In this document: piece by piece, positions 1 to 64,000 of the stretch
How positions within the stretch are numbered: the first letter of the stretch is position 1
Layout: every line of letters begins with the position of its first letter
NCBI GenBank assembly: GCA_950295325.1
Contig: OX485803.1
Span: 58,357,554-58,421,553 of the forward strand
Source: Polytrichum commune
Lineage: Eukaryota; Streptophyta; Polytrichopsida; Polytrichales; Polytrichaceae
Length of the DNA: 64,000 bases
Reading direction: 5' to 3'
Translations under genes and position numbers: made by a program
The notes under the pieces: model-generated
What the model saw: the letters and a program-made list of their open reading frames with translations, nothing else
Database searches by the model: none
Told to the model about the DNA's origin: nothing

Positions 1-2400
1 CAACTGGAGCTGAAATTGAGAGCCAACGATATGCGACAGTTGTGGGATCTCCAAGTGATCTAAATTCACAAGACTACCATTATCAATAGGAGGAACTTGG
101 TCCCCAGCCGGGTATCCCAACATCTTGAAGGCCATGGCTTGTTCCTTGCCGTGGAGCTCGGTGAGTGCATCTACGACCTTCTCAACGTACAGTCTCAAAT
201 CCTCGGATGGTGGGGCATGGTTTTCCGATCCCATCATTGCCCAGCCGATGTCAATGTTCTCCCTTACAATTAAAACCTTCGAAAAAACCTGACAACAGCC
301 GATACAAAGAACAGACCTAGGCCGTGAGTTCAGACAGACGACTTCAGGATCTGCACTACATACACATCGACGAATTAAGAAAACAACAAATTTCGGGATG
401 TAACATGTAGAATCCGATGAGCCCAAAATTTTGGGATGCAATAATGCTTACCTCGTCACACTGAACCCTTAAATTAGGGCTCGGACTCTCCTGGGCAGCG
501 TTGCACCACAAACCAGCCAATTCCTCTTTGTGTTCGGAAACCCGATGCAGATCTACGATAGCCCGTCTCAAAATTCGCTTTAGAAATGCTTCGATCTTCA
601 GTAGAACTTCCTCTTGATGCCAACCTTCGAAACCCATTAACGCCACTGTGTCGGACGAACAACAATGCAACGGTTCTTGGGTTCTCCCGAAGGTACATGG
701 GAAATACGTGAATCCTATGTCCTCCATATCCTGTGCACAAACGCATAGGCGTTGTGACTCCCGTTGATCCACAACTATCTCTCGGAGCTTCGCCCGTGTC
801 ATGCCTTTGATGGGGTGAGCGAGTGGCAAACCACGACCATACGTCAATCGGGTATACAACTTCAGGGCCCGCACCACATGGGGGCATTCAAATTCCAATG
901 AAGATCTATTGTCCCCAACCTCCTCTCGCATAACTCTTATAACCTCTTCCAATTCAGCCTCTGTGTGCTTCCAGGGCCGTTGAGGGCCAGACGCGAGCGG
1001 GTCTCTGATAAGAGCTTGGAACAAAGGTGACCAGCCCCACATGTTTTCCTCCTCTTCATAGTAACGTTGCCGACAATCGTACTGCTCCATTGCGTTTTTA
1101 ATATACGAGTTTCGAGCATCTTCTAACTGAGCCGCCACTCTTTCCTCGAACGCGGCAACCTGGACCAAGTGCTTCAAATACGACTCTAGCCCCCGAAGTT
1201 CTGCCTCCCGGCCCGCAGTGTCCTGCACTGGAGCATAAGGGTTCCACGAGCTCGTTGCACGGTGGACTGATGCCTGAATGTTCTCTTTGACCTGTTCTCT
1301 CGTCGCAGCGCTCTGAGTTCGCAGTAGTCACGATAATTAGGTCGGCATACAAAGACAGGATGAAACATTATCAATTTCAGAAGCATTTGCACTACATACC
1401 TCCGAGATGTGTTGATAAAAGGTGAGTATCTGCTCACCATGTTTGCAACTCGCCATAAAATCCACGGACCAAGTGCTGCAGGGATCCTAGTAACAAGTTC
1501 CCCATCCTCCTCCATTTTGGTCAAGACAGCCATACACTGTTCAGGTTGACTCAACAGTGCCTTGTTGAGAACAGGGACTGGTCCTTCATTGAGCAGCAGG
1601 TATAAACCGGGGGCATTCAGAGTCTTTGGGGGGCATTCCACGATCTCTAGATCACTAACAGTCAACAAGGCTGCAGCTCGCTGTGCATCCTGAAAGGCTT
1701 CATCCCGCGCCTGAAAATAACCAGACCGTACAATGTTGACGTCGTTGTCCTCGGCGCTTAAACCATCGTGGTGTCCCATCTCCATCGTTGACTGTACACC
1801 CCCTTGTTCTTCTTGTAAGTCCGTAGCAATTCCAAATTGTATATTACGAGAGAGCACATGAAAAGCATTATCTTCATCTCCGTCATCGTCCCCCCCTCCT
1901 AAGGTCATCGTGTCCTGCACATCTATCATGCGGACTGAACCGCATTGTACTCCGGATTCCTTCGCAGCACGACTTGCACCCCCCCCCCCCAATGTGGTTT
2001 CAGAAGCAGTATCCACTCTTTGTCTCTTCCTCGCCCTGTGCTCCCTTACCGACATCAACCGCTTCAGACCCTGGCTCCACGTCTGAGCTCCTTCGCTGGC
2101 CCCTTCTCCTTCACGTGTACTGGAACCCGTCTCTTCTATAGTATGCCACGCACTCATACCACGATCTCCGTTGGAAGACAAAGGTGATACGGGGACACTA
2201 GCACGGGAGTCAGGGGTAGTGCCGGGGGTCGATTCGGTGTTATGATTCCTCACCCTTCGACTAGAGCTTGGACTCATTCCCGCTGCTACGTGTGGTACCT
2301 GCTCAGCATACCTGACCCGAAGTGCCCTGGTACTACCTCCTTCCTGTCTTGCTGATCCACTCGACTTCGCCTGCATTGGAGTGCATTTAGGTCTGTTCAT
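1..2400 (-). CDS. Unrecognised multi-exon protein, C-terminal part beyond window
   Basis: I do not recognise this family. On the minus strand three exons join cleanly: 2400-1400 (333 codons plus 2 bases, from ATG at 2400), 1310-452 and 288-1, which stays open at the window edge. That gives at least 716 residues. Intron 1399-1311 is 89 nt (GTATGT...AG) and intron 451-289 is 163 nt (GTAAGC...AG); the phases agree. The N-terminal half is polar and low in complexity, with a basic RKRQRV stretch that could be a nuclear signal, a run of glycines coded by a C-tract at about 1980, and an acidic GGDDDGDED patch. The second half is denser: a charged, possibly coiled segment (about 1200-1030), then a Cys/Trp-containing region. 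The upstream frame is open to a TAG at 2500, directly after another ORF in the same frame, so the real start may lie further up and this copy may be broken. A transposon-derived or lineage-specific nuclear protein are both possible. Confidence 0.5.
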
Positions 2401-2499
2401 AGCAATTGGCAGAGGTCGCTCTTCTACCGAATTCAACGCCGCCTCTATCCGAGGAGCCCAGGGCCGTTGTCCTTCCTCACGTGGAAATGTGAGACCACA

Positions 2500-3120
2500 C
2501 TAGGCTAATACTTCTACCACAGCCTTTGTGTCGGATGGCTTAAAGGTGGGGTACATTTTCAAAACCCCACCTTGCCCGTTGGTTAACCGCTTCCACGCAT
2601 CGCACTGGTCCTTGTGTCGGTGATAAGACAATGCGTTCTTGTCCGAAAAATCCATATGACAATACCTGCACCAGTACCAACGCCGTTTATCCTTCCCTTG
2701 CATGCGATAGAAATGGTAGCGACATCGGTAGTGTACTTCTACGATCAAATCCTTGTATTCATCTTCAGTGTACAGGCAGACCAGTGGGACACGTCCTTGG
2801 GTCAATGTAAATCGGTAGACATTCTGACCTTTCGTTGTAGTGCCTTCGATCAACCCCACTGGCCCGTTTTGTACGAGATTCCACCACACATCGAATCCAA
2901 ACTCTTTTATAAGTCGATGGTCCTCGTTCATATTGACGATACCTGCAGAACTGTCCCTATCAAAAATCCCCCCATGATCCTGAGCCCATAGCCAACCACC
3001 CCCGAATCGCAATTCTGATGCCGTGTCTCGGTGCAGCCATTTTCCCCTGAATCCAATCCTTGCTTCTGCACTACCCTCGGCATCCCGGCTGCACCTTTGC
3101 AGGAGTGCGACATTCTGAAC
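2500..3120 (-). pseudogene. Zinc-finger-like ORF in frame with the gene downstream
   Basis: An open frame of about 206 codons on the minus strand ends at TAG 2502-2500. The same frame then continues without another stop into the exon at 2400-1400, so this looks like the 5' part of one longer gene cut by a nonsense codon; two adjacent genes are the alternative. The last third holds WCRYC, then H-x-H and a Cys about 15 residues on (C-x2-C...H-x-H-x4-C), a C2H2/C2HC-like finger of about 27 residues. The rest has aromatic, globular-looking sequence (HGGIFDRDSS, FDVWWNLV). No ATG opens the frame. A plausible splice acceptor (TTACAG) lies just 5' at 3126-3121, so an upstream exon may exist. Further up the frame is cut by TAA and TAG. 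Function unknown. Confidence 0.4.
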
Positions 3121-3550
3121 CTGTAATGTGGCTTCGGGAGGTCTGGTTGATTACTTGGGAGGGGCGACGTACTCCTTGAACGTGTTGTACACTAGTCTAA
3201 ACCCTAGTACACCCTAACTATTTGAAACAGCCCAATGCTCTATTTGGATTACCATAAGATGACCCCTGAACTTGGGAAACATGATGCCAGCTCCACCCTA
3301 AACCCTTCACGGCCTATGTTACGGAGTTCTATAGAACTACCTAAACCTTCACGGCAGAACGTAGACAGTTTTGCGACATTAAAAATAACAACCCTAAACC
3401 TCACCTTTGTGTATCTGGTACTACACGTATAATGTTCGTGTCCGACCTTACGCTCCGATCTTAGTCTTACATCCCACAACCTTCTCTCTTGACCCTAAAC
3501 CCTAAACCTCGACCTACTTACATGCTCCATCTATGTTGCACAGTTCACCC
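3121..3550. other. Gene-poor stretch with scattered CCCTAAA motifs
   Basis: No convincing gene. Short telomere-like words (CTAAACCC, CCCTAAACCCTAAAC) occur near 3195, 3300, 3395 and 3490, single or doubled, as is common in plant 5' flanking DNA. A short minus-strand frame at about 3205-3155 (VYNTFKEYVAPPK then stop) is in the same frame as the zinc-finger ORF and may be more of that decayed gene. Confidence 0.4.
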
Positions 3551-3745
3551 CGAACGCTTGCCCACAACACTAAACCACGGCTTATCTCCCCATTCAACGA
3601 TACACTACACACACCCGAACGCTTGCCCACAACACTAAACCACGGCTCATCTCCCCATTCAACGATACACTACACACACCCGAACGCTTGCCCACAACAC
3701 TAAACCACGGCTCATCTCCCCATTCAACGATACACTACACACAGC
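3551..3745. repeat. 65-bp minisatellite, three units
   Basis: The unit beginning CGAACGCTTGCCCACAACAC starts at 3551, 3616 and 3681, exactly 65 bp apart, and a fourth start at 3746 diverges after a few bases. The units differ at a single position or so (GGCTTATC versus GGCTCATC), so the array is young. It holds no spacer-like unique segments, so it is not a CRISPR array. Confidence 0.9.
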
Positions 3746-4954
3746 CGAACTCTAACCACAAACTAGGGCAACACAACGCAACACACAAAGAAAGGTGCAC
3801 TTCGGACCGGGGCACAACTCTAACTGCAAGACAAGAAAAGACGACAGGGTGAAAAGATGACACTACTAAGCTCACGGACTACTGCACTAGGCCGGGTGGA
3901 CCGGGCCGGGTCCGGAGGCCTTATCGCGGGCAGGGACGTGGCAATGGGACGGGTGGGCCGCCACGCGGGGGTCGGGGGTTTTTGGGACCCGTTCCGCCCT
4001 CCAAACCCATCCTTTCGCGGGCAGAGGAATATTGCCCGCGGACGCTCTATTTCGGGGTTGGAGGGGGGGTCTGTAATGAAACGCGTTTTTGTGAATGGAC
4101 AAGCCTATTAAATAGCATTAAGTACAGTAAGGCAATGTTTGGTTAGTTTCTAAAATGGGCATGAAAAAATAAGGAGCCAAATTTTTTGGCATCATGTGGC
4201 ACAAACCCAAGGATCATGTTGCCTTGTCCTAGGGGCCCACTGAACAGATAAGACTTTTTGAGAAATATTATGCACATAAGACCTCATGCACTTAACGTCA
4301 ACACACCTAAATCAACAAATTAAGCGGGGAGCATATTTTATATCATTAAAATCGTTGAAATTGTACATTTCATTGTTCTCAAGTACAAGAAGGTTCCAAC
4401 ACAAACAATGCATTTTGGGCGACCTAAGACCAACACTTACAATATATTAGATGTGAAGAGGGTTTACATCCTCATAATCAATATGTAACTATTGTGTAAA
4501 GATTTCTAAGTGTTGGTTTTGGGTATAAGGTAGAAAGGTCTTAAGTGGCTTGGTTTCTTGATCAAACCCTCATATTTGATTGGTATGTGGTTCCGTGAGG
4601 AGCAAAGAGCAAACATCATGAAGAACTTGTTTTAAAAGAGACTGGACTACGTCTTCAAATATCAAATAACTACTCTACTCTACTCTACTCTCAACAATGA
4701 ACGCAATTAGGAGGACCTATGTATCCAATTCAGAAACCAACAAACATGCGCTTCCAATAACCATAACTCAATCAAGGTAGGTCCGATCTTCAATCCAATT
4801 TTTGCAAATGTGTCATCATCATAGACTTGCTAATGCAACATGAGTTTTTTGGGTGTAAATGTGATCGGTAGAAGTTGGAGAACATGAAACACAAACTAGG
4901 TAACACCCACATACCTTACAGACCTTAGGCATTAGTCTATCAAGAATCACAAAC
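3746..4954. other. Intergenic, with a GC-rich island and a (TACTC)4 run
   Basis: 3880-4080 is strongly GC-rich against AT-rich surroundings, and open in two frames, but neither frame looks like a protein. A (TACTC)4 microsatellite sits at 4671-4690. The AT-rich rest shows no gene. Confidence 0.4.
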
Positions 4955-5187
4955 CAGTGATTGGGGAGATTTTTGGGTAGGCATAATCGGTTGAGATCCT
5001 AGTGTTTGCAAGTCCAGCCGGTTACATGTTGACATCCTCCGGGTTTCCTTTATTAAATTGGGGTATATTCTTCTACAGATTCCTCTTAAACGATCGGTAA
5101 TTTTCCTGCAGTCTTGAACTTCAACCGGTCATTTCTCCAACTCAACCGGTTCGTCTGTAACAAATTGCCGGTTCTCCCTGATCATTG
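4955..5187 (+). mobile_element. hAT-like MITE (copy A), 233 bp, 8-bp TSD
   Basis: Terminal inverted repeats are CAGTGATTGGGGAG at the left and CTCCCTGATCATTG at the right. It is flanked by perfect 8-bp direct repeats TCACAAAC at 4947-4954 and 5188-5195. An 8-bp duplication with CA...TG ends fits the hAT superfamily. The interior carries several CCGGTT motifs that recur in the other copies of the family in this window. It is non-autonomous, with no transposase. Confidence 0.85.
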
Positions 5188-5195
5188 TCACAAAC

Positions 5196-6520
5196 TTGCT
5201 AAGTAACAAAATCTCGCGCACCGGTGGTAAAATACTTGCCGCAACTTCAAGTGCAGATTCTCCTCGCTTCTGAGTCCCATAATTCGCCGCATATAAAACG
5301 TTGACTAAGGAGTTGGAGGCACACATTTCAGCAACAAAACTATGGTGCACATGCATTCTCGAAATCTGATGTGTATCCTCCCACACTTAATGGTACTAGT
5401 GGCCACCGAAATCACGGGAGTCTCATCAACAAGAATGGCACTTGGTAGTAGTGTTCACATGAGATCTGCAAATACTGCTGCCCAGATGCAACCTCCAGGC
5501 CAAGGACTCATCTGACAAAGAGAGAGAGCAAAGATGGAATATATAAGAGTTTCCTGTTCACGAGTGGCATGGAAATTATACTATTTTCTCTTCAGATTAC
5601 AGGGGGCTTATGGACAAGTTGCAGGGGCCTCTTGGGCCGCGTAGAGTTGTTCACGCGCAAGCTTGGAATATATCTTAATTGGCGGTATCTCACACCGACT
5701 GTTGACCTTATAGCCACTCCAACCTTCCTAATGTCACACATGTGGCAAGCAAAAGTGCACGTGATGTTGAGGAGGTTTGTGGTGTTAGCGTGGAGGCATG
5801 ATAATAGAGGTTTAGTGTAGCATGTGACATTATGGAATAACACAAAGTTAACATTGCAATAATGACAACGTGATGTGTGCGAGCGTGTGATTTGAATGCT
5901 TCGGTGCATTATTTGAATGTCAAAACCTGTGATATGTTGGAGGGACATGTGATAACAAGGAGAGGTTTTAAACTAAGCGCATCCGTTCCCTAGGGTTTCA
6001 GGATATAAGAGAGGGAGTGGCATTATGGAGGGTGACTTTAGAGGTTAGGGTGTTTCGTAGGTCAAATTGTAAACAAGTAGGCTAGGATCCCGGCCTTAAG
6101 TTAGGTTACTCTATCCCAATATCTAGGATTATGGTAGATGTTACATCACGTTCCACTAGTGGTACCATCTAAAGTTTATGTGTGGGCCTTATGTGGTGAC
6201 TCGGTTGACATTTATTGATGTCATCCAAGCCACCTCGTGTCAACCATCTCATGTCTTATACTAATCACATGACATTGCTAAGCTCCACACGCCTAGGGGG
6301 TGGTTTAGGGTTTAGGTTATGGTTATGAAATTTATGTCCAAAACCAAACTCAACCATTTGCTTTTGAGCATCACTTTTGATGCTAAGTATTGAAGATCTC
6401 AACTTGATATTCTACATTTGAGTATTTAGCACAACAATAGAGGTCATCATTAAACAAAATCCAAAATGAATAATTAAGGCTTTGCTACTACTTTTAGGCC
6501 TTTGACCAAAAACATTATGA
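5196..6520. other. Intergenic, no gene seen
   Basis: AT-rich DNA with short open frames on both strands that show no recognisable protein. Single CCCTAAA/TTTAGGG-type words occur near 5990 and 6305. Confidence 0.4.
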
Positions 6521-6539
6521 TTTAATTATATTGGAGCAC

Positions 6540-7000
6540 TTTTTTGGTCCACTATACCATGCTTACACTCATGTGTGAGATATTTTATGGCACTTGAATG
6601 TACATTTTTTCATGTTATTTTTTTGAGTGGCATGGGTATGTGTAGGCTTTTAAGTTCTTCTATACTATTTGTATGGATGGCACCTTTGACTCTAGTTGTT
6701 ATGACTTTTAGAGGGTCGACTTGCCATCCTTGTGTTTTAATTACCTCTATTAGTGGGTGGTATTTATCATATTTGGTTTTGGTGGCTTGTTGAATGCATC
6801 TATCGTGTGTAAACGTGAATTCAATCATTTGTATGCAAAAGTTGGGATAGGGGTTAGTTGCAGATGTAAAGTTGTATCCATGATGGGATAGTGTTGTCTT
6901 GGGGCATGTTGTTGTTGTTCATGCATTAATGACTATGAAGTGCCTTGTGTGATATGTGACTTAAATAGGTTGGTTAGTTGATGAATTGCAATGTTGTGTC
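6540..7000 (-). pseudogene. Degenerate LINE fragment: restriction-like endonuclease domain
   Basis: The minus-strand frame at 6828-6610 (about 72 codons) reads IEFTFTHD, then KTKYDKYHPL, then VKGAIH. It aligns closely with the C-terminus of the long LINE at 43583-47543 (IEFTYCHD, KHAKYDPL, VRGAIHEHS). Similarity goes on at the DNA level on both sides: upstream to about 7000 (an ISW-like tract matching VPEWLIECL, with stops) and downstream to about 6550 (AAATATCTCACA shared). The pattern of Glu/Asp followed by K-x2/3-KY is that of the R2/Dualen-type endonuclease. Stops and frame slips show it is dead. It lacks the 3' end and the CTTTT tail of the long copy, so it is an internal remnant. Confidence 0.75.
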
Positions 7001-7113
7001 TTGCGATGTTGAGCCCCTTGAGGAATTTGTTTTCACATGAGGAGAGTAAGTGTGACAAGTGTATGAATAAGATTTCATAAGACCTACATGACTGACCACT
7101 ATCTCTTGTTCAC

Positions 7114-7320
7114 CAATGTCCGGGAGATTTTGAACATTATCAGTAAAAATCCTAGTGTTCCCAAGTCCAACCAGTTACATGTTGTGATCTTTTTATTTTT
7201 CTTAATTCATTTGAAGTATATTCTACAGATTCCTCTAAAATGATCAGTAATTTTCCTGAAGTCTTGATCTTCAACCAGTTCAGCCGTATTTTGCAGTCAC
7301 TTAATTTTCCCCCTTCATTA
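7114..7320 (+). mobile_element. hAT-like MITE (copy B), 207 bp, 8-bp TSD
   Basis: The left end CAATGTCCGGGAGATTTT resembles copies A and C. The interior shares the AATCCTAGTGTTcCCAAGTCC and GATTCCTCTaAAaTGATC blocks, and the right end is worn (CCCCCTTCATTA). It is bounded by perfect 8-bp repeats TTGTTCAC at 7106-7113 and 7321-7328. Many of the family's CCGGTT motifs are mutated to CCAGTT, as expected from deamination of methylated CG sites. Confidence 0.8.
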
Positions 7321-7328
7321 TTGTTCAC

Positions 7329-8488
7329 TTGTGCATGCTTGAGCCCAACACCCTTTGGAAATTGTGTGATGAGATTCTCGACATCAATATAAAACACTAA
7401 TATTCAGACCTGCGATGGACCATGTGGTTGACCTTGGCGTCAACGAATTAAATCCGGGTATCTGGGAGATGCGTCAGTCTTTAACCAAATTACGAGATCA
7501 TCACAAGGAACAATAGCACCCCTCTGTCCAAAATCCAGGACACAGAAAGATGTTCAATCTATTAGATCTCTAGATTCTAGATACCGGCTCCTACATCTCT
7601 GTGATTCAGCCTTGCAGCTCGTAGCTTGCACGGGATTTCGGTGCTACTGAGCACCTCTAAGCCTCAGAGAGTCGGTCACCTGCGGGTTTAGAGTTTCTTA
7701 CATAGCTGGTTATTCTTGGAGTGCAGAAGAATTTGTCAAGTTTTGGAGTGCACTTTGGATGCACTTTAGATCCCCGAATGACCGACTACAGCTGAACCTG
7801 AAGAATTCAGAGTTTCAAGGATTTGCAGGCTACTCTTAGTATTTGAATTAGCCATTCTAAATTTTGTTTTCGTGAAGGTTTAGGTGATCTAGTCATTCCA
7901 GCACCGAGATCGGAGGAGTTTGTGTGTGGAGTGGCAGGTCGGTAAGAGTACTTCTCCTGCCTCTGTGGCTATCTCTAGGGAACTAGGAGATCACCTTAAC
8001 CCTTTAGAAACTCGTTGATGTATCCTTGAATTTAATCTAAATGATGCATCGTCAGTGGATTACGCTGGAAGGCTGAGTTAAGATTCATCATGATTTAGGC
8101 AGGAAAAAGACATGTTCATAGTGACTTCATCAACTTGATCAAGATGCTTGCACAAAGCGTTTAATATACACGAGCATGAGTGTGAGTCTGTAGTTACATA
8201 TCTTTACATGTATGCTGAGACTCACACCTAAAACCGTTGGTTCTTTGTTTGCATAATGGAGTGAATTCAATTAGCAGTGACTGGAACATACATATGCTTG
8301 CATTGAACGATAGACCTTGTCATGTGCCTTATGAAAACCAGGAAGGCTAAGTGATTTTCCCCCAACATTCCACTGAACGACAGTTAGTACTACTACTCAC
8401 ATGAAACTGCAAACTGTATTCCTAATTTACCAGCAGCTGGAGATCGAAGCGCAGGCATATCGAAAAATAAGAATCGAACAGAAGCCTG
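7329..8488. other. Upstream region of the receptor kinase
   Basis: No gene seen. This 1.15 kb lies 5' of the kinase gene and should hold its promoter and leader. I see no clear TATA box and do not assign a transcription start. Confidence 0.35.
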
Positions 8489-8539
8489 GTGATGGGAATT
8501 GGAGAAGTCTTCAATTCCCGTTATAGTAGAGTCGGCACC

Positions 8540-11500
8540 ATGATGACTTCAAGCCCTCGCCTGTTCGTGCTTCCGCTGCTCTTCAGCTTCATTACAGTCT
8601 GTCTGGCGACTCCAGAAGGTACTTGTCGATCTGTCTTCGAACATAACCTTGTCCCATATACACACACCAACACACACACATGTTGGGGAAAAAGTATACA
8701 ACTGTGTATAAATTTTCTGTAACTCCTAATTGCATTCATCATGTGGCAAGAAGATCACGTGTAACCACACTAAATATGATATTTAGTGTCATATGATATT
8801 TTATTTCACTATGGGAACTTTTCGGATGACACTTCTTATGAATAAGTAAACAAATATTGTCATGGATGATGAATGAGTTCATCCATTGGCCAAAACCCTG
8901 CCTTTCTCTTGTCAGCAACTTGTGATGCAATTATTGTCGTGGAGGATTGAAATTTGGATGCAAAATCACTTTTTAAGTGACAGTAGTTGCAACACTGTAA
9001 GTCTATGATGCCCCAAAAATTTTACAAGGAATGACAAGTAATGGTGGGTTAACATTTAGTGTTGGTGACACTACACCGCAGTTTGCAATTAGTATTGATC
9101 AACACATTTATAACTGGCGACACTAAAGTTGTGTTTGATGTACTAGTGATGATGATCTGTGGCCTGGTAAAATGTAGGAGACACGTTACAGGGTCTGCAG
9201 CAGTACTGGAATGTCTCCTTCGGACGATCATGGAGAGGTCTCCGTCCATGCCATCACAACTGGCTTGGTGTGACTTGCGACATGAAAGATGGCCATGTAA
9301 TCGGCTTGTAAGTAGCAGTAGTCAGTCTGAGAAATTTATGATGTTTTTCTCCTTTTGAAATTACATCTATACTATTAGTTTCATCCAAAAAGAATGTCAC
9401 GCTTTCGTGATGGCATTTGTTCATCTATCGTTGTCGGGCACTCTCACATGTTGTGCTTCGCTCTTGCAAGCTTGCAGAAATCGCAACACGAGATTCCGAT
9501 CTCTCTCCCATTTCGCTAGCAGTTTAGGGCGTGCTCGACCCTCGGGGGGTGCACCTTTCATTAAAACCTAGAATCACGTGCGTTCATTGCATACTCTAAA
9601 AACCCCCTATATACAAGTTATTTTTTGTGAAATGAAGTAATACACATACAATTGCAACAATAAATATACAAGTGACAATATGTATACACAAAAAAATATC
9701 CATTCATATATAGTCATTAACATAAGTATACAAATATACTTTTGAACAATAATCAACCCCTATAATATGTATAAGAAAATATCCTAGCTTTCATCAGCAA
9801 AGTCGTTGAAATTTTTTTCATCTCCCGGATGTAACTCATAAACATTTGATTCACCAATGTATGTCATTGTAGCCAATGCAATTATTATCTCTAAGTCTAC
9901 CATCAAATGATCAGTAAGATTATATGTCCACTTGTTGTTAGCCCCTTTTTGATATCAACATAAACCAATCTCCTTGTTACTTTGAGCTGAACGAATCATT
10001 TCAAAACCCTAATACTGCCTCTTTCCCCGATATTACCTTGACACCTTGTACATGGTTCATACTACCCTATAAGGTTGCTAACGCAAATCGTTAATCCTAG
10101 TTAATCCTAATTTCATCCAATATGAAAACTTATGATATGTAGTATAGTAACAGTACCATACAAGTACAATTATTGTATACTTTTTCAAGGCCTTCCATAT
10201 ATGTACGTAACTATAAATTATAACATGTATACCATATGTATACGTAATACGGCAAGGTCCAAATCAATACCCCTCCTGTGCACTCACGTATACTCGTACA
10301 TGTTTAGTACAGTGCACCCCCCGAGGCTCGACCTTCAACCTTGTTATTGAAACAAAGGACGTTTCCAACATTTATGATGAGCAATTAGCTTTGTTGCGTA
10401 TGCAACGGGATGTGTTTTATTGTTGTTGCATGTGCACCAAGCGGATTGCTAGTAATTATAAGTTGCAGAATCGTAAGCTCAGATCCTAAATATGCCATCT
10501 CTGAGAGTTACAGCATGTATGTCATCATCATCGTGAGCTCATTTCTTTATTGTGTCAGTTCCACTAATTTGTCCACCTCCTTACTTTGAGATAAATGTAT
10601 AAACATTCTTGTTACTAAACAATGACTACTCTAATGTGTACTCATGACGGCATTGCGTTCAGGAATTTGACTTGGAATTCAACACTCGTCGCCCTCGGAA
10701 AGCCTATACCTCCCTCGATTGGCCAACTCACAAATCTGGAGACTTTGGTTCTCACCAACATGAGTCTCACTGGAACTCTAACAGTAGAGATTGGCAAGCT
10801 CACACAGCTGACGACGCTGGATCTTACTGAAAACTTCATCGTTGGGCCTATACCAGAAGAAATCACATTATGCACCAACCTAAAAACTCTGTGAGCACAT
10901 AATGAGCCATTTCCTATATGTCATCGATTATCAAACAAAAAATGGGTAGATGATGAAGCGAATGTATGATTCTAACAAGAATTTACAATTGTTGCTTTAA
11001 AGCTGTGCCATCCTGTAGTTACTATGACTAATTCTCTACTTCGTTAACAAGACTCGGAAGCTAAGGTACGTGCTTTTGGTCCATTCAGATCGTTTCGGCA
11101 AAATAATCTAGGTGGGCAGCTGCCTGTATTTTTGGGAAAACTTACGAAACTGGTGAAATTGTAAGTCAATCTCCCTTAATCTCTTGGACAGCATCCTTAC
11201 CCAGCCTTCGTGACGTGAATTCCTTCAAAAAGGAATTTTCTTACAGTTAATGTCATGTAGGCACCGTTGAATCCGAATTAATGTTCCAGAACGCAATTGA
11301 CAGGGACTTGCACAAGAACAGTATGTGGGGGGGTCTTCCACCAGAATGGGAAACCATGACGGCCATCCAAAGCATGTAAGTGAAGACCTCCAATTCATTA
11401 TTGATACCCAAATGATATTCGATTCACGTGCTCAAGGTATCGATTTCTTCCGCCTTTACCCATAATTGTAGCAAGTAATCAATAGATCCATCTATACAAG

Positions 11501-14500
11501 ACATAGATATGTTAATGTTTTTCTACAACCATCATTCCTGCAGGCAACTCTGGGAGAACGATTTGTCGGGCTATATTCCTGACTCTTGGAGAAACATGAC
11601 CAGCATGGTTAACTTGTGAGTACTTATATTTGATCTGTGAAGATTTGCACAAGGTGACAAATAATTAAAACTTAAGAAAGAGCTCACGTGCTGCACGCAG
11701 TTTCAATTAGTTAGACCTGAGTTACTGTAGTTCACTCTTCAGTCCATGCAACATGATTTATTTTGTACAACAAGAGGATTAAATTGGTAACTTTAGTGGC
11801 ATGATAATTTCTCTTTTTGAATGCAGTGGAATGGGCCAACTCTTCCTGTCAGGAAAGGTGCTAGATTGGCTTTTCCATTTCCCCAACATGACAATTATGT
11901 AAGTGTCATTGTCCTGATATTAGAGAACATATCGCCAGGACTTGATTCACCTCATCCTACAATGTTCCATCAAGTTCTTCAAATGTAATGTGATAGACTT
12001 GATTTTCCAGCTCCATGTGCAACAGCCACTTTGATTGAGGCCCAGATTCGGTTTCAGAATCGGGATCAGCGCAGATAAGCAATAATAGGAACTACATTGA
12101 AAGTAGTTTTTGATGTGGTGTGCATGCGTGCAACAGAAGCATTTCTCGCAACCAGTTTATGGGGGACTTCCCAAGAAATATTCCACATAACAGCAGCAAC
12201 TACTCACAATTCAAATCAGCGTAAGGTTCTCAACAGGTTCACTAACTAGTTCATTTGGGCTTTTGATCAATTTCAATGTGAACTTGCGACAGTCACACTA
12301 TTAACAAATGTTTGATATTGTTTTAGGGAGCTGGATTGCAACTATTTCACAGGTCCTTCTCCTACCAACGTGCCCCAACCAATGTAAGTGCTACCCTTCT
12401 GGAACAGGGAAAAACCACTGTTAGGAATTAATCAAACTTTGAGTTTAATGAAATTTTCTTAATTAGGAAAGTGTTGATGATATAATCAACACAGCTGGAA
12501 AAATTTGACTGAGCTTTAAATTTGAGATGTGTTTTTCTGTGAAAAGCAAATTTGGCAACAATTGCTACACTGGTCAAGTAGATGGTGACCCAGCCCACGA
12601 TACTGGTACTACGGAGTACACGCAGCAAAATTGCAAGAGAACTTTGAGCTGCACACAGTTCTACAGGCTCGTGAATCAGAGCAACATCGGTACAAGCACT
12701 TCTTTAGAAATCAGCCAGACTATCGTGCAATTCAAAATATTTACCAATTGCTATTGATCACTGCCTTCTACAAAGTCACGGTGGCTTTCAGGGAAACTTA
12801 ACCTACTGCGTGGGTTTCATAATTTGATGGTTTTGAGGAAATTTGACATTTGGTGGAGAAAAAACAATTTTTTTCTGGATTACCAGCGCACACACTGAAT
12901 CTGGTTGTCTTGCAGGGTGTGCCCCTTGTCCGAATTCCCAAGTGCTAGTGGATCCCAGCACATGTGTCTGCAGCAAAGGCAAGCTTCTCCCAACATCATT
13001 CCACCCATGTATCTTATGTTTAAACTCCATCATGAGCACCGTGAAGAAATCTTCAGCAAAAGCAAGTCTTAAGAATCAAAACATCTAAATTCAGAGAATT
13101 TTCAAAACTCTTTCTTCAGAAGATTTGTAGTTTGTAAGGTATGTGAGTATTATTTGGTTTTTTTTTCATGTTCTCCAACTTTTACACAACGAAACCTATG
13201 TTGCATTAGCAAGTGTACAGTTGAAGCATCAGCAAACATCAGATTAAAAATCGAACGTCCCCTGATTTAGTTATGGTTATCCAAAATTTATGTTCTTTAT
13301 ATCTTAACCGATTACATACGTCCTCCCAGTTGTGTTCAATATTGAGTGTGGAGTAGTTGAGCAAATTTCAGGACGTAGTCCAACTCCTTTTAAACATGTG
13401 TCTCTATGGTGTTTTGTTCTTTGATCCTCATCTAACCACACACCAATCCAATATAGGTTCCGATTAAGAAAAGTAACCGAATAACACCCACATACTTTAC
13501 TTCCGAAGTGGAAGTGGTGATTTGGGAGCATGCATCTCTTAATTCATGTGATGCTATGTTGGAATTCGTAATCCTGCAGACGCTGGGAGCCAAATGGTTT
13601 TGTCTATAGGTGGTGTGGTGGGTGGTGTTGGTGGGGGTGTGGTTGCAATCCTCCTTGCGGTACTATGTCTACTTCTGTACAAGCAGAAGCTGGACGCACA
13701 AAAGAACAAGTACTCTTTGTTCGGAAGACAATTCGAGGGCATCAATGACCCATGGGAAGTTCCGAAGGAGATCAAGAGGTACACCTTACAGGAGCTGGAG
13801 CAGGCCACCCAGGAGTTCAGCGATGCGAATTGCATTGGCCATGGTGGATTTGGCCATGTCTACCGTGGCACTTTGGAGGATGGCAAACTGGTGGCTATCA
13901 AGTGTGCCTCCCTCCAAAGCACGCAAGGGCAAGCCGAGTTTCGGAATGAACTCAAGTTGCTTAGCAGGCTTCACCACAGGAACCTTGTGGTCCTCGAGGG
14001 ATTCTGTGACGACAATGGCTACCAAGTGTGTAATTAGCTCATCCACAACTCTGATGAAGATTGACCTATTTTTGTATGTTATGGATCGTCATTATGCCAT
14101 TGCTACCAAGTATGTTTGCTCAATATCCACTACCTTGATGAAGATTGACCTATTTTTTAATGGTATGAATCGTCCTGATGGTATTGCTACCAACTGTGTA
14201 TGCTCAATATCCATTACCTTGATGAAGATTGACCTATTTTTTAATGTTATGGATCGTCCCTAATGGCATGGCCACCAAGTGTCTGCTCAATGTCTACGAC
14301 CTTGATGAAGATTGACCTATTTTTGGATGCTATAGATCGTCCATAATGGCATGGCTACCAAGTGTGTTTGCTCAAATCCACTACCTTGATGAAAATGGAC
14401 CTATATTTTGATGTTATTGATCATTCCTGATGGCTGAATGATGTTGGATTTCTGCAGATACTTGTCTATGAGTATTTGGTGAAGGGTAACCTTCACGCTA

Positions 14501-16628
14501 ACCTTTCCGGTATGCAATCTGCTCTCATTCATCTCAAAACCAGATATGAGAATCGATATGCACTTACATTTTCCACTACATGAACTCAAGTGCTTCTAGA
14601 ATGTTGATGGAAGCTATGATAATTGGTTGACATTGTCCGATAGTATGCATTATCTGTTGCAATTTGCACTAATGTAGCAACATGCACCTTGACAGGAACC
14701 AAAGAGGACAAGTCCACGGATAGCCCCTACCTCAATGCGGTCCAGCGGTTGGAAGTTGCAGTGGGAATTGCAAGGGGAATAGAGTATCTCCATTCGTATG
14801 CAGTAAATATTTGCATTCTGACCTTTGCTTTCCTCTGGTTTCAGTGGTTTTCCATTTCTTAAGTCGTGCTTCACTACTGGATTTAATTTCCTATGAATGT
14901 GTCCAACAAACTGGGTCAAGATCATTTGTGTCGGGATACTATGCAGGATCCACCAGTAATCCACAGAGACCTGAAGCCATCCAATATTCTTCTAGATGAA
15001 GACATGACTGCAAAGATTTCTGACTTCGGGATCTCTAGGGTATCAGCAGAGCGCAAGACACATGTCTCCACCCGAGCTCTTGGGACTGCAGGGTGAGAAC
15101 CTTAGTCATAAACCAGAAATTTAGGAACAGACTAACTTAGAATGATTGAACTACTTTAATTGCACTTTCAACAACACGAGTGAGGTATTATGATTGAATC
15201 TTCAGCTTGAATAGATGGCCTGACTCTACCATGTTCCTGACATGTCTTTGCAGGTACCAAGATCCAGAGTACTTCATACGACTCCGCTTGACACCTGCAA
15301 GTGATGTGTACTCCTTTGGTATAATTTTGTTGGAGTTGATCACCGGCCAGCAAGCCATTGACTACAGCCGCGGTGCAGAAGAGTTCAACCTTCTTGACTG
15401 GGTGCAACTTGATCTCTCATTTTGCTTCATGTTGCATTGAGCTCACATTCTTTAGCGCCCTATTCAATCACTATTAGCAACACAGAAAGTTTTAACACTG
15501 TTCAAACCATGTCTAGGAACTACACCTCTAAGTAAGTCACAGAAATTTTCTGGGTTTCGTGTGGAACGCTCGACATGATTACCCTTGACATTCATTTTGC
15601 TAAAGAACTTATATCTCTTCCTGTGCCAATGGAAACCAGATACAGATAGAGAGGTTCAAAACACAAGTTAATCATGAGGTATTTGTTTAGATGCTAACAC
15701 ATGAGGATCCACTCAAAAATTCTCCACAGATATGCTCTTCACCTGTGAGTGGTTGAGTCTCACAATTTGTAATCTGCACAAATTTGTTTGCCAGATCTCA
15801 GGAAAATCAAGCTGGTGTTGCACATGTAACAGCCTTGAGTAAGTTCTGTTTGCTTGTGAATTACCTGTGTGCAGGTTAAACCCAGGTATGCTAGTGGAGG
15901 AATTTCTGCAATATTGGATCCTCGTCTGGAAGGGGCACATGATGCAGAGATGTACAAGGCCATGACAGACATCGCTATCCAGTGCTTGATGTATGATCGG
16001 ACTCTACGTCCAAGCACAACCGTAAGTCAAACCTGCAGAAAAGAAAATACAGAGTAATCAAGAAATAGACTATTTCCAACTACGACATCTAAACAAGGAT
16101 TCAATGTAATACTTACTACATGCAAGTGACTCTCTACAAAAAAAATGATCTATAGGGGCATCATTAGACTCAGATGTATATCTAGATGACAGTGACCTAC
16201 CTTTGAATCACAATGCATTTTGAGAAAGTATTCGCCTGAGTAAACCCAGATTATCATCAAATTATCTCAGCTGTAAAGAATTTCAACCAACTGTAATTGC
16301 ATTTAGTTGTGGACTAAATCCAATGAATTCTGTTGAACTACTCTAAACTATGAGATTGCCCATGCTCTTGCAGGTTATACTAAGCACCTTGGAACCATTC
16401 ATAAAAGTGGAACCACCAAGGAGAACCCCATCGTTTGCATGGTCCCGTGAACACTCCTTCAATATGGCAGAGAGCGGCTTCCTTGTAGATGTGGAAGGTC
16501 CAAATACTGAAGACTTAACTACTTTCTCTGGTTTACCTCCTGGTCATGTTGCTCACAGACGAATCAGCAGTGACGAGGCAAGGTATCAAATCAACGGCCA
16601 TGACAAAAAGCCTCTGGAACCCCGCTGA
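8540..16628 (+). CDS. Leucine-rich repeat receptor-like kinase, 18 exons
   Basis: Predicted plasma-membrane receptor Ser/Thr kinase of about 790 residues. Exons: 8540-8618, 9178-9307, 10663-10890, 11089-11160, 11304-11375, 11544-11615, 11827-11898, 12137-12220, 12327-12383, 12547-12689, 12916-12978, 13580-14025, 14458-14509, 14696-14802, 14947-15092, 15254-15401, 15875-16021, 16374-16628; all phases close. Domains: signal peptide ([16 protein letters not shown]); LRR N-cap (NWLGVTCD); about seven LRRs, four in single 72-bp exons; Cys-containing juxtamembrane region; TM about 363-391; kinase with [15 protein letters not shown] (Lys about 465), HRDLKPSN (Asp about 567, RD type), SDFG (Asp 585) and YQDPEY. 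All catalytic residues are present. Exon 11 uses a GC donor (AAAG|GCAAGC). An in-frame ATG at 8489 would add 17 residues; I chose 8540 because it puts the signal peptide first. The ligand is unknown. Confidence 0.85.
8762..9147 (+). mobile_element. MITE in intron 1 of the receptor kinase (TTTAGTGT family)
   Basis: The element begins ACCACACTAAAT...ATTTAGTGTCATATG and ends GGCGACACTAAAG...GATGTACTAG. Over its whole length it matches the reverse complement of 61717-62101, including internal blocks such as ACAAGGAATGACAA and GTGACAGTA. Each terminus is itself a small palindrome (ACTAAAT...ATTTAGT). Target duplication not resolved. Its right end lies about 30 bp before exon 2. Confidence 0.7.
9534..10332. 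mobile_element. Inverted-repeat element in intron 2, about 800 bp
   Basis: CTCGACCCTCGGGGGGTGCAC at the left is matched in inverted orientation by GTGCACCCCCCGAGGCTCGAC at the right, with one mismatch. The interior is AT-rich and non-coding, with many TATGTATAC words. I see no target duplication and do not assign a superfamily. Confidence 0.6.
14010..14440 (+). repeat. 84-bp minisatellite repeating a splice donor in kinase intron 12
   Basis: About five units, each with TTGATGAAGATTGACCTATTTTT, then GGATCGTC, then GGC-TACCAAG-TGTGT-TGCTCA. The first junction, GGCTACCAA|GTGTGT at 14025/14026, is the real end of exon 12. Equivalent positions recur at 14110, 14194, 14279 and 14362, spaced 84, 84, 85 and 83 bp. 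Three of the four later copies keep a GT donor (GTATGT, GTGTCT, GTGTGT); the copy at 14194 has CTGTGT. Confidence 0.85.
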
Positions 16629-17225
16629 CACCTCCACCAGGCTGTGTTGTGATGTTCAAATGTCTTTGTAAATCAACTTGAGAAGAGGTAGAGTTGCCCT
16701 GTACCATACAACACCATAAACTCCTCTTGGCTTCCAAAGCATTCCCAATATCTCTGAGTTAAGGGAGCCGCCACGGAATTGGTGGTACCGGGAGGGATTG
16801 AAGACATCACTGCCAGCAGGTGGCCATCACACTTCATGTGATGCCAATGTGCAATTGTGCCAGTAATGGACAAGCACCTATTTCAATTGGCTGATACATA
16901 AGGTTGGCCAAAAAACAGCCTCAACCCCAGCATGTACAACACTAGGTTTTTAAACACTTCTCTTTGAACCAGAATCTTCCCCTGTCGTATCCATATTTGA
17001 GACTTTCTATTACCAAAAAGATCCAGATTACACTTAATCTATAATGTGAGGGTACCCCTAATTTGATAAGGGACAAGCACAAGAGAATGAGTTTCCTTTT
17101 GATAGAATGTGCATGCGTGTGCCATGCTTTGAATTTTGATTACCAATGTCCATGTCCATGCAAATCAGACGCTTGTCTAGTGTTGTTCTGGTCATAAGCT
17201 TCCATCTAGCTTGTGAGGTCTGGGA
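16629..17225. other. 3' region of the receptor kinase
   Basis: Presumed 3' UTR and spacer. No further coding region seen, and no canonical AATAAA in the first 300 bp after the stop. Confidence 0.4.
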
Positions 17226-17553
17226 ACTACACTAGATAGGATATTTAGTGTTTGATTATATTTAGCGTTGTTGCCACCCTACCCTGCTCAAAATACTAAT
17301 TTTCAAATCCTTGACAATTAGTGTTGGACATGAATGTGCCGCTACCTTCCCTACTGCCACCTCCCTTATTGTGTCCTTTTTTATATTTCCTTATTAACAC
17401 TAAATTCAAACATGTAACTTCCACATATTACCATAGTTGATATTTAGTGTTTGATTTTATATTTAATGTTGCTAACTTTCATGGGGTTATTGATATTTAG
17501 TGTATGCGTTCATATTTAGTGTATCAAACACTAAATACCCTATTTAGTGTAGT
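17226..17553. mobile_element. MITE with 31-bp inverted ends (TTTAGTGT family)
   Basis: Left end ACTACACTAGATAGGATATT continues TTAGTGTTTGAT. The right end, reversed, reads ACTACACTAAATAGGGTATT then TTAGTGTTTGAT, so the two differ at only 2 of about 31 positions. The interior repeats ATATTTAGTGT several times. It is related to the elements at 8762 and 61717. No target duplication is obvious. It lies between the two convergent genes. Confidence 0.75.
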
Positions 17554-17975
17554 GAGTTGAATTGATGAACAGATTAAACAAAAATCTGCAACATGCAATT
17601 CCTCCAATGCTCATTAGCAAACAAACAGAACCAGTGAACAAGGGCTATCACCAGACATCAGAGATTATCAGTAGATGCCCATCAGAAGTTGAAAGTGCAT
17701 TAAAAGATGCAACATTGATAAACATCCGGACCAAATGAGTTCTACCAAGTGTTTTCAATATTCCCCAAAGTTGATACCCCGACACCTCCCTCGTGCATGG
17801 TAGTGACAAATTATTATCCAATTTCACTCCCCACTTCCATCAGTAGCGCTCACACCAGATACAAACCATAACTGCCAGATATATAGAGTGAATCACAGAA
17901 CTCATTGTACTTATTGGATAATTAAAAATAAATAAATAGGACATTGCATCTGATGAACATACAGAACAAGAATGA

Positions 17976-17981
17976 TTTATT
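17976..17981 (-). terminator. Possible poly(A) signal of the 6PGD gene
   Basis: AATAAA on the minus strand, about 170 nt past the 6PGD stop codon, a typical distance. Plant poly(A) signals are loose, so this is only a candidate. Confidence 0.4.
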
Positions 17982-18147
17982 GAGGAAAGAATCTACATCA
18001 ATGCTGTTTGCTGTCTCTACCATCATCCAGGTGAGACCATTCTCTTCACTAACTACTGAGCACTTCCTCTTGGCTGCAGATTGCCAAAACAACATTAAAT
18101 GCATGCATCCTTGTACATTTCGCTCAATTGAACCCTAAATTGTAATT

Positions 18148-19638
18148 CTAGGTAGAGGCCTTCACACTGGAATTTGAGTTGACATGTTTCTTAGCAATCT
18201 TGAACCACTCTGTGTGGTAATCTCCCGGCATGTCAACGCGTTGGTACGTGTGTGCACCAAAATAATCCCTCTGAGCTTGAACCAAATTCGCAGGAAGGCG
18301 AGCCCGACGGTATGTATCAAAATAGGCAAGACTTGCACTCATACCTGGGGTAGAAACTCCACATTCAATTGCCAAGCCCACCACTCGCCGCCACGCACTT
18401 TGCCTCTCAACCATCTCCTTGGCAAACTCAGGATCAATCAACAGGGATGCAAGGGCCGGGTTGCGGTCGTACGCCTTCTTAATCCGGTCCAAAAACTTAG
18501 CTCTAATAATACACCCACCCTTCCAGATTCGGGCGAGCTCACCCAAGTCCAAATTCCAGCTTTTCTCAATGCTCTTGGCACGGATCAAGTTCATACCTTG
18601 CGCATAGCTGCAAATCTTCGATGCATACAACGCCTTCCTCACATCGTCCACCAACTGCTTCTTGTCCAAATTCTTCACCGCAATAATATCTTCAACACCA
18701 GCCTCCTTAAATATCCTCGCGGCTTCCAGACGCTCCTCCTTCAACCCTGACAAAAACCTCGAGTCCAACGAAGCAGCAATAGTCGGAGCAGCAATCGAAA
18801 GCTCTGCCGCCTGTTGCACAGTCCACTTCCCAGTCCCCTTCATCCCCGTCTTATCCAAAATGTTATCAACAAGGAACCCATCAGTCTTATCATCCTTCAC
18901 TGAGAAGATATCCCTCGTAATCTCCACCAAGAAACTCTCCAGCTCCCCATCATTCCACTCGGCGAACGTCTCATGCAACTCCTCATTAGACAACCCTCCA
19001 ACCGACTTCAACACATCATACGCCTCCGAGATCAGCTGCATGTCACCATACTCAATCCCATTGTGAATCATCTTCACAAAGTTCCCAGCCCCGCCTTCTC
19101 CCACGTACGTCACACATGGGCCATCATCCACCTGTGCTGCAACTTTCTTCACAACATCCTCGATGTAATGGTACGCCTCCTTAGTACCTCCAGGCATCAT
19201 GGACGGGCCATTCCTAGCCCCCTCCTCACCTCCAGAAACTCCCATTCCCAAATACAGCAACCCCTTCTCCGCCACCTGAGCAGCTCTCCTCTCGGTATTC
19301 TCGTACCACTCATTCCCTCCATCGATGATGCAATCCCCAGGCTCCATGAACTGTGACAGCGTCGCAATCGTCTGGTCCACTGGCGCACCTGCCTTCACGA
19401 GAATTATGACCGAGCGAGGTTTCTGTAACGACATCACAAAATCCTTAGGGTTGTAGTACCCTGTGAGAGGCAGATCGCCTTCCTCTTTCGCTCGCTCCAC
19501 GGTTTCATCCACCTTCGTGTCTGTCCTGTTGTACACCGAGATGGGGAATCCCTTCTCCGCAATGTTGAGCGCCAGGTTCTGCCCCATCACGGCTAGCCCC
19601 GCCAGGCCGATCCGAGACACTCCGATTGCGTCCGCCAT
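18148..19638 (-). CDS. PGD: 6-phosphogluconate dehydrogenase, decarboxylating (intronless)
   Basis: Oxidises and decarboxylates 6-phosphogluconate to ribulose 5-phosphate with NADP+, the third step of the oxidative pentose phosphate pathway. A single 496-codon frame starts at ATG 19638. Visible motifs: Rossmann loop GLAGLAVMGQNL (11-22); NRT (37-39) for the NADP phosphate; SGGEEGAR (135-142) and FVKMIHNGIEY with the catalytic pair Lys189/Glu196; GTGKWTVQQAAEL; GGCIIRA; and the C-terminal RDYFGAHTY (from 457) that contacts substrate. Length fits the plant enzyme. There is no N-terminal transit peptide and the C-terminus (KAST) is not a peroxisomal signal, so a cytosolic enzyme is likeliest. 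Lack of introns is known for plant 6PGD genes. Codon third positions are C/G-rich compared with the surroundings, as for a well-expressed gene. Long open frames on the opposite strand are shadows. Confidence 0.97.
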   Translation of the reverse strand: MADAIGVSRIGLAGLAVMGQNLALNIAEKGFPISVYNRTDTKVDETVERAKEEGDLPLTGYYNPKDFVMSLQKPRSVIILVKAGAPVDQTIATLSQFMEPGDCIIDGGNEWYENTERRAAQVAEKGLLYLGMGVSGGEEGARNGPSMMPGGTKEAYHYIEDVVKKVAAQVDDGPCVTYVGEGGAGNFVKMIHNGIEYGDMQLISEAYDVLKSVGGLSNEELHETFAEWNDGELESFLVEITRDIFSVKDDKTDGFLVDNILDKTGMKGTGKWTVQQAAELSIAAPTIAASLDSRFLSGLKEERLEAARIFKEAGVEDIIAVKNLDKKQLVDDVRKALYASKICSYAQGMNLIRAKSIEKSWNLDLGELARIWKGGCIIRAKFLDRIKKAYDRNPALASLLIDPEFAKEMVERQSAWRRVVGLAIECGVSTPGMSASLAYFDTYRRARLPANLVQAQRDYFGAHTYQRVDMPGDYHTEWFKIAKKHVNSNSSVKAST

Positions 19639-19921
19639 CGCTCCCCTACCTCAAACCCTAACCCGAACCTCAACCCCCAATTCTCAACCCCAAGCTCAAC
19701 CTCAGCAATCCTGAGTGCCCGAGCCTGAAGAAAGGCCCGTTGGCAGAGAAAATGGAGCGATTCGGATGCGAGGGGAGGGCGGAGAATGTAAGCAATGCAA
19801 TGTAATCAGTCCGTGCTTTGTTTCCTTCCTCCGCTGGGCAGGGGAGAAGCGAGGAGGAGTGCCCTAGCTCGGAGGGGATTGCGAGAGCGAAAGATGCCCT
19901 CAGCGCAAGTGCTAGGGTTTA
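19639..19921 (-). promoter_or_regulatory. 6PGD leader/promoter with telo-box motifs
   Basis: GC-richer than its surroundings. AAACCCTAA occurs at 19653-19661 (plus strand) just 5' of the start codon, and TAAACCCTAG on the minus strand at 19921-19912. These are telo-box motifs, common in promoters of plant housekeeping genes. No TATA box is evident. Confidence 0.45.
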
Positions 19922-20057
19922 GCGAGGGGACAGGCGGAGGGAGGGAAGAAGCGAAGCGTCAGTCAGCCGAGTTGGCATCCTTGACTCCGAGTGAATTGGC
20001 CTACTACTAGTTAGTTAGGGCACTCTCGCCCGCCATGTGGACTCAACTTATTAATTA

Positions 20058-20122
20058 GGGCCACTTCCCACACGAGCCAAGAGCCGTGACCATGAAATTC
20101 ATTGGGACAGCCCAAAAGAAAG
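20058..20122 (+). mobile_element. Truncated Harbinger-like MITE end
   Basis: GGGCCACTTCCCACACGAGC continues CAAGAGCCGTGACCATGAA, matching the inverted right end of the element at 55037-55537. It is preceded by TTA, the usual Harbinger target. Similarity stops near AGAAAGTG at 20122. Confidence 0.6.
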
Positions 20123-21043
20123 TGATTGTCATCTTGAGGAAATGTTATGCATGCCTTGGCACTTTATTTGCTCAAATATAGTTATTGAACGGATTGCATA
20201 AACAAAGAGATCATAGGGTAGAATGAACAACTCACCGACCTCAAAATTGATCTCATGTCAAGCGCACACTAAATCTTTGCACAATAACAATATTATTGTT
20301 GGAATGCATATAAAACCATGTGCAAACACATTACCCACTATGCATTACATGTTCATCACCTATGAGAAAAACCTTGTGCCCTAAAGAAAATCTTCAGCTT
20401 TGATTCAAACTAATGTATCCATGCCTTTCATGATTGCATGATTTAATTAGACAACTAAATTTGAGTGGTGGATGGTTAGGTGGAGATCTAAGAACAAATT
20501 GATCTGAACGATTTAATATTCATTGTAATGGAATGGACAAGCCACAAGATTGATTTAATTCATATTATTCACACAAGTGAAATAGAAGTAATCGTACCCT
20601 TGGTGCACAAACAATGAGATCTCATGCTAGAAGCAAGCTAAAATGACAAACTTAGTGAGTCGTCCTCTAATTCATTACACTTGAATGAGATCCACTACCT
20701 ATTAGCCACACTTAACTTTGTGGCATGCTTTGAAATTATATGCACTTTGCCATACCTCATGTATAGTAGTCTCATGTTCTCAATTTATTTTCAATGTGAA
20801 AAACAAATTCAACATATCACCTTATTTCAAATTGCTTCAACATGTAAATAGTAAGTGACATGACACTCCCGACTTATGACAACTCAATTGCAAGTCCATG
20901 GTTAGACAAAGTTCAAAGGTTGTACTCATAAAATGATAGCATCATCTTTTTATAATTGTCAAGATGTAGTGGATAAAGAGATAATCTCCATACAATGTCA
21001 AACTCACATGATCAATATGTATGAATGTGTTGCTAGTATTATG
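20123..21043. other. Intergenic, no gene seen
   Basis: AT-rich DNA without recognisable coding sequence. A short stretch near 20460 (GGTTAGGTGGAGATCTAAGA) resembles the dispersed repeats at 22.05 and 38.58 kb. Confidence 0.4.
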
Positions 21044-21054
21044 TACTCAAGAGA

Positions 21055-21169
21055 ACAGGAGGCATAACACCCAATACTGCATCTCGGATTCCCGAGATCA
21101 ATATAGGGTTAACGGGCTCACATTCACGCCGGTATGTATAATACAGGCGTTATCTTTTCTTTTCTTTTC
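21055..21169 (+). mobile_element. 115-bp LINE 3' stub with 11-bp TSD
   Basis: It carries GGCATAACaCCC, then ACGGGCTCACATTCACGCCGGTA, then a GGCGTTA-(TCTTT)n tail. The same words in the same order form the 3' end of the long LINE (47420-47543). Flanking direct repeats TACTCAAGAGA lie at 21044-21054 and 21170-21180. This is a severely 5'-truncated copy made by target-primed reverse transcription. A SINE borrowing the LINE tail is the alternative, but no pol III promoter boxes are evident. Confidence 0.85.
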
Positions 21170-21180
21170 TACTCAAGAGA

Positions 21181-22604
21181 TGTGATCTTAATGTTGTAAA
21201 AAATTTACACTAATTTGCACAATTTTTGTGGAAGTCATTAGAAAGATTCTCAACCAAGAGTTACATAAAGTTACAAAACAAAATTGATGACAATTTGTAT
21301 TGATAAGAAGAGATGGTCTTGCATCAAACTTGATCCATAGATCAAGCATAGGTTTACCAAGTATCTCCAAAAGAAGGCATCATGATCCTCACCAATAGGC
21401 AATATCTCAAGATTAACATGTTGGCAATTTTGTAACTTTGAAGGTGTCCACTACTTGTTTTTGGGTGGATTTATGAACTTCCATTAGTAGCAATTATTGG
21501 ATCACCACTGCAGTGGTTCACAACTCCCTCCCATTCACTAAGCTAGTGAGATGAGATGAGATGAGATGAGTTTCTTGGATAATGAAGAATAAGCAAAGAC
21601 CGGGCATCACTACTTTAGAGCAAAGAAATATTGTTTATATGTAAGGTAGACCTTATCGGTTCATACTTGAACCATTTGTGATGTAGTTTTTTACACTACA
21701 TCTCATTAATAATTGTGTACAAAAAGCAATTTTCATAGCTATGGTTTTGTGTATTGGAATCTTGAAAAAGATCTCTATTGCTTTTAGTCCTACTTTCAAA
21801 GTTTTAAAATTCTTAAGATATATATACAATCATGGATATAAAACCCCTACATATTTATAATTAATATACCATCCCCATCAAAAGGCTTAAATTCCAATAT
21901 TCTATAATTATAGGGTCCTCAAAAATGTAAGACAAAACATTTAACACAACCCCCCTAAAATATGTTGGATATTACACATATCTACAACATTTTACACTAG
22001 GTGAGCCCCCATGAGGTACGCAAACCTAATTTGATTAATTGTAATAGACACTTATACTTGATTGGTGTGTGGTTAGGTGTGGATCTAAGTGTGGATACCA
22101 AAAACACACGTGTTTTAAAAGAGATTGGACTATATTGCTTCATTATTCGTTACTCATTCTAAATTCAACAGTTAACATAATGTCTTTTGGAGGGGAAGGG
22201 GGAGAAGAGACAATATGAACACTTAATATAAAAAAAAATAGAATTATCACTTTGATGATGTTTGAAATATTCATCTGAAGTCCAAAAATTGCGAGAAAAA
22301 TGGTTGTGGGCACAATTTGGATTTGCTAATCAACTCGAACTTATCGCTTGTTTCATATCTTACGGAAAGTGGGTGTAGAGCAAAAAGTACATGTTCAAGG
22401 TCCACTTACTTAGTTTTAAAACAACAAGATAAATCCAAACTAATTAAAAATACAACCACCACAAACCTCCCTCAGCTACACATTATATAATGTGATTGTG
22501 GCTATCATCATGTTGCCTTGCCTTGCCTCGATCTTGTCTCTTAAAACGTATTCAAAAAAAGCGAACGTGCGTTAACAGATGTGGAACATGCCATAAAGCT
22601 GGTA
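21181..22604. other. Intergenic with dispersed repeat near 22.05-22.33 kb
   Basis: No gene. (GATGA)n microsatellite at about 21548-21570. The segment from about 22040 to 22335 (GGTTAGGTGTGGATCTAAG, ACCAAAAACA, CAATTTGGATTTGCTAATCA) recurs in the same order at about 38590-38860, so it is a dispersed repeat of unknown type. Confidence 0.5.
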
Positions 22605-22978
22605 CAGTCTAACCTCGTTTTATATGACACTCGTTTATATGGCATTTCAATTTTATGACACGGTTTTGCACAACCCAACTTTGTGGTTTAAAACTCCCTC
22701 TTTTTATACGACTATGACACTTGATAATGCGACATTTAGAAACTCGTTTTTGTTATATTGCAGACTCAGGTAATTAATGCAAACAATTCCTTTCATCCAT
22801 GTTATGTTACATCCAAAACACATCCATTTCCACATGGAAACTACTTGGGAACTTTGCTGATTCTTGGGAACCATGAGAATTAGGGTTAGGGTGGCAAATG
22901 TATTGCACAACCTCTTCTCGGGCTCACTCTCGGGCTCACTCTTTGACTCACTTCTCTGGCTCATTGTCTAGCTCACTC

Positions 22979-23880
22979 CAGGGTTCGGGAGATTTTTGAG
23001 TTCAACCAGCTAAAATCTGCCCCTTCACAACTTCTACCGGTTGCAAACTTGTTGCCATTAATTTGGACCAGCCGATATCCTATATTTTTTTTCAAGTGCC
23101 GACTAATTTTCTCTTTCAACAACAACGTCCAAAGAACATGTCAACATACAACAATAATATGTAATGGTATCAACATCCAACAACAATGATCAACAATTTA
23201 TCCATAGCAGGATCTGAACTTAAAATAACCCATCAACCGGTTGATGGTCATGGATTTACTCTTCTATCATACCTAGGTCTTAAAACCTCATATTATATTT
23301 GAGGCCATAGCATGATAAAAGAGTAACCTAACATACCATACTATATACAAAAATGAAATTCATCAATTGTTAGAGTCAAAATCAGTAGTATCATCTTCAC
23401 CTTCAAGAGGAAAATGCCTTGAAAGTTATCTCCCTGGATGTGAATATAATCATCTGAACTTTGTAGAGTTCCTCCATAAAGCTATGGCTTTCATTAGTAC
23501 GTTATCAACATCATCATGAAGATCTTCCATAGACACACACATAATACATTCTAAACGTTAGCCATCAACAATGAAATGCAATAATGAAGCAAAAGCTTTG
23601 CATGTCCACCATTCACCAAATCGCTACAAGCCTACAACAAACACATAACCTAAACCCTAGAACCAGATGATATCCGGCCCTAGATGAATCAAACCGGATG
23701 AAATCCACCTATTACACAATTCATCGGGGTAAAAATCCTCCTCCTCAAAATGGTTGCCAATTGAAATCCGTTTTTTTTTAAAGCACCGGTTTCACATCCT
23801 CCACTTTCCCAATTCAACCGGACTTTTCACAAAACCAACTGGCCGCCATTACACTAAATACCAGTTCTCCCCGGACATTG
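22979..23880 (+). mobile_element. hAT-like MITE (copy F), 902 bp, 8-bp TSD
   Basis: Ends CAGGGTTCGGGAGATTTTTG and CCAGTTCTCCCCGGACATTG are inverted partners of the family type. Perfect 8-bp duplications GCTCACTC lie at 22971-22978 and 23881-23888. The interior has many ACCGG/CCGGT words and no transposase. It sits inside the pogo-like element, so it is the younger insertion. Confidence 0.85.
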
Positions 23881-23989
23881 GCTCACTCTCCGATTCATTT
23901 CTTTGGCTCTTCGTAGGTTTCTCCTACATGCTTGTGGTATCTCTTGGCTTGTTCAGACTAGTTTTTTCATATGGATTTATGAAGTATGA

Positions 23990-24520
23990 AGTGAACTAGA
24001 TGCACAACTTGTTAGAAGTTATTGGCAAATGGCACGTATATTGCCTAGAACATGGGATGTTGACTTTGCCCTAAATGATGAAAGGGAGGAAACCAAATTG
24101 CAAGAAAGAATCGTGTGAACTTGTTGCTTTAATTTCAAAGTTGCAATAAGGTCTTGTTGAGATGCCAATTGGGAGTTGTATTCATATGGAAGGGGAAGAG
24201 ATTATTGAGGCAAAATTGAGTATTGATGAGTTGGTGGATGCAACTTTGGGAAGCAATTCCACAAACAACTTTCATTTGAATCTAAATCTCACTGATTCAG
24301 AAGAAGTAGATGATGTTACTCCACCTACTGCGAAGCTCAGTGATGCTAAGAATCATGCATCATTGTTGTTTGATAATCTATTCGATAACTTTGCATATTT
24401 GGTGTCAATGAAATTATTACTTTCCAACATTTAGTAGGGGCTTTAGATAAGATGATAGTTGCTAGATTAGGTTGGCAACACCAACGATCTGTGGACTCTT
24501 ATTTCAAGAGTTCTTAAAAA
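23990..24520 (+). pseudogene. Tigger/jerky-type transposase C-terminal remnant
   Basis: Reading across two stop codons: a QLVRSYWQMARILPRTWDVD-like segment (the usual TI-x-N-C-W...ILP block of Tigger transposases), then an intact 90-codon frame 24162-24434 with ME-GEEIIEAKLSIDELVDA, an acidic stretch and LSDAKNHASLLFDNLFDN, then a Q-x2-SVDSYF end. This order (acidic EE/VV region, helical pair, C-terminal DSYF) matches the tail of pogo/Tigger-type transposases as I know them. The DDE catalytic core is missing, presumably replaced or eroded around the nested MITE. Confidence 0.55.
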
Positions 24521-24712
24521 TATTTTTACTTGTTTGGAGTTATAAGTTATTTTTCCATATCATTTATACTACTTCAACTAATTATATAAATCTTCAAGCT
24601 CAAATTGCTCATAAATTTATTTCCTTAATAATACGACAACATTATACCATTTGTCAAATTAACAATAATATGACAACTCAATAATATGACTTTTTCCCAA
24701 ACGTGTCATATT

Positions 24713-25828
24713 AAAGAAAGAGAAAAACAATAATAACATATAACAAATACAATATTGTTCCTCATTTAAATTACTTAGATTTTGCCGAGATAGAGAGAAA
24801 GGAGGAGAGAGAAAGAGACAACGCCAACCTCTAGTGTTGGCGCGAATCAGGGATGCTTCACCTTGATCATAGCCGCAAGCTCATATGTGAACTTGGGGCC
24901 TCAAAATATATAAACAACTATGAGAATAACATACCATTATTCAACCATGTGGGTCAGTTCCATGATATTGGATTATGCCAATTATATATGTGAGCCCCTG
25001 GAACAAATTAAGAATATTTATTTATTATTCATACATTCAGGTCAAACTTGGAAATTTGGGTGGAGTTATACTACCAACACTATGCACATAAATTATTGTT
25101 CATCCCATGAAAATACCAACACTATTCACAATATTCATACTATTCATACTTACACTATCCATTATTTCTACTGGCATCAATTTCCTCTTATTTTCTAAAT
25201 TTCTTTCCATGAAGGTAAAATGGTGAAGGCCCATGTTATATGCTAAGTACAGAATGGAACACAACCATGCAACTGAATAATGTTATGAAATAATGTGTTT
25301 GCCATTATGCCATGGCTAGTTGGTAACCTTGACGAAAGTAAAAATTGTTGATAGAGAGAGCAGTAAGTTCATTATTAGCTCATATCTATGAATCTATAGG
25401 TGGCCTGATCGGGTCATTGATCGGGCCACCCATGGATTCATAAATCAACTTTTCTTAAGTACAACTTCTATGCAATGCGACTCACTAAGGTGGATGGTTC
25501 AAGACCTTTGCTACAACTTACAAAGTGTTGAAACGAGTATTAGATTGGTATCGTTTTTCTTTGATACCATTTGGGCACCTATAATGAGGATTTCACATTA
25601 TTGATACTACTAGGGTATGGTTATTTGCAATGTTGTTGTTTTATTATCATTTAGGTCTATATATTTTGCATAAACCTTCATACCGAGGTAAAACACCGTA
25701 TTATCAATATTCTTTAGAAAAAAATCGATCCAAATAATGATCCGTTATAAATTGAAATTCTCACCTTGAGGTACCCACCAAAGAACAACATTTGATTGGT
25801 ATTACAAATTAGATACCCACAAATGACG
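24713..25828. other. Intergenic with a 56-bp hairpin
   Basis: No gene. 25387-25442 is an imperfect palindrome: TATGAATCTATAGGTGGCC on the left and GGCCACCCATGGATTCATA on the right, around GATCGGG-TCAT-TGATC. 24817-24842 carries a small ACGCCAAC/GTTGGCG hairpin. Confidence 0.5.
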
Positions 25829-26287
25829 GTGTAAGAGCCCAACAGAAAGTGTCCAAAGGCTGTCCCAACACACCTCCAAAATCATGGAGTGTGGTCACGG
25901 ATCCTCAAGTGTAGTGTGAAGTCATATGTGACCGGGCCCTCAACCAAATGCTAATTCAATGAATTTCTATTCATGCAGGGTCTCACACATGAAAATATAG
26001 AACAAACCAACGATTCTGAAAATTCGGAGTGCCATGGTCTTCCGATTTTGTGTTAGGCCTACCTCCAAAAAATGATTTTTGAACATAGTCCAAGTGACCA
26101 TGAAACATGATCCATTTGATGCCATGTAGGGATCCATGTAGACTTTACATCCATTGTGCATTCACGTACTCCGTTGGTCCCTCAAGCGTAGTGTGAAGCA
26201 AACTTGGACAGGCTCCGCCTTTTCCACCAATGAGAGCACTTGAAGTGTGATGGTCACGGGCTCTCAGTCTCGTGTATGAAGTGGCCC
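25829..26287 (-). mobile_element. Harbinger-like MITE copy, left end worn
   Basis: It matches the reverse complement of 55037-55537 through most of its length (shared blocks AAGTGTCCAAAGGC, CAACACACCTCCAAA, CCCTCAACCAAATGCTAATT, CATGAAACATGATCCATT). The right end CTCGTGTATGAAGTGGCCC is the family terminus; the left terminus is not recognisable. Confidence 0.7.
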
Positions 26288-26329
26288 TGGAAAGTCCGAA
26301 TAGGACCTCATTAATGTTTATTTGGACAA

Positions 26330-27005
26330 CGGTTGCTCCGGGGCTCCCTAAATACCCCCGACGAGCGTTGCAGCTGTCAGGCTCGGAGGCCAGGTTCGGT
26401 GGGGTTCATTTTTCTGGCCCTCCCCGTTTTAGCCCTTTGGTGATTTTTTTTGGTTTTTTTTTGCTAAAATTGGGTCTTGCGGCCCCAAATTACAGAAGGG
26501 AGCCCCTTCTGAGATCAAATAAGGCCCCACCCAATTAAAAAAATAGGGGGCATGTTTTATCCCAACCCGGCCACCCCCTCCCGAACCTAGCCTCCGAGCC
26601 ACGCTCGATGGGGGTTTTTAGGCAGATCCGGTTGCTGGATAACATTACCCAACCCAATACTCTTAACTCCGGCGCGGAGTTCGATGCGGCTCCGGGGAGG
26701 TTCGGATGCCAGCTCCGGTGGGTTCGGGTGGGTTGGGGCAAAAATTGCCCCCTATTTTTTTGATTGGGTGGGGCCTTACTTGATCTCATAAGGGGCCTCA
26801 TAGAGTAATTTGGGGCCGTAGAACCCAAATTTAGCAACAAAAAAAACCAAAAAAAGTCATCAAGGGGCCAAAACGGGGAGGGCCAGAAAAATGGACCCAC
26901 CGGAGCTGGCATCTGAACCTCCCCGGAGCCGCATCGGAGCCGCATTGAACTCCGCACCGGAGTTAAGAGTATTGGGTTGGGTAATGTTAGGGCCGGTTGC
27001 TCCTC
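26330..27005. mobile_element. Foldback element with nested inverted repeats
   Basis: 26395-26590 (TTTTTCTGGCCCTCCCCGTT, then ATTGGGTCTTGCGGCCCCAA and others) is repeated inverted at about 26710-26905. A second inverted pair, ACATTACCCAACCCAATACT followed by CTTAACTCCGG at 26640-26672, returns reversed at 26957-26990. The whole could fold into a long hairpin. Open frames here (26272-26538, 26957-26535) are mirror images of each other and not genes. Confidence 0.7.
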
Positions 27006-28500
27006 TCCAATTTTAGATCAAGTAATGAGGTAAAGGTACTTTATGAAGATATTTCTATGATCCTGATCACTTTTCGAGAAAGTCCATATAATATTGTCCT
27101 TAATACTTTTTTGCCATGAATTTGCGCCTCATTTACGACAGTGAATTTATCTGTGGGAGCACTTTTCTGAATGTACTGAAATTTGAAGTTTCTTAGAATA
27201 GGCAACCTAATTGCAGCTGCAACAAAATTGCAATCGAGATTTGATCAAAATGTGATTCATCAATGCTGTATATTAGGGTAAAGTTAGAGTCAAGTTGGAG
27301 AAAGTTAGCTCATTGGTGGAAAATGTATGACTGCTTACCAGCTTTCCAAGTAAGTTACACACAAATATCTTCGAAAGTATCTTCAAGTGCAGGATATGGA
27401 GGAAGACCAATGAATAAAGGCATGGCCACAAATGGCGGTTCCAAATTGGAATTGTCTTGGACCCTACATGAACTGCTACTTGGAGCAGTGTATATGTTTG
27501 ACAAAGTTTTTGCAAGTTTTTCTCTTTTGACACGCAAAAACTTGCACAAAAAAAAAATGCACGTCAATTGACACGCACAATCTAGAAATTGACATGTACT
27601 GTGACTTCTGAAGAAAAAAACCACACGTCAATTGACACACTAGAAATTGAAATGACACGTATTACTTGAGTACTATAAAGTGCAGCTCAAGTATCCGGAA
27701 AACATAACCCATAACAATAGGAGAACTTCCTACACTCACTCACATACTTAAGTTCAACTTTGCTGTTGCAATTTCCTTTGTAACCGGGAGCTAATTAAGA
27801 CGGTGATCAGAGAGCGAGACTAACTAGGAACATGGCGAGGCAAATGTTTGTATCACCGTGGTGCTTGCAAATCCTCCACTCCATATGAGTTTTTTCTTGC
27901 TTCCAACCAATGTGAGTTTTTCTTGCTTTCAACCAAAGTTGTTTTGAGCAATTCCCTTTGAATCGCAAAGCTCCCTTGTTGAAAGCATCTGAATCCCTTT
28001 GAGCTTTCTTGGAGCTGGAGAGGCTTCTTATTGCAAAAATGACGCAGAAGTGGCACGAAGATCAACGCATGCTTTCAGTTAGGATTGATTGTAGTGCACT
28101 TTGTTCCAGAGTGAATTGTTCTGTTGGGATAATTAACGTGTAATTATGAAGTTGTGATTGTGTGGTTGCTTTCCACTTCCCCTGCCTCTCTGGAAACATT
28201 TGGAGAAACATGCGAGACCGAAGGATACTTACGCTCGATTGATAGTTTTTTTTTTGTTACAAATCAAGTTTGTTTTTTATTATTCAAAATATTAGATTTC
28301 TAAAATATTGTGTAAGCCAAAAATTGAGGTGACATTTTGGAATAAAATGTAGATGTCAATTGACATTCATTTTTGTTTTTGAAAACATCACGTGACACTT
28401 TGGATTTGAGGTTGAACGTCACATGAAATCTGTCAAACATACACACTGACTTGGAGGCCGCACAAGCCCGTCTTAGAACAAAAGTTGGAGAATGTTACAG
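27006..28500. other. Intergenic, possible promoter-like segment, no gene
   Basis: CACGTCAATTGACAC recurs at 27560 and 27625, with a related ATGTCAATTGACATT at 28353. CTATAAAGTG at about 27670 could be a TATA box, and a short ATG frame follows at 27832, but no protein could be supported. Confidence 0.3.
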
Positions 28501-28508
28501 TGGTCACA

Positions 28509-28544
28509 CCGGGGCCCAACCAGCCCGGCTGGTGTGGGCCCCGG
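28509..28544. repeat. GC-rich hairpin
   Basis: CCGGGGCCCAACCAGCC faces GGCTGGTGTGGGCCCCGG, a near-perfect inverted repeat with one unpaired base and almost no loop, in otherwise moderate-GC DNA. Confidence 0.7.
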
Positions 28545-29830
28545 CTAGACCCCCTGGTGTGGCTTGCCTATGTGCTAGAGGTTTGTCAAAGGTTGGTCGG
28601 CGTCCACATAACAAGATTCGACTACTTAAACAACTAAACTAGAACATCGATTTTTAGTGTCATTTGGACTTATTGGCCAAATTCGCATATGAGTTGGGGG
28701 GGAGGGGGTATCCGCAAACTCCATTCATGACTCATCATCATGACTGCAACTTGACGCCCATGGGCTTCGCTCATCGTAAGTGCTAACTGGTGGTGTTGTA
28801 GTCGTTCAAGCATCGGAGCATATGCCTAGTGACATTCACCATGTGATGTTTGGTGGATGTAAAGTGGGTTTAGTCCTCTTGGCATCAACAAGGCGCTTCA
28901 AGGGGGGGGGGGGGGGGGGTTGCATGGTCGGTTGCCATTTGTTTTGTGTGTTCTCCACTCTCATGTGTTGCCCATGGGTTCTTGCACGAACTTCTTTGCT
29001 TTTGGGTCTATGCCACACACATGAACTTTGAAATCAAACTCTAGGCTTCTCACCGCCCTTCAACCTTTGGGCTACAACCAATTTCTTGGCTCACTTGTTT
29101 TTTTAAAACCTAGGTGCACGTGTATGCAAGCTGCATTGATTGTTGGATTGGAGGGGCCATTTGTTGTGGGGTTCTTTTGTCTTTGAGTTTTATGAGCTTG
29201 GGTAGTTCACATGAGTGGGTGCCTATTATTCACCCTTTGCTTGTGTTTTTTGGTGTTGCATTTCCGAGTCAAAGGCTACCATTGTTTGGCAATGTGATGT
29301 GAGTGTCGCGCATCTCTCCATGAGGAGTGTGCCCGCAACACCATGGGCATAAGGGGGATCCCGGAGTGACACCCAAGACTTGTGGCATCATAGGCGACAT
29401 GGCCCAAATGATCTTAGTGTAGGTGAGGGCCCCGGGTGTTGAGAACGCCACGCATGCACATAGACTAGGAGTCACAAGAGTAAGGCTCCCGCAATACTTG
29501 TCCGAATGGGGCAAGTGAGAAGTCTATCAACATCTACGTGAAGAGTGAATGTCGATGGACTAGTCGCTTGATAGAATCGGAGATTGGACAACAAAGTTAT
29601 GGAGGTTTGAAGCTATTGGGGGACTCCAAACCCGACGGCTAAGGGAAAACCGTCTACTTGACCCCAATTCTTAAGGGGAGAGACAAAAGGTTACTTGACC
29701 GTGGGGTAGGGGCCATGTGCAAAGTCCTAGAGGCTTATATGGGGAGGTGGCTTTGCCGACTGACCTCGCCCGCTGCAGAACAACATGGCCTCCACTGGCA
29801 TTGGCCCAAAGTGGGGGCGAAGTTGCCAAG
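28545..29830. other. Intergenic with an 18-G run
   Basis: No gene recognised. A homopolymer of 18 G at 28902-28919 interrupts any open frame and may be miscounted in the assembly. Confidence 0.4.
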
Positions 29831-30081
29831 TATGCTTCGGGTTGTTATAGTGTTGCTCCGGCAACGTGATGATCAACTCAAGATTGGACTTCCATGAATG
29901 GGAAGTTTGTACCTAAGCACTGGCTACCTATTAAGGGGAGGGTCATGAATGCATGTATGCTTTGGGTTGTTATAGTGTTTGCTCCGGCAACGTGATGATC
30001 AACTCAAGATTGGACTTCCATGAATGGGAAGTTTGTACCTAACCACTGGCTACCTATTAAGGGGAGGGTCATGAATGCATG
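29831..30081 (+). repeat. 125-bp tandem duplication
   Basis: The unit starting TATGCTTCGGGTTGTTATAG at 29831 recurs at 29956 with about three changes (CTTTGG, an extra T, ACCACTGG). Recent local duplication in non-coding DNA. Confidence 0.9.
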
Positions 30082-30799
30082 TGTAGGAGGGTTTAGGTAA
30101 CCAAGCTATGAGCCTAGAGGTTGGTATGGGGAGCTAACCATGCGTGTATGTGGGATGTGCAGGGTTAGCGCTCATGACACGTGCTGGAGTTGCGAAATGG
30201 TGAGGATAAGTTAAGGGGAGCTAACAAGAGTCGCAACAGTGAGGGAACATTTATGAATGGTAGTTGAATTGTAAGTAAGAATTGCAAGGGCAATATACAT
30301 GCAATTCAGTTAAATCATGATGGTTATCTTTTATTTTCCTTTTTTATTGAGCAATTGGGCACGGTTGCCATTGGATTTATGCGTGTCATTTGCATGCGAC
30401 ATGGATATACAAAGGTGGGATTCAGGCAAGATGGAGGTCATTTAGGATTTGAACTTGGATGCTAAATTTCCTTCCACCCAAGTTCTTTTTAGCAATGAAT
30501 TTGATGTGTGGGTGGCATAGCCGTGGATAGCACACCCACCACCTCGAGAGGAGATAAAGTCTAGGGTAGAATCGGTGGTAGATTACACTTGCATCCATTG
30601 CGAATGCTTCATAATTGCAATTTGCGCACAAATCTAGAGGTCTTAATTGGACTTATGGTAAGATGCTCGTGCTCATAGGTCAAAAACATTTGGACTGGGA
30701 TGGGAGGCACAATTCCAACTAACCTTCTTTTGCAAAGTTTGCTCATGACTCAACCGCATGGAAGTTGATGTTGGAAGGTTGTATGGCCATAGTGGGTTC

Positions 30800-31130
30800 T
30801 AGAGAGAGGGATGTGAATCAAATAATGAACAAGTGGGATACATCAATCAAGGACTACCAAAAATCAAGGATTACAAAGAGGGGACTGGATCGGCCGATTG
30901 GTGGGGAATGAGTAGGGTGGAGAAGAAAGAATTGTCTTAAATTAGGAAGATGTCCTTGGAGTTTAGCAAGACAATTTTCAATCAAATGGAGGAGTTTGTG
31001 GGGAAGAGGCAAATGTTCGGCCTCGGCAAGGATGCAATGTATTCGGAAAGGATGTCACCATCCGTGCCCTGGCAATTTGGAAGAGTCATTGCCACAAAGT
31101 ACAAACTTCTCCTCATCGCTCCTTGCAACT
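30800..31130 (+). pseudogene. Possible trihelix/Myb-like DNA-binding remnant
   Basis: Across stops and a frame slip one reads NKWDTSIKDYQKSR, then a GE-VGWRRKN segment, then KMSLEFSKTIFNQMEEFVGK. The pattern W-x3-DY/F-x2-SR...LP-x2-F...I-F-x-QMEEF is reminiscent of plant trihelix-like proteins, often found beside PIF/Harbinger or other transposases. No intact frame remains. The assignment rests on a few residues only. Confidence 0.3.
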
Positions 31131-31214
31131 AGCTCTACCAAAATTCCTATTGACCTCTCTTATCAACCTTGCACCATGTCTACGATGATTGTTTGTATGC
31201 CTTCATTAAGTTGA

Positions 31215-31450
31215 AGGAATATTGTTCTTCGTCGTTAAAATCATGTGCTTCATAGCGCACCAACTTGAGAGTAAATCTAGCTTGATTTCAAATGGCTTTT
31301 AAAACATAATTGATAGATACATGGCGTGGGAATTGAAAAGCTTCATTCAAATGATGATGGATTGATTCTATGGTGATGTTTGGATCTACATAAAACCATT
31401 GAATGTACTCCTCTTGTAAAATTGGATAGCGAACATTGCCTCTGTGTTTG
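31215..31450 (-). pseudogene. IS630/Tc1-like transposase N-terminal fragment
   Basis: The minus strand reads HRGNVRYPILQEEYIQWFYV, then DPNITIESIHHHLNEAFQ, then VSINYVLKAI, a stop, and RFTLKLVRYEAHDFNDEE. This looks like the helix-turn-helix lead of an IS630/Tc1-type (DDE_3) transposase: I-x2-H-L...VS-x3-I...K-x2-R-x-A. The catalytic part is absent, and the CACTA end at 31484 lies just upstream, so the insertion may have cut it. Confidence 0.4.
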
Positions 31451-31483
31451 GGTCTTAATTGATCATTTTCTTCAAAAAAATTG

Positions 31484-34400
31484 CACTACAAGAAAACCAA
31501 CCCAATGTGACTAGGTTTTATGACTACAATACAGCATAAACCAAAATGTGACTAGCACTGTTTGTAGTCATTTTGAGTTAGTCGCTTCGGACAATCTGAC
31601 TAGGGGTCATATCGGACACTTCTTGTTCCCAATGCTGCGTTCCCGCAGTGTTTTGGGACCTCAAAACGGGACCTACAGTGAGACTTGGACCATATGACTC
31701 TATATAGTCATACCTCTATGACTATATGTAGTCATCTATATGCAAATAGGGTCTGTTTGGCATGACTATGTGTAGTGAGGTATGTGTCAGTACATGACTA
31801 GTTCCATCACTACGCATAGTAGTAAAATGGTGACTGTTTGTAGTCATACATTGAGTTGGGAGCATACGACTCTTTGAAGTCACATCTATTTGACACCCCA
31901 TAGTCACAAATACTGAAATAGCTTCGTGGTGATATGACAAATTGTAGTGAGGTATCAGTCAATACATGACTGGTTTTATCACTACGAACAGTAGTGAGAT
32001 GATGACTGAAATGCGTCATAAATTGAGTTGGGATAATAAGACTCTTTGAAGTCGCATCTATTGGACTACACATAGTCACGAATACTGAAATGACTTCTGA
32101 ATGCTATGACTAATTGTAGTGAGATATTGGTCTCCAGTACTGAAATCATGAGATGGGCATGACTAATTATAGTGAGGGTTTAGAGAATATAGCAATGGTT
32201 TGATCACTATGCATAGTGATTTGATTGTGACTGTATTACATCATACACACCTGAGAGAATACGACACTGTAAAGTCAAATGTGCGTCACTACACATAGTC
32301 ACCCATATCATATGATGACTGCATGGAGTCCTTGTATACTCGTTTCTTTCACTACTGGGAGTCAAAGTTCAATATTAAATCGGAAGCATCTGTCTAGGAC
32401 TTGATTGCCCTTAGTTTAGTGCAAACGTATGCCATACAGTCGAATCTGCCATTCTTACGGTGCATAGTCATAGATTTTAGTTTCAGATTAGTGGGATAAT
32501 GAGACATCAAGACTATTACAAGTCAACCGTGCGGTTGTGAGCACTGCGTCAGGTCATGCAAATGATTTGAACACATTTCATTGAAAGAGAAAATTTCATA
32601 GCTGAAACATGATGCTTGCAACTGGAACTCCATCACTCTAAACTGCTTGGGAGAAGGACATATCAATGTCCATGAACTCTGTGGGCCACATTATAAAGTG
32701 CCCTACTGCTTGTCCTACCAAGGTCACGGGTGGATCATCTAGATCTATGGGTGCAAACAAACTGTAGTCGTCATCTAGGCTTTTCAACACTTCTACAAAC
32801 ACACATCCTGTAATTATGGTTCTCCCGTGTAGAGAAGCACTAGCTACATTCTGCACTTTCCCGAGTGCCACAACTTTATCCTCCTCCCCTTCTTGAATTC
32901 CCTTGAGTCTCACATGGTCACCCTTCTTGAACTCCGGGTCCTCACCTTCTTCTGCAACCTATAATAATAATAACAACACAAAACATGCATCAGTTGGGAC
33001 TCAATTGCTGCTTTTATACAACGATGTACATCTCCAAGGCTCATGGGAATTATTCAAATGCTATGACTGTGAGAAGACACATATGCTAACGTCATTACTA
33101 ATATCAGTCACGTATTCTAACTTCATGACTGAATCTAATCAAGCCTGGTCACTCGTTCCATACTACAAGTCTACAAACAGTCACGAACTTGCCATACTGA
33201 ATTTCTAAAGACCTAAGGCACAATATTCCAGGAAGTGGCACATGGCACTTACATGTTCACTTATCTGTACGTTCAAGTTTTTGGAAAGGATCACAGGGTC
33301 ACCCTTCTTTAAATCCGGGTCCTCGGTTTCTTGTACAACCTATAAAAAAAACACACACACAAAACATGGATCAGTTGGGATTGAATCACTGAATAGGTGC
33401 TTTCAGAAAAAGAAACCTGTGAAAATACATGGCCTGTGTGCACTTACATCTTCACTTACCGCTGCGTTCATGTTTCTCTTCCTCTTCCCTTTCGCGTTTT
33501 GCTGATTGTCAATGTTGGCCTCCTTGCTCTTCTCAGGTTGAGCTTTGCTCCCCCGGACTGCCCTTTGCTTCTTTGTGTCATCGTGATCTTTCTTCAGCTT
33601 CTCAACCTCTGTCAATCGCATTCTCTTCTGGGTGCGAGTGTCCTCTTTTGCAGGCTTCGAAGCCCTCAAATTCCGAGTTGAGTACACAATTGGGGCACGT
33701 CCTCCTGACTCTGCCACGGTCACTGTACCACAATCCGGAGTGCCTCCTGTAGGGTTGCTCGAAGTTCCTGACGGATGTGAGTCCTTCACGTCACCTACTG
33801 CAGGAATCTCCTTTGCCTTCTCCGGATCTGCCGGCTGCGATTCGCACTCCCCTACTTGCTGCAAACCCAGTTGATTACAAAGTATAAAGATCCACTCAGT
33901 CATTGCTTTTGATCAAGAGCAATGTTTGTAAATGGGTTCAACAAAGCCTCACCTTCTTGTGAATTCCAATCACTTATTTGAATTCAATGACAATGGATAG
34001 TAATACATATTAAACTGATGATTGTGAGAAGTCACATATTCTAGCTTCATTACTATTATCCATCACGAATTTGATGTTCATGACTGCATCTAGTAAAACC
34101 TGGTCACTGTTTCCATATCAATGACTACAAACAGTAACGAACTTGGCATGGTGAATTCTTCTAGAACTAAGGCACAAGATTTTAAGAAGTGCCCAAGCAG
34201 GAGTTGAACAACAGGAGCTGGACAACACACATGAAGTCATGTTTGTACCTGCAGTGGCATCAAGCTTTCTTGGACCTGATCTGGCTTTCGTGAAGTGTCG
34301 GTGCAGGTGGACTCTGAGCTGGAGCTGCCTTTTGCACTTGCTGCCTTCATGGGGGTGACAACGGGAATCTGCAAGTGCTGCATGATGCGTTCAATGTTCT

Positions 34401-36150
34401 TCTCCATCGCTCTCCGCCAATCACTGTCCTGCTCTGGCTTTGCATCAGACACTCGGCTACTCGGGGAGGTTTCACTTCTGGGAATGAGTCTTCAAGGGGC
34501 ATCTTTGTCGTGTGCAAGCTCCCTTTCAATTTCAACCCTAGTTGGGCTTCTCTCTAGCTTAATGGCCTGCACAGAGATCTTACATCATATAGTTAGTGCT
34601 GCATGATTACAAAATCTTAGATTCTCTATGACCCAAAAAAGTCACGCAAACTCTGGTGATGACTGATGACAGTCACATACTCTAATTTGATGACTGCACC
34701 TAGCCACATCATGACCTGGTTTTCGCATTGGAACAGTTGTACAGCCTTTGAGATCATCTTCAACCTTATCTGCCTATTGCAAATATTTCTAATAGGGTAG
34801 TTGTATTGTGGCAATTGCCATTGAGTACTCAAAGAGTATCGCTTATATTACGAGGCTTCATTCATAAGAGGAGGTTGTTTCTATTCCCAGGTTGAAAGTT
34901 ATCATATATTATGTTGCATGTGGGTCTCCAATATAGAGTGGATATGGATGTTTTGCAAGTTGTGAGGTTGGAGCTGTAATGGACTGAAGACTTACCAATT
35001 GAGCTCGAACATATTCTTCGTTGCGCCCGGCTAAAGATGGCCTCCTCACTTGGGGCTCGGCTGTATCGCAACTTCTCTGCTTCCTGTTATTTTTTCTCCT
35101 CCAAGATGAGTTTTGACAACTTCACCCAATGGTCATGCCGAATGTGCTTTGGCTTGTCCTTCCCTTCTTGCATTCTTTTCTTCAACTGATATCTCTTCAC
35201 CTTCAGTTGGCCCTTCAATATGCTGTGGAAAGCCTCCTCTGTCACCTTGCCAAGGCCCCCATGGTACTCAAAAGTGTTGTCCACTCGTTCCTTGACAACG
35301 AGCAGCATCGAAGTGTTGAGATTCTTGTAGTTATCTTCGTTGAAATCTATATCCTGCGCATGACCTCGAAGACATGTTAGCCACAGCGGACGATTCTGTC
35401 CTTGTGGATGTCCCCTCAGATCGACCTCCACAAGGTGTTTTCTGGGCCCTCCAGCATCTCGAAAAGTGACCTCCTGAGCCTGTTGTTGCTTCAAAGCGCA
35501 CCCGTCGTCTGGACTTCTGGCCTCTGGAATATGAGGGTTGACCTAAGCTTTCAGTCATCTCCGATGGGGAATACGTGGACGAGTTCACCACAGGCTCCTG
35601 CATCTCCATCGCTCGCCTCCATTGCAGTAGTTGGAGTTGTTTTTTCTGCAATTTGAAGGTCCAAGCTGCTAATGGGGCCGTGGCGGGGGAGGCCTCAGCC
35701 ACGCGAAGGAGGTGTGTTGCCTCCCTGAACACGAGGAAGCTCGGGTACTACGTCATTGCAGTAATCGAAGGGCTCCCCTGTTAGTGAATCCTCTGACATC
35801 TTAAGGGGTTTGTCGTGTTGGGGTCGGTCTGTTTGCGGCGGACGGAGGCTTGTTGACGTGGGTTTTGGAATTCCACAACCTCTAGGACCTCGCTTGCGCA
35901 CCTCCCAAACAGTTGGCTCGGTTGTCTGAGCTCTGGCCTGCACAGTGCATACAGAGGTCATCAATCTCAATGTCAAGGTTAGTCGTTCTCTCAGTTCATG
36001 TGACTAGAACCAGTCACATGAGCTCAACGCATACGTAGTTTGTTAGTCAACTATTTAGTTCATGTGACTAGAACCAGTCACAATTCCTCAACGCATACGA
36101 AGTTTGTTAGTCAACTATTTAGTTCATGTGACTAGGATCAGTGCAATCCT
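31484..36150 (-). mobile_element. CACTA (En/Spm) transposon, one end identified
   Basis: CACTACAAGAAAACCAA at 31484 is the canonical CACTA terminus, with TTG before it. 31.5-32.5 kb is a subterminal region dense in TGACTA/TAGTCA words, including a 172-bp tandem unit (TAGTGAGG at 31773, 31945, then TAGTGAG at 32117). The far side, 36000-36140, has further GTGACTAGAACCAGTCAC words in a direct repeat of about 65 bp. I could not find the partner CACTA end, so the 36150 border is approximate. The element's gene runs on the minus strand toward 31484. Confidence 0.8.
32638..35945 (-). pseudogene. CACTA-associated ORF (Ptta/En/Spm type), spliced, decayed
   Basis: The last five minus-strand exons can be drawn: about 35495-34996, 34566-34249, 33858-33448, 33339-33253 and 32958-32638, all with GT-AG borders and matching phases. 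Further 5', pieces in three frames from 35945 on show frameshifts. The first exon has RPLWLTCLRGHAQDIDF and HDHWVKLSKLILEEK, the kind of region labelled Transposase_24/Ptta. Next comes a coiled-coil-like helix (DWRRAMEKNIERIMQHL) and a basic KGKRKRN tract. Two short exons share EDP-(D/E)-x-KKGD, suggesting exon duplication. The last holds VGQAVGHFIMWPTEF, like the DUF8039 domain of plant CACTA proteins. Damage: slip in an A-run near 35094, a TGA at about 34497, and earlier frameshifts. No DDE transposase ORF seen. Confidence 0.6.
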
Positions 36151-37735
36151 CTCAGTTGGTAATAAGGAATTGAAATTTCTGGGAATTGGTTCAAATGTTG
36201 GGGAGAAAATTGATTCATTCTAACATCTGCTTGCAAGGCAGAAATCCGTCTTGGGCTAATCGAAGCAATAAGCAGTTCAAGTGCTGGGCTTATGCTTGTT
36301 GCAACAAAATTGGTGACGATGAAGAAACTTAAACAGCTATCCCTTTGTCTCTTAAGGTTGAAAAATTGAAATCTGAAGTTCTAAACTTGAATGGAAATGC
36401 TTGCCAAAACTCAAAGACATATCCAAATTGAAGATGGGGATGTACTGGACAAAACTTAAAGCGATTAGCTTCATACCAATCCCAAGTTCAAAAGGCAGGG
36501 GCACTTCGAACCTCAGGGATGTTTCAAAGGATGCTACCTAAGCTTTCCACCACAACAATTCCCAAGAATCGAGAAGACCCCAAAACAATATGCTAGAGAG
36601 CTTCATAGCAGCTAAGTTTCTACAAATTGAACCGTTGCATGACGAAGCACCCTCATCGTAAAAACACTGAATTTCAAATTGTACACCAAGCAACTGGATT
36701 ATATTCACCGAGAAGTCCTATGAGGGCTTCCATGGTTGGCTGGATCTAATAAGGTCAAAGACTATTGCCTCTAGGAAAATCACACGTTGTTTCTACTATT
36801 TTCACCAGTGACCTCCCCATTGGATACATCTTACGTGGATGGGTCTTAAATGGGTTAGAATACTTTGAATGGCGCACTTCTCTCCGGACGTGAAAACACG
36901 CAATTAGTACAGGATGGTTTGCAAATCAATTCAAGGCCGTAAACACTTTTCTCATAATTTTTAAATCACAAATGAATATCTTTTATTCATTATCAAAGTG
37001 AAGATTTTTCTTCTCATCAAATGGTCATATCTATGAACCTCTCCCCCCTCCCCCTCCTCCTCCCTCTTAAAAAAAGACAAAAAGACCAAAAAAATAAAAA
37101 TTGTGTTGATTGTTAAGCCTGGAATTGTGATTCTATATTTAGCCTGAAGTATTAGGCTAGTTAGAATCAAGTGTGGCCTTAAGGGCAACTGTGTTGGAGT
37201 GTGTTAAACCATTGAGGATAGTGTTTTTAAACACTTGAACCTCGTGGCCAAAATAAATCACTTGCATTATTAATGGAGGAAGTGGAGGACATCCACACTG
37301 GCAAGACAAAGGAGGTCAGGCCGACGGAGAAAGCGGAAGACTCTAGCAATGGTCGAAACACGAAGAGAATACTCAAAGGCCAAAGAGGAATATCCTTGAG
37401 AGCTTGTGTTGCCAAGGCCGCCGGTTGGACCCTTGAAAAGGCCAACGCGGCCCAAAGCCAAGAGGCTACCACTAATAAACAAAGTGATTCAAAATGACAT
37501 AAACACCTTGGTACGCGAAGAGATCATTCTTTTGATACAAACAATACATGTGATTCTCAACACCATCACCCGGACTAGGACGCTTAAGGGGGGTGGTTTT
37601 GGCCTCACACCTGGCACAAGACAACTCTTGGCCTTCAATATCCACAAATTTGCTAGCCTTCCCATATTTATTGGTTCTTCATTTTCAGAAATTTCCAGCA
37701 CCTTAAGGTTTGTCCCTTCACATCCTCAAACCTAA
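36151..37735. other. No gene recognised
   Basis: AT-rich DNA with short meaningless frames. A block at about 37560-37615 (CACCCGGACTAGGACGCTTA followed by a G-run) recurs at about 48210 (CACCCGGATTACGACGCTTA), so a dispersed repeat is present. Confidence 0.4.
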
Positions 37736-40700
37736 ATTACATAGTTCACAATGCTACATGCTTCGTCCATCCAAACCCTTGTCAGTTCAAGGAAGCATGG
37801 AGCCTCAAAAACTCTCCATTGGCATCAAAAATAGAATAGAATAAACTAAAAATATAAATCTAAAGAGATACGTATAAGAAAGGTACTTGGAACTCAACCT
37901 TTGGCTATCTCAAAGAAAAGAAAAGAAAAATCAACGTCGGGTAATCCGACGTGAATTTTAGCCTGTTGGTGTAGGGTGGGGTTTGTTGCTTACCTTGCGG
38001 TGGGTGGGCTCTAGCTATCTCGATAGTCCATGGATCTCAACAAAGACATATGATTGGTAAACCTACTTTTCCACACCGATTCGATTCAAATAACTTGTAC
38101 TTAACAAAAGACCGACACGATCATGTTAATCTGCTCATGAAATAGGTGAGAGTGGAATTATTGCATACAAGCGTTAACTCAAATTCATCCAACATACAAC
38201 CCTTGAAGTAGTTTGTAGTTACGAGGTTTTTCTTCAAGTTAATTTGACACTAAAATTAAATTTAAAGACCCCAAATTAGTCTAGTCAATGTTATTTAGTC
38301 ACAAACTCGTAGGGGGTTAAGTTTTTTTTTTAATTTATTTATTTTAAATGTTGGATAGATGAGAGGTACGCCTGTATGCACCGATTTCCATTGGCCATAT
38401 AACAACAACCCTTCCCCTCGATATCACCATTTACGCTTCCAACTTCCTCTGTTTGGAGGTGGTGATGTCATTAAATTATTGCAACAAATGCCTAGGAACT
38501 CTAGCAGTGCAGTGCCTTCTTTCAATGTGTGTACCTAATGTAAACGTGTCTAATTCAAGCACTTATCTTAATTGGACAACTATGTTTGAGTGTGTGGGTG
38601 TGGTTAGATGTGGATCTAAGAATGAATACCAAAAAGACGTCCAATTGAAACAAGTTGCACTACAACTTCAAAACTGGTTGACTTATGCTAGATTAGCGAA
38701 CATTGGGGGAGGGGGGGAGTTCTATATAGTCGTTTGAGACGATATGCTTTGAGATGTTGTTGAACCTTCACTTTGATAATACATAAGACATTCTTATGAA
38801 CTCCTTAAACTATGAGAGAAATGGTTGCGGTCCCAATTTGGATTTGCTAATCATCTTGTGTTGATTGTGTATCTATTATCCTAGTAGAAGTGGGCTAATT
38901 GGGAATAGTGTTTGTTTGATGCCCACTTATCTTAGGGCATGTTTAGACTTTGGGTCAAGGCCATTGTGAACGAAGGCCAACATGTCCCATGTGGCATGCA
39001 AATGGGCCCCCAAGACCATTAATAAGAAAGTAACTCAACTCCATTCATTGATTACATGTGTAAACCTATTTAGGTGGGGTTGGGGCCATTTGGAGGTTGC
39101 AATTATGAGACTATGAACTCCGTTCCAACGTACTCATGAACTATTCTATGGATAATGATTAAAGTATAATAAATTTAGAAGTTCTCCCCTCCTATTCAAT
39201 GCTCAAAGAATAAACTAAGCTTACTACAAGCAAATAAAAGCTCTGACAATGGCCTCAACTAGAGGGAAAGAGTCCACAAGGTTGGGAGCTCTCTTTTCCA
39301 AGGCTTGAGGCCATTGTCATGATGAATAAAATAATTTATTTGTTAATTGGCCCCAACTCATGGTGTAAACTTGAAGAGGCGAGTCCCAGCCTCTCTACCA
39401 ATGAGAGGAGTGGATTTCTTGCACCCCAACCCATTTCTTAGCCCCGACTCCAAGTCTAAACCCGCCTTTAATCGACTTAAGCCACGGCTTGCAACATTTA
39501 TGACTTTAATAGAAATGATTGCATTACATAATTGGTCAAACATACCTATGGGTTTATCTTGGGTTCACGAGGACCGAGGTTTGTTGTCTAGTATGAAGTC
39601 AACCCTTGTGCTATAGTTAAGGTGGAGGTTTCTTAAACCTTGAACTAGAATTTAAGCATATTTGAGTTTGTGCATGAATTTTGGATGATTATAGTTACCA
39701 ATATGACGTAAGTTACATTAGATCGCGAAACTACACAAATATGTGTTTGGCGAACATGAAATGCAAACATTTGAAGTTGTGATTGTTGTGTTGTTGCTTT
39801 GGTTGGTGTCATTTGATGTTTTGTCCCCACAAGTGCACATCCCTTATTATTTGTGAACAAGTGATTTGTCTGAATATACTTAAATGTTAGATCTTATCCT
39901 AAACTTGGTTCAAGCCTTTTTCAAATAATAACACAAATTGTTCATTTGCTGTTAAATGAAGTGCAATGCTAGAAGGTAATAACTTTGTGATGCAATTCAA
40001 CTTGTGATCCAAAGACACTTCACCCTTGGGCACAAACTTTTACTCATGTGCGAACCCCGGACAATTTTACATAGTTAAGTCCAAGCCATGTATAAATTAC
40101 ATGATTTTTTCCTACAAAAGCTAACTAACATCTTTTGATCTGATTGTATAAAAGTGGCATTTGCACAAGCATCTATTGTTTCTCATGATTTTTGTTTTCA
40201 TTGTATTCAATTGGTGAAATATTTTTTTACCGGTTGCATATAAATTTGAAGTACATTTGTGATTAAAAAGGTTAACTCTTTGTGAAAAAAATGAATTCAA
40301 ACAAAAATACATCATTTGCATCTATTTTAATGGTGAAGCATATTCCATCTCATATTTGTTATCATAATAACATTTTCGAGGGTTGTTGAATAATAATTAC
40401 AAAAGAAAGTTGGGGGCACCATGAAACGATCACATCAATATTTGGGTTCAAAATACAAAACAAACTCTTGAATCTCCTAGGATGAATATTAAGACTTTGA
40501 AGTCTAAAAACCCATCTTGATCATATGGGTTTCATTTTAGAATGACACAAATGACAATGACAATATGGGGGTATAATGTATATTTGTAACTGCTTATGTT
40601 GCAAACCTCATGATACACTTCTCTCTCCCTTATTATTCACACATGTGAGCCCACATGTGTGTTAGGACTAGAAGTCATTAAAACTTAGGACCTGGATTTT

Positions 40701-40790
40701 TATCGATAATTCAAAAACATAAAAAGAATGTTAGTGGTTAGGGTTGATTGAAATTACATTAGCTTGATTTTTTATTACAGTAAGGTTAAA
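37736..40790. other. Intergenic with dispersed repeat at 38.58-38.86 kb
   Basis: No gene. 38590-38860 matches 22050-22330 (GTGGTTAGATGTGGATCTAA, ACCAAAAA, CAATTTGGATTTGCTAATCA). TTA-GGGCATGTTTAGACTT at about 38932 looks like a Harbinger-type left end, but I found no right partner. Confidence 0.4.
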
Positions 40791-40791
40791 T

Positions 40792-40845
40792 GATTCGTGG
40801 AATTAGACTTTAGATTCGTGGAATTAGACTTTAGATTCGTGGGGA
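40792..40845. repeat. 21-bp tandem repeat
   Basis: GATTCGTGGAATTAGACTTTA starts at 40792 and 40813, and a partial third unit at 40834. Confidence 0.9.
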
Positions 40846-40849
40846 TTAA

Positions 40850-42280
40850 GGGTCGCTCAAGGCAAGGCCCAAGGAAGGGTTTTAGAGTCGGGATTAGTAT
40901 CCCTTCTGGCCATTTTAGGAGGGGCAGGGTTCGAGGATAAACCCCTGGATTCGAAGGCTAGGAGCGCTCGGGAGAGCGGGGAGCAGGGTCAGCACTGCTG
41001 GTTTTTGTTTTCTGAGCAAAGAAGGAGAGAGAGCGGGGAATGAAGGAATGAAGAGAGGCGTTCGGCGAGGGGCAGCCGCAGCTGATGGTTGGAACATGGC
41101 AAGGGTGATAGATGATTTTGGGTTGAGATTATGGGGTGCGAGCAAGGATCTCAGGATTGCCGAAGGAGCCTCTGAGGAACGCTGAGGCCTGGGCAGGAAG
41201 CAGTTAAACAAGAGTTGTGCACCTACTGGATGAAGTGTGAGAATTCATGCTGCATTGAGGAAGAATGTGGTACCAGGGTGCAACCAGCTCGGTGAGAGGT
41301 CCAGGGAGGTGGGCACACTGACATGATTGAATTGATTGAGTAAAACAATAGGGTCGCATTCGAGCTGTGAATCTGTGGCTGTTTCGGTGGCACTTTCGTG
41401 GGCATTCGGCATCCCAGGCAGAGAATGAGGAACTGTTTTGCACATTGAAAACGTGGATTTTGATCGGAATTCGGAGGAAGCCAGCAGATGTGGCTGGGAA
41501 TCGAAGGGGGCGGCATGAGGAGTGGTTGGATTGGTTGGCTGTGTGGCTGGGTGTGAATGTGGTGTTCTGTAAAATTTGATTCATATCAGGGCAACTGGGG
41601 CGGCGGCGATCGAGGACCAGAAGGGATTGAAGCATTGGCCACGAGGATACCAATGTTGGATTTGAGGTGGGAGAGTGGCGAAGGCTGGAATTAGGCGACC
41701 GAGGAGTTTATGGAGCGGCAGGGACCTGTAATGGCCCTGGTTGGGCCGGCAGTGAGAAACGTGGGGGGGCCTCTGGAGTCCAGTAGGCAAGACTTAGTGA
41801 TTCAGAGTGAGAGGAGCAGCTGGGAGCCTAGCCCAAGTTGCTCTCATAGCACATGGGGTTAGACCTTGTAGAAGGGTGTTAGTAGTGAGGGATGAGGCAC
41901 ATAACCAGTAAGGTTGAACCCCTCAAGAGGATGTGTAGGCTAGGTGTTGAAGTTCATTGTAGTGTTAAGGCATAGTGCTATTAGTTAGGAAAGAGCATTT
42001 CTTAATGCTCGTTGTGGGTTGAATTCACGGGTAGGTCACTTAGTGCATTTTAAAAACGACGTGCGGCATAATATAGAGAGGATTAAAATCATTTGAAATA
42101 AAAATTATAAAGGAATTCCAAATAATGAAGGGGCCATTAAATTGAGACAATCCCATTATAAGTAAGTTAGATGGACATAAAACGTGGGCCATTATTTTTT
42201 TGTAAAATTAATATAGGGGCTGAAGATAAGGATCCTAGAAGGTATGTTTAGTATGATATGTAAATGGGTTTAGGACTCAC
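40850..42280. other. GC-richer block, no gene recognised
   Basis: 40860-41830 is clearly richer in G and C than its flanks and open for 149 codons on the minus strand (41653-41204) and in neighbouring frames, but the sequence is low in structure and overlapping frames are equally open. It may be a leader or LTR-like piece of an unidentified element. Confidence 0.3.
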
Positions 42281-42392
42281 GGGGATGGATGATAATTGGG
42301 ATTTCCGTCTGTCCAAAAATGGATGAAAAAGGAACGGGCCGTCGTTGGGGTCGTCTTCCCCACACCCGTTTGCATATGGCTAGGGTTTCAAT

Positions 42393-42983
42393 TTGCTTTG
42401 CGTTTTCGTCCATTTTCATCATGAAGTGCTCACACACTCACCGGATAACCATGATAATTGTCTTCAAGCAGGATCTTCATGTAGGTCAAGTCTGTTATGC
42501 AGAGGATCAGACTGTGGGGTGCATTTTGTCCAACGAAGCATGATAAGGCTATCGTCAATTGTAAGATCTTCTGCCAAACGAAAAAGGGGACGTTCAAGTA
42601 ATGTTAATAAAGCTGGAAATGCTACTAACATATTGAACGGAGTAGATGAGGGGTCATGGTGGGTGGGCAGGGTGCAAGCTATGCGGCGCCACAATGGGAA
42701 ACAATATGGAGTATTGAGGCAAGCGGTTGACCTCCTTGCCCGAACAAAGGAATCAGGGAGGAGAAATCCTAACAATCCTCATATTGAAGTAATTTTGCAA
42801 TATTGTAGAAAACATCCTGGCCGTGATAAGTTTAAATATGATCACACATATAGCCAATGGATTGATATAGAGTGTGTTATATCTACTGTGACCATGAGCT
42901 ACAATTCTACAAACGAAGTATACACTCTAGACATGAATGATTCAGAGCAGCTGTCCAAGTTTGTGACAGACCAAAGTATATAG
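42393..42983 (+). CDS. Unrecognised ORF, possible small globular domain
   Basis: A plus-strand frame of 196 codons; the coding-looking part starts near ATG 42540. It has a basic lead (AKRKRGRSS, possible nuclear signal), then DEGSWWVGRVQAMRRHNGKQ, YGVLRQAVDLL, FKYDHTYSQWIDIECVIS and a YNSTNEVYTLDMNDSEQLSKF end. Alternating strands and the Trp/Tyr pattern suggest a small beta-rich domain of about 110 residues; a BAH- or Tudor-like reader is a guess. About 30 bp after the stop comes AATG|GTAAGT-like sequence, but no joining exon is certain. Mobile-element context makes a transposon-derived gene likely. Confidence is for the ORF being real, not for a role. Confidence 0.4.
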   Translation: MLCVFVHFHHEVLTHSPDNHDNCLQAGSSCRSSLLCRGSDCGVHFVQRSMIRLSSIVRSSAKRKRGRSSNVNKAGNATNILNGVDEGSWWVGRVQAMRRHNGKQYGVLRQAVDLLARTKESGRRNPNNPHIEVILQYCRKHPGRDKFKYDHTYSQWIDIECVISTVTMSYNSTNEVYTLDMNDSEQLSKFVTDQSI

Positions 42984-43293
42984 GATTTAGTACCAAGCTT
43001 GGATCATCTTCGACTGCTTCACACAATGTAAGTATTCAACCTTACAACATGTTAGAATTTAAAGATTGTCATTTCTAAAGAAAAATTTATGATTGATGAA
43101 ATGTTATATAAAATGGGGGTTTAGGTGTTTTGAATTCAAGGTTTTTGTATGTTCACTGCAATGCATTAAACCCTAAATGCCGAACATTGGATTAAGAGAT
43201 TATTGCATTTTAGTGGTGAATTATTGCATTTCAATGATGAATCATTACATTTTGGTGGTGAATTATAACATTTGAGTGAATTTATGAATTATT

Positions 43294-43582
43294 ATGTTCA
43301 TAAGCACTCACCTTCTAGATCATGCGCTTGATGTCTTTGGCAACTGGTTGTTGAGTCGCTGCCACGCCCAGCGGGAATGGGATCGCGTAGATCCCACAGA
43401 CGAGGACCACGCTAGTTTTATGAAGCTTCTTCCCCGTTTGGCCGTCATCCACAGCTCTGCCAAAGAATTTGTAGGGAGCATAGTGGAATTCGCAGCTTTC
43501 CGACTAAACCATTGCCATTCTTCCCGTTTTTTTATGAGTTTGGGTCAGCATTTTGTAAACCGCATGTTGTGTTTGTGAACAC
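43294..43582 (+). CDS. Unrecognised ORF fragment cut by the LINE
   Basis: About 90 codons with protein-like composition (DVFGNWLLSRCHAQREWDRV, SAKEFVGSIVEFAAFRLNH), GC-richer than the surroundings. The LINE inserted at 43583 inside or just past its end; the other side of the target continues at 47555. No family recognised. It may belong with the ORF at 42393 as an exon of the same decayed gene. Confidence 0.3.
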
Positions 43583-45409
43583 GTCCCACATGGACCTCAA
43601 CCTATCAAAATGTGCCATTACCGGATGCCCTAATAAATCTAAACTAAAACCCTCTACCTTCAAAGCATACATCCAATCACAACATATCACATACGACTCT
43701 CAAAATTTCCCCATCCTCACCCAAAACGAACCATATACGTATTTAGGAATAAACCTCACACCATCACTCAAATGGAATCTATAAAAACAAATAACGATGA
43801 AGAAAATCAAACAACAAAGCCAACTCCTAACTACCTCACACAAAAAATCAAAATCTTGAATACAGTCATCAAACCGCGAATAGCATACGCCTACTACGCC
43901 GTCCCATTCTCCAAACCGGATATTAAAAAATTAGACAAAATCATTAGCAAATTAACCAAAGAAATTTGCAACATCCCTAAAAGCTCGGCAAACATTCTCA
44001 CCCGCCTCCCACAAGAAAGCTTTGGCATTAATGTATCCTCCCTACTACCCGACTACATCCGATGTATAGGACAACAACTAATCCAAGCACTTAACGACCC
44101 GGGTCAATTAGACATTATATACCAAGGGCTAATCAAACATATAGCGGCCAAGTATGGTGGGGCCCGACACCTCCCCAAACTCAAACAACAAGCATGTGTC
44201 CGTTCCCCTATACCTCGAACACTCTTTCTCCTTGAAAGAGAATACGAAATCCACGTCCACTCCACAAGCCAAGCATTTCCCATCAAAGAAACATCACTAG
44301 AAAGAATTTAGAAAACCAACCCAAATTATAACACCCTAACGAATATATCCAAAGCCAAGACCCAAAAATATCTAGACAAACTATACATATACGGCATTAC
44401 CACACTAACACAAATCCAAAACCCCACTACCAAAGCCATACTAACCCCAAAAGAATTTCAATCCACATACAAACACATACCCAAAACCATCAAAGAGCTC
44501 CTCCAACAAGCAACAATATTGTTCCCCCCCCCACCCGCAAACTTTACAAACCCAATACAACAAACACCACTACAAAGCGAGGTCATGATAAACATTCCCC
44601 TCCTAGGACAAGCAATCCAAACAATAATAAAAGAAAAGACCTCCACCAAAAAAGACAAATGGGGTGCACAAGCAATAAGGACGAACTACCTTTGCCAATG
44701 GCAAGCCCCACAAGGCATCACACAACAATGGAGAAGTGAGGTAGAACTACTACACCCGGATAATATATTTATAGAACATAACATACTATATATTACACAA
44801 TATCACACAAAGCAAACCGAACTATTAGCCACCCACACATACGCTAATTGCCTTAATCACATACAATCAAAAGACAATAAATTCATACACCCCCCTCTTC
44901 ACATTACCAACCTAAAATTATCCATACAAGAATGCAACCCGGATAAAGACATACAAGTAGACCAACCAACCATCCAACTACAAAACTCCGAAGCCAACAT
45001 ATATGACCAAAAAGGAAACTACATGGCCACCATCACTACAGAAAGGCTACAATGGCTATGGAACCAATTCTCTTACCACCACTTCTCACAAACTACAAAA
45101 GCCCTCCAACCCCCACCACAAAACTTCGAAACTGAAATACTTTGGCTAATACAAAGATACATAACCATACTCCCCAAAAGAAAGCCAAAAAACATACAAC
45201 CCCAAAACATGCATCATACTATACACCCGACAATTATCACTACATTAATAAACTCCCTCAAAATCACGCACTCCTACTATTCATCCCCACTCACATGCCC
45301 CACACAATTCATACAATATCACTCACCCCATAACCGAGACATAATATTTGGTTCCCTAGGACACGCACAAATGGAAAGGCATTGGTCTAGCCTACCCCAC
45401 AGACCATAA
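43583..45409 (+). pseudogene. LINE: RT thumb, connector and unidentified segment
   Basis: Starts inside the RT: SKCAITGCPNKSKLK, then EPYTYLGINLTPSLKWN (43727-43784), the YLG block that follows the RT palm. A TAA and a frame slip follow (43785-43840), then a 179-codon frame to 44311 (KILNTVIKPRIAYAYYAVPF, DYIRCIGQQLIQALNDPG), typical LINE thumb/connector. After another slip, a 296-codon frame 44519-45409 has no match I can name. Around 45340 the frame breaks again. Reading FGSLG in one frame and KWKGIGLAYPTDHKTT, EAIHWARMAAKEDP in the next gives a W-x-G...P...A-x2-WA...P pattern. Confidence 0.65.
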
Positions 45410-45787
45410 AACAACCATTGAAGCCATCCACTGGGCTAGAATGGCGGCCAAAGAAGACCCAAACACAATCACCATACTCATAATCAACCATAACGACTGG
45501 ACCACACAACAAATCCCACTCACCACAAGTGGTGACATACACACCCTCGCAACCATCCCTCCGCATACCATACTATATAACCCTACGCCGGAATGGCCAA
45601 AATATTACCAATATGTAGAGCCCTCGCTCACAACAATACTATGTATACATAACCACGCCAACCTCACACCAAACCTAAAAACCCCACAAGACCTCGCACA
45701 AGTACTAGAACATACCATCAACGCACCCATAGACACATTCCCAATGAAACCCACAACGCCAAATTACCACATTAAATTCTCGAACAT

Positions 45788-47340
45788 ATGGAAAAACGCC
45801 CCCATAAAAAACATCCCCCCCCCCCCCCACCAACAATCCCCCAATCAAACCTCCCCATTAAATACTACCACCAACACCCCCCCCCCCCCAAATTCCACCC
45901 ACAACAATGCATATACACAGACGGCTCATTCATTCCACCAACTAAGAACTCCGAAGGTCAAATAGAGGGTGACATCGCAGGTTCAGGAGTCTATAGCCCC
46001 AACACAAACATCCGTATAGCAGAACGACTACCAGGATATCAAAACATACTTAGAGCAGAATTAAATGCTATACTCATAGCAGTCAAAACCATTCAAGTCA
46101 CAAAAATCGAAACACACATCTTTACAGATAGCCTCAATAGCATATACCTACTTAGTAACCATATACAACACCCAACCTCACAACACCACTACCCGGACAA
46201 AATCCTCATAGCCGCCATAATACACCAAATTTACCTAACACCGCACTTAGTACATATACATAAAGTACGTGCCCACACGGGCATCAAAGGAAATGAAATA
46301 GCCGATACGCTAGCCAACGAAGGCACAAATAAAGAAAAACCCACTCCCACACCCCATATACACATCGCACATGCTACACCATATTGGCTAACAAGTTGTC
46401 CCACAACAACACGCAATGGGGCAATACGAAACTTGCACACATTCATCACAAAAACACACGAAAAACAAGAAATTAGGTTGGCCCAACATAAACACCCATA
46501 TGTAGACAAATGGCTCTCCAACGACCTAATAAACCACAAACTCTCCAATCACTTTTGGAAAAACAATAAAATAACGGACGCTCGAATCACCCAAACTTTA
46601 AAATTTCGATATGCCCAATACATGGGTAACCATAGAAAGAATATTTTTTGGCCCCTCAAATTTCAAAACCCAAACTGTACATTATGCCGTAAAAATGAAA
46701 GAGATACATGGCCACACCTACTCTCAACGTGCGAACACCCATACTTAAAGGGCCTAAGAATAGCACGCCACAACAAGGCAGTACATCTCATCACCCAAAC
46801 ACTCCAAGCCAACAAACACACCAGATATTACACACTAACAAATGCAGGTAATATCAACAACAACAAGCAAGAACAAACAGTCCCCGAATGGCTCATTGAA
46901 TGCCTATGCCCTCAAACCGGCTGCCAATGTCATGCTAGACTAAGACCCGACATCCTATGTATTACAGGAGCCCCTAATCACACCCCAACACCCATGCTAC
47001 CATCACACGCACGAACCATCCAATTCATTGAATTCACGTATTGTCATGATAGATTCCCATAACAAGCCATAACACACAAACATGCCAAATACGACCCATT
47101 AATCAACACTATACAAAGCAAGGGATGGAAAACAAACCCTCTTATAACCATCACAGCAGGAGTTAGAGGTGCCATACACGAACATTCCATCAAACAATTA
47201 GAAGACCTCAAAATCCCAAAATCTAATATCAAAATCCTCATGAAAAACATACATCAAAATGCCATCAAATATCTCACATACCTCGTATTAAATAAAAGAA
47301 AACTCGATAACAAACAAAATCCCGTTGCACCCCCCTAAAA
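45788..47340 (+). pseudogene. LINE: RNase H, CCHC finger and restriction-like endonuclease
   Basis: A 424-codon frame (45788-47062) holds a complete type I RNase H: Asp45 (YTDGS), Glu91 (LRAELNAI), Asp114 (FTDSLNSI), His163 (RAHTG) and Asp173 (EIADTLAN). All catalytic positions are kept. Next is C297-x2-C300-x9-H310-x4-C315 followed by a RIARHN motif, the CCHC finger of R2-type elements. Then a CxC-CxC cluster and RPDI (386-389), IEFTYCHD (414-421), and, after a TAA at 47060, KHAKYDPL and VRGAIHEHS up to a second stop near 47337. RPD...E/D...K-x2-KY is the restriction-like endonuclease signature. The first Pro-rich residues come from C-tracts that may be miscounted. One stop inside the nuclease domain is the main lesion. 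Confidence 0.85.
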
Positions 47341-47554
47341 ATCCCCCCCCACTCCTTACACTAACCTCCTTACACTATACTTTCTCTTTTGTTTTACTAA
47401 CAGAGCCCACCTCCCAACGGAGGCATAACTCCCCATGCTACAACACGGCCCGCCGTGTTTAGCATTCGGACAACGGGCTCACATTCACGCCGGTACAATG
47501 TGCGGGCGTTACTTTTTCTTTTCTTTTCTTTTCTTTTCTTTTCTTTGTGAACAC

Positions 47555-50500
47555 ACGGACATTTTTTCTCTGTTTCCACCCTTACCTTATTTGTGGTGTA
47601 CTTGGGGTTATTTTGTACGCACTGTAACATTGTGACTCCACCCTAAATCATAAATTCTAAACCCGCTTTACTATGCTCTGTGTTTTTGGTCACTTGCATT
47701 GCAATGACCGCTATGGTATTTGTGTTGCCATCTCCTATGTATTTTCATCATAACAATGTTTGCAATGGTATTACTTTGCTATGGTCTCCTATGTGTTTTC
47801 TTCATAACTATGTTTGCAATGGTATTATTGTTTGCACCCTTCTTTGTTTTCATGCTTTCCTTCAACACTCGTCAATTGCGTTAGGAAGTAGATTAGCTTT
47901 TATTACTTAAAAGGAATATAGAGTACAAAAAATTGCAATGACTTGGACAATATAAGTAATGAAAGGGTGCAAACAAATGGGTCATTTTTGAAATATAAGT
48001 AATTATAGGGAGGCTTTAATTCAACCCTTGAAGGTAAATAGCCCCAAAACAAAAAAACCCCAGCCACACGTGGTGCACAAAAATGCCTTAGAGTGACCTA
48101 CCCGTGGTTGAATTTGAACAACATGAAGTAAATAAAAGTCACCGCGAAGGCTCATTAGACTGAGTGTAAGAGCCAGGTTACTTTCAATGAGCAGATGTCA
48201 GTCATAGGCTTCCACCCGGATTACGACGCTTAAGGGTGGGGGTTTAGGGCTGACAACACCACCTTATTTATTTCTATAGAGAACAAGTGGAGCAATCTAT
48301 GCATCCCTTATGCATATGTTGTATGTCAAACTTGCCTTATTATTCACATGATATTATAAATGCTAGTTATGATATGAGCATATAGTTACCCTCAAATAAA
48401 GAGCTATATTTTCAACTATGTGAGACGGAGCAACATTGAACTCTTGTTATATTTAATATATTTATGTAGAGTGTTGTCAAAGAAAATTCTCATGCCATGG
48501 ATGCACATATGCACAATATAGTATGATTCCATATGGAATTTAATTTCTTTTAAATAATGTGTATGAAAATAAATAAAAATTGAGGGGAAGAAATGGCTAT
48601 CAACATAACTCTAGATAAATCTAGAGCTCCCTTCCCCAGCTACATGGTTCTAGTATATACACTTACATGCATGTGTAACAAAATCTGAAAAGTACAAACC
48701 TATTGTATAGGTACATCCCCAAGGAGTTCATTGGGTTGAAATTATGAATTGATGTGAGTTAAACTAGGGTATATTTTATTTCTTCAAGAAGATTGTTATG
48801 AATTTGGAGTAGAGGTAACATAGGGTCAATTAAAATTTCTTACTATAGCTATTTGTAATATATCATTCTCAAATGCCACAAATGCACATAAAAGACTTCA
48901 TCCCCCCCCCCTACTTTAGGTTTAGTGGATATAGATGGATTTTTTTTATTTCTTTAGAAATATGGATGTACTCAACATGACGGGGGTGAATGGGTCATTA
49001 TGGGCTTCTTAGTGTGAGACTTCTATAATATAAGGGTTTTTAATCTCATTGGAGGTAGGGTTGTCATCTGGTGACATGGGAAGGTTTTGAGATTTAGTAA
49101 CTTTTCAAAATCTCTCCTACTTAATGCATTTGACGTAAAATTGAAGGTCTCTCACATCTCCAAATCTTCATATCGAAAAACTTGTAAAATACCCAGTTAA
49201 CACATGTGTATACCAAATATAAGGCTAAGCAAACCCTCCAAGAGTACACCAAGTTTAGCTTATGCCAATCTCATGTCTCAGAACATGATTCAAAATATAA
49301 TTCAAAAAAGAAAATGGACTATGGTTGCTAACTATGTGAAACATAATAACCTCAAACTCTCAATATATACATATGTGTAACTCTTGAAAGCTACATGAGA
49401 AGTTGCATTTAGAAGCTGGACATCCACATCTCACACACACTATATGAAATGAAAAGTTGATATCATTTTGTTAAATTGCCTTGATATTAACATCAATCAT
49501 CATTGTACATTTACAATTCAAAAATCTACATCCCTAGTACATTTGGGTTGCTTTTCACTTACTTTTAGCTTACTCCATGTGTTGGACATGGGGCATGTGC
49601 AGTCCGTCTTGGTATTTTATGTCCCGCCCTTATGTATGGTTTCTAAAAATATTTGTTAAGTAGCAAGATTGACCATTTTGAAATGTAGAGTCCCATTTTG
49701 GAATATTTAGACCATTAAAGGAGCATAACATCACAAAATGCAATAAACCATGAGGGATTCCATCACCGAATGTACCAATATCAATGCATCGTGTAATGCA
49801 CTGACCGGTAATCATAGAAATGTAATATTAGAAGGTGTAGAAGGTAGAGTATTAAATTGCTTGTAGTCAATAAAAATGTAAATGAAAAGGCATGAGAAAC
49901 AATAAGGCTAGAATATGGCCACGACAATGGTCCGAGAGGGATAAAAGTTATCCCATATTGTTTGTATGAACCAAGAACGCAGTGGATGAGTGGTGGCAGG
50001 AACGGTGGAGATCTTACATCGGTCAAATCCGACGGTTGAGAATGCACAGGCAACGTGGCCTCACCAGAAGTCAGAAGCTGCTTTCATCGCCCATAGACTT
50101 CTTCTCGAAAAGAAGAAAAGCAATAAAAGGCAAAGCAAGGAGAGCATGAGACCATCTCACTCCAAGCATTGTTCATATTCCTTTGTGTATGTGTAATATG
50201 CTTGAGCAATCTCATCTCTAGTCCTATTGACTTTCAATAATATTCCACTTTTAACAATCAATCTCCTTGAACCATTATCCTTAGAAGCTACTTATTGGTG
50301 AAAGGGTACTTGGGCTAGTGCACTACCATGTACACTTAAGCATTTGAATTGTTTAAGGTGGGTAAACCGTAATCCACAACAAATAGTATATATCTCTACA
50401 TTGAGCCATAACATTTTATTTATTATATTTATTTTATGGTTAACAAGGTCATGTCAATTAGTAGTCTAAAAAGGTACAAAATTTAGCAACTACTCCTCAA

Positions 50501-51503
50501 AATTTGGATAGAGCAGAAGTGGTTCTTTGGTAAGGTGGTCTCATTGCATCATCATGCACCTTCTATAGAATATGTACACATTAATCTTTGGGTAAGAATT
50601 GCACAATTGACACCTAATTGTGGCATCCCGTTACATACCAATCATTTTGGACACTAGGGACACATAAGTACTTTTGAGGGATACATGAGTCAAAGATCAT
50701 GTAAATTAAGCATGATATTATGATGTATACTACTTAAACAACCCCACATGCAAGCCAATCATGTGGTGGTTGTCGTGACCCATAGTTGATTCCCCTCCCT
50801 TTTCTTGAAAGTGGAGAATCATGTTAGTCGAAAATATTGTCTACTGAAGGTATGTGGGCCTTATGCGGTCATTCTTTTTCATTTGGACACCCATATTTGA
50901 GTGGTATATAGCAAGACTCGTGGTCAAGAATGGGCACCCTCGAAAGACATACATTATGATGAGATTGGAGAATGTATTGAAAATATAAACATCGTTATAG
51001 AGTCAATTGCTAACAAAATTGATTGGAGAGAGAGAGAGAATGAGAGACTTTTGCATCTCAACTTCAACTTTGAAACTTGAAATGACAGTCTTCATGATTT
51101 GCAATAATTGCTAGACATCTGAAAAAATCCCTCAACAACTCCGAATGCAATCTAATGACCATAAATCTTTGTAACGTCAGAAGCGCACACAACAAGACCC
51201 AATCCCTCAAACGATGAAGTTACGTTGGTATCTCATTGGCAAGTTGACGTAGCACTTCAAGCACACGGGTCTTGGGTGATACACATGCGTCACTGAGAAA
51301 TCGTCCTACGTCATTGAAACATTTGCAAATCTACGATGTCGGTAGATTTGCATAGTGTGCATTTCTCTCACCGACGCATGACAGTTCTCTCACCCAGGAC
51401 TCACATGCTGGTCCTGTAGGCTGGGTGAAGGCGTTCATAACGACTCTGTATAAATGGAGGAGGGAGTTAGTTGGAGCTCGAAGTCTATCCTCCTCCTAGG
51501 GAA
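47555..51503. other. Intergenic, no gene seen
   Basis: Nearly 4 kb of AT-rich DNA with no coding region I can support. Short duplicates such as GCAATGGTATTA (47763, 47816) and the repeat block at 48210 shared with 37560. The hairpin repeat at 51270-51390 is listed separately. Confidence 0.4.
51270..51395. repeat. Hairpin repeat, related to one at 60.62 kb
   Basis: GCAAATCTAC and GTAGATTTGC face each other around ATGTCG-like bases at 51330-51356, flanked by ACGTCATTGAAACAT and TCACTGAGAAATCG. The segment 60618-60725 (TGTCATTGGACAATTATCCC, ATGTCATTGGAATATGTGCA, AATAGATTTGCATA) follows the same order. Probably a small foldback MITE family. Confidence 0.5.
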
Positions 51504-51512
51504 CGCGGAACC

Positions 51513-52171
51513 TATGTTCGGGGAAAACCGACGGCTAGTTCATTATAAGCCGATGGATTTCCCCTCATGGCCGGTCCAAATTTCCAACCATCGGATGGCA
51601 ATCCGACTGTAATTTCAATCCTCTGGCAATTAGCTGATGAACCAGAAAATGTCCCGGAAATGTAGCCGATTCTTCTTGTGAGTTACTGGATTTTAGCCGG
51701 AAGCATTCAGAGCGCTATTTGTCTGGGGCATCTGATGATGCACTTGAGGAAGTACCCTAAACCTTAAACTTTTTGAATTATGCAACCTTTTCATGACCAA
51801 ATCCAATTGCTTCTATGAAGAATTGGGGGACCCTTGGCCTTCAAGCGGTGAAGGCATTGCTAGGTTCAATTCATGCCAAGGATATTAACTCTTCAAATTG
51901 AAAGTTTTGAACATGCCTTTCTTTTCACTTATTCAAGATTTTGTACTAAGAAATGATTTCTAATAACTTTTCATACATTTTTTAAACAATTAGTGCCGAT
52001 ATGAATTCCATTTAATCGGATATTGACCAATGAAAATATGAAAATATAAGCAATTGGCCGATTGATTTTACAAAAGACCGGCTCTTGCCGATGTAAATTG
52101 GAAAAAATCCGACCCTTCGTAGCAACTACCGGCAATTAGCCACTAAGGCTTCAAAAACTTCCCGAACTCTG
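51513..52171 (+). mobile_element. hAT-like element (copy G), 659 bp, 9-bp TSD
   Basis: Direct repeats CGCGGAACC at 51504-51512 and 52172-52180 bound a segment starting TATGTTCGGGGAAAACCG and ending CTTCCCGAACTCTG. These are inverted partners (GTTCGGG/CCCGAAC) like copy F. The interior is rich in CCGAT/ACCGGC words. If the first C of the repeat belongs to the element, the duplication is 8 bp. Confidence 0.7.
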
Positions 52172-52180
52172 CGCGGAACC

Positions 52181-53168
52181 ACTTCCGCTTTGGAAACAGT
52201 CAACAATTGAACCAGCTTTTCCGAAAACCCACAATTCCCAAATGCATGCGCACGCAGTCAGTCTTGTATGTAATCTAAACTAAGTTTTATATACAAGTGA
52301 CCCGATGGGGCACCCGAGAAGGCAATCGTGAGCAAATAGCTTAGCAAAGCTTCGTCATATAACTTCTGTGGATGCATGTGCTGTTGCGCTCCTTGCCAAT
52401 TTAGATCCGGTCCTACTAGTGTAAAAGGAGCTGGTGAGGTGCATGAGAGCAGCTGCAGCTGCTTCTTCAAGTTCCCGGGACACGAAATTGTTGCATATGA
52501 GCGTACCTCTCACGTGACCCGTCTATGTTGAAACCCTACCTTCTTCTGTAGGGTTTCGGTGATTGCTAAATCGACCACACGTTGCTTAAAACGACCACGA
52601 TCAATATGTCAGGTGTTGACTGTGCTATGACTCGTCGTCCAAGTTGGTCCAAGTTTGTTGATTCTAACACATGCTTGATCCATTGCTGCTCTTCATGTCT
52701 ACGTTGAAAAACCAAAACTTGACAGATCGTGTGACCATGCGACGCATCTTTGTGGGGTTTTTTTTTAAAAACAAACTATGGGGTCGATTTAACGAATCCC
52801 TAGGTTTATAGTTGCTCAATTTTCATCGTGGCTCACTAAAGTAATTCATGGTCTTTGAAGATAAATCTTGTGTCAATTTATATGTGATAGGTTGAGTAAT
52901 CTCTGACCTACATCCTATTTTAAGGTTTTTTGGGATGAATGAGATGTACACTTACATGCAAGAATTTTCTCCCACCATGATTTCACGTTGTATAGGTTAA
53001 CTCATTCAAAAAAATGTGGTGAACTATTCTCTTGGGGATTTGGGGGGGGGGGGGGGCACTCATTATAGCTTTTTTAATATCACATCAGTGTACAAAAGGG
53101 TATTTAGTGAGAATTTGGCTTCAAAATTTTAAAAATAAAAATAAAAATAGTATATACATATATATACA

Positions 53169-53201
<33 letters not shown>

Positions 53202-55033
53202 GGGAGTCTATTTTTTCACCTAGTTTTTTTAACATACCCTAAGGTCCCCTCAAGTTCCCCGGATGAAGGGATTGTTACATTAGATGTACCTTATAACCCC
53301 CCAAAAGTTCATATGTGTTCATCCATGAAGCAATGTCATGAGTCTCAATGAAGAGTGCTCCCCCATTTCACCCCTTGCCTATTCTATAGCTTGGAATATT
53401 TATAGTTTATTTGATATGAAATTGGTATAAGAAATCATGAATTAGTCCAGTTGGATTGAATTGGCCCTCAACCTATTGCAAGAAGTTTGTTTCCATTAGA
53501 GCCACTTCATCCAATGGCCCAATTTGCCTAGACACTAACAATTACTAGGATAAAATTTGGATATCAAGCATGAGATAGAGGTGCATGTAAGCTTTGTGGT
53601 ATCCACTCAGGGCAATCACACCCCCTTATGTTTCATAACCACATGCGATAAAAGTTTGCTACCCTATATTATATGCCATAGATAAATTTTCTACATACAC
53701 CATAACCATTGATTATATATATATGTATGTATGTATGGAATTTTTAGTCATCTTCATTTTTTGTAGTAATTATTTTAGTTCAATTTTGTGTCATTCTAGT
53801 TAGAAATGGTATGTTTTATAAAAAAAAAAAACACATCAAATTTGGTTACGAATTTTTTATTATGTAATAGATACTCTGTATATCTACTCATGAAATTTTT
53901 TTGATAAAATTTTGACCCATTTTGGTGATGCTTTATTTTAAATTTTATTATTATTATTATTATTATCGTGTTCAACTTGACAATGGAGTGCACCCATCCG
54001 GGGGTATTCATGTTGAATCATCACTTTGGAAAGGTGAAACTCAAATAATCTAATCTATAGAGTATAATTTTACATAATTCTAGATGATTTGACTCTCAAA
54101 ATGGTACCAAATAACCTTAAATTAACCAAGCACAATGTAGTTGGATTGGTTCGGCCTTCAACTTATAGGCTCCATCCACGACGGATGTATTTATCTTAGA
54201 GACACCATGAAGTTACTGATCTAGACATCTACATGCATGAGATACATGAGAGTTTTGTGGTGTCTAGGTAAACTCATCCATTTTGAAGGATGGAAATGCA
54301 ATAACCTAGTCTTAGCTTGCATTTTCTATTTATAGATGGGATGATTGTGAAAATGGTGTTAGGGAACTGAATTAGTCTAGTGGAGTATAGTGGGATTCAA
54401 TCAACATTGAACATATAGGGGGTGCTTTTCTACTAGAACCCCTTTATCCACAATGGATGAGTTTGCCTAGACACCATGAAGTTCAACATACTAATATAAT
54501 TCTACATGAAACCTTTGTAGTGTCTGCGTGAAATCACATTGACCTAATCTACAGCTTGGATTTTCATGCTTCTTTTCTATTTAGACGCTTGGACGCTTGG
54601 ACGCTTGGACTATGAGTTAGTATCGAGACCCTAAATTAGTATAGTGGAGTCCAATGGACTAGATTGGCCATCAACTTACATGGGTTTGTTTTTACTAGAG
54701 CCACGATGGATGTTTTTACTCATTAACACGAGTTATTGGGTATGTTTATAATAAACTTACATGAAGATCAACTACTATGGAATACAAAGAAAGCACAACA
54801 AAGTATTTAAAGACCATCGGGTGCATTCCAAATGAACGGTATAGTCATTTAAAAAAAAATGATTTGCATGCCTAATTTGAAGTTAATATTGTGCCTCCCA
54901 ATTTGTGTTCATTATCGAAACTAGAGTTGGGTATCGAGCACATGATCCAATCTCATCGATGCCTAGTGTTGCCATGTACCACTCAAAAAGAAGTGTTTGA
55001 TTAAGAAAAACGAGCACATAAGGTCCAAATACC
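52181..55033. other. Intergenic with microsatellites
   Basis: No gene. 15-G run at 53042-53056, (CATA)n at about 53165-53200, (TTA)n at about 53946-53966, and an 8-bp unit GACGCTTG three times at 54584-54607. Short frames such as 53032-53223 are made of these repeats. Confidence 0.5.
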
Positions 55034-55036
55034 TTA

Positions 55037-55537
55037 GGGCAACTTCACACACGAGACTAAGAGCCTATGACCGTTACACTTCAAAGCACTCTCATTCGTG
55101 GAAAAGGTTGAGCCCGTCCAAGTTCACTTCACACTACTCTTGAGGGACCAACGGAGTATGTGAATACAAGATGGATTTAAAAGTCTACATGGATTCCTAC
55201 ATGGCATCGAATGGATCATGTTTCATGGTCACTTGGATTATTTTCAAAAACCACCTCTTGGAGGTAGGCCTAACACAAACCCGGAAGACCATGGCATTCC
55301 AGACGCTCACAACCGTTGATTTATTCTATTTTAACATGTGTGAGGATCCACATGAATAAAAATTGATTGAATTAGCATTTGGTTGAGGGCCTGATCATGT
55401 ATGACTTTGCACTACGCTTGAGGGTCCGTGACCACACTACATAAATTTGGAGGTGTGTTGGGACGGCCTTTGGACACTTTCTTTTGAGCTCTCGCAACTT
55501 CATGGTCACGGCTCTTGGCTCGTGTGTGAAATGGCCC
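55037..55537 (+). mobile_element. Harbinger-like MITE, 501 bp, TTA target
   Basis: Ends GGGCAACTTCACACACGAG and CTCGTGTGTGAAATGGCCC are inverted repeats that go on for about 40 bp (AAGAGCC...GTGACC...GAAGT). TTA flanks both sides (55034-55036, 55538-55540). GG(G/C)-type ends with a TTA duplication fit PIF/Harbinger (Tourist-like) MITEs. Related copies: 25829-26287 and the stub at 20058. The open frame inside (55171-55359) also exists in the other copy (26161-25967), but as shared repeat sequence, not as a conserved protein. Confidence 0.8.
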
Positions 55538-55546
55538 TTAAGTATC

Positions 55547-56207
55547 CAGTGTCCGGGAGATTTCTAGGCATAAGGTAGAAATACCCAAACCGGTGAACCA
55601 CCCTCTACCCGTGCACTAGACCGCCGTCATAATGGTGAAGTGCCAATTCTGAAACCGATCATGGCGAGGCGGCGACTTCAATGTGTGTACACTTAGTGTA
55701 GCCAATGGGAGTCAAGTTTTAATGTACTCGTGAGGTAACCGATTTAGGTGATGTTCTGTATGGAAATGCGGATTACCGTGTTCGGTGTAGGGAGAATCTA
55801 GTGAACAAGTAGGGGGTTTGACAACTTTCCACTTTGAAAAATTGTAGAATTTTTTGTACAGGGCAGAAACATATGAAACAACTTGCATTCTTCATGAATG
55901 CTTCTCGTCTATCTCAGAAAATTATCTCACGATCGTAAGACCATGTCTTCAATGCGAACCACCTTATTTTCACGGGTTATGGTATTTCCACCTTAATCGA
56001 TCAAAATCCTAGTGTGTTTCCGAGTCCAACTGGTTACATACCGTGATCTTTCGGTGGCTCTTCATCAATTCGAGGTATATATATACCCTAGATTCCTCAT
56101 GAATGATCGGTAATTTTGCTGCTGCAGTGTTGATGAACTTCCACCGGTTAGTTCTGAAGCTCAACCGGCTCATGTGCAACTAACAGTCGCTTCTCCCTTG
56201 TCCATTG
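55547..56207 (+). mobile_element. hAT-like MITE (copy C), 661 bp, 8-bp TSD
   Basis: Ends CAGTGTCCGGGAGATTTCTA and CTTCTCCCTTGTCCATTG. Duplications TAAGTATC (55539-55546) and TATGTATC (56208-56215) match at 7 of 8. Its last 220 bp align with copies A, B, D and E (AATCCTAGTGTGTTTCCGAG, CAACTGGTTACATaCcGTGA). The left duplication overlaps the TTA of the Harbinger MITE, so the two elements sit back to back. Confidence 0.8.
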
Positions 56208-56215
56208 TATGTATC

Positions 56216-59200
56216 TTCACTCGCAAGAGACTAAGCTCACACGTGTGTTGTTGGGTACATACAATAACAAGAAAACGGTAGAACCGTGAGGCTCTGTCCT
56301 TTGTTATGAAAGACTACAATTGTAGTTGATTACTTTGCTCATGCCAATCCATGGCTACTCACTATACCAAACCTTTCTTGGATTTTGTGCACCTTCTTCT
56401 CAAATACGGGTCAAGGATTGAAGCTACTAATTTATCACCCAAATTTTTTAAAATAAATAATCAAGAACTGCCGAATTAACTATAGTCAACTAGATTTATT
56501 TCAATGCATTTTAGGGAGCACTTATATATAAACTATAGTTAACATCCACATTACATAAAGTGGACCAAAAATAACAAGAACAAGTAACGTCCAAGTGTGA
56601 ACACAAAGTGGTTAGGAAATTTGCTCTTGAAACGAAGAAGTTGATGCATAGTCTCTGTCCTACAGACAGAGCCAATAAACTGATCGACAATACACATCTG
56701 CTGTTTGTGCTTCTGCAGCCTGGAGCTGTCACACAAAGGAAACCTGGCTGGCTGGCTGGGGCACGTATGTTTAACTTACACCTCTGGCTTCCACCTGAGT
56801 CCATCGAGGAAGGCTTCAACCACAAATGCATGGGTGTATGCCTCATTGGGGCCCTCGTTCCACTACATCCCAATTCCTAAGTCCAACTTGTGTCTTAGTG
56901 GTGTGATTGGCGGACAACAAAGTCCCATTGTTTTTGGCTTTACACCAGGTCCCGATTCCTAAGTCTCGATATCCTACATGGCAACAAACATGCTGCCAAA
57001 ATGTCAGGATTTACCCCTCGGAGTTAGGTCAGTTAAAAGGGGCGATGATCCAACTCCAAGGGGAAGTACCGACTCATGTTCAGATGAACTTCATTTATCA
57101 TTATCGAGTGCTTAACCGGGTTTACATGACGAAACGTCCCAAAACGGAGCTTTCAACTTCGAAGGAACAAATCGAACCTACAATATGTAGGTTTTCAGTG
57201 GATAACTTTTTCAAAATGTACACTGAATTGTCTAATTCGTGTGGGTGATAAATTTGATGTGAAAGTCTTCAATGTGGGCCCAAGACTCGGGGTCTTCACC
57301 AAAATCCTAAAGACTTGGGTAATGCAGAATTTTGTAAAATAGTAGCGTAAAATAAGATGACATGCAAGTGCTCATCCACGTCAATTTCCTACAAGGAAAA
57401 TAAAAATAGTGTGGCCCATGCAAATTCCAAACTAGAGATTCGGTGCATGCTAAATATCAATGTGGGATGTAGAGAAATACAATGGTTGCACTAATAGGAC
57501 AAAGTAATGTAGCTAAGGAGCTTTTCTAGGACTAATAGGACTTTTCTCGTTCTATCGCTTCAAAAGCCTAGAGGGTTGACGTATCAAAAATTATCAAAAA
57601 ACGTGCGACCAAAAGTAATGTGTGCTTTATTCATCAGGCCAAAAACTTTGAAATTTCCATGAGGTAAATCACCGTCTAGAATATAAGGAATTGCAAATCA
57701 TAATAATTGAAGTGTTATGCATAATACGACCAATTCTATTGTTTAAACCTAATTTAAGCTTCATAATAAAGATTGTACTATACAACTTGTAAATACACCC
57801 TATATGGATGGACAAAAAATGGATACTATGTGAATATAGGCTATTCATCCATTGCTCCATGACGTTCCTTTGTCATTTAAGTAGGGTAACCTTTGTCACT
57901 TGTGATGGTTGGTCGTTTGGGTAGGGTTATTCTTATGATGATTGGTGCAGCTAGTGTTCTTTAATTTCTCCGTTACACGGAGTTATTTTTATTATAACAA
58001 GGGAATGGTATAAAGTATTACTATACTCTCTCTCTCAATTCAATATAATGCTATGATATTCTAGAATATCAATAATTATAAAATTAGGTAATGTACTTGT
58101 CTATTTAGTATCTCCTCTACATCAAAATATCCCTAGAAAATACCCCTCGGTCACACGGGGCATACAAACCCTACTTTTGAGTCACCTTCAACCCCCCCCC
58201 CCCGGCCCTTGTTTCAAAAGCTTGATTACAAAGAAACCATCATTGGTTGTGTCCCATGTTGTGCTCTAGTTATGCTCAATGCCCAAAGAAATGTTCACAA
58301 TTAACAACAGATTTTAGAAATCTACCACTCAAATAATATATAATGCAATTTATGTTCACTTTAGATGGTATTCATGATTTCAACCACCCATATAAAAAAA
58401 ATCATAAAAAAACGAGGTTTGTGTTTAAGATGAAAATTTAAATAAATATGTAGAAATACAGTACGAGATGATAAAATAAACAATATAGTATGATAGACAT
58501 ATGGATGTGGTTATGTGATGATGCATAATATTCACTTTTGTGACAATTCTCAAAGCACTCTTTGAGAGTATATATTTTTAACATGTTCTAGAATGTGCAC
58601 CACTCCCTCAACAAATGTTGATGGACTTGCCCTCACCCACAATCAAAAAATACCGTCTAACTATGAACCCCAAAGCAACTAGTCCACACATTCACTAGTT
58701 CTTGGAAATTGTCATGATGGTCTTGCTTTGCTTATTTCTACATCCTACTACAATCAAATCTACAATATCAATTTGGCAGTTTTTTGATGATTAACCACTT
58801 AATACTCCAATGTTATTGTCAACAATGATACATTGTCTTACAACCATGAAGAGGTGAAGAAAAAGAATTCAAAATTGGAAATCGTAAACATGCCTTATTT
58901 TCTTTTCTTTTCAAACCGGGTGGTGAATTGTGGATAAGGTAAGGTTTGGGACTTTTCAAATGGCTACCATTTGGGGGCATTCACGGTTGGGGTAATACTT
59001 TTGGGTGTCTAACGGAAAAAGGACTTTTTAGATAACTTCACATGCTTGGTATGCTTAGATTTGTATTGTGAACCATATTTTGGATCATACCTACAATTCA
59101 TACTCCATATTGAGTACACCGACAAAGTTAATTTAGAAGGAATAGGGTCATCTAAGATATCATTTTGATTCCTTAAAGGACATTTAGGAGTGTTGTCTTA

Positions 59201-59534
59201 ATTGTTCACCTTAGGATCAAGGAATGAAAAGTATAACAAGAATTAATCGAAACGATCCCAATTTTTTTCCTCACAATCATCGTTCAAGTGTGTACCAATA
59301 GAACCAAAAATGAATTGAATACCAATTGCCCAACTTTACATGTGGCACCAAACATGGCCAAAAATACATATAATCACGGCCACACCTAAAAGGAACGTCT
59401 AGTATTAGAATTGGACAAAAAAAATTATATGAATGGACATATGACACTTATACCAAGGTACCAAGATGCAAAACAAGAAATAATTGACCACCAATGCACA
59501 CCTAAATAGCAAAAAAATGCCATTGATGTGGCCC
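56216..59534. other. Intergenic, two overlapping unrecognised ORFs
   Basis: 56608-57248 is open in overlapping frames on both strands (for instance 90 codons at 56608 and 113 at 56907, plus), with somewhat protein-like pieces (FNLHLWLPPESIEEGFNHKC), but I cannot name a family or join them. A 15-C run lies near 58189-58202. The rest holds nothing I can support. Confidence 0.35.
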
Positions 59535-59566
59535 AGGGTTTAGGGTTTAGGGTTTAGGGTTTAGGG
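59535..59566 (+). repeat. Interstitial telomeric repeat (AGGGTTT)4
   Basis: Four perfect units of the plant-type telomere repeat TTTAGGG, plus a partial, in AT-rich non-coding DNA. Confidence 0.95.
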
Positions 59567-61716
59567 TGATTATTAAATAATAATAAAAATCTTTCTTGAT
59601 AAAGCTTATGAACTATCTACTTATTTATGTAAAATTTATTGATCAAATAATAGTAAATCATGATAAAACCAAGATCCAATGCGACATAGTCCTTAAGTCC
59701 TTTGTCCCAAAAGTAGTACCCCAACCGTGAATACCCCCATTTACCATAGACAACTGAATAATTTGGCCAGGGCCCACAAATAAACATGATTTCAATCTTA
59801 ATGTTCTAGCAAAGTCCCCATGGCATGTCTTTTATTTAGAAGGGTATGTCTGTACATGTGGGGTACATGCAAGGCTGCTACTAATGAGGTTTTATAAGCA
59901 TAAGGTTTAGTGTTGTCATGCATACATGTGATGGTAATCCCACATATTCCACCTCAATCTGGTAGCATGACCATTTGGCTACAAGACTTACTTGGCAATA
60001 GTTGGTTTTTGAATTGTGGACTCTTGGTATCTCTCTACATTTTATGGGAAATATTACGGTCGTATGTACAATGTGACTTACCCTTTCATCCTTTTAGTGT
60101 GCCCCACAATATATACACCGTCATGGATGAATCTTCGTCCACTCACTATGTTTTGTTCTTTCACATCCAATTGTGGGTTAGGTATCAATTGAAAGCAATT
60201 GGAATGTGAATCCAAAGAGCATAAATCACCTTCTAAGTCCGATATTTGAGGGAGAACCATAAAGAATTTACATGGAGATATAATTTCCTAAAGGTACATG
60301 CATCTAATATTTGAATGATCACTATAATGGTTTGGAGGTGATGTCATTGTCTTTTTAAAAAAACACAAGAAGCTCTACAATATAGAAGGCTTGTTTGGGC
60401 AAAATGAACAAAATTTGGTAAAAATGTTATCATTTGTTTCTTGGACTCGCGATGTTATATAATGTGGGTTGGTAAACAAACTTGTTCACCACAACATTAT
60501 CCCCAATGTTGTAAGTGTGGGTTCCTTGGTATTAGTGTGACCCACAATATTTACCGTCATCAATTTAGTAACTTGGCCACCTTGCATGACATTCAATTAC
60601 TTTACAAAACAAGCCTATAAAGCATGGGTAAGCAACATGTGTCATTGGACAATTATCCCATGTCATTGGAATATGTGCAAATCAACCACAATAATAGATT
60701 TGCATATTTCTTTTAGTAATGGATAATGATTATTTAAAACTCATATAGTGGTAGTTGTGGTTCCTTGGTTACTTGGGTTACTTGGGTTTTAAGTCTTGTC
60801 AAGTTGTCAACCCAACCCACTTGAGCACGTGTCTTCTCTGTGTGTTCAGTGCCTTGGTTGTATTTTACTTCAAGACGATTTATTACATTTAATTTGATCA
60901 TTGTTGTGTTGTGTGTGTGTGTTGTTATTTTCATTTATTTCAAAATTTGAATCCATAGTAGATAGGCGCACTCATCTTGTTATTGTGCAAGACTACTAAC
61001 TTATGAGCCTATCACTAGCAGAAAATGAGTCTCAACAAGATTGCAAAATGACCATGTTATGACCAATTTGAGCTATTCGAACGAGGTTCGAGTTTCAAAT
61101 TTAGTGTTAGATGTGTAATCATCTTGGTCACTTGTTTGTGTCATGCAAAACCCATGACTCATGTCATATCCATCTCCCGAACCTATACCGAGCCTCACCA
61201 ATGGGTCATGAATTAAGAATGAATTGTATGATGAAAAATAATAGCTACCAAATCATGTCTTGATTTTAAGAGTGCCATTTAATCTAATTGGCAACTCCCA
61301 TCATTGAATAGCACCTGCCACTCAATTTGTGCCATATCAAACTTGGCCTTGTGAAAAATCGAACCCTCCACCACTTTGCTAGAGCTGAGTACCCTAGCCA
61401 ACCTCACATCTAAGCTTGCTTGATATATGAAGATAAGACTTTATAATTATTTGATACAACTTCCGTAAACAACTAATCTACATTGACCCGCATATTCATT
61501 ATCATCCACATTATCAGTGTTGCAATAACTAGGTGGAACTTAGAGTGGATGTCATGTAACATTTAGTGTTTGCACAGTGATTCATGAAGATCAATCTAAT
61601 TAACCATACACATCAACCTTATTATCACTCGAACTCCAGGGTTGTGAGATTTTGAAGTGTCATGGACCTTTTGATTTTGTGTTAGAGCCATCTCTTTAGG
61701 TGAGTTTGTGATGAAA
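59567..61716. other. Intergenic, no gene seen
   Basis: AT-rich. One 99-codon frame at 59910-60209 has no recognisable features. The hairpin repeat at 60618-60725 is kin to 51270-51395. Confidence 0.4.
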
Positions 61717-62101
61717 TCTACACTAAATCTTGCATTTAGTGTCACCAATTCTAACTTTTCTTGCTCAATACTAAATGTCGCCTGTGTAGTGTCACGCTAA
61801 TTGTAAACTTTACATTAATTGTCATTCCTTGTTAAAAAACCTTGGACATAATAGATTTACAATATTGCAATTACTGTCACCTACTCAATTGTTGTGGGGG
61901 GTTTTTTAATCAAAAACTCAATCATCTAACATAGTAATTTCTTACAAAAATGATTGGATGCATAATATACCAAAAGTTGATGAACTAAAAGTAAACTGGG
62001 ATGAAAGTATTTGTAAACTTACTCATAAGAAATGTCATCAGAAAAGTGACCACGGTGACCTAAACCACCATATGACACTAAATACAAATGTTTAGTGTAG
62101 T
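61717..62101 (-). mobile_element. MITE, second copy of the kinase-intron element
   Basis: It is the reverse complement of 8762-9147 with moderate divergence. Ends CTACACTAAATCTTGCATTT then AGTGTCACC on the left, and GACACTAAATACAAATG then TTTAGTGTAG on the right. Target duplication not resolved. Confidence 0.7.
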
Positions 62102-62898
62102 AAACCTCAAAACATTATCCACTTTATGTCATGTAGAATCCGTGTAGTTTTCCTTCCATTCAAACTTCCTTGAGCCCTGAAGCTTGAATGCAAAGTGGTG
62201 TGGAATGGTTGACATCAAAGTAATGAGAACAAAGTATGGGCTCAAAATATAGAGACCATTCTAGAATCAATAATAAACATAGTTGAGAAGACCTCCATGA
62301 TTGCTTTCATGTGTATATTAACTTTCCCATCTCAACTCCTATTGTGAACTTGATACGACAATTTTGTGACTTGCAATTGCTTGCTCGATGAAACTTTTCA
62401 CCCCTTGGAATGCTTATTTTAAAGTAAGACGTTAATCCGTTGCGTATTTCCAAATAACAACACACACTAATTGAGATAATCAATGTAACATCGGTTGTTC
62501 GGTCCTCGTAGAACATAGATGACTTTGCTTGGCAAATCATTAGAGTCTCATTAAATAGCACTACGTAACCCCAAACAATAGCACACACTAATTGAGGTAA
62601 TCAATGTCGAACTAAGATTGAAATATAGCATGAAAAATAGTAATATTATGTGCCAAAAGTTTCTTCCAACTCATGCCCATAAATCAACGAGGGTGGCACA
62701 AGGAGCACGTAGCAAACACTACACCTCATTCGTAGCCACCAAGCCTATGAAGTAGGTCACCGAACCTCTTGTGACAATCCAAACCTATTTCGATGAATGC
62801 GAACCCACCCCCACTGACCTCCCAAAACTGATAAACTGTCAAATGGGGTTGTTCATGAAAGTACCTTGTTTCCACTTAGTGTAAGACCGTCTCCGCAC

Positions 62899-63120
62899 CA
62901 GTGATCGGGGAGATTTTTGGACATAATCGGTCAAGATCCTAGTGTTTGCAAGTCCAACCGGTTACATGTTGACAGACATCCTTCGGGTTTCCTTTATTAA
63001 ATTAGGGTATATTCTCCAGATTCCTCTACGATGATCAGTAAGTTTCCTGCAGTCTTGAACTTCAACCAGTTACTTCTCAAACTCAACCAGTTCATCTGTA
63101 ACTAACTGCTGGTTCTCCCT
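62899..63120 (+). mobile_element. hAT-like MITE (copy D)
   Basis: Starts CAGTGATCGGGGAGATTTTT and aligns closely with copy A throughout (AATCGGTcAAGATCCTAGTG, TTTGCAAGTCC, CCTGCAGTCTTGAACTTCAA). The right end is at or just after GGTTCTCCCT; the terminal bases are altered and no clear 8-bp duplication remains. Confidence 0.7.
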
Positions 63121-63618
63121 CCCCGACCAGAGTCCCCACCTTTTCCAACCCAAGGTGCTGCAGATTGAATCTAACTTGACGGCCACTGTTCAGGTCCTGG
63201 TGTGGTCACACAGGCCGGGAAACCTTGCCGAATTGAATAACTTGGAATTTTTTTTCAAAGGGCGGGCTCGGCCTGCATGAGCCCGGAGGTCTAGGCCTCG
63301 ATGCCACATTTGCAGCTAAGCTCGTGAGCGGTTTCCAAGGGTGACGTAGCTTCCACGTGTTCTACTTCCCACACAATCAGAGGCACAACCACCTCCCTCC
63401 CTCCGCTGGCTGACAGAGACAAATTCCTCCTGTGTAGCTGTCTAATTCCCACTTTTCCATGGCACAGTGCGCCTGACCCCCGAACTTCGCCTCATTTTTA
63501 AAAGCCTTCAAATCCACGAGCTGCCAAGTGCCATGGTATTGGGTCCCAGCACACTTGGCATTGGTGAACACAGATTAATTAGGGCCCCACTCCTGCATTC
63601 AAGTTAACTCAAACAGCG
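63121..63618. other. Segment between two inverted MITE copies
   Basis: GC-richer than the flanks, with a 64-codon minus-strand frame (63571-63377) that I do not recognise. It may be unique host DNA. Confidence 0.35.
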
Positions 63619-63834
63619 CAATGATCAGGGAGAATCAGCAGTTAGTTCCAAATGGACCGGTTGAAGTTCAAGACTGCAGGAAGGAAAATTACCGATCACT
63701 TTAGAGGAATTTATAGAATATACCCCAATTCGATAAAGGAAAACCGGAGGAGGATGTCAACATGTAACCGGTTGGACTTGCAAACACATGGATCTCAACC
63801 GGTTATGCCTGCCCAAAAATCTCCCCGATCACTG
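63619..63834 (-). mobile_element. hAT-like MITE (copy E), 216 bp
   Basis: Ends CAATGATCAGGGAGA and TCTCCCCGATCACTG are inverted repeats. Flanks AAACAGCG and AACCAGAG agree at 6 of 8 positions, a worn duplication. It is inverted relative to copies A and D, and the ACCGGTT motifs are mostly intact, so it is one of the less mutated copies. Confidence 0.75.
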
Positions 63835-64000
63835 AACCAGAGTGCTAAGTTAATGAGAGGCAAGACTCGCGCCCCACTCACTGGTATGAGGTATTTTTGT
63901 TGTGGCTTTTAGCAAGTGTGAGCAGGGTGTTAGTGAGCTTACCCGTTGCCACATATATATCCAACAAATCCATCCTCCCTCATCCATCTACGTCTTGCTT

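Follow-up and report, generated by a model that had tools for sequence, protein, structure and literature searches.

The question raised by this locus, on the + strand of the 64-kb window (the whole stretch of 64,000 nucleotides analysed here), is what kind of LINE left an RNase H and restriction-like endonuclease motifs behind a reverse transcriptase (RT) end; the initial annotation had proposed that a land plant harbours a lineage similar to Dualen/RandI, or else a sister clade that has no name yet. The limits of the insertion are given by the 11-bp sequence TTTGTGAACAC, which lies at 43572-43582 and again, as an exact match, at 47544-47554, has no further + strand occurrence in the window, and directly flanks 43583-47543 as a target site duplication (TSD). 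At its 3' end the insertion carries a (TTTTC)n tail (47511-47543). This non-LTR retrotransposon copy is 5'-truncated, because its start lies within the RT, and it is also broken, with stops at 43782, 44309 and 47060. The reading frame shifts three times: shortly after 43784, near 45360 and within a C-rich run at about 45817-45890. Its nucleotide identity to three other copies of subfamily A (L009, L010 and L011) is 71.6-73.2% over 3.8-4.0 kb, and the segment is a dead LINE copy of a family with better preserved relatives in the same genome.

The motifs on which the proposal was built are all present. The frame from 43584 reads ...MDLNLSKCAITG...EPYTYLGINLTPSLKW, the C-terminal end of an RT with YLGINL (43584-43781), and is similar to the corresponding part of the RT in six sister copies. 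An RNase H (45905-46324) has the complete catalytic set D-E-D-H-D, carried by the motifs TDGS, RAEL, FTDS, RAHTG and NEIAD, and was matched by PF00075 (E 1e-14 on 45776-47062) and by ribonuclease H1 in the PDB (E 8.5e-5). It is followed by the CCHC knuckle CX2CX9HX4C (46676-46732), invariant in six alignment rows and succeeded by RIARHNKAV, the R-x-ARHN noted earlier, and by a region recognised by motif as a restriction-like endonuclease (RLE; 46943-47338), with RPD at 46943, IEFTYCHD, whose E is at 47030, and KHAKY (KX2KY) at 47078-47092, behind the in-frame TAA at 47060; past this stop the frame remains open up to a stop ending at 47338. Two modules absent from the initial annotation are found between RT and RNase H. 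The first is chromodomain-like (44600-44833; YLCQW...W....L...QYH), as recognised with a profile of 11 rows against the PDB and with Pfam Chromo, and the second is PCIF1-like (44990-45745; PF12237), includes the frame change near 45360 and reads AYPTD where PCIF1 has ANPPF.

The architecture of the parent element was read from other copies in the genome (407.8 Mb in 64 contigs). With the RVT_1 profile, 150 of 2,620 first-look candidates were scored and four matches were taken for their long frames (L009-L012); the first three are relatives of the window LINE and L012 reads as an ordinary L1. With PF12237, 150 of 697 candidates were scored, all of them above the cut-off, which gives at least 150 PCIF1-like places in the genome; thirty of these matches (L013-L042) were examined, plus four longer stretches (L043-L046), L043 containing L014. 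Since the seven fetched sister copies (L009-L011 and L043-L046) were chosen for long frames, they do not show how common intact copies are. The open frames reach 2,372 codons in L009 and 2,919, 2,924, 2,663 and 2,625 codons at the places of L043 to L046, respectively (2,851, 2,856, 2,663 and 2,625 codons inside the fetched stretches), and the longest frame in 200 mononucleotide shuffles of L043 had 216 codons at most; L010 and L011, two of the seven, are broken. Five of the seven combine in one long frame a 2A motif (NPGP), an APE, the RT, the RNase H, the knuckle and the R2-type endonuclease motifs. The upstream APE that the initial annotation had suggested looking for is therefore a part of the fuller copies, with WN, QE, YMP, GDFN and SDH invariant in six of them when aligned, and the residues of both APE and RNase H have catalytic roles. 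When the frames of L009, L043 and L044 were scanned for Pfam families, RVT_1, PF12237 and RNase H were matched in all three, and an APE family in L009 and L043 (L009: RVT_1 1.4e-32, RNase H 1.3e-14, PF14529 9.7e-8, PF12237 3e-6; L043: PF12237 2.8e-12, PF03372 1.3e-5; L044: PF12237 1.2e-10). No APE family was matched in L044 at E 0.1, although the APE columns are kept there in the alignment.

GDIxxNPGP precedes the APE in all seven fetched copies, and the E of the 2A consensus D(V/I)ExNPGP is present in L010, L043 and L046, the other four having H, Q or K at this position. Ahead of this motif, 509 codons are open in L043, where shuffled sequences have 22.6 stops on average and a minimum of 10 (500 shuffles); the corresponding piece of 508 residues has no Pfam family match. 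A tandem repeat around the 2A unit was found in L009 (433 nt apart) and L011 (462 nt apart) and by the same search not in L010, L043 or L044, and L010 nevertheless holds two NPGP motifs. The 5' ends of L010, L011 and L043-L046 are probably outside the fetched stretches, and none of the fetched sister copies had a convincing TSD, the best match, in L009, being the tail repeat. A scan of the seven copies for tRNA found none, and four stretches of viral contigs matched a pattern, none coding for a relative.

The predicted fold of the 3' UTR of the window copy (47403-47510; z -6.4) has a closing helix, GAGCCC/GGGCUC, round two hairpins, and then a terminal hairpin ahead of the tail. At minimum energy the closing helix (GAGCCC/GGGCTC as DNA) is formed in four of the five subfamily A ends, those of the window copy, L009, L010 and L011; the fifth belongs to a very short second copy of the same 3' end (21055-21169, + strand; z -4.9), which begins inside the closing helix and so is without it. 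In subfamily B, the same plan is predicted for L043 (AGTGTCT/AGACACT) and L046 (AGTGTCC/GGACACT), and L044 and L045 fold differently. The terminal hairpin is seen in all nine ends, and the middle hairpin, as read by eye, changes on both sides between copies (AACACGG/CCGTGTT, ATCACGG/CCGTGAT, ATCTCGG/CCGAGAT). On the whole the predicted fold is kept, with exceptions. The tails in the family are (TTTTC)n and (TCTA)n. The short copy is 74% identical over 113 nt and is flanked by a different 11-bp duplication, TACTCAAGAGA (21044-21054 and 21170-21180); a 23-base piece of the 3' end matches both places in the window, compared with a mean of 0.00 in 100 shuffles. A SINE was considered for this copy and judged less likely, as its matches are only within the LINE 3' UTR and the window is without tRNA, a severely truncated LINE being simpler. 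Also in the window, a 6PGDH-like gene and a receptor-kinase-like piece were recognised by eye, which suggests a plant host.

The coding parts have been under purifying selection: dN/dS was 0.05-0.23 in 19 of 20 domain comparisons and 0.48 in one, with dS of up to 2.4 and synonymous sites near saturation in some pairs. By domain, the values were 0.05-0.08 for the RT (four pairs), 0.08-0.22 for the APE (four), 0.11-0.18 for the PCIF1-like module (six) and 0.09-0.13 for the RLE (three), and 0.06, 0.23 and 0.48 for the chromodomain-like module. L044 and L045 share 99.6% identity across 8,991 nt and have different 3' flanks; therefore, the family has probably moved recently.

Against the PDB, the RT profile had its best matches in three R2 proteins, with 130.6 bits (9nl2), 119.5 bits (9nl3) and 119.1 bits (9dou, R2Tg), followed at 86.4 bits by 8gh6, which together with 8ibw we take to be R2 of Bombyx. 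LINE-1 ORF2 chains reached 81-83 bits and the genome's own L1 (L012) 95.6 bits, above 8gh6. These values, which are profile scores against R2 and L1 proteins and not a tree, are intermediate and do not point to L1; the family may belong to Dualen/RandI or to a sister clade.

A profile of the knuckle and RLE matched only 8gh6 and 8ibw, weakly (E 0.48), in an alignment that begins midway through the knuckle, at its second half, and the RLE core profile matched no solved nuclease in the PDB, its single row being a designed helix bundle (E 7.3). Structure models from single sequences had pLDDT of 33 and 36, too low to read a PD-(D/E)XK fold. In a passage of PMC5678591, RLE LINEs are described as having RH, PD, D/E and KX2KY after a CCHC knuckle with X7-8, and a GXW that follows the fourth strand. 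Here, too, the knuckle is succeeded by RH, PD, E and KX2KY, in columns invariant in all six rows (five sisters and the window copy, read through its TAA), with a knuckle spacing of X9 as opposed to the X7-8 given there (PMC5678591); GXW was not seen by eye after TAGxR in the six-row alignment. From its motifs, the region is a putative restriction-like endonuclease, presumably with a PD-(D/E)XK fold. The knuckle, the motif order and the best RT matches are shared with the R2-type RLE LINEs (R2, NeSL, Utopia), whereas the family described here possesses in addition an APE and, downstream of the RT, an RNase H, and its two copies in the window are at unrelated sites with 11-bp duplications. A U2 targeting of the Utopia type was dropped, there being no RNA family match in the window.

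The occurrence together, in the sister copies, of an APE, an RT, an RNase H and RLE motifs supports the earlier proposal, and the family would be a dual-endonuclease LINE of Dualen/RandI-like type that has this set plus additions. The 2005 description of Dualen is said to include a cysteine protease domain, and no cysteine protease family was found in the three long frames of L009, L043 and L044 at E 0.1; for this reason, we have not filed the family as a member of Dualen. Nevertheless, there is somewhat less than an even chance that it is an ordinary member of Dualen/RandI, new only in its host, with chromodomain-like and PCIF1-like parts that either belong to all Dualen elements or are recent add-ons. 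According to passages of PMC4640811 and PMC3636483, APE, RLE and RNase H in one element are what characterises Dualen/RandI elements as described there, and tails of short repeats, as found here, are described for green-algal RandI in part of PMC3747384; the intermediate RT scores are also in agreement with such a membership. Besides the protease, it is opposed by the literature passages on Dualen, in which neither a chromodomain nor PCIF1 is mentioned. The family shares with the Dualen/RandI elements of green algae the two nucleases, the RT, the RNase H and the short-repeat tail, and differs from them in the 2A motif, the two modules, the protease, for which no match was found here, and a plant-like host.

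As for what has been reported, algal Dualen is called comparatively obscure in a passage of PMC8226300, the LINEs of plants are given as L1 and RTE in the part of a 2022 review available to us (PMC9033089), and in an excerpt on Physcomitrium two LINEs are given by name, whereas the word Dualen does not appear (PMC7466625). Among the titles and beginnings of abstracts listed from the open-licence literature, neither a chromodomain-like or PCIF1-like module in a LINE nor a Dualen in a land plant is reported, and papers that mention Dualen beside plants exist (e.g., PMC4438587). The land-plant review, as far as its passages go, does not list the combination of two nucleases with cap-methyltransferase-like and chromatin-reader-like domains (PMC9033089). 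2A motifs in LINEs are cited in passages of PMC4981915 and PMC12846837, the latter giving almost none for plant viruses. A passage of PMC4640811 argues from the placement of Dualen that the APE LINEs arose when the RLE was replaced by an APE.

For the PCIF1-like module, the window piece was matched by PF12237 with E 5.7e-8 (3.1e-8 when read across the frame change), L021 with E 2.3e-13 over positions 13-173 of 176, and the best E among the scored genome matches was 1.1e-12; L009 (27.4 bits) and the L010 piece (30.5 bits) were below the Pfam cut-off of 31.1 bits. A ten-copy profile against 177,635 PDB sequences, with E up to 10, had two matches, both PCIF1 and both near threshold (0.0063 and 0.11), which were at 0.013 and 0.18 after two rows of the profile had been exchanged. 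PCIF1 is the methyltransferase that makes m6Am at the mRNA cap, and NPPF is its catalytic motif. The likeness comprises the helical part and the start of the methyltransferase part, including D-x-x-F-G-S/A-x-G, and the alignment with 6irv passes through EANPPF, facing yahPkn of the profile. In contrast to PCIF1, the module sits in a LINE polyprotein and NPPF is absent in all 37 distinct copies, replaced mostly by H/F/Y-P-x-N/D/T. The site was found by a pattern in 35 of 38 loci (34 distinct copies, L014 being within L043) and read by eye in the other three, namely L031 and L033 (AHPHT and AHPHN) and the window copy; at other places in the fetched loci, with all six frames counted, there are seven occurrences of NPP[FYW]. 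Because NPPF is missing, the module would have lost methylation.

For the chromodomain-like module, the 11-row profile, with the window copy included, had eight PDB matches near threshold (E 0.018-0.18), six to chromodomain Y-like proteins and two to CBX4, presumably also a chromodomain protein. Of the 11 members, 5 had a match to Pfam Chromo, with E down to 0.00097, and the member shown had a score of 16 against a curated cut-off of 25.1. WKGY is usual in chromodomains, of which an aromatic cage is a feature, and WTTT or similar is found here where it is expected; this part is also the least constrained of the domains tested (dN/dS 0.48 in one pair). The chromoviruses, Ty3/Gypsy elements with a chromodomain, likewise have such a module in a retroelement pol, but here the element is non-LTR, the module lies between RT and RNase H and the aromatic cage is only partly present. 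The strong composition bias (A 0.43 and G 0.10 in L043) and PDB E-values of just 0.006-0.18 could mean that both labels are chance similarities in a biased linker rich in T, N, H and Q. We regard this as improbable, given E-values of PF12237 down to 1.1e-12 in the genome, the coverage of the family in L021, the single kind of protein named by each PDB search and the dN/dS of 0.11-0.18 in six pairs of the PCIF1-like module.

Finally, the copy could be imagined as what is left of an ordinary plant L1 or RTE whose 3' end resembles the motifs by chance, given the LINEs listed for land plants (PMC9033089), plant L1 that can carry RNase H and the ordinary L1 in this genome with its RT score of 96 bits. 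This is very improbable, because the RLE motifs are invariant in six rows with dN/dS of 0.09-0.13 in three pairs, the RNase H keeps its catalytic H at a position where R is reported for the plant L1 type (in a passage of PMC4640811), the RT profile gives 119-131 bits with three R2 proteins, and the tails are (TTTTC)n and (TCTA)n. Plant L1 elements such as L012 do have the N-terminal APE and the RT in common with the family, but in place of an A tail it has these repeats, and it differs from them by its RLE motifs, an H-type RNase H and another domain order.

We consider it quite likely that the product of the family is one long frame with the order (N-terminal stretch)-2A-APE-RT-chromodomain-like-PCIF1-like-RNase H-CCHC knuckle-RLE, whose biochemical activities, which we infer from the motifs, would work as follows. 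The ribosome would skip at the 2A motif and so free an N-terminal protein from the pol protein, and pol would attach to the 3' UTR fold of the RNA that encodes it. The target would then be nicked by one of the two nucleases, the 3' tail would be copied by target-primed reverse transcription, and the other strand would be cut about 11 bp off, in keeping with the 11-bp duplications observed. The template would be cleared by RNase H and the second strand made afterwards. The chromodomain-like module would probably aid in the choice of chromatin, and the PCIF1-like module, lacking the catalytic motif, would probably serve in RNA binding and not in methylation, its ligand perhaps being the capped 5' end of the mRNA from the element itself. 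A more specific version is tentative and rather doubtful: a cap-adenosine methyltransferase domain may have been captured, lost its catalysis and been kept by selection as a reader of capped RNA, recognising the 5' end of the own mRNA for cis preference or for 5'-end selection in second-strand synthesis, beside a chromodomain that chooses the site and two nucleases, possibly one for each DNA strand.

With two nucleases and with long-framed copies that are very similar to each other, the family would make it possible to test how the work is divided between the nucleases. In its PCIF1-like module, a relative of the m6Am writer would be carried by a LINE, and its chromodomain-like module would be a LINE counterpart to the targeting of chromoviruses.

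In the fetched sister copies of the LINE, the 2A motif (GDIxxNPGP) lies ahead of the APE domain. Two of these copies have a tandemly repeated 5′ unit surrounding that motif (L009:713-1248 and L011:207-843), an arrangement reminiscent of the promoter monomers of some L1 elements. The longer stretches carrying subfamily B copies (L043-L046) have a Cys-rich cluster between the RT and the chromodomain-like part (in L044, for example, CHPPCNHCPMPC), which was not seen in L009-L011. Past the stop codon, the 3′ UTR of the subfamily B copies holds a stretch that by eye resembles an antisense tRNA-type B box, and ARAGORN found no tRNA in seven fetched sister copies, L043-L046 among them.

Elsewhere in the window, an 83-nt unit occurs five times at 14028-14445, its copies matching a reference copy at 64-87%, and is adjoined by a receptor-kinase-like piece. 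A 75-nt stretch is present three times at 3549-3753 (spacing 65 nt, identity 96-99%). Nested inverted repeats with a distant inverted copy (85-86%), at 25823-26989 and 55084-55503, perhaps represent another mobile element. On the minus strand of 1-3150, four neighbouring open frames, which include a C2H2-like finger and measure 149, 323, 437, and 216 aa, are perhaps a single broken unknown gene or element.
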